Below are positions 1-64,000 of a stretch of 64,000 nucleotides of DNA, piece after piece. The stretch comes from Arenimonas oryziterrae DSM 21050 = YC6267 (GTDB lineage Bacteria; Pseudomonadota; Gammaproteobacteria; Xanthomonadales; Xanthomonadaceae), in contig NZ_ATVD01000001.1 of NCBI RefSeq assembly GCF_000420545.1, positions 248,001 to 312,000 on the forward strand, read 5' to 3'. The position numbers were made by a program, and so were the translations under genes. The first letter of the stretch is position 1; every line of letters starts with the position of its first letter. Under the pieces are notes generated by a model. The model did no database searches and was not told the DNA's origin. It saw only the letters and a list, made by a program, of their open reading frames with translations.

Positions 1-739
1 CAAATCCGATCAGGCTCACGCCGGCCTCCGTCGCCAGGCGCACGGCCAGCGCGGTCGGCGCCGAAATCGCCGCGACCAGCGGGCAATCGATCTGCGCCGC
101 CTTGTGCACGATTTCGTAGCTCGCGCGAGAGGTCACCAGCAGCGCCCGTGCCGACAACCCTTGCCGGAGCACGTGCCCCGCGACCTTGTCGAGCGCATTG
201 TGGCGACCGACGTCCTCGCGCACATGCAACTGCCCGTGTTGGTCGAGAATCGCGGCCGCATGCACTGCGCCGGTTTCGCGATTGAGTGGCTGCCGGGTTT
301 CGAGTTCCGCGAATGCGGCCAGCAATCGCGAAGGATCCAGCTGCGCTGTCGCAGACACCTGCCGCACCGGCCGGATCGCCGCCGCCAGCGTGCCGGCTCC
401 GCACAGTCCGCAGCCGGTGCGTCCGGTCAGATTGCGGCTGCGCGCCTCCAGGGCCTCGAAGCGCGCCTGCGGAATCAGCATCTCCAGCGACAACCCTTGA
501 GGCGTTTCGATGCGCTCGATCAGGCGGATTTCGTCGGCGCCGCCGACGATGTCCTCGGTCACCGAAAAGCCGACCGCGAAATCCTCGAGATCCGCCGGCG
601 TCGCCATCATGACCGCGTGCGAGAGGCCGTTGTAGACGAGCGCGACCGGCACTTCCTCGGCCAGCACTTCGGTCTGGCGCGACAGGGTCTCGCCGTCGAG
701 GCGAAGCGCGGACACGCGATGGCTGATCTCGATGCTCAT
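1..739 (-). CDS. fdhD: Formate dehydrogenase accessory sulfurtransferase FdhD (3' end beyond window)
   Basis: FdhD passes sulfur from IscS to the molybdenum cofactor, which activates formate-dehydrogenase-type molybdoenzymes in the cytoplasm. About 246 codons are visible; the family is usually near 270, so only the last C-terminal residues are cut off by the window edge. The CGLCG motif, which contains the sulfur-carrying cysteine pair of the family, lies near residue 110 inside TGRTGCGLCGAGT. The VREDVGRHNALDK stretch, also typical of FdhD, follows. The ATG at 739 overlaps the TGA of the upstream small gene (ATGA), so translation is probably coupled. The gene closes an operon with an FdhF/YdeP oxidoreductase, its likely client. 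Confidence 0.93.
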   Translation of the reverse strand, partial: MSIEISHRVSALRLDGETLSRQTEVLAEEVPVALVYNGLSHAVMMATPADLEDFAVGFSVTEDIVGGADEIRLIERIETPQGLSLEMLIPQARFEALEARSRNLTGRTGCGLCGAGTLAAAIRPVRQVSATAQLDPSRLLAAFAELETRQPLNRETGAVHAAAILDQHGQLHVREDVGRHNALDKVAGHVLRQGLSARALLVTSRASYEIVHKAAQIDCPLVAAISAPTALAVRLATEAGVSLIGF

Positions 740-975
740 GCGTGTTCCGCCAGCCAGGCACGGCCGCGTGGGCTGGGTCGCAGCAAGCGGCGCGAACCCG
801 CGTCCTCGATCTCGACCAGTCCCAAGCCCCCGACGGCGACGTCGTCGCCAAGGATTGCCAGCAGGCGCAGCAGCTCGCTTTGCGACAGCGTCAGTTGCCG
901 GGCGACTTTCGCCAGCGACGCCGGTTCGTGCTCGGCGACGAAGCGCAGCACCGCGGCAAGCCGGGCTTCGATCAC
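736..975 (-). CDS. Small winged-helix-like protein between the oxidoreductase and fdhD
   Basis: This 79-residue protein has an N-terminal half that reads as a helix-turn-helix (residues about 5-45, with SLAKVARQLTLSQSELLRLL as the core) and a short hairpin or wing ending in RLLRPSPRGRAWLAEH. The fold resembles FeoC-like or other tiny winged-helix proteins, but I do not recognise a named family. Its start overlaps the end of the oxidoreductase gene by 4 bases, and its stop overlaps the fdhD start in the same way, so it is translated as the middle of a three-gene operon. It may be a local regulator or a maturation partner of the molybdoenzyme; that is inference from position. Confidence 0.7.
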   Translation of the reverse strand: MIEARLAAVLRFVAEHEPASLAKVARQLTLSQSELLRLLAILGDDVAVGGLGLVEIEDAGSRRLLRPSPRGRAWLAEHA

Positions 976-3230
976 GGCGACTGCAACCGCAGGTCGATGT
1001 TTCGCGACGCCTGCAAGCGCACGGGAATCGACTTCGATGCCGGTGTGCCGGCGCGCTCGGCGACGCTGTCGAGCGGCACGAGGGGATTGGTTTCGGGGTA
1101 GTAGGCCGCGAGACAGCCGGGCGGAATATCGTATTCCACCAGCAGGAAACGCTTGGCGACGCGCTCGCCGTCATGCCAGACCGAAATCAGATCGACCCAG
1201 TCGCCGGCCGCGAAGCCCAGTCGCTGCAGATCCATCCGGCTGATGAAGCAGACCCGCCGCTCGCCGGACACGCCGCGATAACGATCCTCGAGCCCATAGA
1301 TCGTCGTGTTGTATTGATCGTGGCTGCGGATGGTCATGAGCGTGAGCAGCGCCGAGTCGTCATGGCGACGCGGCACCGGATGCGCGAAGAAACGCGCGCG
1401 CCCGCCGGCCTGCGTCCAGCGCCGCTCGCGCGCGGCGTTGCCCAGATAGAACCCGCCCGGACGATGCACCCGCGCATTGAAATCCGCGAAGCCCTCGATG
1501 ACCTCTGCGATCTTGTCGCGAATGCGGTCGTAGTCCTCGACCAGCCAGCGCCAGCGCGTCTTGCTCTGGCGCAGGGTCGCTTCGGCCAAGCGCGCGACGA
1601 TCGCCGGTTCGCTGAGCAGGTGCTCGGAGGCGGGCGGATTCATGCCTGCCGAGACATGCACCTGGCTCATCGAATCCTCGACCGTCACACCCTGCGGACC
1701 TGCGGCCTGCAGATCGATCTCGGTGCGCCCCAGGCACGGCAGGATCAGGGCCTGGCGCCCGTGCACGAGATGCGAGCGGTTGAGCTTGGTGGCGACATGC
1801 GCCGTCAGTGCACAGCGGCGCAAGGCCTGGGCCGTACGCTCGGTGTCGGGCGAAGCGGCGGCGAAGTTGCCGCCCATCGCGAAAAAGACCTGGCACTGCC
1901 CGCGCAGCATCGCGTCGATCGCGCCGACCACGTCGTGGCCGGGTTTGCGCGGCGGCGAAAAATCGAAGGCCGCGCCCAGCCGGTCCAGAAACGCCGCCGA
2001 CGGCTGCTCGTAGATGCCCATCGTGCGGTCGCCCTGCACATTGGAATGCCCGCGCACCGGACACGCGCCGGCGCCGGGCTTGCCGAGATTGCCGCGCAGC
2101 AGGAGAAAATTCATCAAGGTCTGGATCGTCGCCACGGCATGGCGATGCTGGGTGATGCCCATCGCCCAGCACAGGATCGTGGCCTTCGATGCGGCATAGA
2201 CCCCGGCGGCTTCTTCGATCTGCGCGCGCGACAAACCCGACTCGGTTTCGATCAGCGACCAGTCCTCGGCGAGCGCATCGGCCCGCACCGCCTCGAATCC
2301 CTCGGTGTGTTCGGCGATGAAATCGCTGTCCAGCGCGCCGGACGCGATCACTGCCTTGATCATGCCCTTGACGGCCGCGAGATCGCCGCCGGTGCGCAAC
2401 TGGTAGTAATGCGTAGCGATCGGCGTGCCGCCGCCGGTGAGCATGTCGCCCGGATTCTTGGGGTCGGCGAAGCGTTCGAGCCCGCGTTCGCGCAAGGGAT
2501 TGAACACGACGATCCGGCAACCGCGCCGCGCCGCCTCGCGCAGTTCGCCGAGCATGCGCGGATGATTGGTGCCGGGGTTCTGTCCGAACACGAAGATCGC
2601 TTCCGCCTGCTCGAAATCCTCCAGCACCACCGTGCCCTTGCCGACGCCGATCTGTTCGGTCATCGCCACACCCGAGGGCTCGTGGCACATGTTCGAACAA
2701 TCGGGCAGGTTGTTGGTGCCGAACTCGCGCACGAACAACTGATACAGGAAGGCCGCTTCGTTCGAGGTACGGCCCGAGGTGTAGAACAAGGCCTGATCGG
2801 GATCGGGCAAGGCCTGCAGATGGCGGGCGACGATCGCGAAAGCCTCGTCCCAGCTCACGGGCCGGTAGTGGTCGTCCTCGCCTTCGTAAAACATCGGCTC
2901 GGTGAGACGGCCCTGCCCTTCGAGAAAATAATCATCCTGGCGCGCCAGCGCGGACACCGAATGCTCGGCGAAAAATTCGCGCGTGACCCGACGCCGCGTG
3001 CCCTCGGCCGCCACGGCCTTGACGCCGTTTTCGCAGAATTCGAAGGTCGAGTGCGGGTTCTTGTCGGGCCAGGCGCAGCCGGGGCAGTCGAACCCTTGCG
3101 GCTGATTGGCCTGCAGCATCGTCGCTGCGCCGCGACCGACGATGCCCTGCTCGCGCAGATGCCGGAACGAACTCGTCAGCGCATCCCAACCACCCGCCGG
3201 TCCCGTGTACTTGCTGATGCGTTTGGACAT
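972..3230 (-). CDS. FdhF/YdeP-family molybdopterin oxidoreductase
   Basis: This is a 752-residue bis-MGD molybdoenzyme of the FdhF/YdeP branch. The molybdopterin oxidoreductase domain fills most of the chain, and a molydop-binding domain follows from about residue 630 (region ALLTLMTIRSHDQYNTTIYG). The family signature SNMCHEPSG near residue 177 holds the likely Mo-ligand cysteine. An N-terminal FDCPGCAWPD segment contains a CxxC, but there is no complete N-terminal 4Fe-4S ferredoxin motif like that of classical FdhF. The substrate is not established for this subfamily; formate is only one possibility. The adjacent fdhD supports a need for cofactor sulfuration. Confidence 0.95.
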   Translation of the reverse strand: MSKRISKYTGPAGGWDALTSSFRHLREQGIVGRGAATMLQANQPQGFDCPGCAWPDKNPHSTFEFCENGVKAVAAEGTRRRVTREFFAEHSVSALARQDDYFLEGQGRLTEPMFYEGEDDHYRPVSWDEAFAIVARHLQALPDPDQALFYTSGRTSNEAAFLYQLFVREFGTNNLPDCSNMCHEPSGVAMTEQIGVGKGTVVLEDFEQAEAIFVFGQNPGTNHPRMLGELREAARRGCRIVVFNPLRERGLERFADPKNPGDMLTGGGTPIATHYYQLRTGGDLAAVKGMIKAVIASGALDSDFIAEHTEGFEAVRADALAEDWSLIETESGLSRAQIEEAAGVYAASKATILCWAMGITQHRHAVATIQTLMNFLLLRGNLGKPGAGACPVRGHSNVQGDRTMGIYEQPSAAFLDRLGAAFDFSPPRKPGHDVVGAIDAMLRGQCQVFFAMGGNFAAASPDTERTAQALRRCALTAHVATKLNRSHLVHGRQALILPCLGRTEIDLQAAGPQGVTVEDSMSQVHVSAGMNPPASEHLLSEPAIVARLAEATLRQSKTRWRWLVEDYDRIRDKIAEVIEGFADFNARVHRPGGFYLGNAARERRWTQAGGRARFFAHPVPRRHDDSALLTLMTIRSHDQYNTTIYGLEDRYRGVSGERRVCFISRMDLQRLGFAAGDWVDLISVWHDGERVAKRFLLVEYDIPPGCLAAYYPETNPLVPLDSVAERAGTPASKSIPVRLQASRNIDLRLQSP

Positions 3231-3312
3231 GCGCGCAGGCTAAGACTTCGGCGCAGGCGTGGCAAGCCGCGATGCGCGCCTGATGCCGCACGCGCCGCGA
3301 CCGACGCTGCGT

Positions 3313-4959
3313 CTACATCGCGAGCGCGCGATCGAGTAGGTACTGCACCGGCGCGCCGGCCGGCAGCGTGCCGAAAGCCAGACCATGTGCCGGACCCAGT
3401 CGGGTTTCGCAGAAACACGCCGCGATCGCCTCCTGGCCGGCGCGCAGCAGGATCGATGCCTGCAGCGCCAGGGCCATGCGCTCGACCAGCCAGCGCGATT
3501 GCGCTTCCAATCCGGCCGGATCGCCGGCGAGCCAGGTGCGCAATCGCGATACTTCGGCGTCAAGGAGCGCGTGCGCACCGCGCGCGGCGTCGAGTTCGGC
3601 GAAGAACGCCTCGCAACTCGCCGGCTCGCGTTGTAGAGCGCGCAGCACGTCCAGACACTGGATATTGCCGCTGCCTTCCCAGATCGAATTCAACGGCGCC
3701 TGCCGATAGAGCCGAGGCAGGTTCGACTCTTCGACATAGCCGGCCCCGCCCAGACACTCCTGGGCTTCGTTGACGAAGACCGGCGCACGCTTGCAGACCC
3801 AGTATTTTCCCAGCGCCGTGACGATGCGCGCGAGCGCGGCTTCCTGCGGATCGCGCGCGCTCGCATCGACGGCGCGCGCGACCCGGAAGGTCAACGCAGT
3901 CGCCGCTTCCGATTCCAGGGCCAGATCGGCGAGCACTTGCCGCATCAGCGGTTGCTCGGACAGGGGCTTGCCGAACGCGCGCCGATGCCGCGCATGATGC
4001 ACGGCCTGCACCAAGGCCTGACGCATCAGGCTGGCGGAGCCGATCAGGCAATCCTGGCGCGTCAACGCCACCATCTGCAGGATCGTGGCGACTCCGCGTC
4101 CCTCCTCGCCCACCAGGAAGGCCTGCGCGCCGTGGAATTCGACCTCCGCACTGGCATTGCTGTGATCGCCCAGCTTGTCCTTCAAACGCTGGATACGGAT
4201 GGCGTTGCGGCTGCCGTCGGTGGAAAAACGCGGCAACAGGAAACACGAGAGGCCCGCCTGGGTCTGCGCGAGCACGAGGAAGGCGTCGCACATCGGCGCG
4301 GAGAAAAACCATTTGTGCCCGACCAGTTCGTACTGCCCGGTGCCCGCCGACAGCGCCTGCGTGCGGTTGCTGCGCACATCAGAGCCACCCTGCTTCTCGG
4401 TCATGCCCATGCCGACGGTATTGCCGGCCTTTTCGCCCGCGGACACGTGACGCGCGTCGTAGTCGCGTGCGGTGATGCGCGGCAACCAGTCCGCCGCGAG
4501 CGCCGGCGCGTGGTTCAGCGCCGGCACGCAGGCATAGGTCATCGTCAGCGGGCAGCTCGTGCCCTGGTCGGCCTGGTTGTGCAGGAACATCAGCGCCGCG
4601 CGTGCGACATGCGCGCCGGGCGACTCGGCGTGACGCCAGGCGAAGTTGGGCACGCCGTGACCGACGCCCAGGCTCATCAGGCGATGGTAGGCCGGATGAA
4701 ATTCCACTTCGTCGAGACGATGGCCGTAGCGGTCGAAGGGCTTGAAGACCGGTCGGTTCGCATTCGCCAGGCGGCCGAGCTCCATCATCTCGCCGCCGAC
4801 GAGGGGGCCGTAGGCCGCGACCTCCGGTTCGGCCCAGCCGCCGCCTTCGCGTGCCAGCGCCTCGCGCAAGGGCAGATCGGTCGCATAGGCGTCGTAAGGC
4901 GTCAGCGCAGGCGGCTGGTTGTCGACCTCGTGGGTGCGGAAGCGATCGCTGACGGTCAC
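3313..4959 (-). CDS. aidB: AidB-like acyl-CoA dehydrogenase
   Basis: This 548-residue flavoprotein belongs to the acyl-CoA dehydrogenase superfamily. It has the length and N-terminal extension of AidB (E. coli about 541 residues), the alkylation-response isovaleryl-CoA dehydrogenase homologue. Visible marks are MGMTEKQGGSDVRSN near residue 190 in the FAD/substrate middle domain, and a C-terminal region with CLGGAGYVEESNLPRLYR and NSIWEGSGNIQ. AidB binds FAD and DNA and is thought to limit alkylation damage; that role is known for E. coli and inferred here. No ada or alkB gene lies nearby. It stands alone, about 80 bases downstream-facing from the oxidoreductase operon. Confidence 0.92.
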   Translation of the reverse strand: MTVSDRFRTHEVDNQPPALTPYDAYATDLPLREALAREGGGWAEPEVAAYGPLVGGEMMELGRLANANRPVFKPFDRYGHRLDEVEFHPAYHRLMSLGVGHGVPNFAWRHAESPGAHVARAALMFLHNQADQGTSCPLTMTYACVPALNHAPALAADWLPRITARDYDARHVSAGEKAGNTVGMGMTEKQGGSDVRSNRTQALSAGTGQYELVGHKWFFSAPMCDAFLVLAQTQAGLSCFLLPRFSTDGSRNAIRIQRLKDKLGDHSNASAEVEFHGAQAFLVGEEGRGVATILQMVALTRQDCLIGSASLMRQALVQAVHHARHRRAFGKPLSEQPLMRQVLADLALESEAATALTFRVARAVDASARDPQEAALARIVTALGKYWVCKRAPVFVNEAQECLGGAGYVEESNLPRLYRQAPLNSIWEGSGNIQCLDVLRALQREPASCEAFFAELDAARGAHALLDAEVSRLRTWLAGDPAGLEAQSRWLVERMALALQASILLRAGQEAIAACFCETRLGPAHGLAFGTLPAGAPVQYLLDRALAM

Positions 4960-4996
4960 GGCCTGGCTCCGGAAAATCGTGTAGCAGCCGCCGGCG

Positions 4997-7555
4997 TCAG
5001 TCGCGCTCGACCAGGCGGAAAGTACGGCGTCCTGCGGCTTTCGCCGAATACAGGGCTTCGTCGGCGGCGGCCATCAGGGATTCGGCGTCCGGTGTATCCC
5101 AGTAGAACGCGATGCCGACGCTGGCGCCGACATCCAGCGACACGCCTTCGACACGCATCGGCGCCTGCATCGCCAGCATCAGCTTGCTCGCGATCACGTC
5201 GCCGACTTCCGGCGAGGGCGCGTCGTCGATGAGCACGGCGAATTCGTCGCCGCCCAGTCGCGCCACCAGGTCGCCGTCGCGCACGCAAGCTTTCAGTCGT
5301 GTCGCGAACTGGCGCATGACGCCGTCGCCGACGGAATGGCCGTAGCTGTCGTTGATGCTCTTGAAATGATCGATGTCGACGTACAACAGCACCACCGGCG
5401 TGTGATGACGCTGGCTGCGTGCGAGCACGCTGGACAGGCGCTCGTCGAACTGGCGGCGGTTCGCGATGCCGGTGAGGCTGTCGAAGCGCGCGAGCTTCTC
5501 CAGCTCGATCTCCGCGAGCTTGAGCTTGGTGATGTCGAAGGTCAGCGCGAAGAATCCGTGCACCTTGCCGTCGGCGTCGATGTCGGGAACGTAGTTGGCC
5601 TGGTAGTGATACTGCTGGCCGCCGACCAGGCCGTGGCCCTCGAAGGTCTCGCGTTCGCCGCGCAAGGCGGCGGCCGCGTGCTTGCGCACGCCGGAATACA
5701 GGGCATCGCCGACCGTCTCGCGCACCGTGTGCCCGATCATGTCCTCGGGTTTCATGCCGAACACGTTGGCATATAGGGCATTGGCGAAGCCGTAGCGCTC
5801 ATCGGTGTCGATATAGGCGATCAGGGCCGGAATATTGTCGGTGATCGCACGCAGCATCTTCTGGTTTGCGGCCAGGGCCTGCTCGGTGCGCACGCGCGCA
5901 CTGATGTTGCGCCCCGAATAGATGATTTCAGGCGCGCCGCCGGTCACGGCGGCCGGCACGGACCGGGCCAGCGCCTCGATCCAGACATAGTGGCCATCGG
6001 CATGCTGGGCGCGATAGGTCACCGAGCGCGTGCCGCCCTGCTCGGTCAGCTGACGGATCGCGTCCACCAGCGTGGCGCGATCATCCGGATGCACGAGATC
6101 CCAGCGCGGCTCCATGAGCTCCGCCGGCTCGCGTCCGAGCATGGTCTTAGCCGAGGGCGAGACGTACAGGCGGCGACCATCGGGCCGCATGCGCACGACC
6201 ATGTCGCTGGAATTGTCGGCAAGCACGCGATAGCGCTGCTCGCTTTCGCCCAGGCGCCGGTTGGAGCGCCGCTGCAACACCAGGAACACGGCGAGCACCA
6301 CGACCATCGCGGCACCGAGCATGATCAGCCACCAGGTCAACTGGTTGCCGCGCGTCAGCGCTTTCGCGCGCTCCTGCGCCAGCAGCGCCTCGCCTTTCAA
6401 GCGCACGAGTTCGACCTCGCGCTCGGCATACTTGAGGCGGGCATCGAAATCGTCCGAGGCCTGCGCACGTTCGGCCTGGTCGAGTTGCTGTTCGAGTTCG
6501 AGGAAACGCTGCACCATCGCCGGATCGATTTCGCGACGGCCACTGCCATTGCCGAGCATCGTGCCGACGAGCTCGCGCAGCACGCGCAATTCGTCGCGGC
6601 CCTGGTTCAGCGAGCGGAAGGAACGTTGCGCGATGCGCAGTTCGCGTTCGGCCTCGGCCAGGTCGCCGGCGTCGCCGGCCGCCACGCCCAGCACCTCGTG
6701 CCCCAGACCCACGAGCTGCGAATTCTTCAGTCGGTCGGCCATTTTCAGGATTTTCTCGCCGCTGGCCTTCTGCCCGGCCACGTCGCCGTTCAGGTGCGCC
6801 TGACGCGCCCATTCCAAATACAGCTCGGCACTGAGCTTGGGGTCGTCGACGCGCTCGGCGAGCGTCTGCGCCTGCGCCAGCGTGCGCTTGCCGACATCGG
6901 TCAGGCCCAATTGGGACTCCGCGCGCGATCGATTGCGCAGCAGACGCACCTGCATCGGCAGCGCCTGCCCGGGCTTGAGCACGGCCAGGCCGCGGTCGGC
7001 GTATTGCGCGGCCAGCGCATGCTTGCCCAGCGAATAGCTCAACGAGGAATAGGCCAGGTACACATCGGACGACAGTTCCGGCGACGGCGTCGTCTTCAGC
7101 ACGACCTGCGCATCGCCGAGCAGCTGTTCGCCGCGCGTGAAGTCCTGCATCGCAATGCTCGCGCGGCTTTCGGCGATGAGCCCGCGCACGACCAGAATCG
7201 GCTGCCGTGCAATCAGGGCCACGCGATGGGCTTCGGCGCCGGCATCGCGTTGGCAGCTCCAGTTGGCGACGACGCGACAGGCGTTGGCCTGGGCCAGGTA
7301 GAGCAAGGCCAGCTCGCGCGAATCGTTTCGTTCCTTCGCCTGGGCGATTTCCGCCGGCAGCTCCTGCAGCACGGCTTCGGGCTCGATGAGCGCGCGCGCC
7401 TCGAGCGCATGTCGGGGCACGTCCGAACCCTCGGCCAGGCGTGTCGCGGTTTCGGGACTGGCTGCCAGCGTGAGGGGAGCGAGCGCCCCGCCCAGTCCGA
7501 AGACCAGAACCCAGCATGCGACGCGGCAGGACCGGAGCGGTCGGGGCATTGCCAT
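4997..7555 (-). CDS. Membrane TPR-PAS-PAS-GGDEF diguanylate cyclase
   Basis: At 852 residues this is a sensor that probably makes cyclic di-GMP. A signal peptide (about 1-32, ending APLTLAA) leads into a helical TPR-type periplasmic region (about 40-340). A coiled-coil stretch follows, then one membrane helix (about 407-427, WWLIMLGAAMVVVLAVFLVL). The cytoplasmic part holds two PAS/PAC modules (about 435-560 and 565-685) and a GGDEF domain. The active-site GGDEF sits near residue 770. The RxxD inhibitory I-site (RDGD) lies five residues upstream, so the enzyme should be active and feedback-inhibited. No EAL domain is present. It is monocistronic; the pilZ gene further along is a possible but unproven partner in the same signalling network. 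Confidence 0.93.
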   Translation of the reverse strand: MAMPRPLRSCRVACWVLVFGLGGALAPLTLAASPETATRLAEGSDVPRHALEARALIEPEAVLQELPAEIAQAKERNDSRELALLYLAQANACRVVANWSCQRDAGAEAHRVALIARQPILVVRGLIAESRASIAMQDFTRGEQLLGDAQVVLKTTPSPELSSDVYLAYSSLSYSLGKHALAAQYADRGLAVLKPGQALPMQVRLLRNRSRAESQLGLTDVGKRTLAQAQTLAERVDDPKLSAELYLEWARQAHLNGDVAGQKASGEKILKMADRLKNSQLVGLGHEVLGVAAGDAGDLAEAERELRIAQRSFRSLNQGRDELRVLRELVGTMLGNGSGRREIDPAMVQRFLELEQQLDQAERAQASDDFDARLKYAEREVELVRLKGEALLAQERAKALTRGNQLTWWLIMLGAAMVVVLAVFLVLQRRSNRRLGESEQRYRVLADNSSDMVVRMRPDGRRLYVSPSAKTMLGREPAELMEPRWDLVHPDDRATLVDAIRQLTEQGGTRSVTYRAQHADGHYVWIEALARSVPAAVTGGAPEIIYSGRNISARVRTEQALAANQKMLRAITDNIPALIAYIDTDERYGFANALYANVFGMKPEDMIGHTVRETVGDALYSGVRKHAAAALRGERETFEGHGLVGGQQYHYQANYVPDIDADGKVHGFFALTFDITKLKLAEIELEKLARFDSLTGIANRRQFDERLSSVLARSQRHHTPVVLLYVDIDHFKSINDSYGHSVGDGVMRQFATRLKACVRDGDLVARLGGDEFAVLIDDAPSPEVGDVIASKLMLAMQAPMRVEGVSLDVGASVGIAFYWDTPDAESLMAAADEALYSAKAAGRRTFRLVERD

Positions 7556-7633
7556 CCTCGAAACGACCCTACGGGGGCGGTGCCAGCCTAGCGAATGCAG
7601 GCCGTGAATGTCACCCGTTGCGGCGGGTTCGAC

Positions 7634-8545
7634 TCAATCGGAGTCGTCAGGCTCAAAGAAGCACCACTTCACGTCGGGGAATTGCGCCTTGAGCGCGGCC
7701 TCGGTGGCATTCATCAGGGCGATCGTCTCGGCCGTGCTCAGGTCGGGATTGGCCATCTCGGCCTGCACGGCGACCATGATGTCGTTGCCCATCTGCAGGG
7801 TGATCAGGCTGAAGAGGCTCTTGACCTCCGGCCGTTGCTGCAGGAAGGCGCGAATGGCCTCCCGAGTGACGGGCTCGACGCTCTGGCCGATCAGCATCGC
7901 CTTGACTTCGACGGCGACGAACACCGCCACCACCACCAGCAGGATGCCGATGCCCAGGGTGCCGATCGCATCGAAGACCGGGTTGCCCGTGATCATGGTC
8001 AGCACAACGGCGGCCAGCGCGAACACCAGGCCGAACAAGGCGGCCAGATCCTCGCCGAAAATCACCACCAGCTCGGCCTGCCGGCTTTCCCGGAACCAGC
8101 GCCACAGGCTCTGCGTGCCGCGCGCCTTGTTCACTTCCACCAGGCAGGCGCGCATGGACACGGCCTCGGCGATGATGCCGAACGTCAGCACGCCGACCGC
8201 GATCCAGGGGTAGCTCAGCGGCTCGCTCGAATGCAGTTTGTGCCAGCCCTCGTACAGCGAGAACACGCCGCCGACCGAAAACAGCATCAGCGCAACGAGG
8301 AAGGACCAGAAATAGATCTCCTTGCCGTAACCCAGCGGATAGTCGGGTGAGGGCGGACGTTTCGCGCGCTTGATGCCGAGCAACAGCAGGCCCTGATTGC
8401 CGCAGTCGGCGAGCGAGTGCACCGCCTCGGCAAGCATCGCGCTGGAGCCGGTGATCCACGCGGCCACCGCCTTGGCGACGAAAATGGCGAAATTCGCGCC
8501 CAGGGCGTAGAAGATGGTCTTGACGGAGTCGCCTTTGCCGGCCAT
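7634..8545 (-). CDS. Cation diffusion facilitator, ZnT9-like subgroup
   Basis: This is a 303-residue inner-membrane divalent-cation transporter of the CDF family. HSLADCGNQ in the second helix gives the HxxxD metal site. The fifth helix region reads FGEDLAALFGLVFALAAVV, with an acidic pair instead of the usual second HxxxD, as in the SLC30A9/ZnT9-type subgroup. A cytoplasmic ferredoxin-like C-terminal domain follows (from about residue 215, EPVTREAIRAFLQQRPEVKS). The metal is likely Zn or another divalent ion; specificity cannot be read from the sequence. The gene stands alone and diverges from the VOC gene. Confidence 0.92.
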   Translation of the reverse strand: MAGKGDSVKTIFYALGANFAIFVAKAVAAWITGSSAMLAEAVHSLADCGNQGLLLLGIKRAKRPPSPDYPLGYGKEIYFWSFLVALMLFSVGGVFSLYEGWHKLHSSEPLSYPWIAVGVLTFGIIAEAVSMRACLVEVNKARGTQSLWRWFRESRQAELVVIFGEDLAALFGLVFALAAVVLTMITGNPVFDAIGTLGIGILLVVVAVFVAVEVKAMLIGQSVEPVTREAIRAFLQQRPEVKSLFSLITLQMGNDIMVAVQAEMANPDLSTAETIALMNATEAALKAQFPDVKWCFFEPDDSD

Positions 8546-8628
8546 TCGAAGCTACCTGGGTCGCGTTGTTTCTGGACCGCCAGTTTATCATTGCCCCGTT
8601 GCCAACCCGCATCGCCAAGGACCGGACC

Positions 8629-9030
8629 ATGAGCACCCTCGTCAACAAGGCCACCAGCGTGTTGTTCGTCGAGCACATCGTGCCGTCACTGGCGCTGTGG
8701 GAGAACAAACTCGGCTTCAAGCGTGTCGCCGAAGTACCCGAAGGCGATGAACTCGGCTTCGTCCTGCTGGTGCGCGACGGTGTCGAGATCATGCTGCAGT
8801 CCCGCGCCAGCCTCGCCGCCGACCTGCCTGCCGTGGCCGCCCAGCATCGCGATTCGGCCAGTTTCGTGTTCATCGAAGTGCCCGATCTCGACGCGATCCT
8901 GGCAAGACTGGGCGACAGCGAGGTCGTCAATCCCGTGCGCGATACGTTCTACGGCTCGCGCGAGATCACCATCCGCGAGCCGGGGGGCCATTTTGTGACG
9001 TTTGCGCATTTCACCCCGCCGCCGGGCTGA
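8629..9030 (+). CDS. VOC (glyoxalase/bleomycin-resistance fold) protein
   Basis: This is a 133-residue single-module vicinal-oxygen-chelate protein. The start ATG of MSTLVNKATSVLF is preferred because the frame upstream reads non-domain sequence. The two beta-alpha-beta-beta-beta repeats are recognisable: VEHIVPSLALWENKLGF near residues 12-30 is the typical helix, and FYGSREITIREPGGHFVTFA near the C terminus has the family's metal-site glutamate. The substrate is unknown; relatives include lyases, dioxygenases and antibiotic-binding proteins. It is not clearly in an operon. Confidence 0.85.
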   Translation: MSTLVNKATSVLFVEHIVPSLALWENKLGFKRVAEVPEGDELGFVLLVRDGVEIMLQSRASLAADLPAVAAQHRDSASFVFIEVPDLDAILARLGDSEVVNPVRDTFYGSREITIREPGGHFVTFAHFTPPPG

Positions 9031-9100
9031 GGGCGCGCCTTCGGTCCGGCGAAATCGGGTTTAGAGCACCCCGCCGGGCCAGTCGTGGCAGTCTAGGCCC

Positions 9101-9664
9101 GTGACCGCCGTCTTCCGCACCCGCCGCTCCGACCTTGCGGACCTGTACCGCATCGAGACGCTTGGCCTGGCCAATGGCCGCCGCGTGCAGATCCGGCCGA
9201 TTGCGCCGCTGGATGCGGTGCCGATCGCGTCCTCGTTCCACCTGCTGAACGAGGATGAAGTGCGCAAGCGCTTCCTGCATCCGATCAAGGCGCTGAGCGA
9301 AGAGCATCTGTATCAGCTCACGCATCCCGATCCCGATCGCGCCTTCGTCGTGGTTGCTTCCGAGCCGCTGCCGCCGGGCGACGCGATGATCGGCGCGGTC
9401 GCACGGCTGGCGCGTGACGACGACAACCGCAGCCGCGCGGAATTCGGACTGCTGGTCACGCACTTCGTCGCCGGTATGGGCCTGGGCCGCGTGCTGATGC
9501 AACGCCTGATCGAATGGTGTGCACGCCACGGCGTGCGCGAGCTGTGGGGCGACGTCATGGACGACAACGAGCCGATGCTGCGCCTCGCCGCCTCGCTGGG
9601 CTTCCATCGCGAAGCGATCCTGGGCTCGCCGGGACTGTTCCGGATCACGCTCGCCATCGCCTGA
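9101..9664 (+). CDS. GNAT-family N-acetyltransferase
   Basis: This 187-residue protein starts at GTG. The acetyl-CoA-binding motif A is visible as VTHFVAGMGLGRVLMQRLIE near residues 120-140 (pattern Q/RxxGxG/A in degenerate form). An ending typical of the fold follows (MLRLAASLGFHREA). An N-terminal stretch NGRRVQIRPIAPLDA marks the start of the fold. It resembles the acetyltransferase domains fused to acyl-CoA synthetase-like proteins that modify enzymes, but as a free-standing domain its target is unknown. It lies 43 bases upstream of mfd. Confidence 0.85.
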   Translation: MTAVFRTRRSDLADLYRIETLGLANGRRVQIRPIAPLDAVPIASSFHLLNEDEVRKRFLHPIKALSEEHLYQLTHPDPDRAFVVVASEPLPPGDAMIGAVARLARDDDNRSRAEFGLLVTHFVAGMGLGRVLMQRLIEWCARHGVRELWGDVMDDNEPMLRLAASLGFHREAILGSPGLFRITLAIA

Positions 9665-9707
9665 TCGTCGCGGCCTGCCTGTCGCGGCCTGATAAACTGC
9701 GCGGCCG

Positions 9708-12700
9708 ATGACCTCCCGCCCCTCCCTTCCCGCCCCGCCCCGGCCGCGTGCCGGCCAGCAGCGCGCCTATTGGCGCGCGCCGTCCAGTGCGAGCGCGATG
9801 GCCCTCGGCCTGGCCGAAGCTGCACGCCGCCACGACGGTCTGGTACTCGCTGTCGTGCGCGACACGCACACCGCGCAGTCACTGGAAAACGATCTGCGAG
9901 TATTTCTCGCCGGCGACGCCGGTGGTGATCTGCCCGTGCTGCATTTTCCCGATTGGGAAACCCTGCCCTACGACTTGTTCAGCCCGCACCCCGACATCGT
10001 TTCGCAACGCGTCGCGGCCTTGTACCGCCTGCCCGGCACGCGACGTGGCGTCCTGGTCGTGCCGGTGTCTTCGCTCATGCAGCGCCTGCCGCCGCCCGCC
10101 TGGATCGCCGGCAATGCGCTCGACCTGAAGAAGGGACAGAAACTCGACCTCGACAGCGAAAAACGCCGTCTCGAAGCCGCCGGCTACCGCAACGTGCCGC
10201 AGGTGCTAGATCCGGGCGACTTCGCCGTGCGCGGCGCCTTGCTGGACCTGTTCCCGATGGGTTCGGATGTGCCCTACCGCATCGAGCTGTTCGACGACGA
10301 GATCGATTCCCTGCGCAGTTTCGATCCGGAAACGCAGCGCTCCGAACATCCCGTCGCGTTGGTCAAGCTGCTGCCCGCGCGCGAGTTCCCGCTCGACGCC
10401 GCGAGCACCAAGCGCGTGCGCGAAAAACTCAGCGAACGCTTCGATTTCGATCCGCGACGTTTCCCCGTCTACCAGGATCTCAAGGAAGGCGGATCGCCGG
10501 CCGGCATCGAGTACTACCTACCGCTGTTCTTCGAGCACACGGCGTCCTTGTTCGAACACCTCGACCGCAACGCGCTGGTCGTGCTTGGCGAAGGCGTCGA
10601 TGCGGCGGCCGTGGCGTTCTGGGCGCAGACCCAGGATCGCTGGGAACAGCGCCGACACGATGTCGAACGCCCGATCCTGGCACCGGACGAGATCTTCCTG
10701 CCGCCGGACGCGTTGCGTGCGGAGCTCAATCGCATCGATCGCATCGAGATCTGCGGACCGGAGCATCCGCATCTCGACAAGGCCGTCGCGATGGCCGAAC
10801 AGCCGGCGCCGCGACTGGCCTGGAACGTGAAGGGCGAGGAACCCGGCGCGGCGATGCGCTCGTTCCTGGACCACTATCCCGGCCGCATCCTGATCGCCGC
10901 CGATTCGGCTGGACGTCGCGAGGCGCTCATCGAGGTGCTGGCCGCCGGCGCCCTGAAGCCGGCGACCGTCTCGGGCTGGAACGAATTCCTCGTCGGCAAG
11001 GCTTCGCCGAGTTCGGACGCGTCGGCCGAAGGTCTGGCGCGCTTCGCGATCACCATCGCCGCGCTGGAAGACGGCTTCGCGCTGACCGAGCCGGCGCTGA
11101 CGGTCCTCACCGAGCGCCAGCTGTTTCCCGATCGCACCGATCAGAGCCAGCGTCGCAAGCGCGCGGCACGCGATCCCGACCAGGTGCTGCGCGACCTCAG
11201 CGAGATCACGATCGGTTCGCCGATCGTGCACGAGGATCACGGCGTCGGTCGCTACCAAGGCCTGATCACGCTCGAGTCCGGCGGCGTGCACGGCGAATAC
11301 CTGTGCATCGAATACGCCAAGGGCGACAAGCTGTACGTGCCGGTGGCGCAGTTGCAGCTGGTCAGTCGCTATTCGGGCACCTCGCCGGAATTCGCGCCGC
11401 TGCATTCGCTCGGCGGCGACGCCTGGGAAAAGGCGAGAAAGAAAGCCGCCGAAAAGGTACGCGACGTCGCCGCCGAAATGCTCGAGATCCAGGCGCGCCG
11501 GCATGCGCGCGTCGGGCTGGCACTCACGGTGGACCGGGCGATGTACGAGCCGTTCGCGGCGACCTTCCCGTTCGAAGAAACCCCCGACCAGCTCGCCGCG
11601 ATCGATGCGGTCATCAAGGACCTCGGGCATCCGCAGCCGATGGACCGCGTGGTCTGCGGCGATGTCGGCTTCGGCAAGACCGAGGTTGCGGTGCGCGCCG
11701 CGTTCGTCGCTGCGGTCGCCGGCAAGCAGGTCGCGGTGCTCGTGCCCACGACCCTGCTCGCCGAACAGCACTACCGTAATTTTCGCGACCGCTACGCCGA
11801 CTCGCCGATTCGCGTCGAGGTGCTGTCGCGTTTCAAGACCGCGAAAGAGATCAAGGCCGCGCTCGCCCTGCTCGCCGAGGGCAAGATCGACGTGATCGTC
11901 GGCACCCACCGCCTGCTGCAGGGCGACGTGATGTTCAGCGACCTCGGTTTGGTCATCGTCGACGAGGAGCAGCGTTTTGGCGTGCGCCAGAAAGAGGCGC
12001 TGAAAGCGCTGCGCGCCGAAGTCCATCTGCTCACGCTGACCGCCACGCCGATCCCGCGCACGCTGAACATGGCCATGAGCGGCCTGCGCGAGCTGTCGAT
12101 CATCGGCACGCCGCCCGCGCACCGCCTGGCGGTCAAGACCTTCGTCACGCAATGGGACAACGCACTGCTGCGCGAGGCTTTCCAGCGCGAACTCGCACGC
12201 GGCGGCCAGATTTATTTCCTGCACAACGAAGTCGACACGATCGAGAAGATGGCGCGCGAGCTGGCCGAACTCGTGCCCGAGGCGCGCATCCGCGTCGCCC
12301 ACGGCCAGATGCCCGAACGCGAGCTCGAGCAGGTCATGCTCGACTTCCATCGCCAGCGCTTCAACGTGCTGGTGTGCACGACGATCATCGAATCGGGTAT
12401 CGACATCCCGAGCGCGAACACGATCATCGTCAATCGCGCCGACCGCTTCGGCCTGGCGCAGCTGCATCAGCTGCGCGGCCGCGTCGGCCGCTCGCATCAC
12501 CGCGCCTATGCCTACCTGGTCGTGCCGAACAAGAAGGCGATGACCGGCGATGCGGAGAAACGCCTGGAAGCGCTCGCGTCGCTGGAAGAACTCGGCGCGG
12601 GGTTCACGCTCGCCACCCACGACCTGGAAATCCGCGGCGCCGGCGAACTGCTCGGCGAAGGCCAGTCGGGACAGATCGCCGAGATCGGCTTCTCGCTGTA

Positions 12701-13211
12701 CATAGAACTGCTCGAGCGCGCGGTCAAGTCGATCAAATCCGGAAAGATTCCCGACCTCGATCCCAGCGTGCGCCACGGCGCCGACGTCGAGCTGCATATC
12801 CCCGCGCTGATTCCGGAAGACTATCTGCCGGACGTGCATGCCCGCCTGACCCTGTACAAGCGCATCGCCTCGGCACGCGACGAAGACGCGCTGCGCGACC
12901 TGCAGATCGAGATGGTCGACCGCTTCGGCGTGCTGCCCGATCCGAGCAAGCAGTTGTTCGCTGTCGCCGAACTGAAACTCGAAGCGACCCGACTGGGCCT
13001 GCGCAAGCTCGAACTCGGCGACAAGGGCGGTCGACTGCATTTCATCCCGCAGCCGAAGGTCGACCCGATGTCGATCATCCGACTGATCCAGTCGCAGCCG
13101 AAGATCTATTCGATGGACGGCCCCGACAAGCTGCGCGTGCGCATGGACCTGCCCGATGCCGCCTCGCGTCTGCGCACCGCACGCGGCCTGCTGACCTTGC
13201 TCAAGTCGTGA
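9708..13211 (+). CDS. mfd: Transcription-repair coupling factor Mfd
   Basis: At 1167 residues this is full length. Mfd removes RNA polymerase stalled at DNA lesions and recruits UvrA. The N-terminal UvrB-like modules cover about 1-340. The RNA-polymerase-interacting (CarD-like) domain is near 503-570, with GSPIVHEDHGVGRYQG. The RecG-like motor follows, with Walker A GDVGFGKTEVA (about 652-662), DEEQ (about 751), TATPIPRT, and the translocation/helicase C region with QLHQLRGRVGRS. The C-terminal TRCF domain runs from about 1000. No catalytic motif is missing. It is transcribed away from the upstream acetyltransferase and followed by a small phosphatase gene. Confidence 0.98.
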   Translation: MTSRPSLPAPPRPRAGQQRAYWRAPSSASAMALGLAEAARRHDGLVLAVVRDTHTAQSLENDLRVFLAGDAGGDLPVLHFPDWETLPYDLFSPHPDIVSQRVAALYRLPGTRRGVLVVPVSSLMQRLPPPAWIAGNALDLKKGQKLDLDSEKRRLEAAGYRNVPQVLDPGDFAVRGALLDLFPMGSDVPYRIELFDDEIDSLRSFDPETQRSEHPVALVKLLPAREFPLDAASTKRVREKLSERFDFDPRRFPVYQDLKEGGSPAGIEYYLPLFFEHTASLFEHLDRNALVVLGEGVDAAAVAFWAQTQDRWEQRRHDVERPILAPDEIFLPPDALRAELNRIDRIEICGPEHPHLDKAVAMAEQPAPRLAWNVKGEEPGAAMRSFLDHYPGRILIAADSAGRREALIEVLAAGALKPATVSGWNEFLVGKASPSSDASAEGLARFAITIAALEDGFALTEPALTVLTERQLFPDRTDQSQRRKRAARDPDQVLRDLSEITIGSPIVHEDHGVGRYQGLITLESGGVHGEYLCIEYAKGDKLYVPVAQLQLVSRYSGTSPEFAPLHSLGGDAWEKARKKAAEKVRDVAAEMLEIQARRHARVGLALTVDRAMYEPFAATFPFEETPDQLAAIDAVIKDLGHPQPMDRVVCGDVGFGKTEVAVRAAFVAAVAGKQVAVLVPTTLLAEQHYRNFRDRYADSPIRVEVLSRFKTAKEIKAALALLAEGKIDVIVGTHRLLQGDVMFSDLGLVIVDEEQRFGVRQKEALKALRAEVHLLTLTATPIPRTLNMAMSGLRELSIIGTPPAHRLAVKTFVTQWDNALLREAFQRELARGGQIYFLHNEVDTIEKMARELAELVPEARIRVAHGQMPERELEQVMLDFHRQRFNVLVCTTIIESGIDIPSANTIIVNRADRFGLAQLHQLRGRVGRSHHRAYAYLVVPNKKAMTGDAEKRLEALASLEELGAGFTLATHDLEIRGAGELLGEGQSGQIAEIGFSLYIELLERAVKSIKSGKIPDLDPSVRHGADVELHIPALIPEDYLPDVHARLTLYKRIASARDEDALRDLQIEMVDRFGVLPDPSKQLFAVAELKLEATRLGLRKLELGDKGGRLHFIPQPKVDPMSIIRLIQSQPKIYSMDGPDKLRVRMDLPDAASRLRTARGLLTLLKS

Positions 13212-13247
13212 CGCGCTAGACTCGCGCTTTCCGCTCCGGATCACGCC

Positions 13248-13763
13248 ATGCGTTTCTTCCTGCCCATCCTGCTGCTGATCGCGTTTGCCTCAGCCGCCGC
13301 GGTCGCGGCCACGCCCGATACGGTGGTCATCGTCGTGCGTCACGCCGAAAAGGCCAAGAGCGACAGCACCGACCCGGGGCTGAGCGAAGTCGGCGTGCTG
13401 CGTGCGCATGCACTAGCCGCACGTCTGGCCGAACATCCGGTCAACGCGGCCTACGTGACGCAGTACCGTCGCACGCAGCTCACCGCTGAACCCACCGCCC
13501 GTGCCAATCATCTACAGGCTGAAGAGCTTGCGGTCGATGCCGACAACGCGGCGACGTATGGCCCGACGCTGGCGGGCCTGATCCGGAAGAAACATCGCGG
13601 CCAGACGGTGCTTGTCGTCGGGCACAGCAACACAGTGCCGGATCTGGTGAAGGCGCTGGCCGGCGTGGATATCGCGCCGATCGAAGAGAACGAGTTCGAT
13701 CGTCTGTATGTGATCACCCTGCCCACCAAGGGCGACGCCAAGGTCCTCGCCCTGCGCTATTGA
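13248..13763 (+). CDS. Secreted histidine phosphatase (phosphoglycerate-mutase-like)
   Basis: This 171-residue protein has an N-terminal signal peptide (about 1-19, ending AAVAA). The histidine-phosphatase signature is VIVVRHAEKAKSD near residues 26-38, with the catalytic RHxE, and the second catalytic histidine is in VLVVGHSNTVPDLV near 122-135. Size and layout match the SixA-like/periplasmic branch. A periplasmic phosphatase role is inferred from the leader; the substrate is unknown. It starts 36 bases after mfd and may be co-transcribed with it. Confidence 0.88.
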   Translation: MRFFLPILLLIAFASAAAVAATPDTVVIVVRHAEKAKSDSTDPGLSEVGVLRAHALAARLAEHPVNAAYVTQYRRTQLTAEPTARANHLQAEELAVDADNAATYGPTLAGLIRKKHRGQTVLVVGHSNTVPDLVKALAGVDIAPIEENEFDRLYVITLPTKGDAKVLALRY

Positions 13764-13864
13764 GCTTGGGCGGCGAGGCGAGCAAACGCAGCGTTGCGCT
13801 GGCCCTGACTGCAGGCGTCCGCTTGCCGTGGCATGCTTCGCTTCTCTTTCACGGAACCGCCGCC

Positions 13865-14725
13865 ATGACCGTCATCATCGCGCCCCGCATGCACGACCTC
13901 GGCGGATTCACCGTCGGACGCGTGCTTCCGAGCATCGAGCGCCGCAGCGTCGGTCCGTTCGTGTTCTTCGACCATATCGGTCCGGCCGTGCTCGCCGGCG
14001 AGCAGCCCGTGGCCGTGCGTCCGCATCCGCATATCGGCCTGGCCACGGTCACGTATTTGTGGGACGGCGCGATGATGCATCGCGACAGTCTGGGATCGGT
14101 ACAGGAAATCCAGCCCGGCGATGTCAACTGGATGACCGCCGGTCGCGGCATCGTGCACTCCGAGCGCACACCGGAGCGCCTGCGCAATGTCGATCATGCT
14201 TTTCACGGCTTGCAGACCTGGGTGGCGCTGCCGAAAGAGCACGAAGACACCGAGCCGAGTTTCGCCCACCATCCCAAAGCCACGTTGCCGACGATCGTCG
14301 GCGACGGCGTGCACATGACGGTCGTCGCCGGCCATGCCTTCGGCGAACGTTCGCCGGTGCGCGTGCTCAGCGAAACCCTGTACGTCTCGATCGACCTGGA
14401 AGACGGCGCGGAAATGGTGATCCCGGCCGAACATGCCGAGCGCGCACTGTTCCCGGTGGCCGGCGAACTGTGGCTGGACGATCAGCACCTGCCGAACCAG
14501 CATCTGGCCGTGATCGACACCGACGCCCTGCCGCTGCTGCGTTCGGTCGGTCATTCGCGGGTGATGCTGCTCGGCGGCGAACCGCTCGACGGCCCACGCC
14601 ATATCTGGTGGAACTTCGTCAGCAGCTCGAAGGAGCGCATCGAACAGGCCAAGACCGACTGGCGCGAATCGCGCATCGGCCAGGTCCCCGGCGAAACCGA
14701 ATTCATTCCCCTGCCCGACAAGTAG
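13865..14725 (+). CDS. Pirin-family protein (first copy)
   Basis: This is a 286-residue bicupin of the pirin family. The ATG of MTVIIAPRMHDLGGFTVGR is taken as start because an earlier in-frame start would add a non-conserved leader overlapping the phosphatase gene. Metal ligands of the N-terminal cupin are visible in RPHPHIGLATVTYLWDG and MMHRDS, with the conserved MTAGRGIVHSE downstream. Pirins bind Fe and some have quercetinase activity, but their physiological role in bacteria is often unknown. A second, more divergent pirin lies 0.5 kb further on the other strand. Confidence 0.93.
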   Translation: MTVIIAPRMHDLGGFTVGRVLPSIERRSVGPFVFFDHIGPAVLAGEQPVAVRPHPHIGLATVTYLWDGAMMHRDSLGSVQEIQPGDVNWMTAGRGIVHSERTPERLRNVDHAFHGLQTWVALPKEHEDTEPSFAHHPKATLPTIVGDGVHMTVVAGHAFGERSPVRVLSETLYVSIDLEDGAEMVIPAEHAERALFPVAGELWLDDQHLPNQHLAVIDTDALPLLRSVGHSRVMLLGGEPLDGPRHIWWNFVSSSKERIEQAKTDWRESRIGQVPGETEFIPLPDK

Positions 14726-14735
14726 CGCGACGTCC

Positions 14736-15137
14736 TCAGCTCAGCGTGGTCGGTATCTCGACGGTGCCGGTGAGAATCTTGTGCACCGGGCAGGCGTTGG
14801 CGACCTGCAGCAGACGTTCGCGCTGCGTGGCGTCGAGCGCGCCTTCGATGCGCACGTCGCGCAGGATGACGGTCTTGTTCTTGTCGTCTTCGCCGTAGGA
14901 CACCGCGACCTCGATGCCGGTGAGCGGCCATTGCTTACGCTGCGCGTACATGCGCAGCGTGATCGCCGTGCAGCTGCCGAGCGCGGACAGCAGCAGTTCG
15001 CCGGGCGTCGGGCCGGTATCGCCCCCGCCGACGGCAGCGGGCTCGTCCGCCGTCAGGACATGCGCACCCACTTCGATGCGGGTCGCATACGCCGCACTGG
15101 CGGCATCGAAACGGACGCTGACGGAACGGTCGCTCAT
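14736..15137 (-). CDS. OsmC-family peroxiredoxin-like protein
   Basis: This 133-residue protein has both redox cysteines of the OsmC/Ohr superfamily: SALGSCTAITLRMYA near residues 50-64 and VANACPVHKILTG near 112-124. Such proteins reduce organic hydroperoxides with a Cys pair. The subtype looks like the general OsmC/YhfA group rather than classical Ohr, which is an inference from the C-terminal CPVHKIL. It converges with the pirin gene at 14725 and is followed in the same direction by another pirin's stop, so three stress-linked genes are clustered. Confidence 0.92.
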   Translation of the reverse strand: MSDRSVSVRFDAASAAYATRIEVGAHVLTADEPAAVGGGDTGPTPGELLLSALGSCTAITLRMYAQRKQWPLTGIEVAVSYGEDDKNKTVILRDVRIEGALDATQRERLLQVANACPVHKILTGTVEIPTTLS

Positions 15138-15196
15138 GTCTCACTCCCTCTCTGGGTTTGCGAGGCGCGACCTGCATCGCGCCCCGCAGACGTGGC

Positions 15197-16039
15197 TCAG
15201 AACCGGCCTTCCTGGTAATCGACGAAGGCCTGCATGATCTGCTCTTTCGTGTTCATCACGAACGGACCATAGCGCGCGACCGGCTCGTTCAGCGGCCGAC
15301 CCGCAACCAGGATCAGGCGCGTCGGCGCACCGCCGGCGCGCACCCGCACGCCGTCGCCAGCGCCGAAGACGAGCAGGTCGCCCTTGGGCACAACATCCTC
15401 GCCGTCGACCTGCGCCGCGCCTTCGTAGACGTAGGCGAACACATTGTGTCCCGCTGGCAAGGCGTGTTCGAAGGCCGCACCGGCATCGAGCGCGATGTCC
15501 AGATAGGTCGGATCCGTCGCGGGCTGGCTGACCGGACCGACGACATCGCCAACCTGTCCGGCGATGACCTTGACCCGCACACCCTCGCCCGGCTGCGCTT
15601 CGGGAATACGTTCGGCGCCGAACTCCTGGTACTGCGGCGCCGACATCTTGTCCTTCGCCGGCAGGTTCACCCACAACTGGAAGCCGCGCATCAGTCCCTG
15701 TTCCTGCTCGGGCATTTCCGAATGCACGATGCCGCGACCGGCGGTCATCCACTGCACCGAGCCCGGGGTCAGCAGGCCTTCGTTGCCGTGGTTGTCCTTG
15801 TGGCGCATGCGGCCGTCGAGCATGTAGGTCACCGTCTCGAAGCCGCGATGCGGATGCGAGGGAAATCCTGCGAGGTAGTCGCCGGGTTTGTCGGATCCGA
15901 ACTCGTCGAGCATCAGGAACGGATCGAGATCGGGCAGTTGGTTCGTGCCGATGACCCGGGTCAGGCGCACGCCGGCGCCGTCCGAAGCCGGCTGGCCGCG
16001 AAGGCGACGGGCGATGGGGCGTGGGGTAACGAGACTCAT
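15197..16039 (-). CDS. Pirin-family protein (second copy)
   Basis: This is a 280-residue bicupin, YhhW/pirin type. The ATG at 16039 is chosen because an AGGAG ribosome site lies about 9 bases upstream and family homology begins at SLVTPRPIARRLRGQ; the longer open frame upstream reads as non-conserved sequence. Metal-site residues lie in FPSHPHRGFETVTYML and GRMRHKDNHGNEG, followed by WMTAGRGIVHSEMP. It differs from the other pirin in this window over most of its length, so they are old paralogues rather than a recent duplication. Activity is not predictable from sequence. Confidence 0.95.
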   Translation of the reverse strand: MSLVTPRPIARRLRGQPASDGAGVRLTRVIGTNQLPDLDPFLMLDEFGSDKPGDYLAGFPSHPHRGFETVTYMLDGRMRHKDNHGNEGLLTPGSVQWMTAGRGIVHSEMPEQEQGLMRGFQLWVNLPAKDKMSAPQYQEFGAERIPEAQPGEGVRVKVIAGQVGDVVGPVSQPATDPTYLDIALDAGAAFEHALPAGHNVFAYVYEGAAQVDGEDVVPKGDLLVFGAGDGVRVRAGGAPTRLILVAGRPLNEPVARYGPFVMNTKEQIMQAFVDYQEGRF

Positions 16040-16202
16040 GCGGGATCTCCTGTGATGTGACTGTCCCAACAAGGTAAGGGCGCCGACGAGTGTCTCAAAC
16101 GGCACGGGCGCAACCCAGCGTTGCCTCCATGAGCTGGCGCACTGACCGGATTCCGTGAAATTTGCCGTAAACCTTCTAGTCGACCCCGGACACGCGAGCG
16201 CC

Positions 16203-16814
16203 ATGACCCTCGGATTGTCCCGTCCCGCCCTGCACGATCCGCTTACCGCCTCGCTCCAGGCCCAGGTCGGCCTGCCCAGCCTCGCGGCCGGACGTCTGTG
16301 CCTGCGCTGGCTCGACCAGGACGATACCGAAGCACTGTATCGAATCTTTTCCGACCAGGACGCCCTGCGCTTCTGGTCGCACCCGCCTTTCGACAGCCGG
16401 GACGACGCCAGCATCTACCTGGAGACCATCCACCGCGGCTACGAACGCGGCACCCTGTTCCAATGGGGCGCGGTCGTCGCGGGCGACAACGAGGTCATCG
16501 GGACGTGCACGCTGGCGCAGATCGACCCGATCCAGGGCCGGGCCGACGTCGGCTTCATGCTGGGGCGGCCGCACTGGGGCCATGGCTACGGTCGGGAAAT
16601 GGTCGGCGCCCTGCTGCTGCACGCCTTCGCCGATCTCGGTCTGCGTCGCCTGGAGGCGGATGTCGACCCGCGTAACCTGCCGTCCCTGGCCTTGCTCGAA
16701 CGCCTGGGGTTCAAGCGCGAGGGCTACCTGCGCCAGCGCTGGCTGGTCAATGGCGAACTGCAAGACAGCGTGGTGCTCGGCTTGCTCGCCGGGGACTTTC
16801 CCCCGGCCGACTAG
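16203..16814 (+). CDS. RimJ/RimL-type GNAT acetyltransferase
   Basis: This 203-residue protein runs from the ATG of MTLGLSRPAL. A start 16 codons earlier is also possible, and neither has a strong ribosome site. The fold reads clearly: AGRLCLRWLDQDDTEALYRIFSD at the N-terminal strand, the acetyl-CoA motif GRPHWGHGYGREMVGALL near residues 120-140 and NLPSLALLERLGFKREGYLR near the C terminus. RimJ/RimL relatives acetylate the N termini of ribosomal proteins or other amines; this one's substrate is not known. Confidence 0.86.
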   Translation: MTLGLSRPALHDPLTASLQAQVGLPSLAAGRLCLRWLDQDDTEALYRIFSDQDALRFWSHPPFDSRDDASIYLETIHRGYERGTLFQWGAVVAGDNEVIGTCTLAQIDPIQGRADVGFMLGRPHWGHGYGREMVGALLLHAFADLGLRRLEADVDPRNLPSLALLERLGFKREGYLRQRWLVNGELQDSVVLGLLAGDFPPAD

Positions 16815-16817
16815 GCC

Positions 16818-17453
16818 TCAGCGCATCGAACGCGGCGTCATCGCCCGCGATACCCGGCGCGTGTAGACATACACCGTTGCCGGCGGCACGTTCCACCAGG
16901 TGAAGCTGGCGCGGCGCGCGGTGAGCTCCAGCGCGTCGATGACCTCGCGCGTGACCGGATTCGCCGGACCGTAGGTGAACTGCACGAAACGGCCGTCCGG
17001 CTGCAGGCTGTCGAACGCTGCCGACATGATGGTCTGCTGCAGCTGCCGCGGCATCGACAACAGCCCCAGTCCCGAAATGATCGCATCGGCGCGGGTGTCG
17101 TCCGCGAAACCGTTGTCGGCCGCGATCGCCCGCAGGTTGCCCGCATCGCCGCAAACGATCGCGATGCCGGGGAAGCGCCGCTGCAGGTGCTGATGCAATT
17201 CCTCGTTCAGTTCCAGCACGAGCATGTCGGCCGGGGCGATGCCATGGTCGAGCAGGGCCTGGGTAAACACCCCGGTGCCGCCGCCGAGCTCGATCACGCG
17301 CCGGCAGGACTTGGGCAGCTGCGACATCATCTGGCGCGCCAGCTGCGGACTGGACGGGGAAATGGCGGCGACGCCGAGCGGATCCTTCAACCACTGCCGA
17401 AAAAAAGTCCAGCCTACGGGCAGGGTGCGGGTCGGGTCGTCGGGAGATTTCAT
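16818..17453 (-). CDS. SAM-dependent methyltransferase, phospholipid N-methyltransferase-like
   Basis: This is a 211-residue class I methyltransferase. Motif I is RVIELGGGTGVFTQ (about 51-64), followed by LVLELNEELHQHL for motif post-I. The N-terminal FFRQWLKDPLGVAAISPSS resembles the PmtA/KsgA-like phospholipid methyltransferases, in which this segment helps membrane contact. That would mean phosphatidylethanolamine methylation, but the call rests on motif resemblance only. It converges tail to tail with the GNAT gene, 3 bases apart. Confidence 0.84.
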   Translation of the reverse strand: MKSPDDPTRTLPVGWTFFRQWLKDPLGVAAISPSSPQLARQMMSQLPKSCRRVIELGGGTGVFTQALLDHGIAPADMLVLELNEELHQHLQRRFPGIAIVCGDAGNLRAIAADNGFADDTRADAIISGLGLLSMPRQLQQTIMSAAFDSLQPDGRFVQFTYGPANPVTREVIDALELTARRASFTWWNVPPATVYVYTRRVSRAMTPRSMR

Positions 17454-17543
17454 GTGGCCAGCATAATGCCTGTGGCGATATTTCGCCCGCGTTAAGCCGC
17501 CCGGACATAATGATGAAGCCCCGCCCCCGCCCGGAGATTCGCC

Positions 17544-17978
17544 ATGCGACCCCTACCCCTCGTCCTGCTGGCTTTGGGCCTGACCGTCGCCGGTCCCCTG
17601 GCGATCGCCGAGGATGTCGTCATCAAACCCCGCGAGCCGCTCAAGGGCAGCGAGTGCCTCGACCCCGGCCAGTCGCGCAGCTGGACCCAAGTCGATGACA
17701 CCCACATCCTCGTCGACGGCGGCCGGCATAAGTACCGCATCGAATTCGACGCGAGCTGCGCTTCGCTGCGCAACGACAACGGCGTGAGCTTCCGCGGCGA
17801 CCCGATGTCGGGCAAGTTGTGCGGCGCCATCAACGATGCGGTGATCGCCCGCGACTACAGCTGCCGCGTGGCGCGCATCGACCTGCTCGACACCGAGCAG
17901 TACAAGAACGCGATGCACGAACACGAAGCCGCCCTCAAGGCCGAACGCGCCGCGAAGCGCTCATCGTCCTCGCCGTAA
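17544..17978 (+). CDS. Secreted DUF6491-like protein
   Basis: This 144-residue protein has a signal peptide (about 1-22, ending LAIAE). The mature part carries four cysteines (SECLD, DASCASL, GKLCGA, DYSCRV) that could form two disulfides, and it ends in a charged, Lys/Arg-rich helix. The pattern, including [16 protein letters not shown], fits the DUF6491 family common in Xanthomonadales; the function of that family is unknown. The 3' end overlaps the rlmKL gene on the other strand by 18 bases. Confidence 0.8.
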
Positions 17979-20099
17979 TTCCCAGGCGCGATGGATGCGC
18001 GGATTGCGTTCGAAGTCCGGATCCAGGGTCTTCGGACTGATCTCGCGGATGGTCGCGAATTCCGACACCGCCGCTTCGTCCAGACGGAAGCGGCGGTAGT
18101 TGTTCGAGAACAGCAGCAGCCCATTCGGCGCGAGCCGGTCGACACAGGCACGCAATAAACGGACGTGGTCGCGCTGGGTGTCGAAATCCTCGGCGCGCGC
18201 GGAGTTGGAGAACGTCGGCGGATCGCAGAAGATCAGGTCGTAGGTGCCGCGATCGGCCTCCAGCCATTTCATCGCATCAGCCTGCACCAGACGGTGCTTT
18301 GGCCCGGATACGCCATTGAGCGCAAGGTTTTGCGCCGCCCAATCCAGATAGGTCGCCGACAGATCCACGCTGGTGGTCTGGATCGCGCCGCCGACAGCCG
18401 CCTGCACGCTGGCGACGCCGGTGTAACTGAACAGGTTCAGGAAACGCCCGCCCTGCGCCTCGTCCGCGATGCGCAGTCGGATCGGCCGGTGGTCGAGGAA
18501 CAGGCCGGTATCGAGATAGTCGAACAGGTTCACGCGTAATTTCGCGGCGCCCTCGCGCACGACGAAAAACTGCCCGGCCTGATCCATGCGTCCGTACTTG
18601 CTGCCGCCCTTGCCGCGCGCGCGCGTCTTGGTCGCGACCTGCTCGCGCGGAAGCGGGAACACCTCGCGCAAGGCCGCCAGCAATTCGCCGAAGCGACGCT
18701 TGGTATCGGCTTCGGGAATCGTCGCGGGCGCTTCGTATTCCTGCACGTGCAGGAACTGCCGGCGCTCGCCCTCGTCTTCCTGATAGATGTCGACGGCGGC
18801 GGAGTATTCCGGCAGATCCGCATCGTAGACGCGATAGCAGCCGATCTGCTGACGCTCGCGCCAGGACTTGAATTTCTTCAGGTTCTTGCGAAGTCGGTTC
18901 GCGACCATCTGCGCGCCTTCGGTGAGCGGTGCCGGCGCGCGCGCTTCGCGCACGGGCGGCAAGATCGGATCGCAAAGGATCAGCGCGCATTCGAGCGCAC
19001 CGTTGAACAGGGCGTATTTCTTGGTGGCGCGCAGACCGGTCGCGAAAGCCAATTCGGCGTCGCCGCACAACAGGCTGGCGCGCCATTCCGGCACGGCCTT
19101 GCGCAGGGCGTCGCCGAGCTCGCGATACAGGGCCTCGTCGGCGGCCAAGCGCTGGTTGTAGGGCGGATTGCAGACCACCAGACCCCGCGCAGCACCCGGC
19201 GCCTGCAAGGCGGCAATCGCCTTGCGATCGAAACGGATGAGCTCGGCGAGGCCGGCGCGATCGGCATTCGCCATCGCGGCATGCAAGGCCGTCGGATCGT
19301 TGTCGGCACCGAAGAACACCGGCTTGAGAGCGGCGCGTCCGGCGTCGGCACGTTGTCGGGCGTCGGCGACCAGCGTCTGCCAGAGCGCGACATCGAAACC
19401 GAGCCAGCGACTCGGCCGCACGCCGCGCCAGCGCAGCAGACCCGGCGCCTCGTCGGCAGCCATGAGCGCGCCTTCGATCAACAGCGTACCGCTACCGCAC
19501 ATCGGATCGAGCAAGGCGCCGCCTTCGGCATGGATCTTCGGCCAGCCGCCGCGAATCAGCATCGCCGCCGCCAGGTTCTCCTTCAGCGGCGCATCGCCCT
19601 GCGATTGCCGCCAGCCGCGCCGGTGCAGCGGTCCGCCGCCCAGGTCGATCGACACCAGGGCGCGGCCCTTGCGTACGACTACGTTGATGCGCAGATCCGG
19701 GTCGTCGACATCGACCGAGGGCCGCGTGCCGTGTTCGGCGCGGATGCGATCGACGATCGCATCCTTGCTGCGTTGCGCGGCGTAGCGTTCGTGCGTGATC
19801 GCAGGACCGGAGACATGCGCGTCGACGGCGAGCGTGCCTTCGGCGGCGACATGCGCGGACCAGTCGATCGCGTGCACGCCCTGGTACAGGTCCTGCTCGT
19901 TCTCGCAGGGGAAATCCGCGAGCGGCCACAACACGCGACTGGCCAGGCGCGAATGCAGGATCGCGCGATAGGCCAGCGCGGGCTCGGCTTCGACATTCAC
20001 GCCCGCCGTGGCGGCCGTGGCTTTTCCCGCGCCGAGCGCGAGCAGTTCGTCGGCCAGAAGGTATTCCAGACTTTTCGCGCAGGCGACGAAGAATTTCAT
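17961..20099 (-). CDS. rlmKL: Bifunctional 23S rRNA methyltransferase RlmKL
   Basis: This 712-residue fusion methylates 23S rRNA at G2445 (N2, RlmL part) and G2069 (N7, RlmK part) during ribosome assembly. The N-terminal THUMP domain (about 45-155) precedes the RlmL methyltransferase, with [16 protein letters not shown] near 200 and the catalytic [10 protein letters not shown] near 310. The RlmK half has [17 protein letters not shown] near 560 and [13 protein letters not shown] near 635. The length matches E. coli RlmKL (702). Its start codon overlaps the stop of the hydrolase gene upstream (ATGA), so it is the last gene of the MOSC-hydrolase-rlmKL unit. Confidence 0.97.
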
Positions 20100-20620
20100 G
20101 CGAGCGTCTTCAGCAGGCGACCGAATTCTTCGGCGCAGAACTCCACATGCGCGGCGAGACGGTGGCTGTCGTTGACGAAGACCGTCGTATCGCGGCGCTC
20201 TGCAGCCCAGCGCGCGACTTCCATCGCGGGAATCAGTTCGTCGTCCCAGCCATGCACGATGCGTGTCGGCACGCGGGCGGCCTCGAGACGGATGTCGAAG
20301 CCTTCCAACTGCGTGGGCGGCGCCATGAGGAACAGACCGATCACCGGCAGCACCAGCGACACGCGCGCGGACACGAAGGCACCCATGCTCGATCCCGCGA
20401 GCACCAACGGCCCGCGCACCTGGCTGGCGAGATCGTGCAGGCGGGCGATACGCCCATGCACGTCACCCAGGCGGCTACGCGAAAAATCGTTATCCCACAC
20501 GCGGTAGTCCGGCCGCTCCTGCGACCAGCCCAGCGATTCCGCGATTTTCGACAAGGCTGTGGCCTTGGTGGCATCGGGACTGCTCTCCAGCCCGTGCGAA
20601 ATGATGACGTGACCCTTCAA
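20096..20620 (-). CDS. Small alpha/beta hydrolase with TTG start
   Basis: This is a 174-residue hydrolase of the YqiA/YcfP-like small esterase type. It begins at TTG, 1 base into the upstream MOSC stop region, and a GGAGAG ribosome site sits about 8 bases ahead; no ATG or GTG fits the conserved N terminus [16 protein letters not shown]. The nucleophile elbow is [12 protein letters not shown] near residues 71-82. Asp is in [10 protein letters not shown] and the catalytic His in [10 protein letters not shown]. The substrate is unknown. Its stop overlaps the rlmKL start, indicating coupled translation. Confidence 0.82.
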
Positions 20621-21135
20621 ACCCGACTCTCCGTAGTCTCGGCGAGGGCGACGACGGCGTCGCCAATGCGCAGGCGTCCGCCTTCGAGGATGCGTGCACA
20701 CAAACCACCGTGGTTGCGCATCGCGTTGTAGCCGCCCGGGCCCAGGGCCGCTTCCATACGCGAACACGGATCGCAGTCTTCGGTGCCTTCGAGCACGACC
20801 TCGCCGATCCGGAACCGCCGCCCCTTGAGCGCGACCAGCGGCAACCCGGATACCACCAGATTGCGGCGCAGCCAGGCGGGATTCACCGACGCATGACCGG
20901 CCAAGGCCGCGATCACGGGCAGATGCTCGGCCTGGATCAGGGTGATGCCGCGCTTGCCGCTGCCGCTGGCGTAGCGATCGCCGACCAGGCCAACGCCGGT
21001 CCGGGCCTCGGCCTCGTCGACCTCGTGCATGAGCACGTCGCGTTTGGGTCGCAAGCCGATCCATTCCACGCGGCCGGCGCGCGGCAAGGTGGCCATCAGC
21101 TGGCCGAGTGCGGAGTCGGCGGGAGGCAGGGTCAT
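20617..21135 (-). CDS. MOSC-domain sulfurase-like protein
   Basis: This is a 172-residue stand-alone MOSC domain. The conserved C-terminal part is clear: EGTEDCDPCSRMEAALGPGG holds the family's conserved cysteine region and MRNHGGLCARILEGGRLRIGD closes the fold. MOSC domains bind sulfur or molybdenum cofactor, as in molybdenum cofactor sulfurase and in the mARC and YiiM enzymes that reduce N-hydroxylated compounds. This one lacks the partner domains, so its reaction is open. It is the first gene of the operon with the hydrolase and rlmKL. Confidence 0.9.
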   Translation of the reverse strand: MTLPPADSALGQLMATLPRAGRVEWIGLRPKRDVLMHEVDEAEARTGVGLVGDRYASGSGKRGITLIQAEHLPVIAALAGHASVNPAWLRRNLVVSGLPLVALKGRRFRIGEVVLEGTEDCDPCSRMEAALGPGGYNAMRNHGGLCARILEGGRLRIGDAVVALAETTESRV

Positions 21136-21172
21136 GACGGGCTCCGGAAGGCGCGAATGTTAGCATGCGGCC

Positions 21173-21748
21173 ATGAGCCCCGATCTTCCGCCCGACCTGC
21201 CCCTGCACTCCTGGCCGCTGCCCTACGAGGAGCGCCTGGACGAGCGTCCGCCGACGCAGATCGACCTGGTGGTGATCCACTGCACCGAACTGCCGGACAT
21301 GGCAATGGCGCGCGAGTACGGCGAGCGCCAGCTGTACGACGCCGGCACCGGCAACAGCGGTCATTTCTACATCGATCGCGACGGCACCGTGCACGTGTTC
21401 GTGTCGCCGACGCGCGTGGCCAACCACACCCGCGGCTACAACCCGCGCTCGATCGGCATCGAGCTGGTCAATACCGGCCGCTATCCCGACTGGTACGACT
21501 CGCGCCGGCAGACGATGGCCGAGCCCTATACCGAAGCGCAGATCCGCTCGCTGTCGACCCTGTTGCTGACGCTCAAGCGCGACCTGCCGCAACTGGCCCT
21601 GATCGCCGGTCACGAGGACCTCGATACCGCCAAGGTCAACGCCAGCGACGATCCGAACCAGCAGGTCTGGCGCAAGCGCGATCCGGGTCCGCAGTTCCCG
21701 TGGCCGCGGGTACTCGAAGAAAGCGGCCTGCAACGCCTCAAGCCCTGA
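21173..21748 (+). CDS. N-acetylmuramoyl-L-alanine amidase (amidase_2, AmpD-like)
   Basis: This 191-residue zinc amidase cuts the amide bond between muramic acid and the peptide stem. Zinc ligands are visible as the His in LVVIHCTEL near residue 36 and in LIAGHEDLDTAK near 145, with the third ligand region around KRDPGPQFPW. The middle has SGHFYIDRDGTVHVFV and SIGIELVNTGRYPDW. There is no signal peptide, so a cytoplasmic AmpD-type role in cell-wall recycling is plausible. It diverges from the MOSC gene. Confidence 0.9.
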   Translation: MSPDLPPDLPLHSWPLPYEERLDERPPTQIDLVVIHCTELPDMAMAREYGERQLYDAGTGNSGHFYIDRDGTVHVFVSPTRVANHTRGYNPRSIGIELVNTGRYPDWYDSRRQTMAEPYTEAQIRSLSTLLLTLKRDLPQLALIAGHEDLDTAKVNASDDPNQQVWRKRDPGPQFPWPRVLEESGLQRLKP

Positions 21749-21788
21749 AAACAGATGCCGGCGAAGCCGGCAACGGGGCGGGGCTCGG

Positions 21789-21794
21789 TATAAT
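21789..21794 (+). promoter_or_regulatory. Candidate -10 box upstream of tesB
   Basis: A perfect TATAAT lies 23 bases before the tesB ATG. No convincing -35 hexamer sits 16-18 bases upstream, where the sequence is GC-rich. The placement would give a leader of roughly 15 bases. Evidence is the motif alone. Confidence 0.4.
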
Positions 21795-21816
21795 CGCGGC
21801 CTGTCCCGGAGTGCCC

Positions 21817-22698
21817 ATGACCCAGCCCGTCGTTTCCGAACTCGTCACCCTGCTCACGCTCGAGCGACTTGAGGACAACCTGTTCCGCGGCCAGAGTCGC
21901 GACATCGGTACCAAATACGTGTTCGGCGGCCAGGTGCTCGGACAGGCCCTGTCGGCCGCGCAACAAACCGTCGACGACGAGCGCAGCGTGCATTCGGTGC
22001 ACGCGTATTTCCTGCGCGCCGGCGACATCACCGCGCCAATCATCTTCGATGTCGATCGTGCGCGCGACGGCCACAGTTTTTCGGTACGCCGCGTCACGGC
22101 GATCCAGCACGGCCAGCCGATCCTGGTGTTCGCGTCCTCGTTCCAGAAATCCGAACCGGGCGTCGAGCATCAGTTCCACATGCCGGAAGTGCCCAAGCCC
22201 GAAGACGTCGAACCGACGGTCGCGCCCTCGGCCGAAATCATGGAAAAACTGCCGGCGAAAATGCAGCGCTGGCTTTCGCGCATGGGGCCGTTCGAAATGC
22301 GCCCGATCTATCCGCGCGACGAGGTCAAACCGCCCAAGCGTCCGCCCTATCAGCAGGTATGGCTGCGTCTGACCGACAAGGTCGGCGACTCGCCCGACCT
22401 GCATCGCGCCCTGCTCGCCTACGCGTCCGATTTCTATCTGCTGGGCACGACGACCTTCCCGCACGGCATCAGCTACTACCAGCCGAACGTTCAGATGGCC
22501 TCGCTCGATCACGCGATGTGGTTCCACCGGCCGTTCCGCGTCGACGACTGGCTGCTGTACTCGCTCGACAGCCCGACCGCCGGCAATGCGCGCGGCCTGG
22601 CGCGCGGCCAGATCTTCACGCGCGACGGCGTGCTTGTCGCATCGGTCGCGCAGGAAGGCCTGATCCGCGTCCTGCCCGAGACGCCGGAGGCGGTGTAA
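21817..22698 (+). CDS. tesB: Acyl-CoA thioesterase II
   Basis: This is a 293-residue double-hotdog thioesterase that hydrolyses medium- and long-chain acyl-CoA. Length and landmarks match TesB (E. coli 286). The N-terminal hotdog has YVFGGQVLGQALSAAQ near residues 28-44 and DGHSFSVRRVTAIQ near 87-100. The C-terminal half has ASLDHAMWFHRPFRVDDW, which contains the conserved Asp of the Asp-Thr-Gln site, and ends with the FTRDGVLVASVAQEGLIR strand. Its TAA overlaps the ATG of the next gene (TAATG). Confidence 0.95.
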   Translation: MTQPVVSELVTLLTLERLEDNLFRGQSRDIGTKYVFGGQVLGQALSAAQQTVDDERSVHSVHAYFLRAGDITAPIIFDVDRARDGHSFSVRRVTAIQHGQPILVFASSFQKSEPGVEHQFHMPEVPKPEDVEPTVAPSAEIMEKLPAKMQRWLSRMGPFEMRPIYPRDEVKPPKRPPYQQVWLRLTDKVGDSPDLHRALLAYASDFYLLGTTTFPHGISYYQPNVQMASLDHAMWFHRPFRVDDWLLYSLDSPTAGNARGLARGQIFTRDGVLVASVAQEGLIRVLPETPEAV

Positions 22699-23102
22699 TG
22701 CGCCAGATGTTCACCTCGGCGCGTTTCGAGAACGTGCAACGGGTCGCCGACATGCTCAGCGAAGCGGGCATCGAGAACCGCATCATGGGTGGCCCCGGCT
22801 ACAAGGGGTACAGCCGCCGCCAGTTCAGCTACGCCGACAAGAAGGCGCAGGCGCAGGAAACACAGGCCTCGGTCTGGGTCATCAAGTCCGACGACTACAA
22901 GCAGGCGCGCGAGCTGATGCAGGACCTGGGCCTGCTCGACAAGACCGATGTTCCGGCCAGCTATGTGCCCGCGCCGATGCAATTCGCCGACAAACCGGGC
23001 GCCGATCCGGCCAAGCGTCTGATGCGGATCAAGGTGACGATGCTGTTCGCGATGGTCGTCATCGTCGGCGGCATGATGGCGCGGGCGTACCTGGCCCGCT
23101 GA
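22698..23102 (+). CDS. DUF2007-like protein with C-terminal membrane anchor
   Basis: This 134-residue protein begins with MFTSARFENVQRVADMLSEAGIENRIMGG, the pattern of the DUF2007 (putative signal-transducing protein) domain. The domain runs to about residue 85, with SVWVIKSDDYKQARELMQDL. A single membrane helix ends the chain (about 114-130, VTMLFAMVVIVGGMMARAYL), so the domain probably faces the cytoplasm. DUF2007 has a ferredoxin-like fold; no biochemical role is established. It is coupled to tesB by a one-base start/stop overlap. Confidence 0.82.
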   Translation: MRQMFTSARFENVQRVADMLSEAGIENRIMGGPGYKGYSRRQFSYADKKAQAQETQASVWVIKSDDYKQARELMQDLGLLDKTDVPASYVPAPMQFADKPGADPAKRLMRIKVTMLFAMVVIVGGMMARAYLAR

Positions 23103-23172
23103 CCGGTCACATTCGCCGCACCGGGTCGTCTTGATTTGTGCATCAAGCAACGATGCTCAACTGGAGCCCGTC

Positions 23173-23388
23173 ATGACCCGCATTACCTTCCATCGCCGTG
23201 CTGCGCTCGCCCTGGCCCTGGTCTGCGGATTGCTTGGCCTCGCCATCGCCGCGGCGGCAGCCATGAGTCAGGCCTCGCCGGTGGCGATCGGCCAGAGCTT
23301 CGGGCTCCTCGGCGCGATCGCCGGCCTGACCGCCGCCACGCTCGGCATTGCCTGGAACCATGTCTCGCGGCAGTCTGTCGCCCCATGA
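23173..23388 (+). CDS. Small two-helix membrane protein paired with a sigma factor
   Basis: This 71-residue protein is almost entirely two hydrophobic helices (about 10-32 and 38-60). I start it at the ATG of MTRITFHRRAALAL, which has GGAG about 8 bases upstream. Its TGA overlaps the start of the sigma-factor gene (ATGA), so the two are translated together. No known family is recognised. By position it could regulate or dock the membrane part of the sigma factor, but it lacks a zinc-binding anti-sigma (ZAS) motif. Confidence 0.65.
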   Translation: MTRITFHRRAALALALVCGLLGLAIAAAAAMSQASPVAIGQSFGLLGAIAGLTAATLGIAWNHVSRQSVAP

Positions 23389-24524
23389 GCGCCGACGTCC
23401 TCGATTCGATCATCCAGACCCATCTGCCCGCAGCGTCGCGCGGCGACCACGTCGCCTACGGACGCATCGTCAGCAGTTGCCAGGGCATGGTGACCTCGAT
23501 CGCGCTGTCGATCGTGCGCGACGTGCCCGCCAGCGAAGACATCGCCCAGGACGCCTTCATCAACGCCTGGCAGAACCTGCGCAAACTCGGCAATCCGTCC
23601 AGCTTCCTGCCCTGGCTGCGCCAGATCACCCGCAACCTGGCGCGCGACCATCTGCGCGCACAGGTTTATCGCGCCAATCCGGCCGGCGACATCGAAGCGG
23701 TCATCGCGGCGGTCGCCGACCCCGGACTGGATCCGGAAGAATCGCTGGCCGAATCGCAGGAGGCGATCATCGCCGCGGAAGTCATCGATGCGCTGCCTGA
23801 AGAATCGCGCGAAGTGCTGTTGCTGTACTACCGCGAAGGCCAGAGTTCGCGTCAGGTCGCGGCCTTGCTGGGCATGCAGGACGCCGCCGTGCGCAAACGC
23901 CTGTCGCGTGCGCGCACCAGCATTCGCGAAGAACTGCTGCAGCGCCTGGGCGAGTTCGCGCGCGCGAGCGCGCCGGGGACCGCCTTCACGGCGGTCGTGT
24001 TGAGCACCTTGACGCTGGCGAGCCCACCGGCCGCCGCCGCCGCGCTGACCGTGACCGGCGGTGCGCTCGCCGGCAAGGGCCTGCTGAAAGTGCTGATCGG
24101 CTCGCTGGGCGGCATCGGCCTGGGCCTGGCCGGCGCGCTGGGCGGCGTCTGGTTCGGCATCCGCAAATATCTGAGGAATCCGCTGGACGCGAGCGAGCGC
24201 CGCAGCCTGCTGCGCTACGGCACGAGCATGAGCCTGCTGGTCATCGTGTTCATGGGTGCGTTCGTGGTCATCCACGATGTGCCGGGCTGGATCGCGCCGG
24301 TGGCGGTCACCCTGGTCTATGCCATCGGCATCATGACCATGTCGACCGTCTGGCTGCCGCGCATTCTCGCGCGACGGCGGGCGCTGGAAGCGCGTGCGGA
24401 TCCGGTCAAGGCGGCGGCGGCGCGCCGCAAGGAACGCATCCGCGCGTGGATCGGCTGCGTTGTCGGTCTGTCCTTGGCGACGGGGGCACTGGTGTACGCG
24501 CTGATCGTCACGGGGCGGATGTAA
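23385..24524 (+). CDS. ECF-type sigma factor with C-terminal membrane domain
   Basis: This is a 379-residue sigma-70-family protein, about twice the usual ECF length. Region 2 is near residues 20-95, with SEDIAQDAFINAWQNL and FLPWLRQITRNLARDHLR. Region 4 is near 130-185, with LPEESREVLLLYYREGQSSRQVAALLG and a KRLSRARTSIREELL recognition helix. A Gly/Ala-rich hydrophobic segment (about 200-262) follows. Two further hydrophobic helices (about 285-325) and a last one (about 354-375) come after a basic loop. The sigma domain therefore appears tethered to the membrane by its own chain. A role in envelope stress is inferred; no separate anti-sigma gene is adjacent. Confidence 0.9.
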   Translation: MSADVLDSIIQTHLPAASRGDHVAYGRIVSSCQGMVTSIALSIVRDVPASEDIAQDAFINAWQNLRKLGNPSSFLPWLRQITRNLARDHLRAQVYRANPAGDIEAVIAAVADPGLDPEESLAESQEAIIAAEVIDALPEESREVLLLYYREGQSSRQVAALLGMQDAAVRKRLSRARTSIREELLQRLGEFARASAPGTAFTAVVLSTLTLASPPAAAAALTVTGGALAGKGLLKVLIGSLGGIGLGLAGALGGVWFGIRKYLRNPLDASERRSLLRYGTSMSLLVIVFMGAFVVIHDVPGWIAPVAVTLVYAIGIMTMSTVWLPRILARRRALEARADPVKAAAARRKERIRAWIGCVVGLSLATGALVYALIVTGRM

Positions 24525-24538
24525 GCGCGGATCCGGAC

Positions 24539-24877
24539 TTACTGACTCGGACGGATGTAGTACACCGCACTGCCGGCCAGCCAGCAGTCGCCTTCGCGGC
24601 GTTTGCAAAAGACATCGACGCGTTTGCCGACGTAATTCTCAATCGGCTCGAGCGGTGCGACCTGGCCCCAGGTTTCCCGCGACCAGCCCATGCCGAACAC
24701 GACGCGACGGCCGTCGATCTGCATGTAGCACATGCCGTCGGCAAAACACCCGGTGTCGACCTTCTCGACGACGCCGGAGAATTTTTCCTCGCCGCGCGTC
24801 ATGCCCGCGGGACGATGCGCGCAGGCCGTGGTCAGCGCGAGCAGGGACAGGAACAGGCCGAACTTGTGCATCGCCAT
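24539..24877 (-). CDS. Small lipoprotein, function unknown
   Basis: This 112-residue protein has a lipoprotein signal (lipobox LTTAC, cysteine near residue 19). The mature domain is about 90 residues with five more cysteines (TGCFADGMCYMQ, VFCKRREGDCWL). The start is taken at the ATG that overlaps the pilZ stop (TGATG); an ATG two codons later would also work. There is no recognised family. Residues like VVEKVDTGCFADG suggest a small beta-barrel fold, which is a guess. It ends the long operon that carries pilZ and holB. Confidence 0.77.
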   Translation of the reverse strand: MAMHKFGLFLSLLALTTACAHRPAGMTRGEEKFSGVVEKVDTGCFADGMCYMQIDGRRVVFGMGWSRETWGQVAPLEPIENYVGKRVDVFCKRREGDCWLAGSAVYYIRPSQ

Positions 24878-25233
24878 CACATCGTATGCGTGTGCTTGTC
24901 GGCGTCGAGCGAGCCGGCGAGCAGGGTTTCGATCTTGCCCTTGACGGTTTCGGCCTCGGCCGAATCGGCGAACTGCACGCCGATGCCGGCGGTGCGATTG
25001 CCCTGCGCGCCCGGTGGCGTGACCCAGATGACCTTGCCGGCCACGGGCAGACGCTCCTTGTCTTCGAGCAGGGACAGCAGCAGGAACACTTCGTCGCCGA
25101 GCGAATAGCGTTTCGTCGTGGGGATGAAGATGCCGCCGGCGCGCACGAAGGGCATGTAGGCGCTGTAGAGCTGCGCCTTGTCCTTGATCGCGAGCGAGAG
25201 AATGCCCTGCCTTGCGCCTGCGCCACCGATCAT
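24877..25233 (-). CDS. pilZ: Type IV pilus PilZ protein
   Basis: This is a 118-residue PilZ protein of the original Xanthomonas/Pseudomonas type IV pilus kind. The start MIGGAGARQGILSLAIKDKAQLYSAYMPFV and FIPTTKRYSLGDEVFLLL match that subfamily. It lacks the RxxxR and D/NxSxxG motifs needed to bind cyclic di-GMP, as is known for this PilZ, which acts with PilB and FimX in pilus assembly. Its place between holB and the lipoprotein, downstream of tmk, is the usual context in gammaproteobacteria. Confidence 0.92.
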   Translation of the reverse strand: MIGGAGARQGILSLAIKDKAQLYSAYMPFVRAGGIFIPTTKRYSLGDEVFLLLSLLEDKERLPVAGKVIWVTPPGAQGNRTAGIGVQFADSAEAETVKGKIETLLAGSLDADKHTHTM

Positions 25234-25270
25234 CGTCGTGCTCCTTGGCTCCGGCCGCGTGCCGCCTGCC

Positions 25271-26242
25271 TCATGGGAACATGGTACGCCATTCCCGCAA
25301 CAGCCCGGCCAGGACCAGGTCGTTGCGGATCGGCGCCTTCAATTGCTCGCGCGTCCGGTTGATCGCGTCGAACCACGCGGAGAGCTTCGGGAAATCCGCC
25401 GGGACCGTCAAGCCACCGCGCTCGGCCGGCGCCGCACCGACCCGACGCGATGCGGCATCGAGGGCGAGATCAGCGGCGAATCGCAGGCGCAACTCCCCCT
25501 GTTCGTCGCCCAGCCAGCGCTGGGCCAGTTCGATCGGGCTGAGCTTGCCGGTGCCGACGGCATTGAGTTCGGTGATGACCTCGCGGCGTAACGACAGCCC
25601 GCCCTGCCCCAGCCATTCGGCGGCCAGGCCCGGCTGACCGCGCGCGGCGTCGAGCGCGGAATCGATATCGGCGTCCTTGAAGCCCTGCGTCACGAGCCAG
25701 GCGCGGGCATCGCTGCGCGCTGGAATACGGAACTCCAGACGCTGGCAACGACTGCGGATCGTCGCCGGCAAGCGGCCAGGACGCGAGGTGACGATCAACA
25801 GGAAGCGGTTGGCCGACGGCTCCTCGAGCGTCTTGAGCAGGGCATTGCTGGCGGCGACGTTCATCGCGTCGGCCGGCGCGATGACCGCGACCTGCGCGCC
25901 GCCGAGCTGCGGGGTCAGCGAAAACCACTGCCCCAGGCGGCGGATCTGGTCGACGGTGATCTCCGTGCGCAGCTTGTCGCCCTTTTCGTTGGGTTCGAGC
26001 GTGACGCGCTGGATATCGCCGTTCGTGCCGGCGGCATAGAGCGTGCAACTGCGGCAGCGCCCACAGGCGAGGTTGTCGGTCGTGGGTGCCGAACACAGCA
26101 ACCGTTGCGCGAGCACATCCGCGACCGCGGTCTTGCCCATATGCGCGGGACCGACAAGCAGCAAGGCATGCGCCAGCCGGCCTTCGGTCAAGGCGGCGAG
26201 TGCGTTGTCGAGAACCGAACGCTGCCAGGGCGAGTAGCTCAT
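25271..26242 (-). CDS. holB: DNA polymerase III delta' subunit
   Basis: This 323-residue clamp-loader subunit opens the sliding clamp together with DnaX and delta. The P-loop-derived segment is LLVGPAHMGKTAVAD near residue 30, and the Zn module contains the cysteines in LLCSAPTTDNLACGRCRSC near 50-70. The sensor region ILLKTLEEPSANRFLLIVTSRP (written in part) lies near 140, and it has the SRC motif (TIRSRCQRLEFRI). Delta' proteins are ATPase-inactive, and the P-loop here is degenerate (GPAHMGKT). Start and tmk stop overlap by 4 bases. Confidence 0.96.
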   Translation of the reverse strand: MSYSPWQRSVLDNALAALTEGRLAHALLLVGPAHMGKTAVADVLAQRLLCSAPTTDNLACGRCRSCTLYAAGTNGDIQRVTLEPNEKGDKLRTEITVDQIRRLGQWFSLTPQLGGAQVAVIAPADAMNVAASNALLKTLEEPSANRFLLIVTSRPGRLPATIRSRCQRLEFRIPARSDARAWLVTQGFKDADIDSALDAARGQPGLAAEWLGQGGLSLRREVITELNAVGTGKLSPIELAQRWLGDEQGELRLRFAADLALDAASRRVGAAPAERGGLTVPADFPKLSAWFDAINRTREQLKAPIRNDLVLAGLLREWRTMFP

Positions 26243-26862
26243 TCGCGATCCAACCAGTCGTTGAGCGCAGCGCGCACGGCCGTCACGACGGCATCGGCGG
26301 ACTGACTGGCGTCGATCACGCGAAAACGCGCCGGCTCGGCGGCCGCGCGGGCCAGATAGGTGCCGCGCACGCGTTCGAAGAAATCGCCACGCTCGCGCTC
26401 GATGCGGTCGGGCTCGCCGCCGCGCGAGCGCGCGCGCGCCAGGCCTTCGTCGACGCCGACATCGAGCAGGAAGGTCAGATCGGGCTTGATGCCCGCAGCC
26501 CAGCGTTCAAGCTCGGCGATGCGCCCGGCGTCGATGCCGCGACCGCCGCCCTGATAGGCGAAGCTGGCATCGGTGAAACGATCTGTCACCACCGCCGCAC
26601 CCCGATCAAGTGCCGGCAAGATCACCTCGCGTACCAACTGCGCGCGGGCGGCAAACATCAGCAGCAATTCGGTTTCCGGCGCGAGCGTGCGCGCCGGGTC
26701 GAGCAACAAGGCACGGATCGCCTCGCCCGCCGCCGTGCCGCCCGGTTCGCGCGTGGCCACGACGTCCCGGCCGCGATCCGACAAGGCCTGCACGATCGCG
26801 GCGATGACCGTGGACTTGCCGGCGCCTTCGCCGCCCTCGATAGACAGGAAGGTCCGGCGCAT
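26239..26862 (-). CDS. tmk: Thymidylate kinase
   Basis: This 207-residue enzyme phosphorylates dTMP to dTDP with ATP. The P-loop IEGGEGAGKSTVI is at residues 8-20, the DR(Y/F) motif is TDRFTDASFAYQGGGRG near 93-109, and the LID region with RSRGGEPDRIERE is near 148-160. Size and motifs are standard. The ATG overlaps the mltG stop, and the stop overlaps the holB start. Confidence 0.97.
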   Translation of the reverse strand: MRRTFLSIEGGEGAGKSTVIAAIVQALSDRGRDVVATREPGGTAAGEAIRALLLDPARTLAPETELLLMFAARAQLVREVILPALDRGAAVVTDRFTDASFAYQGGGRGIDAGRIAELERWAAGIKPDLTFLLDVGVDEGLARARSRGGEPDRIERERGDFFERVRGTYLARAAAEPARFRVIDASQSADAVVTAVRAALNDWLDRE

Positions 26863-27884
26863 CAGCGACCCAGCTGGTATTTGCGAACGGCGGCGTTGTG
26901 CTCGGCCAGCGTCGCGGAAAAATAGTGGGCGCCGTTGCCGCGGGCCACGAAATACAGGGCGTCGCCGTCATCGGGCTGCGCGGCGGCGGTCAAGGCCGCT
27001 TTGCCGGGCATCGCGATCGGTGTCGGCGGCAGGCCGTCGCGTGTGTAGGTGTTGTACGGCGTGTCGGTGGTCAGGTCGGTTTTGCGGATATTGCCGGCGT
27101 AGCGACTACCCATGCCGTAGATCACGGTCGGGTCGGTTTGCAGACGCATGCCGGTCTTCATGCGGCGCACGAACACACCGGCGATCTGCGGCCGCTCGCG
27201 GGGCTGCCCGGTTTCCTTCTCCACGATCGATGCCAGCGTCAGAAGTTCCTCGGGCGTGGTGAGCGGCGAATCCTTCTTGCGCGATTCCCAGGCAGCGGCG
27301 AGTGCCTCGTCCATGGCCTTTGCCGCACGATCGAGAATCGCCAGGTCGCTGGTGCCGCGCGTGTAGACATAGGTCTCGGGCAGGAAGCGGCCCTCGGGGA
27401 ACACCCCCTTGCGATCGAGTTTGGCCATGACCTCCTCGTCGCTGAGCGCATCCATCTCGTGCGTGAGCAGCGCGTCCTTGGCCAGGCCTGCGCGCAGATC
27501 GCGCATGCTCCAGCCTTCGATGATCGTGAACTTGCGCTGCAGGACCTCACCGTTTTCCAGGCGCTGCAGCAAGGTGCGCGGCGTCATGCCGGAGGTGATC
27601 AGATAGTCGCCGACCTGCAGGCGCTGGGCGACCTTCATGCTGGTCGCAAGCGTCTTCCATTCCAGATCGGTGCCCTGCGTAACGTTCAGCGCGCGGATCT
27701 TGTCCAGCACGCGATTGAATCCGTCGCCGCGCTCGATCACCAGCACGCGTTCGGCATCGTCCAGCACCATCGGCCGGTCGGCGAATTCCTGCGTACGCAA
27801 CCAGAACAGTCCGGCAAAAGCGACTGCGGCCACGAACAGGACCGAGAACAGCAATTTGATTCGTCCGATGCGCTTGCGGGGCAC
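26862..27884 (-). CDS. mltG: Endolytic murein transglycosylase MltG
   Basis: This is a 340-residue inner-membrane protein that cuts nascent glycan strands and so ends their elongation. One N-terminal membrane helix (about 10-27, LLFSVLFVAAVAFAGLFWL) anchors it, followed by a LysM-like part and the YceG catalytic domain. The catalytic glutamate is in LASIVEKETGQPRERP near residue 220. The tail has YNTYTRDGLPPTPIAMPG and ADGDALYFVARG-like sequence. It starts 3 bases after pabC, in the order pabC-mltG-tmk-holB also seen in E. coli. Confidence 0.96.
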   Translation of the reverse strand: MPRKRIGRIKLLFSVLFVAAVAFAGLFWLRTQEFADRPMVLDDAERVLVIERGDGFNRVLDKIRALNVTQGTDLEWKTLATSMKVAQRLQVGDYLITSGMTPRTLLQRLENGEVLQRKFTIIEGWSMRDLRAGLAKDALLTHEMDALSDEEVMAKLDRKGVFPEGRFLPETYVYTRGTSDLAILDRAAKAMDEALAAAWESRKKDSPLTTPEELLTLASIVEKETGQPRERPQIAGVFVRRMKTGMRLQTDPTVIYGMGSRYAGNIRKTDLTTDTPYNTYTRDGLPPTPIAMPGKAALTAAAQPDDGDALYFVARGNGAHYFSATLAEHNAAVRKYQLGR

Positions 27885-27887
27885 GTG

Positions 27888-28703
27888 CTACTCCTGGAAA
27901 GCAAAAGCCGGCTGCGCGGCGGCCAGGCGGCGGCGCAGGTCGGTGGTCACCGGATCGACGGGCCAATGCCGCGCCCCGAGCCGAGCCACGGGCAGGATAC
28001 CGCGCACGGCATTGCAGAGAAAAACCGCATCGGCGCTTTCCACGGTTTCCCGGCCCATGACCGTGACTTCCATACGGTCCTCGTGCGCGAGCAACCAGTC
28101 GCGGGCGATGCCGGCGACGCCGGCCAAAGCCAGATCCGGCGTGCGCCAGATGCCGTCGATACGCGCGAACACATTGGCCGCCGTGGCGCAGACCACCCGT
28201 CCGGCGGTGTCGCACAGCAGCCCCTCGAAAATATCCGGATCCGACCACTCGGACCGTGCCAGCACATTTTCGAGGCGATTGAGATGCTTGATGCCCGCCA
28301 GTGCCGGCTGCACTGCCATCGGCGTGTCGCACCAGCGCAGCGCGATGTGCGCAGGCGCGGGCGGCGGTAACGGATGCAGGGACAGCACGCAGGTCGGTCG
28401 CGGATCGGCGGGCGGCGCATACCCTCGCCCGCCGCTGCCGCGGGTGAGCACGAGCTTGAGCACGGCGCGATCCTGCCCGGCGCAAAGCGACCGCGCCTCC
28501 GCCAGGAGCGGCGCTTCTTCCGGCAGAGGAATGCCGAGTCGCTGCGCGCCATAGGCCAAACGCCGCCAATGCTCGGGCCACCACACCGGCTCGCCGGCAT
28601 GCACAAGGATCGTTTCGAACAGGCCGTCGCCATAGTTCAGGCCACGATCATCGGCGGCGATCGCGTCCACGCGCTCGTGACCACGGAAAATACGCACGCT
28701 CAT
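27888..28703 (-). CDS. pabC: Aminodeoxychorismate lyase
   Basis: This 271-residue PLP enzyme converts 4-amino-4-deoxychorismate to p-aminobenzoate and pyruvate for folate synthesis. RGLNYGDGLFETI is near residue 20, the PLP lysine is in LAGIKHLNRLENV near 145, and the cofactor-phosphate region NVFARIDGIWRTPDL follows. The ATG at 28703 overlaps the pabB stop by 4 bases. The longer open frame upstream runs into pabB sequence and is not used. Confidence 0.95.
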   Translation of the reverse strand: MSVRIFRGHERVDAIAADDRGLNYGDGLFETILVHAGEPVWWPEHWRRLAYGAQRLGIPLPEEAPLLAEARSLCAGQDRAVLKLVLTRGSGGRGYAPPADPRPTCVLSLHPLPPPAPAHIALRWCDTPMAVQPALAGIKHLNRLENVLARSEWSDPDIFEGLLCDTAGRVVCATAANVFARIDGIWRTPDLALAGVAGIARDWLLAHEDRMEVTVMGRETVESADAVFLCNAVRGILPVARLGARHWPVDPVTTDLRRRLAAAQPAFAFQE

Positions 28704-30055
28704 TCGCCGACTCCCAGCGCGCGCAACAGCCCGCGGGCCTTCGCACGCGTTTCCAGCAATTCCGATTCCGCCACCGAATCCACGACCAGGCCCGCGCCGG
28801 CACGCAGTTGCAGATGCACGCCCGACAACCAGGCGCTGCGGATGAGGATGTTCAGGTCCAGGTCGCCATCGCGATTGAGATAGCCCAGCGCACCGGTGTA
28901 GGGGCCGCGGCCTTCGTCCTCGAGCTCGGCAATGATCTGCATGCAACGCACTTTCGGACAGCCGGTGATCGTGCCGCCCGGGAACACCGCGCGAATCACC
29001 TCGCCGGGCGTGACCTCGTCGCGCAGATCGCCGCTGACGTTGGACACGATGTGGTGGACATGCGTGTAGCTCTCGACGGTCATGAGCTCGTCGACATGCA
29101 CGCTGCCTGCCGTGCAGACGCGACCGAGATCGTTGCGTTCGAGATCGATCAGCATCACGTGTTCGGCACGCTCCTTGGGATGGCCGACCAGTTCGCGGAT
29201 GCGCGCCTGGTCGTCGTCGCCGGGAAAACGCGGTCGGGTGCCGGCGATCGGGCGCGTCTGCGCGACGCGGCCGCGTACCGACACCAGGCGCTCGGGCGAG
29301 GAACTCGCCAACGCCCAGTCGTCGAAAGAGAGCAAGCCGGCGAACGGCGCGGGATTGGCTTCGCGCAGTCTCGCGTACCAGGCGGCGGCTTCCGGCGCTT
29401 CGGCGAACTCCGCGCGCCAGGCACGGGAAAGATTGACCTGGAAAACATCGCCGGCGCGCAGGTACGCGTGCACGCGCGCGACGCCATCGAGGAAGGCGCT
29501 GTCGGCATCCTCGCGAATGCGGACCGGCGGCTGCCAGGGCGCCATCGGCGGCAATTGTCGGGCGGCGGCCATATCCTCGAGCAAATCATCGAGCAGAGAT
29601 TCGAAGCCCGTTTCCGCGACCGCGAAACACTCGCCATTGGTGCGATCGCGCAACAGCGCGCCGGGGCATCGCAGGGCCAGAGCGACCGGCAAAGGTCCGG
29701 GCGCGACCGGCAGGCGCAACACCGGCTCGACCTGCGCGGCCAGCTCGTAGGAAAGATAGAGCGCCCAGCCGCCGCGGAACGGCGCGGAGCCGTCGCCGTG
29801 CGCAATGCGCTGACCACGCCAATCGGCATCGAGCGCATCGAGGAAATCCCCCGCCACGGCGCTGCCGTCCAGACGACGCACCTGGGCGTCGCCGTCCAGG
29901 CGCAGTCCCTCGCCGTTGGCGATGAGCAACAGATCCCAGCGCGACAACGCGTTGCCGCCCGCGACGCTTTCCAGCAGCAAGGGGTAACGCTCGCGGCGTG
30001 CGCGATGCAGGGAGAGAAAGTCGACCTGCGCGGGCAGCGCGCGCCGGATCATCAT
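28700..30055 (-). CDS. pabB: Aminodeoxychorismate synthase component I
   Basis: This 451-residue enzyme aminates chorismate with the help of PabA (not in this window). The chorismate-binding domain is intact: FQVNLSRAWRAEF, PIAGTRPRF, ERAEHVMLIDLERNDLGRV, VFPGGTITGCPKVR and the ending GAGLVVDSVAESELLETRAKA. I start at MMIRRALPAQ, after the fabF stop. PabB enzymes carry Lys in PIKGT where anthranilate synthases use Ala; here the motif is PIAGT, which is unusual for PabB and leaves some doubt between the two. The adjacent pabC supports PabB. Confidence 0.9.
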   Translation of the reverse strand: MMIRRALPAQVDFLSLHRARRERYPLLLESVAGGNALSRWDLLLIANGEGLRLDGDAQVRRLDGSAVAGDFLDALDADWRGQRIAHGDGSAPFRGGWALYLSYELAAQVEPVLRLPVAPGPLPVALALRCPGALLRDRTNGECFAVAETGFESLLDDLLEDMAAARQLPPMAPWQPPVRIREDADSAFLDGVARVHAYLRAGDVFQVNLSRAWRAEFAEAPEAAAWYARLREANPAPFAGLLSFDDWALASSSPERLVSVRGRVAQTRPIAGTRPRFPGDDDQARIRELVGHPKERAEHVMLIDLERNDLGRVCTAGSVHVDELMTVESYTHVHHIVSNVSGDLRDEVTPGEVIRAVFPGGTITGCPKVRCMQIIAELEDEGRGPYTGALGYLNRDGDLDLNILIRSAWLSGVHLQLRAGAGLVVDSVAESELLETRAKARGLLRALGVGE

Positions 30056-30080
30056 CGCGGGCCGCCCGGATTCCTGACGG

Positions 30081-31319
30081 TCAGACGCGCTTGAATACCA
30101 GCGTGCCGTTGGTGCCGCCGAAACCGAAGCCGTTGGACATGGCGACGTCAATCTTCTTTTCGCGCGCGATGTTCGGCACGTAGTCCAGGTCGCAACCTTC
30201 GCCGGGATTGTCGAGATTGATCGTCGGCGGAATCACGCCGGTGTGCAGGGCCATGATCGAGAACACCGCCTCCACGCCGCCCGCGGCGCCGAGCAGATGG
30301 CCGGTCATGGATTTGGTCGAGCTGACCATGGTCTTGTAGGCGTGATCGCCGAGCGCGCGCTTCATCGCCAGCGTTTCGGCCAGATCGCCGAGCGGCGTGG
30401 ACGTGCCGTGGGCGTTGAGGTATTCGACCTGATCGGGATTGATGCCGGCGTCGCGCATCGCCATCGCCATGCAGCGCGCCGGACCGTCGCCGTTTTCGCT
30501 GGGCGCGGTCATGTGGAACGCGTCCGAACTGGCGCCGAAGCCGGCCAATTCGCAATAGATGCGGGCACCGCGCGCTTTCGCCGATTCGTATTCCTCGAGC
30601 ACGAGGATGCCGGCGCCGTCACCGAGCACGAAACCGTCGCGGTCCTTGTCCCAGGGGCGGCTGGCGCGCGTGGGATCGTCGTTGCGCGTGGACATCGCCT
30701 TCATCGAGCAGAAGCCCGCGACCGAGGTCGGCGTGCAGCCATGTTCGGCGCCGCCGGCGATCATGATGTCGGCGTCGCCGTACTGGATCATGCGCATGGC
30801 CATGCCGATCGAGTGGTTCGACGTGGCGCAGGCCGATACGGCGGAAAAATTCGGGCCCTTGATGCCCTTGATGATGCACAACTGGCCGGAGACCATGTTG
30901 ATGATCGTGCTCGGCACGTAGAACGGCGAGACCTTACGCGGGCCGCCCAGGTGCAGGTCGACCGCCGTCTCTTCGATGCCGCGGATGCCGCCGATACCCG
31001 AGCCGATGAGCACGCCGGTGCGCTCGGCATTGTCTTCGGTGATCGTCAGGCCGGCGTCTTCCATCGCCATCAACGAGGCGGCCAGGCCGTAGTGGATGAA
31101 CGTGTCCATCTTCTTGACGTCTTTCGGACTCAGCCAGGCTTTCGGATCGAAATCCTGGACCTCACCGGCGATGCGCGTGTTGTAGGCGCTGGCGTCGAAA
31201 TGGGTGAGCGGACCGATGCCCGAGCGGCCGTTGACGATGCCGTCCCAGGCGCTGGCGAGGGTATTGCCGACCGGAGAGACGATGCCCATTCCGGTGACGA
31301 CGACGCGACGTTTGCTCAT
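30081..31319 (-). CDS. fabF: 3-oxoacyl-ACP synthase II (KASII)
   Basis: This 412-residue condensing enzyme elongates acyl-ACP with malonyl-ACP. The Cys-His-His site is present: [14 protein letters not shown] (Cys near 163), [11 protein letters not shown] (His near 303) and [13 protein letters not shown] (His near 340). The C-terminal [13 protein letters not shown] is standard. Length equals the E. coli enzyme. It lies 163 bases downstream of acpP, with a palindromic hairpin between them, and ahead of pabB. Confidence 0.98.
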
Positions 31320-31437
31320 GGCTTGGCTCCGCTGGGATAGTCGCGCGGCACGCCGCGCGTTCGACGCAAAGTACAGACGGACGGTGCCGACTGCAGGGCA
31401 TACGCACCGGCACGGTCGCCGGATGCCGGAAATACGC

Positions 31438-31458
31438 AGGGCCGCGCATGCGCGGCCC
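31438..31458 (-). terminator. Palindromic hairpin between acpP and fabF
   Basis: A perfect 20-base palindrome (positions 31439-31458, GGGCCGCG arms around a central CATG) lies 25 bases after the acpP stop. In the direction of transcription it is followed by TGCGTATTTCC, a short and imperfect T run, so it is a weak terminator or attenuator rather than a full stop. It would lower fabF relative to acpP, whose product is needed in large amounts. Confidence 0.45.
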
Positions 31459-31482
31459 CGGGTATTCGACGCTGCTCGGCGA

Positions 31483-31722
31483 TCAGGCCTTGACGTGCGC
31501 CTTGATGTAATCGATCGCCTGCTGCACGGACGTGATCTTCTCGGCTTCTTCGTCCGGGATCTCGCACTCGAACTCTTCTTCGAGGGCCATCACCAGCTCG
31601 ACGGTATCGAGCGAGTCGGCGCCCAGATCGTCGACGAACGAGGCGTTATTGGTGACTTCGTCTTCCTTGACGCCAAGCTGTTCAATGACGATCTTCTTGA
31701 CGCGTTCTTCGATGGTGCTCAT
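31483..31722 (-). CDS. acpP: Acyl carrier protein
   Basis: This 79-residue acidic helical carrier holds growing acyl chains on phosphopantetheine. The attachment Ser is residue 37 in [14 protein letters not shown]. The sequence is close to E. coli AcpP over its whole length. A strong ribosome site (GGAGGAG) lies about 9 bases before the ATG, consistent with very high expression. Upstream 130 bases separate it from fabG and may hold its own promoter. Confidence 0.98.
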
Positions 31723-31823
31723 GGATCAATCTCCTCCCGGAGGGATACGAACGGGCGCATTGTAATCATATGCCGGCCCCGGCGAGCGCCTTTTGCCGCC
31801 GGGCCCCTGATACTAGGGCGGTT

Positions 31824-31850
31824 ATTTTACCTTAATTCGTTCGCATGCAA
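31824..31850 (-). promoter_or_regulatory. Possible promoter between fabG and acpP
   Basis: On the minus strand TTGCAT (31845-31850) and TAAAAT (31824-31829) are separated by 15 bases, about 2 short of ideal spacing. The stretch is AT-rich against a GC-rich background, and a GC-rich imperfect hairpin follows in the leader. It is suggestive of separate transcription of acpP but not decisive. Confidence 0.3.
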
Positions 31851-31854
31851 TGGC

Positions 31855-32598
31855 TTAGGCCATGTACATGCCACCGTTGACGTGCAGGGTCTCGCCGGTG
31901 ATGTAGGCCGCGGCCGGGCTGGCCAGGAAAGCCACCGCTTCGGCGATGTCGGACGGGGCACCGAAGCGGCCCAGCGCGATCTGGCCCTGCATGGCGTCCT
32001 TCTGGGCTTCGGGCAGTCCCTGGGTCATGTCGGTTTCGATAAATCCGGGTGCGACCACGTTGACGGTGATGCCGCGGCTGCCGATTTCCTTGGCCAGCGA
32101 TTTGGAGAACGCGATGATGCCGGCCTTGGCCGCCGCGTAGTTCGCCTGGCCGGCATTGCCGGTCAGCCCGATCACCGACGCGATGGAAATGATGCGGCCC
32201 TTGCGCGCCTTCATCATGCCGCGCATGACCGCCTTGGACGTGCGGTAGACCGAGCTGAGATTGGTGTCGAGGATCGCGTTCCAGTCCTCGTCCTTCATGC
32301 GCATCAGCAGCTGGTCGCGCGTGATGCCGGCATTGTTGACGAGGATGGAGACCGGCCCGAACTCACTGCCGATCGCGTCGACGAGGGCTTCGACGGCCGC
32401 GCCATCGGTGACATTGAGCACGCGCCCGGCGCCGCCGGACGCCGAGAGGCGCTCGTCGATCGCTTTCGCGCCAGCGTCGGTGGTCGCAGTCCCGATGACT
32501 TTCGCGCCGCGCGCCGCCAACAGATTGGCGATCGCGGCGCCGATGCCGCGGCTCGCGCCGGTGACCAGGACGATTTCGCCGGAGAGTGAATTGCTCAT
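31855..32598 (-). CDS. fabG: 3-oxoacyl-ACP reductase
   Basis: This 247-residue short-chain dehydrogenase reduces 3-oxoacyl-ACP with NADPH. The Rossmann signature is TGASRGIGAA near residue 14, NNAG near 90, and the catalytic Ser-Tyr-Lys lies in ISIASVIGLTG and QANYAAAKAGII (Tyr near 153). The end VNGGMYMA is typical. An AAGGAAG ribosome site precedes the ATG. It sits between fabD and acpP in the canonical order. Confidence 0.98.
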   Translation of the reverse strand: MSNSLSGEIVLVTGASRGIGAAIANLLAARGAKVIGTATTDAGAKAIDERLSASGGAGRVLNVTDGAAVEALVDAIGSEFGPVSILVNNAGITRDQLLMRMKDEDWNAILDTNLSSVYRTSKAVMRGMMKARKGRIISIASVIGLTGNAGQANYAAAKAGIIAFSKSLAKEIGSRGITVNVVAPGFIETDMTQGLPEAQKDAMQGQIALGRFGAPSDIAEAVAFLASPAAAYITGETLHVNGGMYMA

Positions 32599-32652
32599 TG
32601 GATTGCTTCCTTCTTGATGCCGTCGCGACCTGGATCGCTCTTGCTTACCTTC

Positions 32653-33597
32653 TTAAGGGGCTGCGAATGCGGCGAGTGCCGCATCGAATTCCGCCGGCGT
32701 GCCGATCGCGCGGGCATCGAGCGACTTGTCGATGCGCTTGGCCAAACCGGCGAGCACCTTGCCCGGACCACATTCGACCAAGTGTGTCGCACCGCCTGCG
32801 ACCAGCGTCTGCACGCATTCGGTCCAGCGCACCGGAAGATAGAGCTGGCGGACCAGCGCATCGCGAATCGCCTCGACCGAGTCATGCGCACGGGCATCGG
32901 CATTCTGCACCACCGGTCGGTCCGGACGCTGCCACGACATCGAGGCCATGACCTCGCCCAACTGCTGCGCCGCTTCGCGCATCAGCGGCGTATGCGACGG
33001 CACGCTGACGGCCAGCTTGACGATCTTGCGCACGCCACGCGCACCGAGTTCGGCGATCGCACGGTCGACCGCGCCGGCGCTGCCGCCGATGACGACCTGA
33101 CCGGGCGAATTGAAGTTGGCAGGCACCACGACGCCGTCGCCGGAGACCTGCGCGCAGACTTCCGCGACCAGTGCATCTTCGGTGCCGAGTACGGCCGCCA
33201 TCGCGCCCGTCCCTGCCGGCACCGCGGCCTGCATGAGGCGGCCGCGTTCGCGCACGAGCTTGGCGCCGTCGGCCAGCGAAATAGAACCGGCGGCGACCAG
33301 CGCGGCGTACTCGCCGAGGCTGTGCCCGGCGAACTGTGCCGGCGATGCACCGCCCTGAGCCGACCACAGGCGCCACACGGCGATACTCGCGGCGAGCAAG
33401 GCGGGCTGGGTGAATTCGGTCTGGTTGAGCTGTTCTTCCGGCCCCTGCTGCGACAACGCCCACAGGTCGACGTCGCAACCGCGCGACGCTTCATCGAAGG
33501 TTTCGCGGATCGAAGCATGCGCGGTGGCAAGCTCGGACAGCATGCCCAGGCTCTGCGAGCCCTGGCCGGGGAAAACGAACGCGAGGGTCGGAATCAT
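32653..33597 (-). CDS. fabD: Malonyl-CoA:ACP transacylase
   Basis: This 314-residue enzyme loads malonate onto AcpP. AFVFPGQGSQSLGM starts the fold. The nucleophile Ser is in AGHSLGEYAALVA near residue 91 and the catalytic His in AVSVPSHTPLM near 199. QNADAR and VECGPGKVLAGL (near 280) complete the family pattern. The ATG of MIPTLAFVFPG is chosen over an upstream in-frame extension that overlaps the fabH end region and is not conserved. Confidence 0.98.
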   Translation of the reverse strand: MIPTLAFVFPGQGSQSLGMLSELATAHASIRETFDEASRGCDVDLWALSQQGPEEQLNQTEFTQPALLAASIAVWRLWSAQGGASPAQFAGHSLGEYAALVAAGSISLADGAKLVRERGRLMQAAVPAGTGAMAAVLGTEDALVAEVCAQVSGDGVVVPANFNSPGQVVIGGSAGAVDRAIAELGARGVRKIVKLAVSVPSHTPLMREAAQQLGEVMASMSWQRPDRPVVQNADARAHDSVEAIRDALVRQLYLPVRWTECVQTLVAGGATHLVECGPGKVLAGLAKRIDKSLDARAIGTPAEFDAALAAFAAP

Positions 33598-33691
33598 CGG
33601 AAACTTCGCCGTGGAAGATCGCGAATGATACGGGTCAAAACGGGAGATCGTCTGTACCGGGGCGTAGGGCGGCCCCGGTGCGAGGGCGGGC

Positions 33692-34666
33692 TCAGTAGCG
33701 CAGCAGCGCCGAGCCCCAGGTGAAGCCGCCGCCGAAGGCCTCGAGCAGCAACAGCTCACCGCGCTTGATCTTGCCCGAACGCACGGCTTCGTCCAGCGCC
33801 AACGGCACCGAACCGGCCGAGGTATTGCCGGTGCGATCGACGGTGACGATCACGCGATCCATCGACATCTGCAAGCGCTTGGCGGTCGCTTCGATGATGC
33901 GCAGATTGGCCTGGTGCGGAATCAGCCAGTCGAGATCGGACTTGTCGAGACCGTTGGCATCGAGCGTTTCGTCGACGACCGAGTCCAACGCCTTGACGGC
34001 GTACTTGAATACGTCGCTGCCGCTCATCATGACCTTGACGCCGCAGTTGGGCAGCGAGGCATCGAAACCGACCGAGACGCCGACCGGGTTGTACAGCAGA
34101 TGCTTCTTGCCGCCGTCCGCATGCAGGTGCGTGGACAGAATGCCCGCTTCGCTGTCGGCCTTGAGCACGACGGCGCCGGCGGCATCGCCGAACAGCACGC
34201 AGGTGGCGCGATCGGTCCAGTCGACCATGCGCGTGAGCGTTTCTGCGCCGATGACCAGGGCGTTCTTCACCGAACCGGTCTTGATGAACTTGTCGGCGAC
34301 GCTCAGCGCGAAGATGAAGCCCGAGCATGCGGCATTGACGTCGAAGGCCGCGCAGCCGTTGGCGCCGAGCCGGTGCTGGACCAGGCAGGCGGTGGACGGA
34401 AAAATGATGTCGGGCGTCGTGGTGCCGACGACGATGAGTTCGATGTCGGCGGCATCCAGGCCCGCGGCTTCCAAGGCGCGCGTGGCCGCATGGAAGGCGA
34501 GATCGCTGGTGGTTTCGCCTTCGGCAGCGACATGACGCTCGCGGATGCCGCTGCGGCTGACGATCCATTCGTCATTGGTGTCGACCATCTTTTCAAGATC
34601 GGCGTTGGTCAGCACTTTCTCCGGCAGATAGCTGCCGGTGCCCGCAATGCGCGAATAAATGGTCAT
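33692..34666 (-). CDS. fabH: 3-oxoacyl-ACP synthase III (KASIII)
   Basis: This 324-residue enzyme starts fatty-acid synthesis by condensing an acyl-CoA primer with malonyl-ACP. The Cys-His-Asn triad is visible: [11 protein letters not shown] (Cys near 113), [11 protein letters not shown] (His near 252) and [12 protein letters not shown] (Asn near 282). N-terminal [15 protein letters not shown] marks the start; the longer frame upstream is not conserved. It follows rpmF after an intrinsic terminator, so it probably relies on read-through or its own promoter. Confidence 0.98.
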
Positions 34667-34703
34667 CAACACCGCTCCCACGTCGTGGCCGGCTTCGGAC
34701 CGG

Positions 34704-34737
34704 CCAAAAAGCACGCGGCGGGACTGGGCCCGCCGCG
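34704..34737 (-). terminator. Intrinsic terminator between rpmF and fabH
   Basis: On the minus strand a perfect 9-bp stem (CGCGGCGGG with CCCGCCGCG, plus coordinates 34714-34722 and 34729-34737) has a 6-base loop and is followed by TGCTTTTTGG with five consecutive Ts. It lies 38 bases past the rpmF stop and 38 bases ahead of the fabH start. This is a standard Rho-independent terminator that would end yceD-rpmF transcripts at least in part. Confidence 0.75.
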
Positions 34738-34775
34738 TTCAGGATACTGCCAGCCCGCCTAGGCGGACAGCGGCA

Positions 34776-34970
34776 TCACTCTTCGACTTCAACCGCCGAC
34801 TTGACGTCCACGACCTTGCGGCCGCGGTAGAAGCCGTCCTTGGTCACGTGGTGACGCAGGTGGGTCTCGCCCGTGGTCGGGTCGGTGGCCAGCTGCTTGG
34901 CGGTAAGGGCGTCGTGCGAACGGCGCATGCCGACCTTGGACGGGGTTTTGCGGGACTTTTGAACGGCCAT
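34776..34970 (-). CDS. rpmF: 50S ribosomal protein L32
   Basis: This is a 64-residue basic ribosomal protein. [22 protein letters not shown] is the typical start (first residues only shown), and the C-terminal [15 protein letters not shown] matches proteobacterial L32. It lacks the zinc-binding CxxC pairs found in some L32 forms. It is 13 bases after yceD, the common pairing. Confidence 0.98.
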
Positions 34971-34983
34971 GGGCTTTCTCCAA

Positions 34984-35499
34984 CTACTTGTTGCGGTCTT
35001 TCAACGCGGCGAGCGCGGCGAAAGGATTGGGTTTTTCGTCTACTTCGAATTCTTCCGGCCAGTGTTCGGCCTCGATTTCGATCGAATCCGGGTTGATCGG
35101 CACCACCGGCAGCGCGAGGATCAATTCATCCTCGATCAGATCGATGGCACGCAACTCACCGTGTTCATTTACCAGCAGCGGTTCCATTTCCTCGGGCAGC
35201 GCGCTTTCCTGCGCTTCCTCGGTGATCAGTCCCAAACGCTGCACCACGCTGACCGGCTGCAGGTAGCGCTCCAGGGTGCGCTGACACAGCAGGGGCAGCT
35301 CGGCGTCGGCGCGAACCTCGACATAGGCGAGATTCAGGTCGTCACGACCGAATTCCAACTGGAAACGGCAGTTACCCTCGGTGTCCACCAGGCTCTGTTT
35401 CAGCCGGGGGAATGCAGACAGAGGAAACGTACCTTCGAAACTCCGCCGGGCCGTCACCATGCGCCAAGCGTCGAGCACAGGGGGCATGGGTGCGGACAT
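34984..35499 (-). CDS. yceD: YceD/DUF177 protein (23S rRNA accumulation)
   Basis: This 171-residue member of the DUF177 family is co-transcribed with rpmF in many bacteria and linked to 23S rRNA accumulation in E. coli and plants. [19 protein letters not shown] and a middle segment [12 protein letters not shown] carry the conserved cysteine and LxRxL pattern. The acidic tail [15 protein letters not shown] is also typical. It starts the yceD-rpmF unit and diverges from a gene of unknown function with 131 bases between. Confidence 0.94.
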
Positions 35500-35630
35500 A
35501 AGCGGCGCATTGTAGGTGCGGCCAACCGCCCTGTCAAACCAAAAACCCCAGGACTGGCGGGGGCTTGGAAGGGGTTTGCGGGGCTTGCTCGGGCTGGTGC
35601 AGACTGCCGGCAGTTCTACGGAAACCCCAC

Positions 35631-36113
35631 ATGCTCGTCCCTCTGTTGATCCTCGGCCTGGTCCTCGTGGCCGTCGCCCTGCCCCTGTGGCAGCGGCGCC
35701 GACGCCTCGTGCACCGCCAGGGCACCCTGACCCGCATCCTGGACCTCGCCGACGAGGTCGAACGCCTGCTCAACCGCAGCCAGGAACGCATGACCGCGAT
35801 GCAATCCCTGCTGCATCGCGTTCCGGACGACATCGGCGCGATCGCCCAGGCCTCGCTGGAAAGCGGCCTGCCGATCCGGGAAGCCAAGCGCGACGTGCTC
35901 CAGCACCGCCTGTGGATCCAGAAACACGGCGAAACAGCGACCCAGGCCGAGCTCGACACCGCCTGCGCCGCGCTGGACCGGGCCAGGCTGCGCATCAGCG
36001 GCGAGCTCGAGGACCTTGAAAACGCTGGCGCGGAACTGGCCATCGCCACCAAGGCCGCCGAAGAAGCCGCCCAGCGCGAGCCGGCCGCCCTGCGCCGGCA
36101 ACAGGAGCCCTGA
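35631..36113 (+). CDS. Membrane-anchored coiled-coil protein, unknown
   Basis: This 160-residue protein has one N-terminal membrane helix (about 3-20, VPLLILGLVLVAVALPLW), then a basic stop-transfer stretch, then a long, charged helical body with heptad-like spacing ending in an Ala/Glu-rich tail. An earlier in-frame start would place non-hydrophobic sequence ahead of the helix and is not preferred. The family is not recognised. It directly abuts the next gene, whose GTG begins at the base after its stop. Confidence 0.7.
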   Translation: MLVPLLILGLVLVAVALPLWQRRRRLVHRQGTLTRILDLADEVERLLNRSQERMTAMQSLLHRVPDDIGAIAQASLESGLPIREAKRDVLQHRLWIQKHGETATQAELDTACAALDRARLRISGELEDLENAGAELAIATKAAEEAAQREPAALRRQQEP

Positions 36114-36686
36114 GTGCTGGTTCTCGCCTCCACGTCGATCTACCGTCGCGACCTGCTCGCCCGCCTGGGCCTGCGCTTCGACGTCGCCCGGCCGGAAGTC
36201 GACGAAACGCCGCTGCTCAACGAAAGCCCGATGAGCCAGGCGCAGCGCCTGGCCGAAGCCAAGGCGCGCGCGGTCGCCGAACGCAATCGCGACGCCTGGG
36301 TGATCGGTTCCGACCAGGTCGCCGAGCTCAACGGCCAGTCCCTGGGCAAGCCCGGCAGCTTCGAACGCGCCGCCGACCAGCTCGCCGCGGCCTCGGGGCA
36401 GCGTGTGCTGTTCCACACCGCCGTCAGCGTCTTCCGGCACAACGACAAACGCACGATGCGTTTTTGCGATCTGACTGTCGTGCAGTTCCGCAGTCTCGGC
36501 AGCGCCGAGATCGAACGCTACCTGCACGCCGAACAGCCTTACGACTGCGCCGGCAGTTTCAAGTCCGAAGGGCTGGGCATCACCTTGTTCGAGTCGATCG
36601 AATCGCGCGATCCCACCGCGCTCATCGGCTTGCCGCTGATCGCGCTGGCCAAGGCCCTGCGTCAGGCGGGACTGACACTGCCCTAG
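36114..36686 (+). CDS. Maf-family nucleotide pyrophosphatase, YceF type
   Basis: This 190-residue enzyme hydrolyses non-canonical nucleoside triphosphates. Starts VLVLASTSIYRRDLLARLG (GTG start) with the Maf motif S-T-S-x-R. The catalytic Asp is in WVIGSDQVAELNG near residues 62-74. GSDQV, rather than GADTV/I, is the pattern of the 7-methyl-GTP pyrophosphatase YceF subgroup. In E. coli yceF also lies next to yceD and rpmF, on the opposite strand as here. The stop overlaps the GT39 gene by 4 bases. Confidence 0.93.
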   Translation: MLVLASTSIYRRDLLARLGLRFDVARPEVDETPLLNESPMSQAQRLAEAKARAVAERNRDAWVIGSDQVAELNGQSLGKPGSFERAADQLAAASGQRVLFHTAVSVFRHNDKRTMRFCDLTVVQFRSLGSAEIERYLHAEQPYDCAGSFKSEGLGITLFESIESRDPTALIGLPLIALAKALRQAGLTLP

Positions 36687-38548
36687 GGCCGGTCCGCCCC
36701 CGCCGCGATGCGGATCGTCTGCGCCGGCCAGACTTCGACACTGCCGTTCTTGCCGTACAGCACCAATCCCAGGCGGTGCTTGCCTGCGGGCAGCGCACTG
36801 GCATCCACGACGGCATCGAAGCCGACTCGCGGCTGCTGCGGATCGGTGGAGATTTTCCAGTAGCCGGCGACCTGCGGCATCGCGCGGCCGTAGTCCGCGT
36901 CCGCCACCGGCTGTCCGTCGAGCGTGATCACCACGCGATCGATTCCCGCCCCGTCCTTGAATGCCCAGCCGGAGACGGCGAAGGAACTGCGCAAGACCTG
37001 CTTGCCCGTCGGCGCATCGATCCACGCGAGCGCCGGCGTGATGCAGTGCTGCTCAGTACGCGATGCCGATGCCGGTGGTGCGAACAGCAGATAGCGTTGC
37101 CGGCCGCGATCGAATTCGATGACGTCCGCCGCCGTCAGTCCGCCCATCTGCGCGCAGAGCGCGTGATAGGCCTGCAGACGTTGTTTCATCGAGACGGCCC
37201 CATCGTCGACGACCAGCCAGGTCGGCGGTCCTGATACGCGGTCGGCCGCGTTCCATTGCACTCGCCATTGCGCCAGTTGTGCGGCGCGTCCGTGTCGATG
37301 GTTGTGCGGGTGATCGAGCACGAGGATGTCCGCGCGATCGAGCGCGAACGCGAGCTGGGCGGCGATCTCGAAATTGTCGGCGACGATGCGCGCATCCGCG
37401 GGCAGGGATTTTTTTCGCAACGCATCCACGACCGGCGCGATGCCGGCGAAATCCTGCGGATAGAACCCGGTCGTGGCGAGACGTTTGCGCCATGCCGGCA
37501 CGCTCGCCGCCATCAGCCAGACCAGTACCGAGGCCAGCCCGAGTCCGGCGACCGCGTTCGTGGCGACGGCCCATCCGCGCGTGTGCGGACGATCCAATCC
37601 CGCCAGCGCGATCACCAGCACCAGCCAGCCCGCCAGCGGCCAGTGAAAACTCACGCGTTCGGCGTCGGCGAAAAAACCCAGCACGAAATAACCGGCAACC
37701 GACACCAGGCCGATGCCGAACAGCAGTCCCCACGGACCGTCGGGATCTTCGCGCCGACGCCGTTGCAATCCGACGCCCGCCAGCAAGGCGAATACGAACA
37801 GCAGCGGCGTCACCACCAGGGCCTGGATCGGCAGCCAGGTCAGCGCCGAGAGATGCCAGGACCAGGGATTGCGTTCGAGCACCTGGAAGCGCCAGCCGGC
37901 GCCGGCATGATCGAGATTCCACAGCAGCAACGGCAACCAGGCCAGCGCGCCGACGGCGAGCGCGAGCCACAGGCGGGCATCGCGCAGCAAGCGGCGCGAG
38001 CGCGCATCGCAAACCAGACCAAGCAATCCGGCCAGCACGACGATCGCGAACCGGTAATGGCTGAATCCGCCAACCACCAGACCCACGGTCAAGGCCAGCC
38101 AGCCCGCCACCGAAACGCGCTCACGCAGCTGCGCGATGCCGTCCAGGCACAACAAGGCCGCCAACAGCAAGGGCACATCCGGCATCGCCAACACACCCGT
38201 CAATCCGGCGAGCGGCATCAACAGCGCCCATAGACCCGCACGCCATCCCGCTTCCGTGCCGAACCAGCGCGCCGCGATGCGCACCACCAGCCAGGGCAAG
38301 GCCGCACCAATGACCAGAAACAACGCGCGCACCGCCAGCACCTGCCCGCCGGCCATCGCACGACCCAGTCCGATCAGCCAGGCGGTCATACCTGGCAGGT
38401 CGGAATACGCCCAGGCCGGATGACGCGATTCCCAGGCGTAGAAAGCCTCGTCCACGAATAAGGGCAGGCGCGCGGCCAGGGCGATTTTCGCCAGACTCAA
38501 CACGCTCCACAGCGCGATGAACTTCACGCGCAAAGAACCACGATTCAT
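36683..38548 (-). CDS. GT39-type membrane glycosyltransferase with C-terminal soluble domain
   Basis: This is a 621-residue polytopic protein of the dolichyl-phosphate-mannose/ArnT-like GT-C fold. About ten or more membrane helices fill residues 10-350. The first periplasmic loop has the catalytic acidic residue in LPLFVDEAFYAWE near 30-42. After the helices comes a soluble region to 510, then a compact all-beta domain (about 515-615, VSGWAFKDGAGIDRVVITLD to SVEVWPAQTIRI) that reads like an Ig or beta-sandwich module. The acceptor is unknown. It diverges from the MoxR gene, whose start lies 44 bases away. Confidence 0.88.
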   Translation of the reverse strand: MNRGSLRVKFIALWSVLSLAKIALAARLPLFVDEAFYAWESRHPAWAYSDLPGMTAWLIGLGRAMAGGQVLAVRALFLVIGAALPWLVVRIAARWFGTEAGWRAGLWALLMPLAGLTGVLAMPDVPLLLAALLCLDGIAQLRERVSVAGWLALTVGLVVGGFSHYRFAIVVLAGLLGLVCDARSRRLLRDARLWLALAVGALAWLPLLLWNLDHAGAGWRFQVLERNPWSWHLSALTWLPIQALVVTPLLFVFALLAGVGLQRRRREDPDGPWGLLFGIGLVSVAGYFVLGFFADAERVSFHWPLAGWLVLVIALAGLDRPHTRGWAVATNAVAGLGLASVLVWLMAASVPAWRKRLATTGFYPQDFAGIAPVVDALRKKSLPADARIVADNFEIAAQLAFALDRADILVLDHPHNHRHGRAAQLAQWRVQWNAADRVSGPPTWLVVDDGAVSMKQRLQAYHALCAQMGGLTAADVIEFDRGRQRYLLFAPPASASRTEQHCITPALAWIDAPTGKQVLRSSFAVSGWAFKDGAGIDRVVITLDGQPVADADYGRAMPQVAGYWKISTDPQQPRVGFDAVVDASALPAGKHRLGLVLYGKNGSVEVWPAQTIRIAAGADRP

Positions 38549-38591
38549 GCCAGCATCCCGTCACCATCCCCGTCGATCGATCCGGATTCCC

Positions 38592-39545
38592 ATGCCCGCG
38601 CAGGCCATCCACGCCGCCATCCTAACCGACCCCCTGCGCGAGGCCCTGACGGCCGCGACCGCGCAAATCAATTCGCTGGTGCTGGGCAAGCCGCGGGAGG
38701 TGCGGCTGGCCCTGACCACCCTGCTCGCCGGCGGTCATCTGCTGATCGAGGATCTGCCCGGGCTGGGCAAGACGACGCTCGCGCGCGCGATGTCGGCGAC
38801 CCTGGGGCTGGATTTCCAACGCATGCAGTTCACCTCCGACCTGCTGCCGGCGGACATCCTAGGCGTGTCGATCTTCGATCCGGTCGCGCGCGAATTCCGT
38901 TTCCATTCCGGTCCGGTGTTCACGCAATTGCTGCTCGCCGACGAAATCAACCGCGCGCCGCCGCGCACGCAAAGTGCGCTGCTCGAAGCGATGGCCGAAC
39001 ACCAGGTCACCGTCGATGGCGTCACGCACTCTCTTCCGCAACCGTTTTTCGTGATCGCCACGCAGAACCCGGTCGATCTCGCCGGCACCTTCCCCTTGCC
39101 CGATTCCCAGCTCGATCGCTTTCTGCTGCGCCTGCAGTTGGGCTATCCCGATGCCGACGCCGAGAAGGCGATGCTGTCGGGCAGCGACCGCCGCGAAATG
39201 ATCGCGCAGGTAATGCCGAAGCTGTCGACCGACGAAGTCATGGCGCTGCGCCAGGCAGTCGGGCACGTGCATGCCAGCGAGGCCCTGGTCGCTTATGTGC
39301 AGGCACTCCTCGCCGAGAGCCGACGTCATCGCGGCGTCCGGGTCGGTCTGTCGCCGCGTGCCGGCCTGGCCCTGCTGCAGGGTGCGCGTGCGCATGCGCT
39401 CATCGGCGGACGCAGCCATGCCTTGCCGGAGGACGTGCAGGCGCTGTTTACCCAGGTCGCGGCGCACCGCATCGTGCCCGAGGCCGAATCGGACTCGCGC
39501 GACAAGCTCGCCAGCTCGATCCTCGTCTCGGTCGCCGTGGACTGA
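38592..39545 (+). CDS. MoxR-family AAA ATPase
   Basis: This is a 317-residue ATPase chaperone. Walker A LIEDLPGLGKTTLARA is near residue 50, Walker B LLLADEINRAPPRTQSALLEAM near 110-130, and sensor FFVIATQNPVDLAGTFPLPDSQ near 155. The MoxR lid domain follows. I prefer the ATG of MPAQAIHAAILTD because upstream in-frame sequence overlaps the divergent GT39 gene. It begins the operon MoxR-DUF58-transglutaminase, a common trio in gammaproteobacteria. Confidence 0.95.
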   Translation: MPAQAIHAAILTDPLREALTAATAQINSLVLGKPREVRLALTTLLAGGHLLIEDLPGLGKTTLARAMSATLGLDFQRMQFTSDLLPADILGVSIFDPVAREFRFHSGPVFTQLLLADEINRAPPRTQSALLEAMAEHQVTVDGVTHSLPQPFFVIATQNPVDLAGTFPLPDSQLDRFLLRLQLGYPDADAEKAMLSGSDRREMIAQVMPKLSTDEVMALRQAVGHVHASEALVAYVQALLAESRRHRGVRVGLSPRAGLALLQGARAHALIGGRSHALPEDVQALFTQVAAHRIVPEAESDSRDKLASSILVSVAVD

Positions 39546-39547
39546 CG

Positions 39548-40546
39548 GTGGCGGCGATGCGCGATGGCGTCGAGCGCTTCGGCGATCGGATGGCCGCGTT
39601 GGCGCTGGTGCGGCCCAAGCAGCCGGAATCGCTGCCGGTGCGCATTCACCGACGGCGCATCTACATCCTGCCCACGGGCTTCGGGCTGTTCATCGCGGTC
39701 GCGCTGGCGACGATGCTGATCGGCGGCCTCAACTACAACAACAATCCGGCCCTGCTGCTGGTATTCGTGCTCGGCGCGGTGGCGCACAACAGTTTCGTGC
39801 ATGCGCATCTGATCCTCTCCGGCGTGCGCCTTAAAGCCCTGCATGCCGAACCGGTGTTCGCCGGGCAGGCGATGCAGCTCAAGTTCCGCTTCGATGCCGA
39901 CGGCGCGCGCGAACGGCCGGGCCTGGAATTGTTGTGCGGCGAGACGCACAGCGTCTTCGACCTCGGTGCGAACGAAGAAAAAGAAGTCGTGCTCGAGATT
40001 CCTGCGCCGACACGCGGCTGGCTGGAAGTCGGTCGCCTCCGGTTGAGCACCCTGCGGCCACTGGGCATGGCGCGCGCCTGGAGCTGGCTGCGCCCGGACA
40101 CTCGCCTGCTGGTGTATCCGGCACTCGACACCGACGCACCGGACCTGCCCGAATCGCTCGGCGACGGCGATTCCCCGCGCACGCGCGCGCACGGCGAGCA
40201 ACCGCATCATCTGCGCGAATACCGCACCGGCGACACGCAACGGCAAATCGCCTGGAAGGCCTCTGCACGCGCCGATCGCCTGCTCGTGCGCGAATACGAG
40301 GCGGCGGTTGCGCGCGACATCACGCTGGACTGGACCACGATGCCGCCCCTGCCCTACGAACAGAAAATCCGTCGCCTCGCACGCTGGGTCGTCGAGGCCG
40401 AGCGCAGCGGCAGCCGCTACACGCTGCGTTTGCCCGGCCAGCAGGTTCCGGCCGGGCGCGGCGCGGAACATCGTCACGCCTGCCTGCGCGCCCTGGCACT
40501 GCTGCCGACAGAAACCGAATCGCGCGCGCCGGAGCGTCCGCGATGA
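39548..40546 (+). CDS. DUF58-domain membrane protein
   Basis: This 332-residue protein has two N-terminal membrane helices (about 40-80, FGLFIAVALATMLIGGLNY and LLVFVLGAVAHNSFVHAHL) and a soluble DUF58 domain with HHLREYRTGDTQRQIAWKAS near 215-235, the family signature. DUF58 proteins work with MoxR and von Willebrand-like proteins; the fold is vWA-like. It starts at GTG, or at the ATG three codons later. Its TGA overlaps the transglutaminase start (ATGA). Confidence 0.92.
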   Translation: MAAMRDGVERFGDRMAALALVRPKQPESLPVRIHRRRIYILPTGFGLFIAVALATMLIGGLNYNNNPALLLVFVLGAVAHNSFVHAHLILSGVRLKALHAEPVFAGQAMQLKFRFDADGARERPGLELLCGETHSVFDLGANEEKEVVLEIPAPTRGWLEVGRLRLSTLRPLGMARAWSWLRPDTRLLVYPALDTDAPDLPESLGDGDSPRTRAHGEQPHHLREYRTGDTQRQIAWKASARADRLLVREYEAAVARDITLDWTTMPPLPYEQKIRRLARWVVEAERSGSRYTLRLPGQQVPAGRGAEHRHACLRALALLPTETESRAPERPR

Positions 40547-42489
40547 TCGAGTCCTTGCCGCGACCGCTGCGCGGGGCCTGCCTGACGGCTGCGGCGGCCT
40601 GCGCCTTGCCCTTGCTGATCCAGATGCCCGTCTGGCTGATTCCCGTGCTGATCGCCGTCGGCGCGCTCGGTGCGTGGTCGCAGAAAAAATGGCCCACGCC
40701 GCTGCGCGTGCTGGTGATGATCATGATCGGCGGTCTGGTGTTTGCCGCTTTCGGTTTCCGCATCGGGCGCGATACGGCGAGCGCCGGCCTGCTGGCGATG
40801 CTGGTGCTCAAGCCCGCGGAAACGTTCAGCACGCGCGACGCGCGCAGCCTGCTCGGCTTCTCGCTATTCGCGCCGTTCACCGCCTTCCTGCAGGATCAGG
40901 GACCGCTGACGTTGGCGCTGTGCGTGCCGGCGATGCTGCTGATGCTGATGGCGTGGTCGCTCCTGGTGCAGGACGGTGCCGGCCTGCAGCTGGCGACCCT
41001 GCCTCGCCAATTGAAACAGTCGGGCTTCGCCCTGCTCATCGCCGCACCGATGGCCTTGGCGGGCTTCTGGCTGTTTCCACGGCTGGCCTCTCCGCTGTGG
41101 GGCCTGCCCCAACTTTCCGCCAAGCGCATGGGCCTGGGCGACCGAATGACGCCGAACGAGTGGCTGGACGTGCTCGTGGACGACTCGCCCGCGCTTCGCG
41201 CGCGCTTCCTCGGCCCGGCGCCGCCGCGCGAGCAGATGTACTGGCGCGGCCCCGTGCTCAGCCGCTTCGATGGCGAAGCCTGGACCCGCACCTCGGCGAC
41301 CGCGTTCGCCGCGCCGCCGGTCCTGCGGCCCGACGCGGCGACGGTTCGTTACGAAGTCATGCTCGAACCGACCGAAAGCCGGGATCTGGTGCTGCTCGAC
41401 GTGCCGCTCGGCGCCCCGGCGGAAAGCCACCTGACGCGCGAGTTGAGCGCGGTGCGCGACGAGCCCGTCAACAACCTCATCCGCTACGTCGGCGAATCCT
41501 CGCCGTCGGCGCGGTTCGAAGGATCGCTCAACGCCATCGAGATGTCTTCGTTGCTGAGCCTGCCAACCGGCCGCGATCCGCGCCTGCGTGCGCGTGCAGT
41601 CCAATGGCATGCGCAAACCCCCGATCCCTTGCAGCTGACCGAGCGTTTCCTGCAATGGGTGCGCGCGGATTTCCAATACACGCTGTCGGCACCGCCGGTC
41701 GGTTATCACGCCAGCGATGATTTCATGTTCGAGACGCGGCAGGGTTTCTGCCAGCATTTCAGTTCCGCCTACGTGGTGTTCATGCGGGCAGCGGGCATCC
41801 CGGCGCGCGTGGTGACCGGCTATGCCGGCGGCCACTACAACCGCGTCGGCGACTACTGGCTGGTGTATCGCAAGGATGCGCATGCCTGGGCGGAAATCTG
41901 GATCGAGGGCCGCGGCTGGGTACGCGTGGATCCGACTGCCGCCGTCGCACCGGAAAACATCCTCGACACCATCGACGATCTGCAGGCACAGCAGGGCCTG
42001 GGCCCGGACATGCTGCAACCGATGTTCGACATGAGCGACATGCTGCGCCGGGGCTGGAACGAACTCGTGCTGGGCTTCGATTCGGTGCGCCAGCGCAATC
42101 TGTTGCGTCCGCTGGGCATTCGCGATGCCGAGGCCTGGCAGCTGGTGCTGGCGTTTGCGGTCGGTGCGGCGCTGGCGTTGGGGCTGACGCTGTGGCTGCT
42201 GCTACGCGAGCACAAGGACCGCAGCGATCCGCTGGTCCAGGCCTGGCGGGCGTTCGCCAAGCGCCTGGGCCGCGCCGGCATCCGCAAGGCGCCCAACGAG
42301 GCGCCGCTGAGCTACGGCGAACGGGTGGCTGCCTTGCTGCCGGCCAACGCGGACACGGTCCGCCGACTCAGCGGGCGTTATTGCGAATGGCGCTACGCTG
42401 GCACGGAATTGTCGGCGACCGAACGCCAGGCACTGATCCGCGAACTGCGCCGCTTTCGGGTCGGCCGCACTCCTCCTGAACAAAGGTGA
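40543..42489 (+). CDS. TgpA-like membrane transglutaminase
   Basis: This is a 648-residue protein of the DUF3488/transglutaminase-like (TgpA) family. Five or six membrane helices occupy about 15-190. A periplasmic domain with a transglutaminase core follows: Cys in GFCQHFSSAYVVFMR near 404, His in RKDAHAWAEIW near 448, Asp in RVDPTAAVAP near 462. One more helix (about 540-560, LAFAVGAALALGLTLWLLL) precedes a cytoplasmic DUF4129-like tail. In Pseudomonas TgpA is essential; the substrate is unclear. All three catalytic residues are present. Confidence 0.94.
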   Translation: MIESLPRPLRGACLTAAAACALPLLIQMPVWLIPVLIAVGALGAWSQKKWPTPLRVLVMIMIGGLVFAAFGFRIGRDTASAGLLAMLVLKPAETFSTRDARSLLGFSLFAPFTAFLQDQGPLTLALCVPAMLLMLMAWSLLVQDGAGLQLATLPRQLKQSGFALLIAAPMALAGFWLFPRLASPLWGLPQLSAKRMGLGDRMTPNEWLDVLVDDSPALRARFLGPAPPREQMYWRGPVLSRFDGEAWTRTSATAFAAPPVLRPDAATVRYEVMLEPTESRDLVLLDVPLGAPAESHLTRELSAVRDEPVNNLIRYVGESSPSARFEGSLNAIEMSSLLSLPTGRDPRLRARAVQWHAQTPDPLQLTERFLQWVRADFQYTLSAPPVGYHASDDFMFETRQGFCQHFSSAYVVFMRAAGIPARVVTGYAGGHYNRVGDYWLVYRKDAHAWAEIWIEGRGWVRVDPTAAVAPENILDTIDDLQAQQGLGPDMLQPMFDMSDMLRRGWNELVLGFDSVRQRNLLRPLGIRDAEAWQLVLAFAVGAALALGLTLWLLLREHKDRSDPLVQAWRAFAKRLGRAGIRKAPNEAPLSYGERVAALLPANADTVRRLSGRYCEWRYAGTELSATERQALIRELRRFRVGRTPPEQR

Positions 42490-42494
42490 TCGCC

Positions 42495-42959
42495 ATGAAA
42501 CGCCTGCTGATTCTCGCCCTGCCCCTGCTGCTGATCGGCTGCGTGACCGCGCCCAAACCCTTGCAGGGACAATTCTCGACCCTGCTGCCCGACGAAGCGG
42601 TCACGCGCCAGGCCGCGGGCGAGCGCGTGCGTTGGGGGGGACGCGTGGTCAAGGTCGAGCCGCAAGCGGCGCGCAGCTGTTTCGAAGTCGTCGGCGCACC
42701 GCTCGATGCTGCCGGACAACCGCGCAAGGTCGATCGCAGCGAAGGCCGCTTCATCGCCTGCCGGACCGGCTTCTACGATCCCGAGGTGTTCCAGGCCGGA
42801 CGCGAAATCACCATCGCCGGTACGATCGAGGGTTTCGAAACGCGCAAGGTCGGCGACTTCGACTATCGCTATGCGCGCGTCGCCGCCGAGGTCGTCTATC
42901 TGTGGCCCGAACGCAAGGATGTCGACGTGATCGTGCATCCGGTGCCGATCTACTGGTAA
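42495..42959 (+). CDS. Slp-family outer-membrane lipoprotein
   Basis: This 154-residue lipoprotein has a lipobox LLLIGC (Cys near residue 16). The body has WGGRVVKVEPQAARSCFEVVG, GRFIACRTGFYDPEVF and GFETRKVGDFDYRYARV, the pattern of Slp (carbon-starvation-induced) proteins. The ATG of MKRLLIL is taken; a GTG three codons earlier overlaps the transglutaminase gene. Slp function is poorly known. Confidence 0.92.
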   Translation: MKRLLILALPLLLIGCVTAPKPLQGQFSTLLPDEAVTRQAAGERVRWGGRVVKVEPQAARSCFEVVGAPLDAAGQPRKVDRSEGRFIACRTGFYDPEVFQAGREITIAGTIEGFETRKVGDFDYRYARVAAEVVYLWPERKDVDVIVHPVPIYW

Positions 42960-42972
42960 CCGCCCCCTCGGC

Positions 42973-43326
42973 TCAGCCGAAGTGGGAATCCAGCGGACGA
43001 CCGGCCAGCAGGTGCAGATGGATGTGGAAAACGGTCTGGCCGCCGTCGCGATTGCAGTTCATCAACACGCGATAGCCGCTTTCGGCGAAGCCCTGCGCCT
43101 TGGCATAGGCTGCGGCCGCGAGCATCAGCCGACCCACGACGATGGCATCGCCCGCCGCGACATCATTGAGCGTGCGCACGCCGCGCTTGGGCACGAACAG
43201 CACGTGCACCGGCGCCTGCGGCGAAATGTCCTTGAACGCGATCAGGTGCTCGTCTTCGAACACGATGTCGGCGGGAATTTCGCGGCGGATGATCTTGTCG
43301 AAAATGCTGTCTGTCGTCTCGGTCAT
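42973..43326 (-). CDS. hinT: HIT-family hydrolase (HinT)
   Basis: This is a 117-residue nucleoside phosphoramidase-type HIT protein. The triad motif HxHxHxx is in GQTVFHIHLHLLAG near residues 97-110, and the N-terminal TIFDKIIRREIPADIVFEDE-like start is typical. It probably splits AMP-lysine or similar adducts. The ATG of MTETTDSIFDK is preferred to four extra codons upstream. Its start lies just before the stop of the DUF3108-like gene. Confidence 0.95.
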   Translation of the reverse strand: MTETTDSIFDKIIRREIPADIVFEDEHLIAFKDISPQAPVHVLFVPKRGVRTLNDVAAGDAIVVGRLMLAAAAYAKAQGFAESGYRVLMNCNRDGGQTVFHIHLHLLAGRPLDSHFG

Positions 43327-43334
43327 GGCGGCGA

Positions 43335-44069
43335 TCACTCGTTCGCGGAAGCGGAAGGCATGGGCTTCGGCGGCTCGTCTGCCGGCGGTATCGCCGAGCA
43401 GTCGCCACCGAGCAATTGACTAAACCCCTGCGCGCGGTAACCCAGCTCGCGCGGATTCTCGTGGGCCACCAGGTATTCGATCAGATGCGCCTCATCGGTG
43501 CCGGCATCGAGCACCCAGGCATCCACCGGACCGTCTGGCGTGGACACTGACTCGGTGCCTTTCACGCGCACGATGAATTCGCCCATCCCCTTGTCGTACT
43601 GATAGCTCGGCACGCGGTACTCGCCACGTGGTGCGAGCGGCAGCGCGGCGAACATGACGCCGAAGAGATTTCCTTCCCAGACGGGCTGCGGAAGCGCAAC
43701 GTCGACGGGTTCGGAGACGTCGCCAGAGCCGGTCTTGCTGCCTTGAACGCGATCCGCCGAGTAGTCGAGCACGACGTGCTTCTTGCCATTGCGCACGTTT
43801 TCGAAATGGATCGGCTGCAAGGTCTTCGCATCAAGCACGAAGCTGTCGCGCATGTCGAAGCCGCCCTGCCCGACCTGATGCACGAGCACGCGAAGCACGT
43901 CCTTGCCGTCCAGGGTCGCGCGCCGGACCGATTGCCGGACCTGTCCGAACGCGCGGGTCTGGCCATCGCGCGTGAGGTTGATGGTGAAACAGGCTTCCTG
44001 GGGCGCCAGACGATCCCCCGACGGCAGCGCCGGCGATGAAAGGGCGAGCATGAGCGTCATCGCGATCAT
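43335..44069 (-). CDS. Secreted DUF3108-like protein
   Basis: This 244-residue protein has a short hydrophobic leader (about 1-17, MTLMLALSSPALPSG). The body carries VLDAKTLQPIHFENVRNGKKHVV and YRVPSYQYDKGMGEFIVRVKGTE, which match the pattern of DUF3108 proteins, a periplasmic beta-rich family of unknown function. It follows recR in the same direction with 19 bases between. A Pro-rich tail (DEPPKPMPSA) ends it. Confidence 0.75.
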   Translation of the reverse strand: MIAMTLMLALSSPALPSGDRLAPQEACFTINLTRDGQTRAFGQVRQSVRRATLDGKDVLRVLVHQVGQGGFDMRDSFVLDAKTLQPIHFENVRNGKKHVVLDYSADRVQGSKTGSGDVSEPVDVALPQPVWEGNLFGVMFAALPLAPRGEYRVPSYQYDKGMGEFIVRVKGTESVSTPDGPVDAWVLDAGTDEAHLIEYLVAHENPRELGYRAQGFSQLLGGDCSAIPPADEPPKPMPSASANE

Positions 44070-44088
44070 CCGAATCTCCGGGTGGTGG

Positions 44089-44688
44089 TTACAGTCCAGC
44101 GTCGGTGCGCGAACCGAACGCATGCGCCAAGGTGCCGCGGTCGACGTATTCCAGCTCGCCGCCCAGGGGCACCCCATGCGCCAGACGGCTGGGTTGCACC
44201 TGGAACTGCCGCGCGAGTTGTGCGAGGTAATGCGCCGTCGCCTCGCCTTCGACGGTCGGATTCGTGGCGATGATCAGTTCGCGTATTTCATCCTGCGCCA
44301 GGCGCGTGGCAAGCAGGTCCAGACCCAGTTCGCGCGGGCCGATGCCGTCGAGGGGCGAGAGCCGTCCCTGCAGCACGAAATACAGACCGCGATAGCCGGT
44401 CGCCTGCTCGATGACCAGACGATCGGCTGGGCTTTCCACAGCGCATAGCAGATGCCGCTCGCGCGACGAGCTCGCGCAGGTGACGCAGAGCTTTTCTTCG
44501 CTGAAGTCGCGGCACAATTCGCAGTGACCGATGCGCTCGATCGCTTCGGCCAAGGCACCGGACAGCCGCAGTCCGCCTTCGCGATTGCGCTCGAGCAGGT
44601 GATAGGCCATACGCTGCGCGCTCTTCTGACCGACGCCCGGGAGACAGCGCAGCGCATCGATCAACTGATCGAGCAAGGGCGAGCTCAA
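44089..44688 (-). CDS. recR: Recombination protein RecR with TTG start
   Basis: This 199-residue protein of the RecFOR gap-repair pathway starts at TTG; no ATG or GTG is available near the conserved start [19 protein letters not shown]. The helix-hairpin-helix is [18 protein letters not shown] (near 15-32), the zinc finger [16 protein letters not shown] (near 57-72), and the Toprim domain begins [12 protein letters not shown] (near 80). The neighbours ybaB and dnaX are its classical partners. Confidence 0.97.
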
Positions 44689-44731
44689 GCGCGGGCCTGG
44701 TCGTCGACCGCGAAAGCCGAACGCAGTTGCA

Positions 44732-45058
44732 TCAGAACAGGCCTGGCAGCTTCATTCCCGGCGGGATCGGCATGCCGGCCGTCGCGGCGGACATGCGCTT
44801 GCTGCTTTCGGCATTGGCCTTGCCGACCGCGTCGTTGAACGCCGCGGCGATCAGATCCTCTAGCATTTCCGCATCGGCAAGCACGGAAGGATCGATGCGC
44901 ACGGCGCGCGTTTCCATCTTGCCGGTGATGGTGATGCTGACCATGCCGCCGCCGGACTGACCGGTGACTTCAAGAGCGGCGAGCTCGGCTTCGGCGCGCT
45001 TGAGGTTTTCCTGCATGCGCTGGGCCTGCTGCATCATCTGGGCGATATTGCCACGCAT
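44732..45058 (-). CDS. ybaB: YbaB/EbfC nucleoid-associated protein
   Basis: This is a 108-residue dimeric DNA-binding protein. It begins [20 protein letters not shown], followed by the conserved [24 protein letters not shown] and the C-terminal [13 protein letters not shown]. The gene is always near dnaX and recR. It binds DNA without strict sequence and may tune nucleoid structure. Confidence 0.97.
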
Positions 45059-45068
45059 AGTTGTTCTC

Positions 45069-46715
45069 TCAATCCAGGGGTCGAATGGAATCGGGGACGA
45101 TGTTGCCGCCCTGCCCGATCAGTTGGCTGACGACGGGGTCAGCGAGAAACGCTGCCTCGGCTCCGGTCAGGCGTTCGCTGCGCTGACGTTCGTTGCGGTT
45201 GTGCAAGGTGTCGCCGCTGGCATGCGCCGCCGCCTCGAAGCGAATCTGCGGCGCGGCACCGAGCAAGCTTGACAGCGACTGCGCCAGATTGCGCACCAGG
45301 TTGTCGGTGCGCAGATATTCCATGTCCTGCGGCAGCGAGAGCTTCAGCAGGTTGTCGGCATAGCCGACGAAAACGCTGTGCGAAGCCAACTGCAGGCCCG
45401 GGCCTTTCAAGCCAGCTTGCGCGATCAGATTCAGCCAGTCGTCGACCGACTGCAGGGCGACCGCAGGCGTCGCCGCTGCGGGCGGCGATGTCGGCGCGAG
45501 CTCGCGAATGGCGGGCGCAGGCGCGGCGGGAGCGACGCTCGCCCGCGCCTCGGGCGCGGATCGGGTCGCGGCCGGCGTCGATGCCTGCGCGGCGGGACGC
45601 GCGATGACCGCACCCGATGCCTCCGCCGGACGAAACGCCAGCATGCGCAGCAAGGCCATTTCAAAACCGGCGCGCGGACTGGGCGCAATGCCCAGGTCGC
45701 GGCGTCCGCCGACGGCCATCTGGTACCACAGCTGCACGAGTTCGGGCGACAGACGGCCTGCGAACGCCGGTGCATCGATGCGCGAGGGCTCGCCCTCGAA
45801 ACCCGGCACGAGCTGGTACAGCTGGATGCGATGCAATTCGCTGGCGAGGTCTTCCAGGACATGACCGAAATCGGGCGAAAACTGCGCCATCGCTTCGACC
45901 TCGGCGATGAGTTTGGCGCCATCGCCATCGCTCAACGCCTGCAACAGTTCGCCGACCTGGGCGCCTTCGACGGTGCCGAGCATCGCGTTGACGCCCGCTT
46001 CCTCCAGCTTGCCGCCGGCATTGCTGCTGCCGGTATAGGCGATCGCCTGGTCGAGCAAGGACAAGCCGTCACGAAGGCTGCCGTCGGCCGCGCGTGCCAA
46101 CAGGTTGATCGCCCCGGCGTCGGCAGCGATGTTTTCCGCCTGCAGGATGCGGGTCATCTGCCCGGCGATTTGCGTCACTTCCAGTCGGCGCAGGTTGAAT
46201 TGCAAGCAGCGCGACAGCACGGTCACCGGCAATTTCTGCGGGTCGGTGGTTGCCAGCAGGAACTTCACGTGGCCCGGCGGCTCTTCCAGTGTCTTGAGCA
46301 GCGCATTGAACGCGCTCTTGGACAGCATGTGCACTTCGTCGATCAGGTAGACCTTGGTGCGGCCGCGCGCAGGCATGTATTGCGCGTTTTCGATCAGGGC
46401 GCGCACGTCGTCGACACCGGTATTGCTGGCGGCATCGATTTCCAGCAGGTCCACGAAGCGGCCGGCATCGATGTCCACGCAGGCATTGCACTCGCCGCAA
46501 GGCTCGGCACCGGTGCCGCGTTCGCAATTCAGGCTCTTGGCGAAAATACGCGCGATCGTGGTCTTGCCGACGCCACGGGTACCGGTGAACAGAAAGGCGT
46601 GATGGACCCGGCCGGTATCGAGGGCATTGGTGAGCGCGCGCACCACGTGTTCCTGCCCGACCAGTTCAGCGAAGCGCCGGGGGCGCCATTTTCGGGCAAG
46701 GACGAGATAGGACAT
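45069..46715 (-). CDS. dnaX: DNA polymerase III gamma/tau subunit
   Basis: This 548-residue clamp-loader ATPase begins at MSYLVLARKWRPRRFAELVG. Walker A is FTGTRGVGKTTIAR near residue 45, zinc ligands are CERGTGAEPCGECNAC near 64-79, and Walker B is VYLIDEVHMLSKSAFN near 125. The Ala/Pro-rich linker (about 365-430) and C-terminal tau domain are shorter than in E. coli (643). I did not find a frameshift site and cannot say whether gamma is made. It is followed by ybaB and recR. Confidence 0.97.
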   Translation of the reverse strand: MSYLVLARKWRPRRFAELVGQEHVVRALTNALDTGRVHHAFLFTGTRGVGKTTIARIFAKSLNCERGTGAEPCGECNACVDIDAGRFVDLLEIDAASNTGVDDVRALIENAQYMPARGRTKVYLIDEVHMLSKSAFNALLKTLEEPPGHVKFLLATTDPQKLPVTVLSRCLQFNLRRLEVTQIAGQMTRILQAENIAADAGAINLLARAADGSLRDGLSLLDQAIAYTGSSNAGGKLEEAGVNAMLGTVEGAQVGELLQALSDGDGAKLIAEVEAMAQFSPDFGHVLEDLASELHRIQLYQLVPGFEGEPSRIDAPAFAGRLSPELVQLWYQMAVGGRRDLGIAPSPRAGFEMALLRMLAFRPAEASGAVIARPAAQASTPAATRSAPEARASVAPAAPAPAIRELAPTSPPAAATPAVALQSVDDWLNLIAQAGLKGPGLQLASHSVFVGYADNLLKLSLPQDMEYLRTDNLVRNLAQSLSSLLGAAPQIRFEAAAHASGDTLHNRNERQRSERLTGAEAAFLADPVVSQLIGQGGNIVPDSIRPLD

Positions 46716-46787
46716 GGGGATACTCGACGGGAACCGGGGCATTGTGCCAACCGCCCGCCCCCCGGCCAAGCGCCGCGAAAGCGCGGC

Positions 46788-46816
46788 TTGTCCGGACTGC
46801 CGCGCTCAGGTACAAT
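46788..46816 (+). promoter_or_regulatory. Sigma-70 promoter for tRNA-Ser(GGA)
   Basis: TTGTCC (46788-46793) and TACAAT (46811-46816) are separated by exactly 17 bases. The tRNA begins 68 bases later, giving a normal tRNA leader. It lies in the gap between the divergent dnaX start and the tRNA, so it can serve only the tRNA (and possibly the SRP RNA). Confidence 0.7.
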
Positions 46817-46883
46817 TTCGCTCTTGTTTCAGGCGCTTACCTCGGTAACGAGACGCGCGGCGGAAACAAATGCGGTAAGAAAC

Positions 46884-46976
46884 GGAGAGGTGTCCGAGTG
46901 GTTTAAGGAGCACGCCTGGAAAGTGTGTGTACGGCTTAACCCCGTACCGAGGGTTCGAATCCCTCTCTCTCCGCCA
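46884..46976 (+). tRNA. tRNA-Ser(GGA)
   Basis: This is a 93-base cloverleaf with a long variable arm. The acceptor stem GGAGAGG pairs with TCTCTCC (one G-T pair), the anticodon loop CTGGAAA carries GGA at 46918-46920, and the T-arm is GGGTTCGAATCCC-like. CCA is encoded at 46974-46976. It reads UCC and UCU serine codons and is close to E. coli tRNA-Ser(GGA). Confidence 0.97.
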
Positions 46977-47050
46977 GTTCCTGCAATGACGACTGTTCCA
47001 GCAGTTTGCATGAGTTCCACCTGGCGAATTCCCAGTCGCCCGATTTCTAT

Positions 47051-47163
47051 GGTGGCCCTTGTCGGCCCCTCGCGACGATAGGTCGAAAACCCCGCCAGGG
47101 CCGGAAGGCAGCAACGGTATTGACTGATTCGGGTGCCGAGACCCGCCGGCAAGGGCTGCCACC
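47051..47163 (+). ncRNA. ffs: Signal recognition particle 4.5S RNA
   Basis: The conserved core CAGGGCCGGAAGGCAGCA is at 47096-47113, with the GGAA tetraloop that binds Ffh. The 5' end GGTGGCCCTTG pairs with CAAGGGCTGCCACC at the 3' end, making the long hairpin. The position next to dnaX is common. It guides membrane-protein targeting with Ffh and FtsY. Confidence 0.93.
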
Positions 47164-47233
47164 CATGCTTACCAGAGACCGCCGCTACCCCAGAGCTTAA
47201 TAGCTTGCGGGAAAAATGCGCTCGCGTGGTCCG

Positions 47234-47659
47234 CTACTCTTTCTCAAGCGGATGCAACCAATCCGCTGCCCCATCCGCATAGTGCTCGTGCTTCCAGATC
47301 GGCACGCGCGATTTCACCTCGTCGATGATCCAGCGACAGGCTGCGAACGCCGCCTCGCGATGGCCCGCGCTGACGCCGACCCATACCGCGAGCTCACCCA
47401 GTGCCAGACGTCCGACGCGATGCACGCAGGCGGCGTCGACGATGGCGAATCGCTGCCGTGCTTCGGCCAGCACTTTCGCGCCCTCGCTTTCCGCCAGCGC
47501 CACATAGGCTTCGTAAGTCAGCGCCGCGACCGGTCGCCCCTCATTGATGTCGCGCACCCAGCCTTCGAAACTCGCATAGGCACCGGCCTGCTGCGCCAGC
47601 AGTTGCGCGCGCAGGGGCGCGATGTCGAAGGCCGTGTCGGAAATCGAGAAACCGGACAT
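47234..47659 (-). CDS. moaE: Molybdopterin synthase catalytic subunit
   Basis: This 141-residue enzyme adds dithiolene sulfur to precursor Z, with MoaD as sulfur donor. HRVGRLALGELAVWVGVSAGHREAAF is the family core (shown in part), and the active-site lysine is in SRVPIWKHEHYADG near residues 116-130. It follows moaD by 2 bases; a GGGAGG ribosome site lies at the moaD end. It is the last gene of the moa operon. Confidence 0.96.
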   Translation of the reverse strand: MSGFSISDTAFDIAPLRAQLLAQQAGAYASFEGWVRDINEGRPVAALTYEAYVALAESEGAKVLAEARQRFAIVDAACVHRVGRLALGELAVWVGVSAGHREAAFAACRWIIDEVKSRVPIWKHEHYADGAADWLHPLEKE

Positions 47660-47661
47660 CC

Positions 47662-47898
47662 CTAGCCTCCCGACACCGGCGGAATGAAGGCGATTTCCGC
47701 ACCGTCGTCGACGTGATCGTTCCAATCAGCGAAGGCGCCATCTACCGCAACACGCAGCCGCTCCCGGCCCAGCGAAAACCCATGACGGGTGCGCAACTCC
47801 TCGTACAGGGCCGCCAGCGACACCGGCGTCGGCAGCGCCTCCGAGGCCACGCCCGCGGCATCGCGCAGGCTGGCGAAATACAGCACGGTCACGCTCAT
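47662..47898 (-). CDS. moaD: Molybdopterin synthase sulfur carrier subunit
   Basis: This 78-residue ubiquitin-fold protein ends in VSGG, the C-terminal Gly-Gly that is adenylated by MoeB and thiocarboxylated. [15 protein letters not shown] and [11 protein letters not shown] are diagnostic. The ATG overlaps the moaC stop by 4 bases. No moeB is in the window. Confidence 0.95.
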
Positions 47899-48377
47899 GC
47901 CGGTCCCATGTCGCGTTTCCCGCCGCGCTTGGCCAGCAACTTCGCCGGTCCGATGACCAAAGCATGCGACAAGGCCTTGCACATGTCGTAGACCGTCAAG
48001 GCCGCGACAGTGGCGCCGGTGAGCGCTTCCATCTCGACCCCGGTGCGATGAACGGTGCGCACGGTGCATTCGATGCGCAGCACCGTGTCGGCGTGCCAAT
48101 CGATCTGGAACCGGCAGCCGTCGATCGGCAGCGGATGGCAGAACGGAATCAGCTCGTGCGTGCGCTTGACGGCCATCGTGCCGGCGATGATCGCCGTATC
48201 GACGACCGGCCCTTTGGCCGTGCTGAGTCCGGATTTTTTCAGCTGCGTCGCGACCGCCGCGGGGAAACGCACGCGACATTCGGCCGTCGCCGTGCGCGCC
48301 GTCGCGACTTTCGACGACACGTCGACCATGGCCGGACGACCGGCGGCATCGACATGGGTGAGTTTGTTTCTGGCCAT
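47895..48377 (-). CDS. moaC: Cyclic pyranopterin monophosphate synthase
   Basis: This 160-residue enzyme acts with MoaA to form cyclic pyranopterin monophosphate. The active site is visible in [20 protein letters not shown] and [13 protein letters not shown], followed by [18 protein letters not shown] and [10 protein letters not shown]. The layout is standard. It lies directly after moaA with no gap and overlaps moaD. Confidence 0.97.
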
Positions 48378-49394
48378 TTATCCGCCGATGAAGAACATTT
48401 CGATTTTCTTGCTATCGGCATGCGGCTGCGCGCGGATCTCGCTGTAGCGGTCCGCACGACGCTGCCACAGGTCCGACACGCGGCGCGCCAGGGCGAACTC
48501 GCCCTCGGCAATCGCTGGCCGCAGATCCTGGCCCGTCGAAGCAAACAGGCAGGTGAACAATTGTCCGTCGGCCGACAAGCGGGCGCGGTGACAGTCGCCG
48601 CAGAAAGGCTCGCTGACCGAACTCACGAAACCGACTTCGCCCTCGCCATCGACGAAGCCATGCCGCGATGCGACTTCGCCACGATAGCTCGGCGACAAGG
48701 CCTGCAGCGGCCAGCGCGCCGAGATGAGGTCGCGCAGCTCCCTCGACGGCACAACGGCCTGCGGTCGCCAGCCATTGCAGTTGCCGACGTCCATGTATTC
48801 GATGAAGCGGATGACGTGCCCGGTGCCGCGAAAGCGTTCGACCAGGGGCAACACCTGATCTTCGTTGACGCCGCGCTGGATCACCGAGTTCAGCTTGATC
48901 GCGCGGAATCCGGCCGCTTCTGCCGCCGCGATCCCGCGGAGAACGTCGCCGACCTCGCCACGCCCGCCCGACAGCGCGCGGAACACCGCCGGATCCACGG
49001 CATCGAGACTGACCGTCAGCCGATGCAATCCGGCCTCGCGCAAGGCCACGGCCTGGCCCGCGAGGAGAGAACCGTTGGTCGTCAATGCGAGATCGTCGAC
49101 GCCGGGAATCGCCGCGAGTCGCGCCACGAGCTGCGCGATGTTCTTTCGCAACAAAGGCTCGCCGCCAGTGAGGCGAATCTTGCGCACGCCCAGGCGAACG
49201 AAACCGCGCACGGCGGTTTCGATGTCCTCGAAGGACAGCCGGCGCGCACGATCGAGCGTCGACTCTTCCGGGGTCTGCCCTTCGGGCATGCAATAGGGGC
49301 AGCGGTAATTGCAGGTTTCGATGACCGACACGCGCAGGTCGCGCAACGGACGCGCGAGGACGTCGACCGGGGCATCGCTCCTGACGTCGGGCAT
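48378..49394 (-). CDS. moaA: GTP 3',8-cyclase
   Basis: This 338-residue radical-SAM enzyme converts GTP to 3',8-cyclo-GTP. The SAM cluster cysteines are in VIETCNYRCPYCMPEG near residues 26-41. The second cluster is C-terminal in PFCGDCHRARLSADGQLFTC (Cys near 263, 266, 280). The chain ends in GG, required for activity. The ATG of MPDVRSDAP is used. It follows the MBL gene by 5 bases and precedes moaC. No molybdenum-cofactor riboswitch is seen ahead of it. Confidence 0.97.
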   Translation of the reverse strand: MPDVRSDAPVDVLARPLRDLRVSVIETCNYRCPYCMPEGQTPEESTLDRARRLSFEDIETAVRGFVRLGVRKIRLTGGEPLLRKNIAQLVARLAAIPGVDDLALTTNGSLLAGQAVALREAGLHRLTVSLDAVDPAVFRALSGGRGEVGDVLRGIAAAEAAGFRAIKLNSVIQRGVNEDQVLPLVERFRGTGHVIRFIEYMDVGNCNGWRPQAVVPSRELRDLISARWPLQALSPSYRGEVASRHGFVDGEGEVGFVSSVSEPFCGDCHRARLSADGQLFTCLFASTGQDLRPAIAEGEFALARRVSDLWQRRADRYSEIRAQPHADSKKIEMFFIGG

Positions 49395-49399
49395 CGCGT

Positions 49400-50155
49400 T
49401 CACGGCGCGACCGCCGGACCGCTCGGCTCGGCCAGGGCAAGCCGCTCGCCCGCTTCGGCCACGCGATGACCGCGGGCACGCAAGGCCTCGCCGTCCGCTT
49501 TCGAGGCGTAGTGGTAGAGCACGCAGCGCGCCAGCAGGGCCGGGGCGTATTCGCGCTCCAGATCCTCGATGCCGCTGTGCGAGGGATTGCCGTGCAAGGC
49601 GCAGTCGTGTGCGATCAACTCGCCGGCGTCGGCGTAGCGCGCCAGCATTTCCGGGATCGGCCGTGTATCGCCCGTCCAGACGAACGCACCCGGCAATCGC
49701 AGGGCGAAGGCCGTCTCGGGCTGGTGATGGCGCACGGGAAACACGTCGTACCAACGCTGCTCGTGCCAGAACCCGCGCGTCACCGGGATCAGCTGGAAGC
49801 CGTCCCACCAGTTCGCGCCGCCTTCGGCGATCACACCCGGATACTCGGCCAGACGCGATTGCAGATGCGGCACGACCGTCGCAGGCACGTACAGGCGCAC
49901 CTTGCCGCGCAGCGCCGGATCGAAATAGATCTTGTAGAACAAGCGTTCCAGACCAGCGACGTGGTCCATGTGCACATGCGTGATGAACACCGCTTCCGGC
50001 GCGCGTTCGTAGTGCGCCAGATAGGCGGTCAGCGCTTCCTGCCCGCAGTCGATCATCAGCAGCGGTCGCTCGTCGCATTCCACGACCGCCGACGCCGATC
50101 CCAGCTCGACGGCCTGCGAACTGCCCACGCCCAGCATGCGCAGGGACCAGCTCAT
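49400..50155 (-). CDS. MBL-fold metallohydrolase, RNase Z-like
   Basis: This is a 251-residue metallo-beta-lactamase-fold enzyme. The metal motif HVHMDH is in VFITHVHMDHVAGLE near residues 60-72, further ligands are in FPVRHHQPE, AFVWTGDTRPIPE and LIAHDC, and the last His is in CVLYHYASKADG. The arrangement resembles RNase Z and related phosphodiesterases, but the exosite arm of RNase Z is absent. It overlaps kdkA by 4 bases and is translated ahead of moaA; a link to cofactor synthesis is only positional. Confidence 0.85.
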   Translation of the reverse strand: MSWSLRMLGVGSSQAVELGSASAVVECDERPLLMIDCGQEALTAYLAHYERAPEAVFITHVHMDHVAGLERLFYKIYFDPALRGKVRLYVPATVVPHLQSRLAEYPGVIAEGGANWWDGFQLIPVTRGFWHEQRWYDVFPVRHHQPETAFALRLPGAFVWTGDTRPIPEMLARYADAGELIAHDCALHGNPSHSGIEDLEREYAPALLARCVLYHYASKADGEALRARGHRVAEAGERLALAEPSGPAVAP

Positions 50156-50901
50156 GTCCGCAGCTCCTGGTCGTGCGCCTCGCGCAGGATGGCCATGCCC
50201 TTGTCGATCATCGGCGAGGAAACGTCCTTGCATTGTTTGCGCAGCGAGCGCTCGAGCCGATCGAGCACGGCATCACACCAGGCACCGGGCGCCACTTCGC
50301 GCCGGCCCTTGTCCCAATCGATCAGCCAGAGCCGGTGATCGGCCGCGACCAGAATATTGTGCGCGTTCAAATCGGCGTGATGCGCGCCGTGGTGATGGCA
50401 GCGCGCGATCGCCTTGCCGGCGGCCGCCCAGGGCGCCTGCACCTGTGCGCGCGAGACTACCTCGGCGAAGGCGCGAACGTCGGCGATGCGCTCGACGAGG
50501 ATCGCCGCGCGATAGCCCGAGCCCTGCCGGCGATACATCGCCGCGATCGGCGCCGGCACCGGCAGGGCCGCGGCATGCAGTTCGCGCATCAGGGAGAATT
50601 CGCGCAGGCTGCGCACCTGCGCCTCGCCTCGCCACCAGTAGACATCGGCGCTCAGGCGCGCCATCCAGCCGCCGCGACGGTAGTGGCGCAGGACCGCCGC
50701 GCCGAAATCGCCGCGCACGAACCAGGCCGCGCCGCGCCCGCCCTGCCCTTGCACCGCCTGCGCGTCGGCGCCGTAGTGCTCGGCATCGAACAGCGCCGGC
50801 GTCGCTTGCCGCAGCCGCACCGGGTCGAACACAATCGCCCCCTGCCCGCGTTCGTCGCGGAATGGCTGTCTGGCGTCGCTGGCGGCCGGGTTGTTTTCCA
50901 T
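50152..50901 (-). CDS. kdkA: 3-deoxy-D-manno-octulosonic acid kinase
   Basis: This 249-residue kinase phosphorylates Kdo on lipid A, a step typical of Haemophilus, Vibrio and Xanthomonadales. The catalytic loop is HHADLNAHNILV near residues 172-183 and the metal-binding Asp is in LWLIDWDKGRRE. YRAAILVERI precedes them. The upstream long frame is antisense to the GT9 gene and not coding. It heads the operon with the MBL and moa genes and diverges from the GT9 gene with 18 bases between the two start codons. Confidence 0.94.
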   Translation of the reverse strand: MENNPAASDARQPFRDERGQGAIVFDPVRLRQATPALFDAEHYGADAQAVQGQGGRGAAWFVRGDFGAAVLRHYRRGGWMARLSADVYWWRGEAQVRSLREFSLMRELHAAALPVPAPIAAMYRRQGSGYRAAILVERIADVRAFAEVVSRAQVQAPWAAAGKAIARCHHHGAHHADLNAHNILVAADHRLWLIDWDKGRREVAPGAWCDAVLDRLERSLRKQCKDVSSPMIDKGMAILREAHDQELRT

Positions 50902-50919
50902 CACGGTGAAGTCTAGCAA

Positions 50920-51969
50920 GTGAGCCCACCCGCCGCGCCGCGATCGATCTGTCTGTTGCGTCTGTCCGCGCTCGGCGACGCCACGCATGTGGTACCGCTG
51001 GTGCGGACCCTGCGCCGCGCCTGGCCGGACGTGCCGATCACCTGGATCATCGGCAAGGGCGAAGCGAAGATGCTCGAGGGCCTGGAGGGCGTCGAGTTCA
51101 TCGTGTTCGACAAGCGCGCCGGTCGCGCTGGTATCCAGGACCTCCGCCGGCAGCTTGCCGGTCGCCGCTTCGAGGTGCTGCTGCAGATGCAACTGGCCCT
51201 GCGCGCAAACCTGTTGTCGGCCTTCATCCGCGCCGACCGCCGCATCGGCTACGACCGCGCGCGCAGCAAGGAAGGCCACGGCCTGTTCATCAACCAGCGT
51301 ATCGATGTCGGCGGCCACCATGTGCTCGACGCGTTCGGGAAATTCTGTGAGCCGCTCGGTCTCGTGCAGGATCGCGTGGAATGGAATTTGCCGGTACCGC
51401 AGGCCGCCCGCGACTGGGCGGCCGAACAGTTGCCCGGCGATCAGCCCACCTTGCTGGTGTCGCCGTGTTCGAGTCACGCGCTGCGCAACTGGGCGCCGGA
51501 GCGCTACGCCGCCGTCGCCGATCACGCCGCGGCGCAAGGCTGGCGCATCGCGCTTTGCGGCGGCCGCAGCCAGCTTGAACGCGATACCGGCGATGCGATC
51601 CTCGCCGCGATGCGCGCGCCGGCCATCGACCTGATCGGCAAGGACACGCTCAAACAATTGCTGGCCCTGCTCGAACGCGCGACGCTGGTGCTGTCGCCCG
51701 ACTCGGGACCGGCGCACATGGCGAATGCCATGGGCACCAAGGTCATCGGCCTGTTCGCCTGCACCGATCGCGAACGCTGCGGCCCGTATTCGGACCTGCG
51801 CTGGTCGGTGAACCACTATGACGAAGCCGCGCGCCGTTTCCTGGGCAAGCCCGCCAGCGAGATCGGCTGGGGCAAGCGCGTGGAGTTTCCGGGCGTCATG
51901 GACCTGATCCCGGTGACGGAAGTCATCGAGCGATTCGACGCCTTCCGTCGCGATGCCGGGATGGCCTAG
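50920..51969 (+). CDS. GT9 glycosyltransferase (LPS heptosyltransferase-like)
   Basis: This is a 349-residue GT-B enzyme starting at GTG. RLSALGDATHVVPLVRTLRR near the N terminus and SPDSGPAHMANAMGTKVIGLF near residue 250-270 (part shown) are the GT9 marks of heptosyltransferases. It probably transfers heptose or a related sugar from ADP-heptose in LPS core synthesis, which fits kdkA next to it. The exact acceptor is unknown. The stop overlaps the DUF6165 stop (CTAG). Confidence 0.9.
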   Translation: MSPPAAPRSICLLRLSALGDATHVVPLVRTLRRAWPDVPITWIIGKGEAKMLEGLEGVEFIVFDKRAGRAGIQDLRRQLAGRRFEVLLQMQLALRANLLSAFIRADRRIGYDRARSKEGHGLFINQRIDVGGHHVLDAFGKFCEPLGLVQDRVEWNLPVPQAARDWAAEQLPGDQPTLLVSPCSSHALRNWAPERYAAVADHAAAQGWRIALCGGRSQLERDTGDAILAAMRAPAIDLIGKDTLKQLLALLERATLVLSPDSGPAHMANAMGTKVIGLFACTDRERCGPYSDLRWSVNHYDEAARRFLGKPASEIGWGKRVEFPGVMDLIPVTEVIERFDAFRRDAGMA

Positions 51970-52373
51970 GGCGTCGAACCGCTGCGGTAGTCCTGATAGG
52001 ACTTTTCCTCGACATAGGCCGAGCCCAGGGCAAGGTTGATGTCTTTCTTGATGCGCGCGCGCTCGTCGTTCTCGAAATAGACCGCCCGCGCCAGACGGAT
52101 GAACTCCGGACCGAAATCCTGGTTCTTCTCATTGACGCGGATGTCGTCCTCGATCACCCACAGGCGCTCGTTGACGGCCTTGAGTTCGGCGCGCAATTTG
52201 CCGATGTCGGTCCTGGACGCGGCATGCGCCATCCAGGTGGTCATCAAGGCGTCGCGTTCCTTGCGCACGTTCGCCAGCTTGGCCGGATCGGTCATGCGCT
52301 CGGACTTGATGTCGAGAATGGCGATCTTGTCGAGCAGTTCGCCGAAGGACACGGGGACAAGGATTTCGGACAT
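51966..52373 (-). CDS. DUF6165-family protein
   Basis: This is a 135-residue, highly charged, helical cytoplasmic protein. The start MSEILVPVSFGELLDKIAIL and LDIKSERMTDPAKLANVRKE match the DUF6165 family, often found beside LPS glycosyltransferases in proteobacteria. WVIEDDIRVNEKNQDFG near residue 72 is another family mark. Its role is unknown. It converges with the GT9 gene. Confidence 0.88.
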   Translation of the reverse strand: MSEILVPVSFGELLDKIAILDIKSERMTDPAKLANVRKERDALMTTWMAHAASRTDIGKLRAELKAVNERLWVIEDDIRVNEKNQDFGPEFIRLARAVYFENDERARIKKDINLALGSAYVEEKSYQDYRSGSTP

Positions 52374-52436
52374 GGCGGCCTCGCGGAAGTAGACCGCGAG
52401 TTTAACGTGCCCGGTCCGGGCCGGTGCGTTCGTGCC

Positions 52437-52631
52437 TTACTTGCAGCGCAGGAGCGGAGCCGCACCGGTGTTGGCATAACGACGCTCGGACGCATAGCCG
52501 CTGCTGGCGCCGTAGCCGATGCCGAAATCGCGTTCGCGGTAGCGGCGCGAGGCCTGGGCCTGGGCGGGAGTGGTCGGGGCCGTCGACGGGTAGCTGACGG
52601 CGACGAGGCGGGAGGTGGCGTTGGTGTTCAT
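52437..52631 (-). CDS. Small Ser/Arg-rich ORF, unknown
   Basis: This 64-residue reading frame from the ATG of MNTNATSRLVAVSYP has a GAAGGG ribosome-like site about 7 bases upstream. Composition is rich in Ser, Ala, Tyr and Arg, with RRYRERDFGIGYGASSGYAS in the middle and a lone Cys near the end. No family or domain is recognised. A good promoter lies 100 bases upstream. Whether it is translated cannot be settled here; a competing frame on the same strand is less likely. Confidence 0.5.
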   Translation of the reverse strand: MNTNATSRLVAVSYPSTAPTTPAQAQASRRYRERDFGIGYGASSGYASERRYANTGAAPLLRCK

Positions 52632-52729
52632 GGGCAAGCCCTTCGTGAATTGGTGTGTTGGTAATGTAATACACCAAATCAAGAAGTGAATGGGCCGGAA
52701 GTCATGCCCGCGAAAAATTCCTTAAGCCT

Positions 52730-52758
52730 CTTATATAAAAGGGTTTTTTGACGAACAA
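52730..52758 (-). promoter_or_regulatory. AT-rich promoter ahead of the small ORF
   Basis: On the minus strand TTGTTC (plus 52753-52758) and TATAAG (52730-52735) are 17 bases apart in an AT-rich island. Transcription would start near 52723 and leave a leader of about 90 bases before the small ORF. The stretch 52632-52795 holds no other coding sequence. Confidence 0.5.
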
Positions 52759-52795
52759 CCGAGGGGCGGCGTATGGCGCGCCGCCCCCGATCGGC

Positions 52796-53392
52796 TCAGC
52801 GCCGGGTCCAGAGGAATCGCCGGGTCACGTCCGCCGCGTCCACCGGACGATAGAAATCGCCCAGGAAGACCATGTTGTACGCCGTGGGACGCAACTGCTC
52901 GCTCTTCTGGCAGGCGGCCTTGCCGGCCAGACCGAACCAGCTGTTTTCGAAGCCGTCATGCCAGGGGAACGCCTGCTTGGCCTGATCCACGGAACCGTCG
53001 ATCAGCAACGCATAACCATTGGCGATGCGGTACTTCTTTTCCTTGCACTTGAACTGCAGGGTGTACAGCAGAAAGTCGTTGGCACCGGGTTCGGCCGGGT
53101 CGTCGCTTTCATGCAGATGCGCGACGTCCATCTCAAGCAGATTGGCGTTGCCGGGTTCGGGATTGCGCACCTTCAAATCCAGCATCCACAGCTGGCGCAC
53201 GGGTGCCTCGTTGATCGCGAAGAACAGGTACCAGCAGCGCGGCATGCTCGATGCCTTGCAGTCGCGATGTTCGACGGTGCTGGCTTCGAGATCCCAAAGC
53301 GCCCGGTCGGCGGCCGTGGACTGCGCCATGGCCAAGGGGCTACCGAGGGCCAACAGCATCGTGGTGGCGAGGACGAACGAACCGCGGCTCAT
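52796..53392 (-). CDS. Secreted protein, unknown function
   Basis: This 198-residue protein has a signal peptide (about 1-23, ending PLAMAQ). The mature protein has cysteines in HRDCKASSMPRCWYL, QFKCKEKKY and GKAACQKSE, and aromatic-rich stretches (WHDGFENSWFGLAG). It resembles small periplasmic 'surface-adhesin-like' proteins, but I cannot name a family. Its ATG overlaps the stop of the upstream secreted protein by 4 bases, so both are made together. Confidence 0.82.
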   Translation of the reverse strand: MSRGSFVLATTMLLALGSPLAMAQSTAADRALWDLEASTVEHRDCKASSMPRCWYLFFAINEAPVRQLWMLDLKVRNPEPGNANLLEMDVAHLHESDDPAEPGANDFLLYTLQFKCKEKKYRIANGYALLIDGSVDQAKQAFPWHDGFENSWFGLAGKAACQKSEQLRPTAYNMVFLGDFYRPVDAADVTRRFLWTRR

Positions 53393-54033
53393 TGCATTTC
53401 TCCCAGGGCGGTCACGGTGCGGTCGGCCTTCACTTCCACGAGCTTGAACACCCGGTGTTCGAGATCGGAGGTGGCGTTTCGGTAGTCGTAGACTTTCGAA
53501 GTGACCGAGCTGGCGCCGATGATGTTGTAGCCGTCGGTGGTGATGGTGGTGTCGGTGCGGGTTCTACCGGTGTCTTCGCGGATCGTGACTGCGGCTTCAT
53601 AGGGCACGGTGGTGGACAGCAGATAGCGGCCCGGCTTGAGTCCGCGGAAGTGGAATTCGCCGTTGGCGTCGGTCAATGCGCGCGCCGTGTAGTTGCCGAG
53701 TTCGCCGAGCGAGCTCAGGACCGGGAACGGATCGCCGTTGTACTTGAGCACGATCGCTTCGACCCGACGCGTATAGGGAATCAGGATGACCGGCTGGTTC
53801 TGCGTGTAGACGCGTTCGCTCTTGGCGCCGCGGCTGAAGAGCCCCCTGCGCTTGCCGGCATCGGCGAGGGCGGCGCGGGTGGCGCCGGGACGTCCGGTCA
53901 GGGTGTGAGGGCCCATCTCGAGCTGGGCGATGGATTCGGCGATGTCCGCCTGGGATTGCGCCTGGGCGGGCGAAGGTGCGGCGAGCAGGACGAACATCGC
54001 CGCGGGGGCGAAGAACAGGGAAAGTAGTCGCAA
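53389..54033 (-). CDS. Secreted protein with carboxypeptidase-regulatory-like domain
   Basis: This 214-residue protein has a signal peptide (about 1-25, ending PSPAQA). A beta-rich module (about 85-150) contains ARALTDANGEFHFRGLKPGRYLLST, the pattern of prealbumin/carboxypeptidase-regulatory domains (shown in part). N-terminal residues 40-70 are basic. No enzyme motif is seen. It is the first gene of a two-gene unit; the region upstream holds the duplicated tRNA end and no gene. Confidence 0.8.
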   Translation of the reverse strand: MRLLSLFFAPAAMFVLLAAPSPAQAQSQADIAESIAQLEMGPHTLTGRPGATRAALADAGKRRGLFSRGAKSERVYTQNQPVILIPYTRRVEAIVLKYNGDPFPVLSSLGELGNYTARALTDANGEFHFRGLKPGRYLLSTTVPYEAAVTIREDTGRTRTDTTITTDGYNIIGASSVTSKVYDYRNATSDLEHRVFKLVEVKADRTVTALGEMQ

Positions 54034-54089
54034 GGGGGGAACTCCGGGAAATCAGGGGGGCCGGAAGACTGGCCGCCCGATTGTGGCCT

Positions 54090-54105
54090 GTCCCCCCGGG
54101 GGGAC
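54090..54105. repeat. Perfect 16-base GC palindrome
   Basis: GTCCCCCCGGGGGGAC is a perfect inverted repeat 57 bases upstream of the secreted-protein start codon at 54033. It could be an operator for a dimeric regulator or part of a leader hairpin; no T run follows on either strand. The stretch 54034-54145 otherwise holds no gene or clear promoter. Confidence 0.5.
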
Positions 54106-54145
54106 CGCAACCGCGACGGTGACGAAGATCCGTTTGCTGTGGACC

Positions 54146-54200
54146 AAATGAAAAGGCCCCCTTGCGGGGGCCTTTGCATTTTTGGCGGAGAGGGTGGGAT
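54146..54200 (-). repeat. Duplicated tRNA-Ser 3' end plus terminator (downstream copy)
   Basis: This 55-base block is identical to 54316-54370. It contains a terminator hairpin (stem AAAGGCCCCC with GGGGGCCTTT) and the last 18 bases of tRNA-Ser(CGA) including CCA (54183-54200). No rest of a tRNA is attached; the homology stops abruptly. It therefore is a tRNA 3'-end remnant in the same orientation as the functional gene. Confidence 0.9.
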
Positions 54201-54249
54201 GCATTCGGGGCATCCCTGCCCCTCACCCCTGCGGGGCGGCTTCGCCGTG

Positions 54250-54273
54250 CAAAACGGCAATCCTGCCGTTTTG
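54250..54273. repeat. 10-bp stem hairpin in the spacer between the repeats
   Basis: CAAAACGGCA and TGCCGTTTTG form a perfect 10-bp stem with an ATCC loop. Because both arms have runs of A or T it could act as a weak bidirectional terminator. It sits in the 115-base spacer (54201-54315) between the two 55-base copies; the rest of the spacer has only short GC hairpins. Confidence 0.6.
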
Positions 54274-54315
54274 TCGAACCGGTGAGTTCTCCGAACTACC
54301 TAGCCGCTCTGTCAA

Positions 54316-54345
54316 AAATGAAAAGGCCCCCTTGCGGGGGCCTTT
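54316..54345 (-). terminator. Intrinsic terminator of tRNA-Ser(CGA)
   Basis: In the minus direction a 10-bp stem (AAAGGCCCCC with GGGGGCCTTT, loop GCAA) begins 8 bases after the tRNA CCA and ends in TTTTCATTTTT. This is a good Rho-independent terminator. It is part of the 55-base direct repeat. Confidence 0.8.
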
Positions 54346-54352
54346 GCATTTT

Positions 54353-54442
<90 letters not shown>

Positions 54443-54457
54443 AGCAGTCGAACGACG

Positions 54458-54463
54458 ATTATA
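54458..54463 (-). promoter_or_regulatory. -10 box of tRNA-Ser(CGA)
   Basis: A perfect TATAAT on the minus strand lies 16 bases before the tRNA 5' end, in the right place for a tRNA promoter. The -35 position is GC-rich with no good hexamer. The 64-base gap to the caspase gene stop holds nothing else. Confidence 0.6.
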
Positions 54464-54506
54464 GCCGGGCCGAACGGTCCGAATCCAGCCGTCCCGGCGC
54501 CGACCC

Positions 54507-56516
54507 TTACGGACCGGCGGCCGTCGCGCCCTTGGGCAGGAAGAAGTACTCGCCGCTTTCGTGGCCGGCATAGCGGATCGGGGCGTATTGCGGATCCTGC
54601 GGCAGCGGGGACTTGGCGGCGTTCAAGGCCAGCGAGGTCGACACTTCCCGGAACACGCGCTGCGCTTCGAGCAAGCGGTTGTTGTCCTGAAGCACATTCA
54701 GGAAAGCCCGCGCGAAATAGCTGTGGTTGCCTGCGCCCACGTCCGGCACCGGCTGTTCGCCGCCCGAAGTCAGCGCGGTGCGCGAGCGGCCGTTGGCCAT
54801 CGTCTTCACCCAGGTGCCCCACTTGTCGGCCGGCATCGACCCGGCGTCGAAGCTCGGCGCCGACGCGCGCGTCATTGCGCCCGAGTAGCAGGAGTCGGCG
54901 ACCACCAGCACGTGTTTGGCCGGCATCGTGTTGAGGATGTCGCTGATCGCGGCGTTCGAGATCCAGGTCTTGGGATTGCTCGCGGCGGCATCGCTCGGAA
55001 TCCAGTAGCCCTGCTTGCTCGTATCGATCTCGCCGTGGCCGGCGTAGTAGATCAGCAGATTGTCCTGCGGGCCGAGCTTCTCGCGCATTTCGTTGAGTGC
55101 CGTCAGGATTTCCAGACGGCCGGCGTTGAGCAGCAGGGTCGTCTGGTAACCGTAGCGGTCACGCAGCACGCTGTTGACGGCCGTGGCATCGCTGGCGGCG
55201 CTCTTGAGCGGCGCGAAACCGCCGTCGCGATACGTGTTGTTGCCGATGACCACGGCGAAGAACCGGCCGAGCTTCACGTCACGCGGCAGCACGCCGGAGG
55301 TCGCCGGTCGCGATCCGGCGGCCGTCGATGCCGCGCCACCCGCGGCCGGAATCATCGTGAAATCGAGTTGCGCCTTGGCGCCGCGCGTGTCCACTGCCGC
55401 GACCTGCACCGGGGTTCCACCGGGGGCGACATTGATCTCCGCGCTAAACGTGCCATTGGACGCGACCGGCGCGGCGACGCCGTTGACGGTGATGCGCGCG
55501 ATCGCTTTCGGCGCGCTGACGCGGCCGACCAGGGTGCGCTTGCCGGCGCCGCGCACGACCGCAGTATTGCGACCACGCGTAGCGACGAAGGTCGGATCGA
55601 GAATTTCCATCGTGACCGGCGTTCCGGCGAGGATCTGGCCGCCGGTGCCGCTGCTGCCACGCTGTTCGAGCGACGCGATCTGCGAACGCTGCGAACTGAT
55701 CTGCTGCTCCTGCGTCAGCATCTGGTTTTCCAGGAAGCGGGTGAGTTCGCTGTCCTTGGCCTGCTTGGCCTGCGCGAGCTTGTTCTGCGTGTCCTGCAAT
55801 TCGCGCTGCGAGGTCTGCAAGGCACGGCGGCGTTCGGCCAACTGCTGTTCGAGCTGACGCACTTGTTCGCGCAATTGCGCAGAGTTGGCCTGCTCGCTCT
55901 GCACCTGACCCTGCAAGGTACCGATCTGTTCGTCCTTGGCTTTGAGCTGCACTTCGACGGTGGACGCGTACAGCAGCTCGTCGGTGATGCCCGAGGCTTC
56001 GCGATAGAGATTCAGAGCGGCGGCGGTGTCCTGCGGAACGCCCAGTCCCGACTCGTACAAGTAGCCAAGATTGATCTTCGCGCGGCCATAGCCCTGGTCG
56101 GCGGCTTTCTTGAACCACTGAAATGCCATGCCGTAGTCGGGCGCCGTGCCCAGGCCCTTGGAATAGATTTCGCCGACGTTGTTCTGTGCTTCGGCGCTAC
56201 CGGCCATCGCCTGGTCGAGCCAGACCTTCAACGCCGTCTGGTAGTTCGCGCGATCGTAGGAAACGTATTCGCCGCCGCGGATCTGGCAGTCGGACTGGGT
56301 GGTGCGCACCGGCCGGCGCGCGCTCAGGAAAGTGGCTTGGCGACCCAGCGACCGGATTTGCCCGGGCAGCAGGCAATCGACGATCAGCAGGTCTTCGGCA
56401 TTCTTGACCGCGGCCTTGGGAGCCTGGACCGGGAGGCCCGCTCCGATGACGATGAGGGCAGCGGCGCAAAAAACGTAAAGCCGGCTCAGAACAGGACATT
56501 CGTTTGACGCATTCAT
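54507..56516 (-). CDS. Caspase-like (C14) protease with Sel1 repeats and coiled coil
   Basis: This is a 669-residue protein, probably exported: a hydrophobic N-terminal segment (about 12-30) precedes it. Two Sel1-like repeats lie near 104-175 (AQNNVGEIYSKGLG, AKINLGYLYESGLG). A Gln/Glu-rich coiled coil runs about 185-290 and a beta-rich segment about 300-395. The metacaspase p20 domain occupies about 410-610, with the catalytic His in IYYAGHGEID near 493 and Cys in VVADSCYSGAM near 542, both intact. The substrate and trigger are unknown. It diverges from the autotransporter gene across 108 bases. Confidence 0.92.
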   Translation of the reverse strand: MNASNECPVLSRLYVFCAAALIVIGAGLPVQAPKAAVKNAEDLLIVDCLLPGQIRSLGRQATFLSARRPVRTTQSDCQIRGGEYVSYDRANYQTALKVWLDQAMAGSAEAQNNVGEIYSKGLGTAPDYGMAFQWFKKAADQGYGRAKINLGYLYESGLGVPQDTAAALNLYREASGITDELLYASTVEVQLKAKDEQIGTLQGQVQSEQANSAQLREQVRQLEQQLAERRRALQTSQRELQDTQNKLAQAKQAKDSELTRFLENQMLTQEQQISSQRSQIASLEQRGSSGTGGQILAGTPVTMEILDPTFVATRGRNTAVVRGAGKRTLVGRVSAPKAIARITVNGVAAPVASNGTFSAEINVAPGGTPVQVAAVDTRGAKAQLDFTMIPAAGGAASTAAGSRPATSGVLPRDVKLGRFFAVVIGNNTYRDGGFAPLKSAASDATAVNSVLRDRYGYQTTLLLNAGRLEILTALNEMREKLGPQDNLLIYYAGHGEIDTSKQGYWIPSDAAASNPKTWISNAAISDILNTMPAKHVLVVADSCYSGAMTRASAPSFDAGSMPADKWGTWVKTMANGRSRTALTSGGEQPVPDVGAGNHSYFARAFLNVLQDNNRLLEAQRVFREVSTSLALNAAKSPLPQDPQYAPIRYAGHESGEYFFLPKGATAAGP

Positions 56517-56559
56517 CGTACGTGGCTCCTTGAAAGCTGCACGGCACGCGCCAGACCCC

Positions 56560-56604
56560 TTGCAGCGGCGCGTCTGCCGCTATACTCGGTGCGGGATTTA
56601 TAAC
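56560..56604 (+). promoter_or_regulatory. Candidate promoter(s) of the autotransporter gene
   Basis: TTGCAG (56560-56565) is followed after 15 bases by TATACT (56581-56586). A second AT-rich box, TATAAC, lies at 56599-56604. The gene starts at 56625. Spacing of the first pair is short, so assignment is tentative. Confidence 0.4.
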
Positions 56605-56624
56605 CGCATTTCAGGGGAAAAGCG

Positions 56625-59258
56625 ATGACCGCCAATACCGTTGGTTGCCAACAGACACGCGGATCCGGGTCGACACAGGTCAGCCGGTTCACTCGCTTCC
56701 TGATAGCGACGCTGCTGTTGCTCGGCGGTTTGTGCGGTCAGGCGTTTGCACAGACGTGCGACTTCGTCGCCATCAGCCCGACCACGGCAACCGGCGCGAC
56801 CAACGGCTCTGTCGGTTTCATCCTGCAAGGACAGACCGCCTGTTCGCCGACGATCACCGGCACGCTGGCGATCACAGCCGACACCACGGGTGGCGCGTCG
56901 ATCGTTCCGCCGACGACATTCACCGCGACCCTCGATACCGACTACAACTTCAGCGTCAATCTCGGACCGACGGCCGGCGGCAGCGGCACGGTGCTCGCGA
57001 CCTGCACCTCGGGCGGTTGCACGGGCGACACGCTGACCTTCACTTTTGCGACGTTCAACAATCACACCTATGTGATGACGTCGCCGGCCGCGACGACGAT
57101 CAACGTGCAGACCTCGACGACGCTGAGCGCGAATCTGCTGACCAACGGACTGCCGGGCACGTACCAGACCAACTTCACCAACATCACCACGAGCACCAAC
57201 CTCGGCAACACCGCGCCCGATGGCGCTGGCAACACCAGCATGCTGTTCAGCTCGGCGATCGCCGGCACCTACACGATCCGCGCGACGGTCGTGTGCCCGG
57301 TCGCAGCGCCGGATCCGTCCTGCCCGCCGATCCCGCCGCTGAACTTCGTCGTGACCGTTGAAAACAGCGGCATGTCGACGGTCAGTCCGGCGGCAGTCAG
57401 CACGCCGGGCGCATTGACGGTCAACCTCACCGCGCACCAGGGCGGCGCGACCGTGCCGGCACCGAACGGCAGCGTGATCAACTGGTCGATCACGCAACCG
57501 GCCGGCGGCGATGGTGTCCTCGGCAGTCCCACCTCGACGACCACCGGCGGCGACGCCACCAACACCTTCATCGCGACAGTGCCGGGTGTGTATACGGTCA
57601 CCGCGATGACCTTCTGCACCTTCTGCTCGCCGAACACCGCGACGTTCACGATCACGGTCACGGCCATCGTGCGCACGCTGACCATCGTCAGCGGCGACAA
57701 CCAGACCGGCGCACCGGGTGCCACCCTGCCCGCCCCGCTGACAGTCGAAGCCCGCAACAACGGCACCGTGGTCGGCGGCGTGGGCATCGCCTACACCTTC
57801 GCTTCGGGCACCGGCACGCTGGCGCCGGCCACGCCGACGACCAGTGGCACCGGCATCGCGTCGAGTTCGCTGACCTTGTCGGCGACGCCGGGCACGGTCA
57901 CCGTGAGAGCCGAACGCGTTGACGACCCGACCGTGTTCGTGACCTTCACGACCAATGCCGCGCGTCTGCGTACCCTGCCCACGCTGACGCCGGCCGGTCG
58001 CGCGGTCGCTGGCGCAATCGACGACTTCTGCCCGCGACTGGGCACCGGACCGACCACCGATCCCGGCCTGGCCGATCTGCGCGCGCGCTGCAATGAACTG
58101 ATCGGCTCGATCAATACGGATCCGGCCGGTGTCGCCGCCGCGCTGGAAGAACTCTATGCCGACGTCGCCCTCGTGCAGTCGAAGTCCGGGCTGCTTGCCG
58201 CGCAGGCGCAGTTCGACAACATCAAGGTGCGCATCGCCGCCTTGCGTTCGGGCACCAAGGGCATCAGCTTCGGCGGCCTGGCACTGAACAACGGACGTGG
58301 CACGGCGCCGATCGGCAGCTTTGTCGAATCCCTGCTGCAGGACGGCAACAGCGGTGAAACTGGCGCCGATTTCGGTCGCTGGGGCTTCTTCGCCGCCGGC
58401 ACGATCGGACGCGGCGACGCCGATGCCGGCGTGGTCGATCCGGCCTATGACTTCGACATCAAGGGCCTGACGGTCGGCGCGGACTACCGCTATTCGGACA
58501 AGCTGATCTTCGGCGCGACCCTGGGCTATACGCGTCAGGGCAACGACCTCAAGGGCGCCGAGGGCAATCTCGACACGACCGGCTGGAGCGTGTCGGGCTA
58601 TTCGACCTACTACCAGGCCAACAGCTGGTACACCGATGCGGTGCTCAGCTACGGCCACAACAAGTTCGACATGCTGCGCCGCCTGCACTACGCGTTCTCC
58701 CTGCCCGGCGGCGGCACGACGGTCGTCGACCAGTTGGCCACGGCCAATTCCGGCGGCGACAGCCTGACCTTTGCCGGCAGTTTCGGCCGCGATTTCAACA
58801 AAGGCGCTTGGGGCTTCGGGCCGTATGCGCGACTGATGTACACCAAGCTCAGCTTCGATTCGATGACCGAGCACTACGCGACCGGCGTGCCCGGCAGCGG
58901 CTGGGCCCTGGTCATCGACACCCAGGACGTGACCTCGATCAGCAGCGTCATCGGCGGCAAGATGACCTTCACGCACAGCGCGAGCTGGGGCGTGCTGATC
59001 CCGCACCTGCAGCTGGAATGGCAGCACGAGTTCAAGGACGATCCGTCCGCGGTCGAGGCGCATTTCCTGCATGATCCGTTCGCGGTGCCCTTCACCATCG
59101 AGGGCGACCCGATCGACACGGACTTCTACCGGCTGGGCGTGGGTCTGTCGCTGGTGATGACCCATGGTCGCTCGGGCTTCTTCTTCTATGAGAAGCTGAT
59201 CGGGCGCGACGGCGTCAGCCAGGACAACCTGGCCCTGGGTTTGCGCATCGAGTTCTAA
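56625..59258 (+). CDS. Autotransporter with Thr-rich Ig-like passenger
   Basis: This 877-residue protein probably follows the type V secretion route. A signal peptide is near residues 23-45 (LIATLLLLGGLCGQAFAQ). The passenger (about 46-440) is very rich in Thr, Ala, Gly and Val and reads as tandem bacterial Ig-like/invasin-type units (for example VNLTAHQGGATVPAPNGSVI and APLTVEARNNGTVVGGVGIAYTF, shown in part). A linker of helices follows (about 460-545). The C-terminal beta-barrel (about 590-877) has alternating strands and ends in Phe (GLRIEF), as needed for Bam insertion. No protease or lipase motif is seen in the passenger; adhesion is a reasonable guess. Confidence 0.9.
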   Translation: MTANTVGCQQTRGSGSTQVSRFTRFLIATLLLLGGLCGQAFAQTCDFVAISPTTATGATNGSVGFILQGQTACSPTITGTLAITADTTGGASIVPPTTFTATLDTDYNFSVNLGPTAGGSGTVLATCTSGGCTGDTLTFTFATFNNHTYVMTSPAATTINVQTSTTLSANLLTNGLPGTYQTNFTNITTSTNLGNTAPDGAGNTSMLFSSAIAGTYTIRATVVCPVAAPDPSCPPIPPLNFVVTVENSGMSTVSPAAVSTPGALTVNLTAHQGGATVPAPNGSVINWSITQPAGGDGVLGSPTSTTTGGDATNTFIATVPGVYTVTAMTFCTFCSPNTATFTITVTAIVRTLTIVSGDNQTGAPGATLPAPLTVEARNNGTVVGGVGIAYTFASGTGTLAPATPTTSGTGIASSSLTLSATPGTVTVRAERVDDPTVFVTFTTNAARLRTLPTLTPAGRAVAGAIDDFCPRLGTGPTTDPGLADLRARCNELIGSINTDPAGVAAALEELYADVALVQSKSGLLAAQAQFDNIKVRIAALRSGTKGISFGGLALNNGRGTAPIGSFVESLLQDGNSGETGADFGRWGFFAAGTIGRGDADAGVVDPAYDFDIKGLTVGADYRYSDKLIFGATLGYTRQGNDLKGAEGNLDTTGWSVSGYSTYYQANSWYTDAVLSYGHNKFDMLRRLHYAFSLPGGGTTVVDQLATANSGGDSLTFAGSFGRDFNKGAWGFGPYARLMYTKLSFDSMTEHYATGVPGSGWALVIDTQDVTSISSVIGGKMTFTHSASWGVLIPHLQLEWQHEFKDDPSAVEAHFLHDPFAVPFTIEGDPIDTDFYRLGVGLSLVMTHGRSGFFFYEKLIGRDGVSQDNLALGLRIEF

Positions 59259-59299
59259 ACCGGAATGATGTCGGTCACTAGCGACAGAGGGATCATCGG

Positions 59300-60001
59300 A
59301 TGATCGAGTTCGGCCATCTCAGTCACGTCGGCCTGCGTCGGGAACTCAACGAGGACACCTATTACGGTGATGCCCAGCTCGGGCTGTGGCTGGTCGCCGA
59401 CGGCATGGGTGGCCACGAGTTCGGCGAGGTCGCCAGCGCCCTGGCCCGCGATGCGGTCGTGCGCGAAGTCCGCGCCGGCCATTCGCTCAAGGACGCGATC
59501 CGCAGCGCGGACGAAGACATCATCCGGCAGTCCCGGCGCCGCGCCGAAAGCCTGCCGATGGGCACGACCATGGTCGCGCTGCGCCTGGACGAGAACCGCT
59601 TCGAACTCGCCTGGGTCGGTGACAGTCGTGCGTACTTGTGGAACGGCCAGCTGCGTCAGCTTTCTTCCGACCACAGCTACGTGCAGGAACTCATCGACCA
59701 GGGCGCAATTACCGCCGAACAGGCGCGCACGCATCCGCACCGCAATGTCGTCACCCAGGCGCTCGGCGTGACCGATCCCGAAAACCTCAAGGTCGAAACC
59801 ATTTCCGGCGAACTGCGCCCGGGATTCCAGATTCTGCTGTGCAGCGACGGCCTGACCGAAGAAGTGAATGACGCGACCATCGCTTCCTTACTCGCGCAGA
59901 ACGAATTGTCCGCGCAGGAATGCGTCGACCATCTGGTCTCGGCCGCGCTCGACGGCGGCGGCTCGGACAACGTCACCGTGGTGTTGCTGCGCCGGACGTG
60001 A
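59300..60001 (+). CDS. PP2C-family protein phosphatase
   Basis: This 233-residue metal-dependent Ser/Thr phosphatase has all key motifs: RELNEDTYYGD near residue 14, LVADGMGGHEFGEVAS near 31-46, GTTMVAL, WVGDSRAYLW near 110, LLCSDGLTEEV near 180 and GGSDNVTVVLL near the end. It probably reverses the kinase encoded convergently 12 bases away. No membrane segment is present, so it acts in the cytoplasm. Confidence 0.95.
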   Translation: MIEFGHLSHVGLRRELNEDTYYGDAQLGLWLVADGMGGHEFGEVASALARDAVVREVRAGHSLKDAIRSADEDIIRQSRRRAESLPMGTTMVALRLDENRFELAWVGDSRAYLWNGQLRQLSSDHSYVQELIDQGAITAEQARTHPHRNVVTQALGVTDPENLKVETISGELRPGFQILLCSDGLTEEVNDATIASLLAQNELSAQECVDHLVSAALDGGGSDNVTVVLLRRT

Positions 60002-60013
60002 CCGGCGCGACGA

Positions 60014-61540
60014 CTAGTTTGCCGGCAACACTGGCAGCGTCGGTTTTTCCCCGCTGTCGCCGAGACCCGCAGCCTCACTGAGCTTGATCAGGGTCGGATC
60101 TGACGGATCGATCGCCAGGCCGTTGTTGGCCGTCACCAGACACGACTTCCAGCGTTCGCTCGAGCACAGCTCGTGGGCGATGCGCCGGTAGTAGGCGACG
60201 ATCGCGGAGACGCCGGCTTTCGCGCGCGCATTCGCCGGATCCGAGGCCAGCACCTTGCGATAGAGCCCCAAGGCGCTGTCGTCGTCGGGGAACGTCAGCT
60301 GCCGGCCGGCATTTTCCGGATCGGTACCCGTCTTCAGGTAGACGTCGGCCTGCGTCAACGTATTTTCGAGTTCTTCGGGCGTCATCGCCTCGGCGACCGC
60401 CGTGCTCGGGAACGACGTGATCAGGCCCGTGCTGCCGTCCGGCTGGACCGGCGTGACCACCGACGGGTCGACCGCCGTGCTCGTCCCCGGGGTGGTTCCG
60501 TCCGGCACGTCGGCGCGCGGCAGGAACTGCCAGGCCACCACCGCCACGACCAGAACCACACCGCCAACCGCAGCGGGCATGATCCAGCCCGGACGCGCGC
60601 TCTTCTGCGAGAGGCTCACGCGCGTGCGTTGCTGCGTCGCGGAACTGCCGGCGATGCGATTGCTGCCGCCGGGCTTGCGCGACGTCGACGCGTGCAGATT
60701 GGCGCCGGGCGGCGCGCTGTCCATGAGCTTGTGCAGGGCTTCGACGAAAGCCGCGCCGGTGTTGAAGCGCTCGGCCGGCAGTTTTGCCATCAGCCCGGTG
60801 ATCATCGGCTGCAGCCATTCGAACTCGACCGGCAAGGTCGGCACTGGATGCGTGACGTGCATCAGTGCGACGGTGAACGGATCGCTGGCCTGGTACGGCG
60901 GCGTGCCGACCAGCATTTCATAGAGGACCGTACCGAGGCTGTACAGATCGGAGCGGCCGTCGACGGATTCGCCGCGCGCCTGTTCCGGACTCATGTAGTC
61001 GGGCGTGCCAATCGACGCGCCGGCGACGGTCGAGCTGTTGCTGCCGTCCATCGCCTTGGCGATGCCGAAATCGGCCAGTACCACGCGGCCGTCGTTGCGG
61101 AACAGCACATTGCCGGGCTTGACGTCGCGATGCACGAATCCTTTCTGGTGCGCGAAGTCCAGACCCTGGGCGATGTCGCTGGCGATGTCGAGAATCTCCG
61201 CGACCGTCAGCCCGCCTTCCGTGATGCGTTCCTTGAGCGTGCCGCCGGGAATGTATTCGGCAGCGAGGTAGTACACGCCGTTGTGGCTGCCGATGTCGAA
61301 AACGGTCACCAGGTTCGGGTGCTGCAGCTTCGCGGTGATCTTGCCCTCGACGACGAAACGGCTGGCGAATTCCGCGTTCGCAGCGAGCACCGGAGACATG
61401 ACTTTCAGCGCGACTTCGCGGTCGAGCGATTCCTGCACGGCGAGAAAGACCGAGGCCATGCCGCCCTCGCCGATCGGCCGCAGGATGCGGTAGCCGGGGA
61501 TGTTGATGTCGACGGCGGTGAGAAGTACGGTCGCGTTCAC
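60014..61540 (-). CDS. Membrane Ser/Thr protein kinase with periplasmic TPR-like tail
   Basis: This is a 508-residue Hanks-type kinase. P-loop GEGGMASVF (near 23-31), VALKVM, the catalytic HRDVKPGNVLF (near 138), DFGIAKAMD (near 155), and activation loop ending GTPDYMSPEQARGE are all present. A juxtamembrane basic stretch leads to one membrane helix (about 325-345, PAAVGGVVLVVAVVAWQFL). The periplasmic tail (about 350-508) has a disordered Thr/Pro part and then a short helical TPR-like region. No PASTA repeats are seen. The convergent PP2C gene is its probable counterpart. Confidence 0.95.
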   Translation of the reverse strand: MNATVLLTAVDINIPGYRILRPIGEGGMASVFLAVQESLDREVALKVMSPVLAANAEFASRFVVEGKITAKLQHPNLVTVFDIGSHNGVYYLAAEYIPGGTLKERITEGGLTVAEILDIASDIAQGLDFAHQKGFVHRDVKPGNVLFRNDGRVVLADFGIAKAMDGSNSSTVAGASIGTPDYMSPEQARGESVDGRSDLYSLGTVLYEMLVGTPPYQASDPFTVALMHVTHPVPTLPVEFEWLQPMITGLMAKLPAERFNTGAAFVEALHKLMDSAPPGANLHASTSRKPGGSNRIAGSSATQQRTRVSLSQKSARPGWIMPAAVGGVVLVVAVVAWQFLPRADVPDGTTPGTSTAVDPSVVTPVQPDGSTGLITSFPSTAVAEAMTPEELENTLTQADVYLKTGTDPENAGRQLTFPDDDSALGLYRKVLASDPANARAKAGVSAIVAYYRRIAHELCSSERWKSCLVTANNGLAIDPSDPTLIKLSEAAGLGDSGEKPTLPVLPAN

Positions 61541-61597
61541 GCTAGCCCCTGGACGACGTTCTTGGGTCGATTATCCATAAAAGCGCGAGGGCTGCGC

Positions 61598-62320
61598 TCA
61601 CGTGGCCGCCGACGGCTCGTCGGCCTGCGGCCAGAGCGCGCGACCGCCAGCCTTCTTGGCGATGCGGGACAGACGCGCCGCATGTGCGGCCTGCTCGTCG
61701 GCACTGGCCCGCAGCACGCGACGCTCACCGACGACCATCTCCACCGTCACCACACGCTGCGCGGGCGTAGCGCCGGCCGCCAGGCTCAGGCCCAGGTCGC
61801 CCTGACCCGCCGTCATCGACAGATAGACCTCGGCTAGCAGCTCGGCGTCCAACAGGGCGCCGTGCAGCTTGCGGTGGCCGTTGTCGACGTCCAGTCGCTT
61901 GCACAACGCATCTAGCGAATTGCGCTGCCCCGGGTAGCGCTCCCGCGCCAAGGCCAGCGTGTCGAGCACCGCGGCATGGTCGCGAATGCGGCCGAAATGC
62001 GCGCCCGCCAACGACAATTCGTAGTCGAGGAAACCGACGTCGAAGTTGGCGTTGTGGATGATCAGTTCGGCGCCACGAATGAAATCGAGGAACTCGTCGA
62101 CGACCTGTCCGAAGCGCGGCTTGTCGGACAGGAAATCACGGGTGAGGCCGGTGACTTCCTGCGCACCCGGCTCCATCTCGCGGTCGGGATTGAGGTAGCG
62201 CTGAAAATGCTTGCCGGTGGGCCGGCGTTCGAGCAATTCGATGCAGCCGATTTCGACGACGCGGTTGCCCTTTTCCCAAGACAATCCGGTCGTTTCGGTA
62301 TCCAGGACCACCTGCCTCAT
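61598..62320 (-). CDS. dnaQ: DNA polymerase III epsilon subunit
   Basis: This 240-residue proofreading exonuclease shows Exo[12 protein letters not shown] near residue 7, Exo[16 protein letters not shown] near 93 and Exo[17 protein letters not shown] near 158 (Asp ligands in each). The C-terminal part binds the alpha subunit. The ATG overlaps the rnhA stop (ATGA), the standard rnhA-dnaQ pairing; here both are on the same strand, unlike in E. coli where they diverge. Confidence 0.97.
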
Positions 62321-62784
62321 CGCACCGCTTCCTTGTTGCCGATTTTCTGTGCCGCGAGGCGCGCGAGGGTATCGACGCGTTCGTTGTCCGGGTCGCCGGC
62401 ATGGCCCTTCACCCAGCGCCACTGCACTTTGTGCGGTGCGGCCGCCGCCTGCAGACGCAGCCACAGATCCTGGTTTTTTACCGGATCGCCGCCGGCGGTT
62501 TTCCAGCCGCGACGAATCCAGTTCGGCAGCCACTCGCCGATGCCTTTCTGCACGTACTGCGAGTCGGTGTAGAGGGTGACTTCGCAAGCGTTCTTGAGTG
62601 CTTCCAGCGCCATGATCGCGGCGAGCAATTCCATGCGGTTGTTGGTGGTGTCGGGCTCGCCGCCGGAAAGCTCGCGCTCGGTGTCGCCATGGCGCAACAG
62701 GGCGCCCCAGCCGCCCGGACCGGGATTGCCCAGGCAGGCGCCGTCGGTATGGATGAGGACCTGTTTCATCGTCGCGGTCGTCAT
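62317..62784 (-). CDS. rnhA: Ribonuclease HI
   Basis: This 155-residue enzyme degrades the RNA strand of RNA-DNA hybrids. The active site Asp-Glu-Asp-Asp is in [36 protein letters not shown] and [11 protein letters not shown]. The start ATG overlaps the methyltransferase stop (TGATG); the ATG of [10 protein letters not shown] five codons on is also possible. Confidence 0.97.
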
Positions 62785-63476
62785 CAGCTGGGGCTCATGC
62801 CGGTGCGCAGGCCGACCGCGGGCATCGGCTTGCGTTGCGGCGTCAGCGGAATCTCGCGTCGGCGCGCCACGATCAGGGTCGCGGCACGAAAGGCGTCGAA
62901 CAGGCGCGGACGCCGGTCTTCCATCAGCGTGACGCCTTGCTTGCTGGCCCAGTTCGGACCCAGATAGTGCCGACGCAGGACGTCGAGACCGGCGTTACGC
63001 AACAGGTCTTCGACGGCACCCGCGCTGCGGGTCACGCCGGCCTGCAGCGCCCAGCGCAAGCGGGTCGGGCTCCAGGGGTTGAGGCTGATGATCAAGACCA
63101 CTCCTTCAGGTTTGAGCACCCGCGCGTACTCCGCCACCAGAGCGGGGGCATCGCGGGAAGATTCGAGGACGAACAGGGAAAACACCAGGGACAAGCTGTC
63201 CGGTGCCAGCGGCAGGGCGTCGTCCTCGCAGCGAAACTGGCCGTCGAAGCCCGGCGCCGACCGGTGCAGGCTCAGGACCTGGGCAAGCATGTTGCCGGAC
63301 AGTTCGGCGGGGTGCTCCGCCGTTGGCCTCAGGAACAGGCCGGTATGGCCGAAGACCCGGGTCAATTCCGGGGTCGCCTGGCGTTGGACATCGACAATCA
63401 GCCGCCTTCCTGCCCCCCGATGGAACCAATCGGGCGATCGGTTTTCGGGTTGACGCCGGGAGCGAGGGGAAGGCAT
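62784..63476 (-). CDS. Class I methyltransferase (YafS-like)
   Basis: This is a protein of about 230 residues with a weakened SAM fold: [21 protein letters not shown] near residue 95 and [21 protein letters not shown] near 120 are methyltransferase-like, and motif I is hard to see. Position beside rnhA, dnaQ and gloB matches yafS of E. coli. The substrate is unknown. The start could also be 9 codons earlier at 63503, where a GGATGA site precedes. Confidence 0.82.
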
Positions 63477-63521
63477 GGTCGGGATTCTGCGGCAATCCGC
63501 CATTCAGGTCATCCACCGAGC

Positions 63522-64000
63522 GTGCTGCATCTCCGCCCCCTGCCCGCCCTCGTCGACAACTACATCTGGACCCTGGCCGACGCCGCCGGCCAGGCCTTGA
63601 TCGTGGATCCGGGCGAGGCCGCGCCGGTTCTCGCGGCCGTCGACGCCGGCCTGCACCCGGTCGCGATCCTGATCACGCATCACCACCCCGACCATATCGG
63701 CGGCGTAGCCCGCCTGCTCGAAGCTTTCGACATTCCCTGCTATGCCCCACAGGACGAGCGGATACCGCAGGCGAGCCAGCGGGTCGCGGACGGCGATCGC
63801 GTGCGGGTCGAGGCCCTGGGCCTGGAGTTCGAGGTCCTCGCCGTGCCGGGGCATACGCGCAGCCATGTCGCCTATCACGGCGGGGGCATCGTCTTTTGCG
63901 GGGACACTTTGTTCAGCCTCGGCTGCGGGCGCCTGTTCGAAGGCAGCCCGGCGCAGATGCTGAATTCGCTCGACCGCCTCGCTGCCCTGCCCGCCCAGAC
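63522..64000 (+). CDS. gloB: Hydroxyacylglutathione hydrolase (3' end beyond window)
   Basis: This glyoxalase II begins at GTG, and 159 residues are visible of about 255. The metal-binding THHHPDHIGG is near residues 51-60, AVPGHTRSH near 106-114 and FCGDTLFSLGCGRLFEG near 127-143. It splits S-D-lactoylglutathione to lactate. It diverges from the methyltransferase gene; the C-terminal recognition domain lies outside the window. Confidence 0.95.
   Translation, partial: MLHLRPLPALVDNYIWTLADAAGQALIVDPGEAAPVLAAVDAGLHPVAILITHHHPDHIGGVARLLEAFDIPCYAPQDERIPQASQRVADGDRVRVEALGLEFEVLAVPGHTRSHVAYHGGGIVFCGDTLFSLGCGRLFEGSPAQMLNSLDRLAALPAQ

Follow-up and report, generated by a model that had tools for sequence, protein, structure and literature searches.

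The question raised by this locus is whether an ECF sigma factor can carry its own membrane tether, and perhaps its own regulator, within one polypeptide. The DNA analyzed (the window) is a stretch of 64,000 nucleotides from Arenimonas oryziterrae, in which a + strand gene at 23385..24524 encodes a 379-residue protein, P0001. The first-pass annotation had placed sigma regions 2 and 4 in residues 20–185 of this protein, followed by about 190 largely hydrophobic residues, and had seen no adjacent ZAS-type anti-sigma gene. These observations were confirmed. Pfam searches located region 2 at residues 29–93 (Sigma70_r2, E 2.5e-14; 23469..23663, +) and region 4 at residues 132–182 (23778..23930, +), where two overlapping models matched, among them Sigma70_r4_2 at residues 132–178 (E 2.2e-12). 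Sigma70_r2, Sigma70_r4_2, and TIGR02937 all scored above their cut-offs, which identifies P0001 as an ECF (group 4 sigma-70) factor. The best Foldseek matches of its structural model, among the best 50 of 204, were ECF sigma factors with AlgU at the top, and by sequence P0001 resembled AlgU/sigma-E more (62.8 bits, against 24.6 bits for SigJ). It is one of 10 ECF-like gene matches in a genome of 3.09 Mb. The 194 residues that follow region 4 (residues 186–379) are mostly hydrophobic and contain five hydrophobic segments, the first of which is weaker. The HxxxCxxC (ZAS) motif was absent from all six frames of positions 21701–26300, and the only cysteines of P0001 are Cys32 and Cys358. No Pfam match to a FecR domain was found in P0001, and none to SnoaL among matches listed up to E 1. 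By reading of the ORFs, the genes downstream of the sigma gene are convergent, a thioesterase-like gene also lies upstream, and no receptor gene was recognized among the ORFs of positions 19000–29000.

The conservation of this architecture was then explored in relatives. A contig scan gave 269 stretches encoding a relative of the sigma factor, and the best 80 of these 269 were analyzed as named loci; this set overlaps with the 27 genomes of the genus that were studied separately, since several records belong to both. Among the 80 are records of Arenimonas, Pseudoxanthomonas, Lysobacter, Luteimonas, Chiayiivirga, Aquimonas, and Stenotrophomonas. The membrane extension, 187–249 residues long, was kept in 78 of the 80, and the fusion is therefore not a chance event. 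The two exceptions were L079, where a contig end cuts the gene, and L049, where an in-frame stop follows residue 185. In L049 (stretch from 3001) the stop separates region 4 precisely from the membrane domain, and the extension can still be read behind it, so that either a free sigma factor or a sequencing error could be represented. Compared with 12 orthologs from the genus (L009–L016 and L018–L021), P0001 was 74–82% identical over residues 20–95, 80–89% over residues 132–185, and 39–47% over residues 221–379.

A match to the sigma factor was present in 60 of 119 family genomes (E 1e-25). In the same 80 loci (best 80 of 269), tblastn suggested more than one sigma copy in 18, and 97 sigma ORFs were clustered. 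Tandem copies of the membrane sigma gene were seen in L036, L040, L054, L060, L097, and others among L029–L108, some with a promoter before each copy and some with a single promoter before the first. Further afield, a profile of the extension (A2) matched 4 of 274 class genomes, including the window's own, and the match in one of the four, G240, is not a sigma factor by reading of its locus (L112). A profile of region 4 and the junction (A3) matched 36 of 200 order genomes (E 1e-14) and 9 of 398 phylum genomes (E 1e-11). Note that the A2 and A3 counts are lower bounds because few candidates were scored per genome (at most 11, 12, and 25 first-look candidates in the class, phylum, and order scans, respectively). 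The full extension was rare outside the order, with L110 as a clear case at 1e-22. Longer relatives of about 520–560 residues occur in other families (L026, L122, L124, and L143); their sigma domain and junction are similar, but the extension is larger and includes repeats rich in G and V. A secreted-looking protein (median 229 residues) recurs in 31 of the 80 named loci (best 80 of 269), mostly encoded on the other strand, 3′ of the sigma gene and convergent with it.

The topology of the extension was studied through its charge distribution. After the first segment, at the junction, four further membrane segments were assigned from charge and an AlphaFold2 model at residues 237–258, 278–296, 304–322, and 354–373 (24093..24503, +), with K/R-rich loops at residues 259–277 and 323–353. 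Over 79 proteins (the 78 named relatives and P0001), these two loops contained on average 5.1 and 8.8 K+R, while the means on the other side were 2.2 (loop 220–236), 0.66 (297–303), and 0.76 (tail). Under the positive-inside rule, the sigma domain and the K/R-rich loops come to lie on one side only if the segment at residues 199–219 also crosses, giving five crossings. The charge pattern thus supports five membrane segments with a cytoplasmic sigma domain and the C terminus outside, and the first-pass proposal that the sigma domain is held at the membrane is in keeping with it. The AlphaFold2 model, built with 17 sequences, showed helices at residues 234–264, 269–296, 303–338, and 340–375 (mean pLDDT 69.9, pTM 0.37); these four later helices were of fair quality and residues 194–243 were unreliable.

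The junction that contains the first membrane segment (residues 195–220; 23967..24044, +) and the adjoining A192 include the positions that vary least in the whole extension, and A192, P197, and F201 were invariant in 79 of 79 aligned proteins. In most members [ST]-A-P-x-x-x-F is followed by a short core of hydrophobic residues and then by a P-rich or A-x-A stretch. Outside the family the F may be I (L121), and the A-x-A pattern was also found in distant members, as TPAQA (L121) and PPAKA (L124). The stretch looks like a signal peptide, and it was scored with a matrix derived from a set of 22 E. coli signal peptides. With this matrix the junctions of 93 proteins had a median score of 7.9; the remaining hydrophobic segments of these proteins, 428 in number and partly overlapping, had a median of 2.1. 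Shuffled junction stretches from the 93 proteins averaged 5.9 against 8.5 observed; the shuffle p value had a median of 0.15, fell below 0.05 in 23% of the proteins, and was 0.385 for P0001. The likeness to a signal peptide is only suggestive, since composition explains part of the score, and after this control the junction was no longer regarded as a demonstrated signal peptide. A segment of this kind directly behind region 4 would agree with the proteolytic release that the first-pass annotation had named as one possibility.

The upstream neighbors of the sigma gene were considered as possible partners. A 71-residue ORF with two hydrophobic stretches (23173..23388, +) shares ATGA with the sigma gene, and a change in this small coupled protein had been put forward by the first-pass annotation as one way of releasing the sigma domain. 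Its GC content by codon position was 0.69/0.59/0.83, and its score per codon was +0.34 bits, the other + frames giving −0.61 and −0.59; the best reverse frame gave +0.11, and the sigma extension itself +0.63. The ORF is coding-like, on evidence that is moderate in a GC-rich genome. No Shine–Dalgarno-like word of four or more bases precedes the start of P0001. Translational coupling is likely, but it is not special to this locus because 49 of the 80 relatives, at their chosen starts, also lack such a word. No homolog of the 71-residue protein was found in the other 26 genomes of the genus, seven of which gave matches at E 0.01–0.046 that were ascribed to chance, and it was absent from the 80 named loci at E 1e-3 (best 80 of 269). 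A match to the extension of L027 (E 2.5e-4), obtained without low-complexity filter or composition correction, was put down to composition. The ORF sits between the promoter and the sigma gene in this genome only; in relatives the sigma gene starts at that place. As it was found neither elsewhere in the genus nor in the named loci, where the sigma factor is conserved, the protein was rejected as a general partner; it is at most a local accessory.

Farther upstream, P0002 (22698..23102, +) is a DUF2007-like protein with a C-terminal hydrophobic helix, the Pfam match being weak (E 0.0099) and below the cut-off. A DUF2007-like gene lies upstream of the sigma gene in 73 of the 80 named loci (best 80 of 269). 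Since such a gene is present in 117 of 119 family genomes and the sigma factor in 60 of 119, the shared position was taken as synteny. With a spread so much wider than that of the sigma factor, the DUF2007-like protein is probably not a dedicated partner, and it appears that gain or loss of the sigma locus took place next to its gene.

A putative autoregulated ECF promoter, GGTCACA-N15-CGTC, was found at 23105..23130 (+), ahead of both the 71-residue ORF and the sigma gene, from its position and its conservation before sigma genes of the family. GTCAC-N16-CGTC was present in 57 of 81 upstream regions, while any such pair reached at most 7–10 in five shuffles. GTCACA-N14..16-CGTC occurred within 250 bp upstream in 63 of the 80 loci (best 80 of 269), a density of 3.15 per kb, while the remaining sequence had 0.018 per kb (19 matches in 1,080,772 strand-bases), and a looser pattern over 400 bp was present in 68 of the 80 loci and in the window. 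The record of Arenimonas daejeonensis KACC 14631 (L030) has both the sigma gene and the promoter. All of the matches in the 80 loci were on the + strand, with none on the minus strand, and in 81 of 82 a family sigma gene starts within 320 bp; the remaining one (L098) lies just behind one sigma copy, in a locus with further matches. The distance from the end of the −10 element to the sigma start was 28–44 bp in 48 of 63 loci (range 9–218). The motif was absent from the stretches scanned for the second genus copies L027 and L028 and for the distant relatives L110, L121, L122, L124, L143, and L148, and in its strict form from the stretches of the longer relatives, L026 included. For ECF41 factors the promoter has been given as TGTCACA-n16-CGTC, with a −35 element said to be ECF41-specific (PMC3426412). 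As an upstream motif the site in the window corresponds to an ECF41 target promoter, having the same core, a spacing within 16 ± 1, and G instead of T as its first base. Judging from the conservation of the motif, the active sigma factor may recognize GTCAC-N16/17-CGTC promoters.

Candidate targets beyond the sigma gene were sought with the strict motif, which gave five matches in the 27 genus genomes. Three stand before family sigma genes (G009, G010, and G019), and a fourth, in G022, precedes a broken and shortened sigma-like gene (L155) with its promoter copy intact, reflecting either gene decay or an assembly artifact. The fifth, in G021, stands before a Yip1 gene. Orthologs of this gene were present in 17 of the 27 genomes, and GTCAC-N14..17-CGTC was found at −109 to −156 in 15 of the 17 Yip1 operons, that of G003 included. 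The background at these loci was 0 matches in 118,450 other strand-bases, shuffles of the upstream regions gave a mean of 0.11 and at most 2 of 17, and in the part of the upstream alignment that was inspected the motif was among the few blocks in common. Closer to the Yip1 start, a CCTA-C-T block is also shared and is perhaps a second promoter. The motif was present in 14 of 14 genomes with both the Yip1 operon and a sigma match, and in 1 of 3 with the operon and no sigma match, that one being G022; among the 14, the sigma gene of G019 has an in-frame stop and that of G023 is cut by a contig end. Co-occurrence of sigma match and operon (both, sigma only, operon only, neither) was 14/1/3/9 in the 27 genomes (Fisher p 0.0008) and 11/1/2/5 in the 19 better genomes (p 0.0095), values that are uncorrected for kinship and overstate the association because the genomes are related and some are incomplete.

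The operon encodes a Yip1 protein, an RND/HlyD-type membrane fusion protein (MFP), an ABC ATPase, and a MacB/FtsX permease. In L181 all four stood in one operon, the composition of a YknWXYZ-type exporter (Yip1 62.6 bits, RND_mfp 172.3, ABC_tran 119.3, MacB_PCD 130.4, FtsX 80.8), with YknW_fam below its own cut-off (48.3 of 110). It appears that in the genus the sigma factor has a conserved YknWXYZ-like exporter as a predicted target. The window's own genome had no Yip1 ortholog at E 1e-20, and the relaxed motif was not enriched there (6 matches against 14 for a reversed control), the six being the sigma factor's own promoter, one within a terminator-like repeat, one before a cysD-like gene (by reading), one before an alpha/beta hydrolase gene, and two that overlap ORFs. 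For these two reasons only its own gene is supported as a target in this genome. At position 1501 of the minus strand of L161, GTCACAT-N-CGTC lies ~ 35 bp before the assumed start of the (TAP-like) hydrolase, whose reading frame is open from within the motif; this gene is a candidate second target.

The fused anti-sigma domain of IutY, the Pseudomonas putida representative of ECF243, is of FecR type, and the promoter of sigma-W in Bacillus subtilis differs from GTCAC-CGTC. The first-pass annotation had called for a comparison with ECF groups carrying C-terminal membrane domains, and in none of those compared was the extension of P0001 accommodated. The ECF41 factors (SigJ, Ecf41Bli, and Ecf41Rsp) resemble it in the promoter core (GTCACA-N15/16-CGTC), a fused C-terminal regulator, the lack of an obvious anti-sigma factor, and a very small regulon that may include their own operon (PMC3426412). 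They differ in that the extension of P0001 is membranous and without a SnoaL-type domain; as P0001 also has no W.PEP corresponding to the WLPEP linker motif, its sequence places it outside ECF41. IutY likewise has a membrane-bound anti-sigma factor fused at its C terminus and is cleaved by Prc and RseP, but it belongs to an iron-starvation cell-surface signaling system (PMC8999054), while P0001 has five membrane segments and was found with neither a fused FecR-type anti-sigma domain nor a cell-surface signaling locus. The same source describes C-terminal membrane-helix extensions and proposed proteolysis for ECF48, ECF52 (SCO4117), and ECF53, which are actinobacterial and differ in having a zinc finger (likely ZAS) and one or two helices (PMC8999054); P0001 has no HxxxCxxC and five segments. 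Sigma-W also acts as an ECF factor before a Yip1-MFP-ATPase-permease exporter, though with the separate anti-sigma factor RsiW. In B. subtilis, yknWXYZ is listed as a core sigma-W operon and under resistance to SdpC (PMC3498285, PMC3210768). A literature search in which subscription journals were thinly covered found no paper on this membrane-fused family.

One interpretation of these data, held with slightly more belief than doubt, is that P0001 is an ECF factor with its own membrane tether and regulator, released by stress, autoregulated, and exporter-inducing in other species of the genus. Residues 1–185 would form the sigma domain and residues ~ 199–373 would cross the membrane five times. 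At rest, the tether would prevent the sigma domain from using RNA polymerase productively. When the membrane or periplasm is disturbed, the domain would be freed or unlocked, the most likely route being cleavage within the first membrane segment or close to it. The active sigma factor would raise expression of its gene and, elsewhere in the genus, of the YknWXYZ-like four-part ABC exporter. By analogy with the Bacillus system, the exporter response would be a defense against membrane-active peptides, and the gene looks like a self-contained alarm for damage to the membrane.

It could be instead that the full-length protein stays in the membrane and is switched in place by a change of shape, without ever being cleaved, a reading that is possible though doubtful. 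The fused ECF41 extension and the membrane-bound activator CadC are models for such switching. Truncations of ECF41 proteins have indicated that the fused domain has both inhibiting and required parts (PMC3426412). The ECF41 promoter core is used here as well, and the later segments and charged loops are partly conserved, beyond what a mere anchor would need. However, a sigma factor that stays tethered would still have to meet RNA polymerase at dispersed promoters, and IutY, the sole fused membrane case called experimentally characterized in a review (PMC8999054), is cleaved. Somewhat less probable is that the first segment acts as an internal signal peptide, with signal peptidase or a site-1 protease cutting outside after A-x-A before an RseP-type protease frees the sigma domain. 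The junction pattern, kept in most members including distant ones, and the high matrix scores would fit this, while the shuffle control and a matrix resting on 22 E. coli signal peptides weaken it. RseA has the same orientation as that proposed for the first membrane segment. It is cut first by DegS and then within the membrane by RseP (PMC8103513).

Two further explanations shift the regulation away from P0001. If the promoter were read by another ECF factor, the sigma gene would be merely one target; ECF41 factors do read this type of promoter (PMC3426412), and the genome has its other ECF-like genes. This is improbable, as in the 80 loci the motif stands almost only before family sigma genes, most tandem copies included, and it is missing in 2 of 3 Yip1 operons of genomes without a sigma match. 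Least probable of all, and very unlikely, is regulation by the 71-residue coupled protein as a small membrane anti-sigma factor or sensor. Its start 3′ of the conserved promoter, the ATGA overlap, and its coding-like character speak for it, against which stand its restriction to this genome and the spacing in 48 of 63 loci, where the sigma start itself takes the place behind the promoter.

Returning to the tethered and stress-released sigma factor, a bolder form of this reading is tentative and rather unlikely as a whole. Here one chain would hold a complete stress pathway of sigma factor, transmembrane sensor, and release site; an internal signal-peptide-like segment would be cut, the sigma factor would induce itself and a four-part exporter directed against membrane-active peptides, and the protein would be the equivalent of sigma-W/RsiW but with no separate anti-sigma factor, with an ECF41-like promoter read by a different lineage.

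The interpretation offered in the first-pass annotation is thus partly supported, and to it are added a predicted charge-based topology, a putative autoregulatory promoter, and a probable exporter target conserved in the genus. An ECF41-type promoter core stands here before a sigma factor that is not ECF41. Other ECF factors with membrane domains fused to them have been described, but a mechanism or a regulon is available for few. The present family, from environmental bacteria, provides a promoter of defined sequence together with a target operon that is conserved, and because of these, whether a tethered sigma factor can sense membrane damage alone becomes a simple reporter question.
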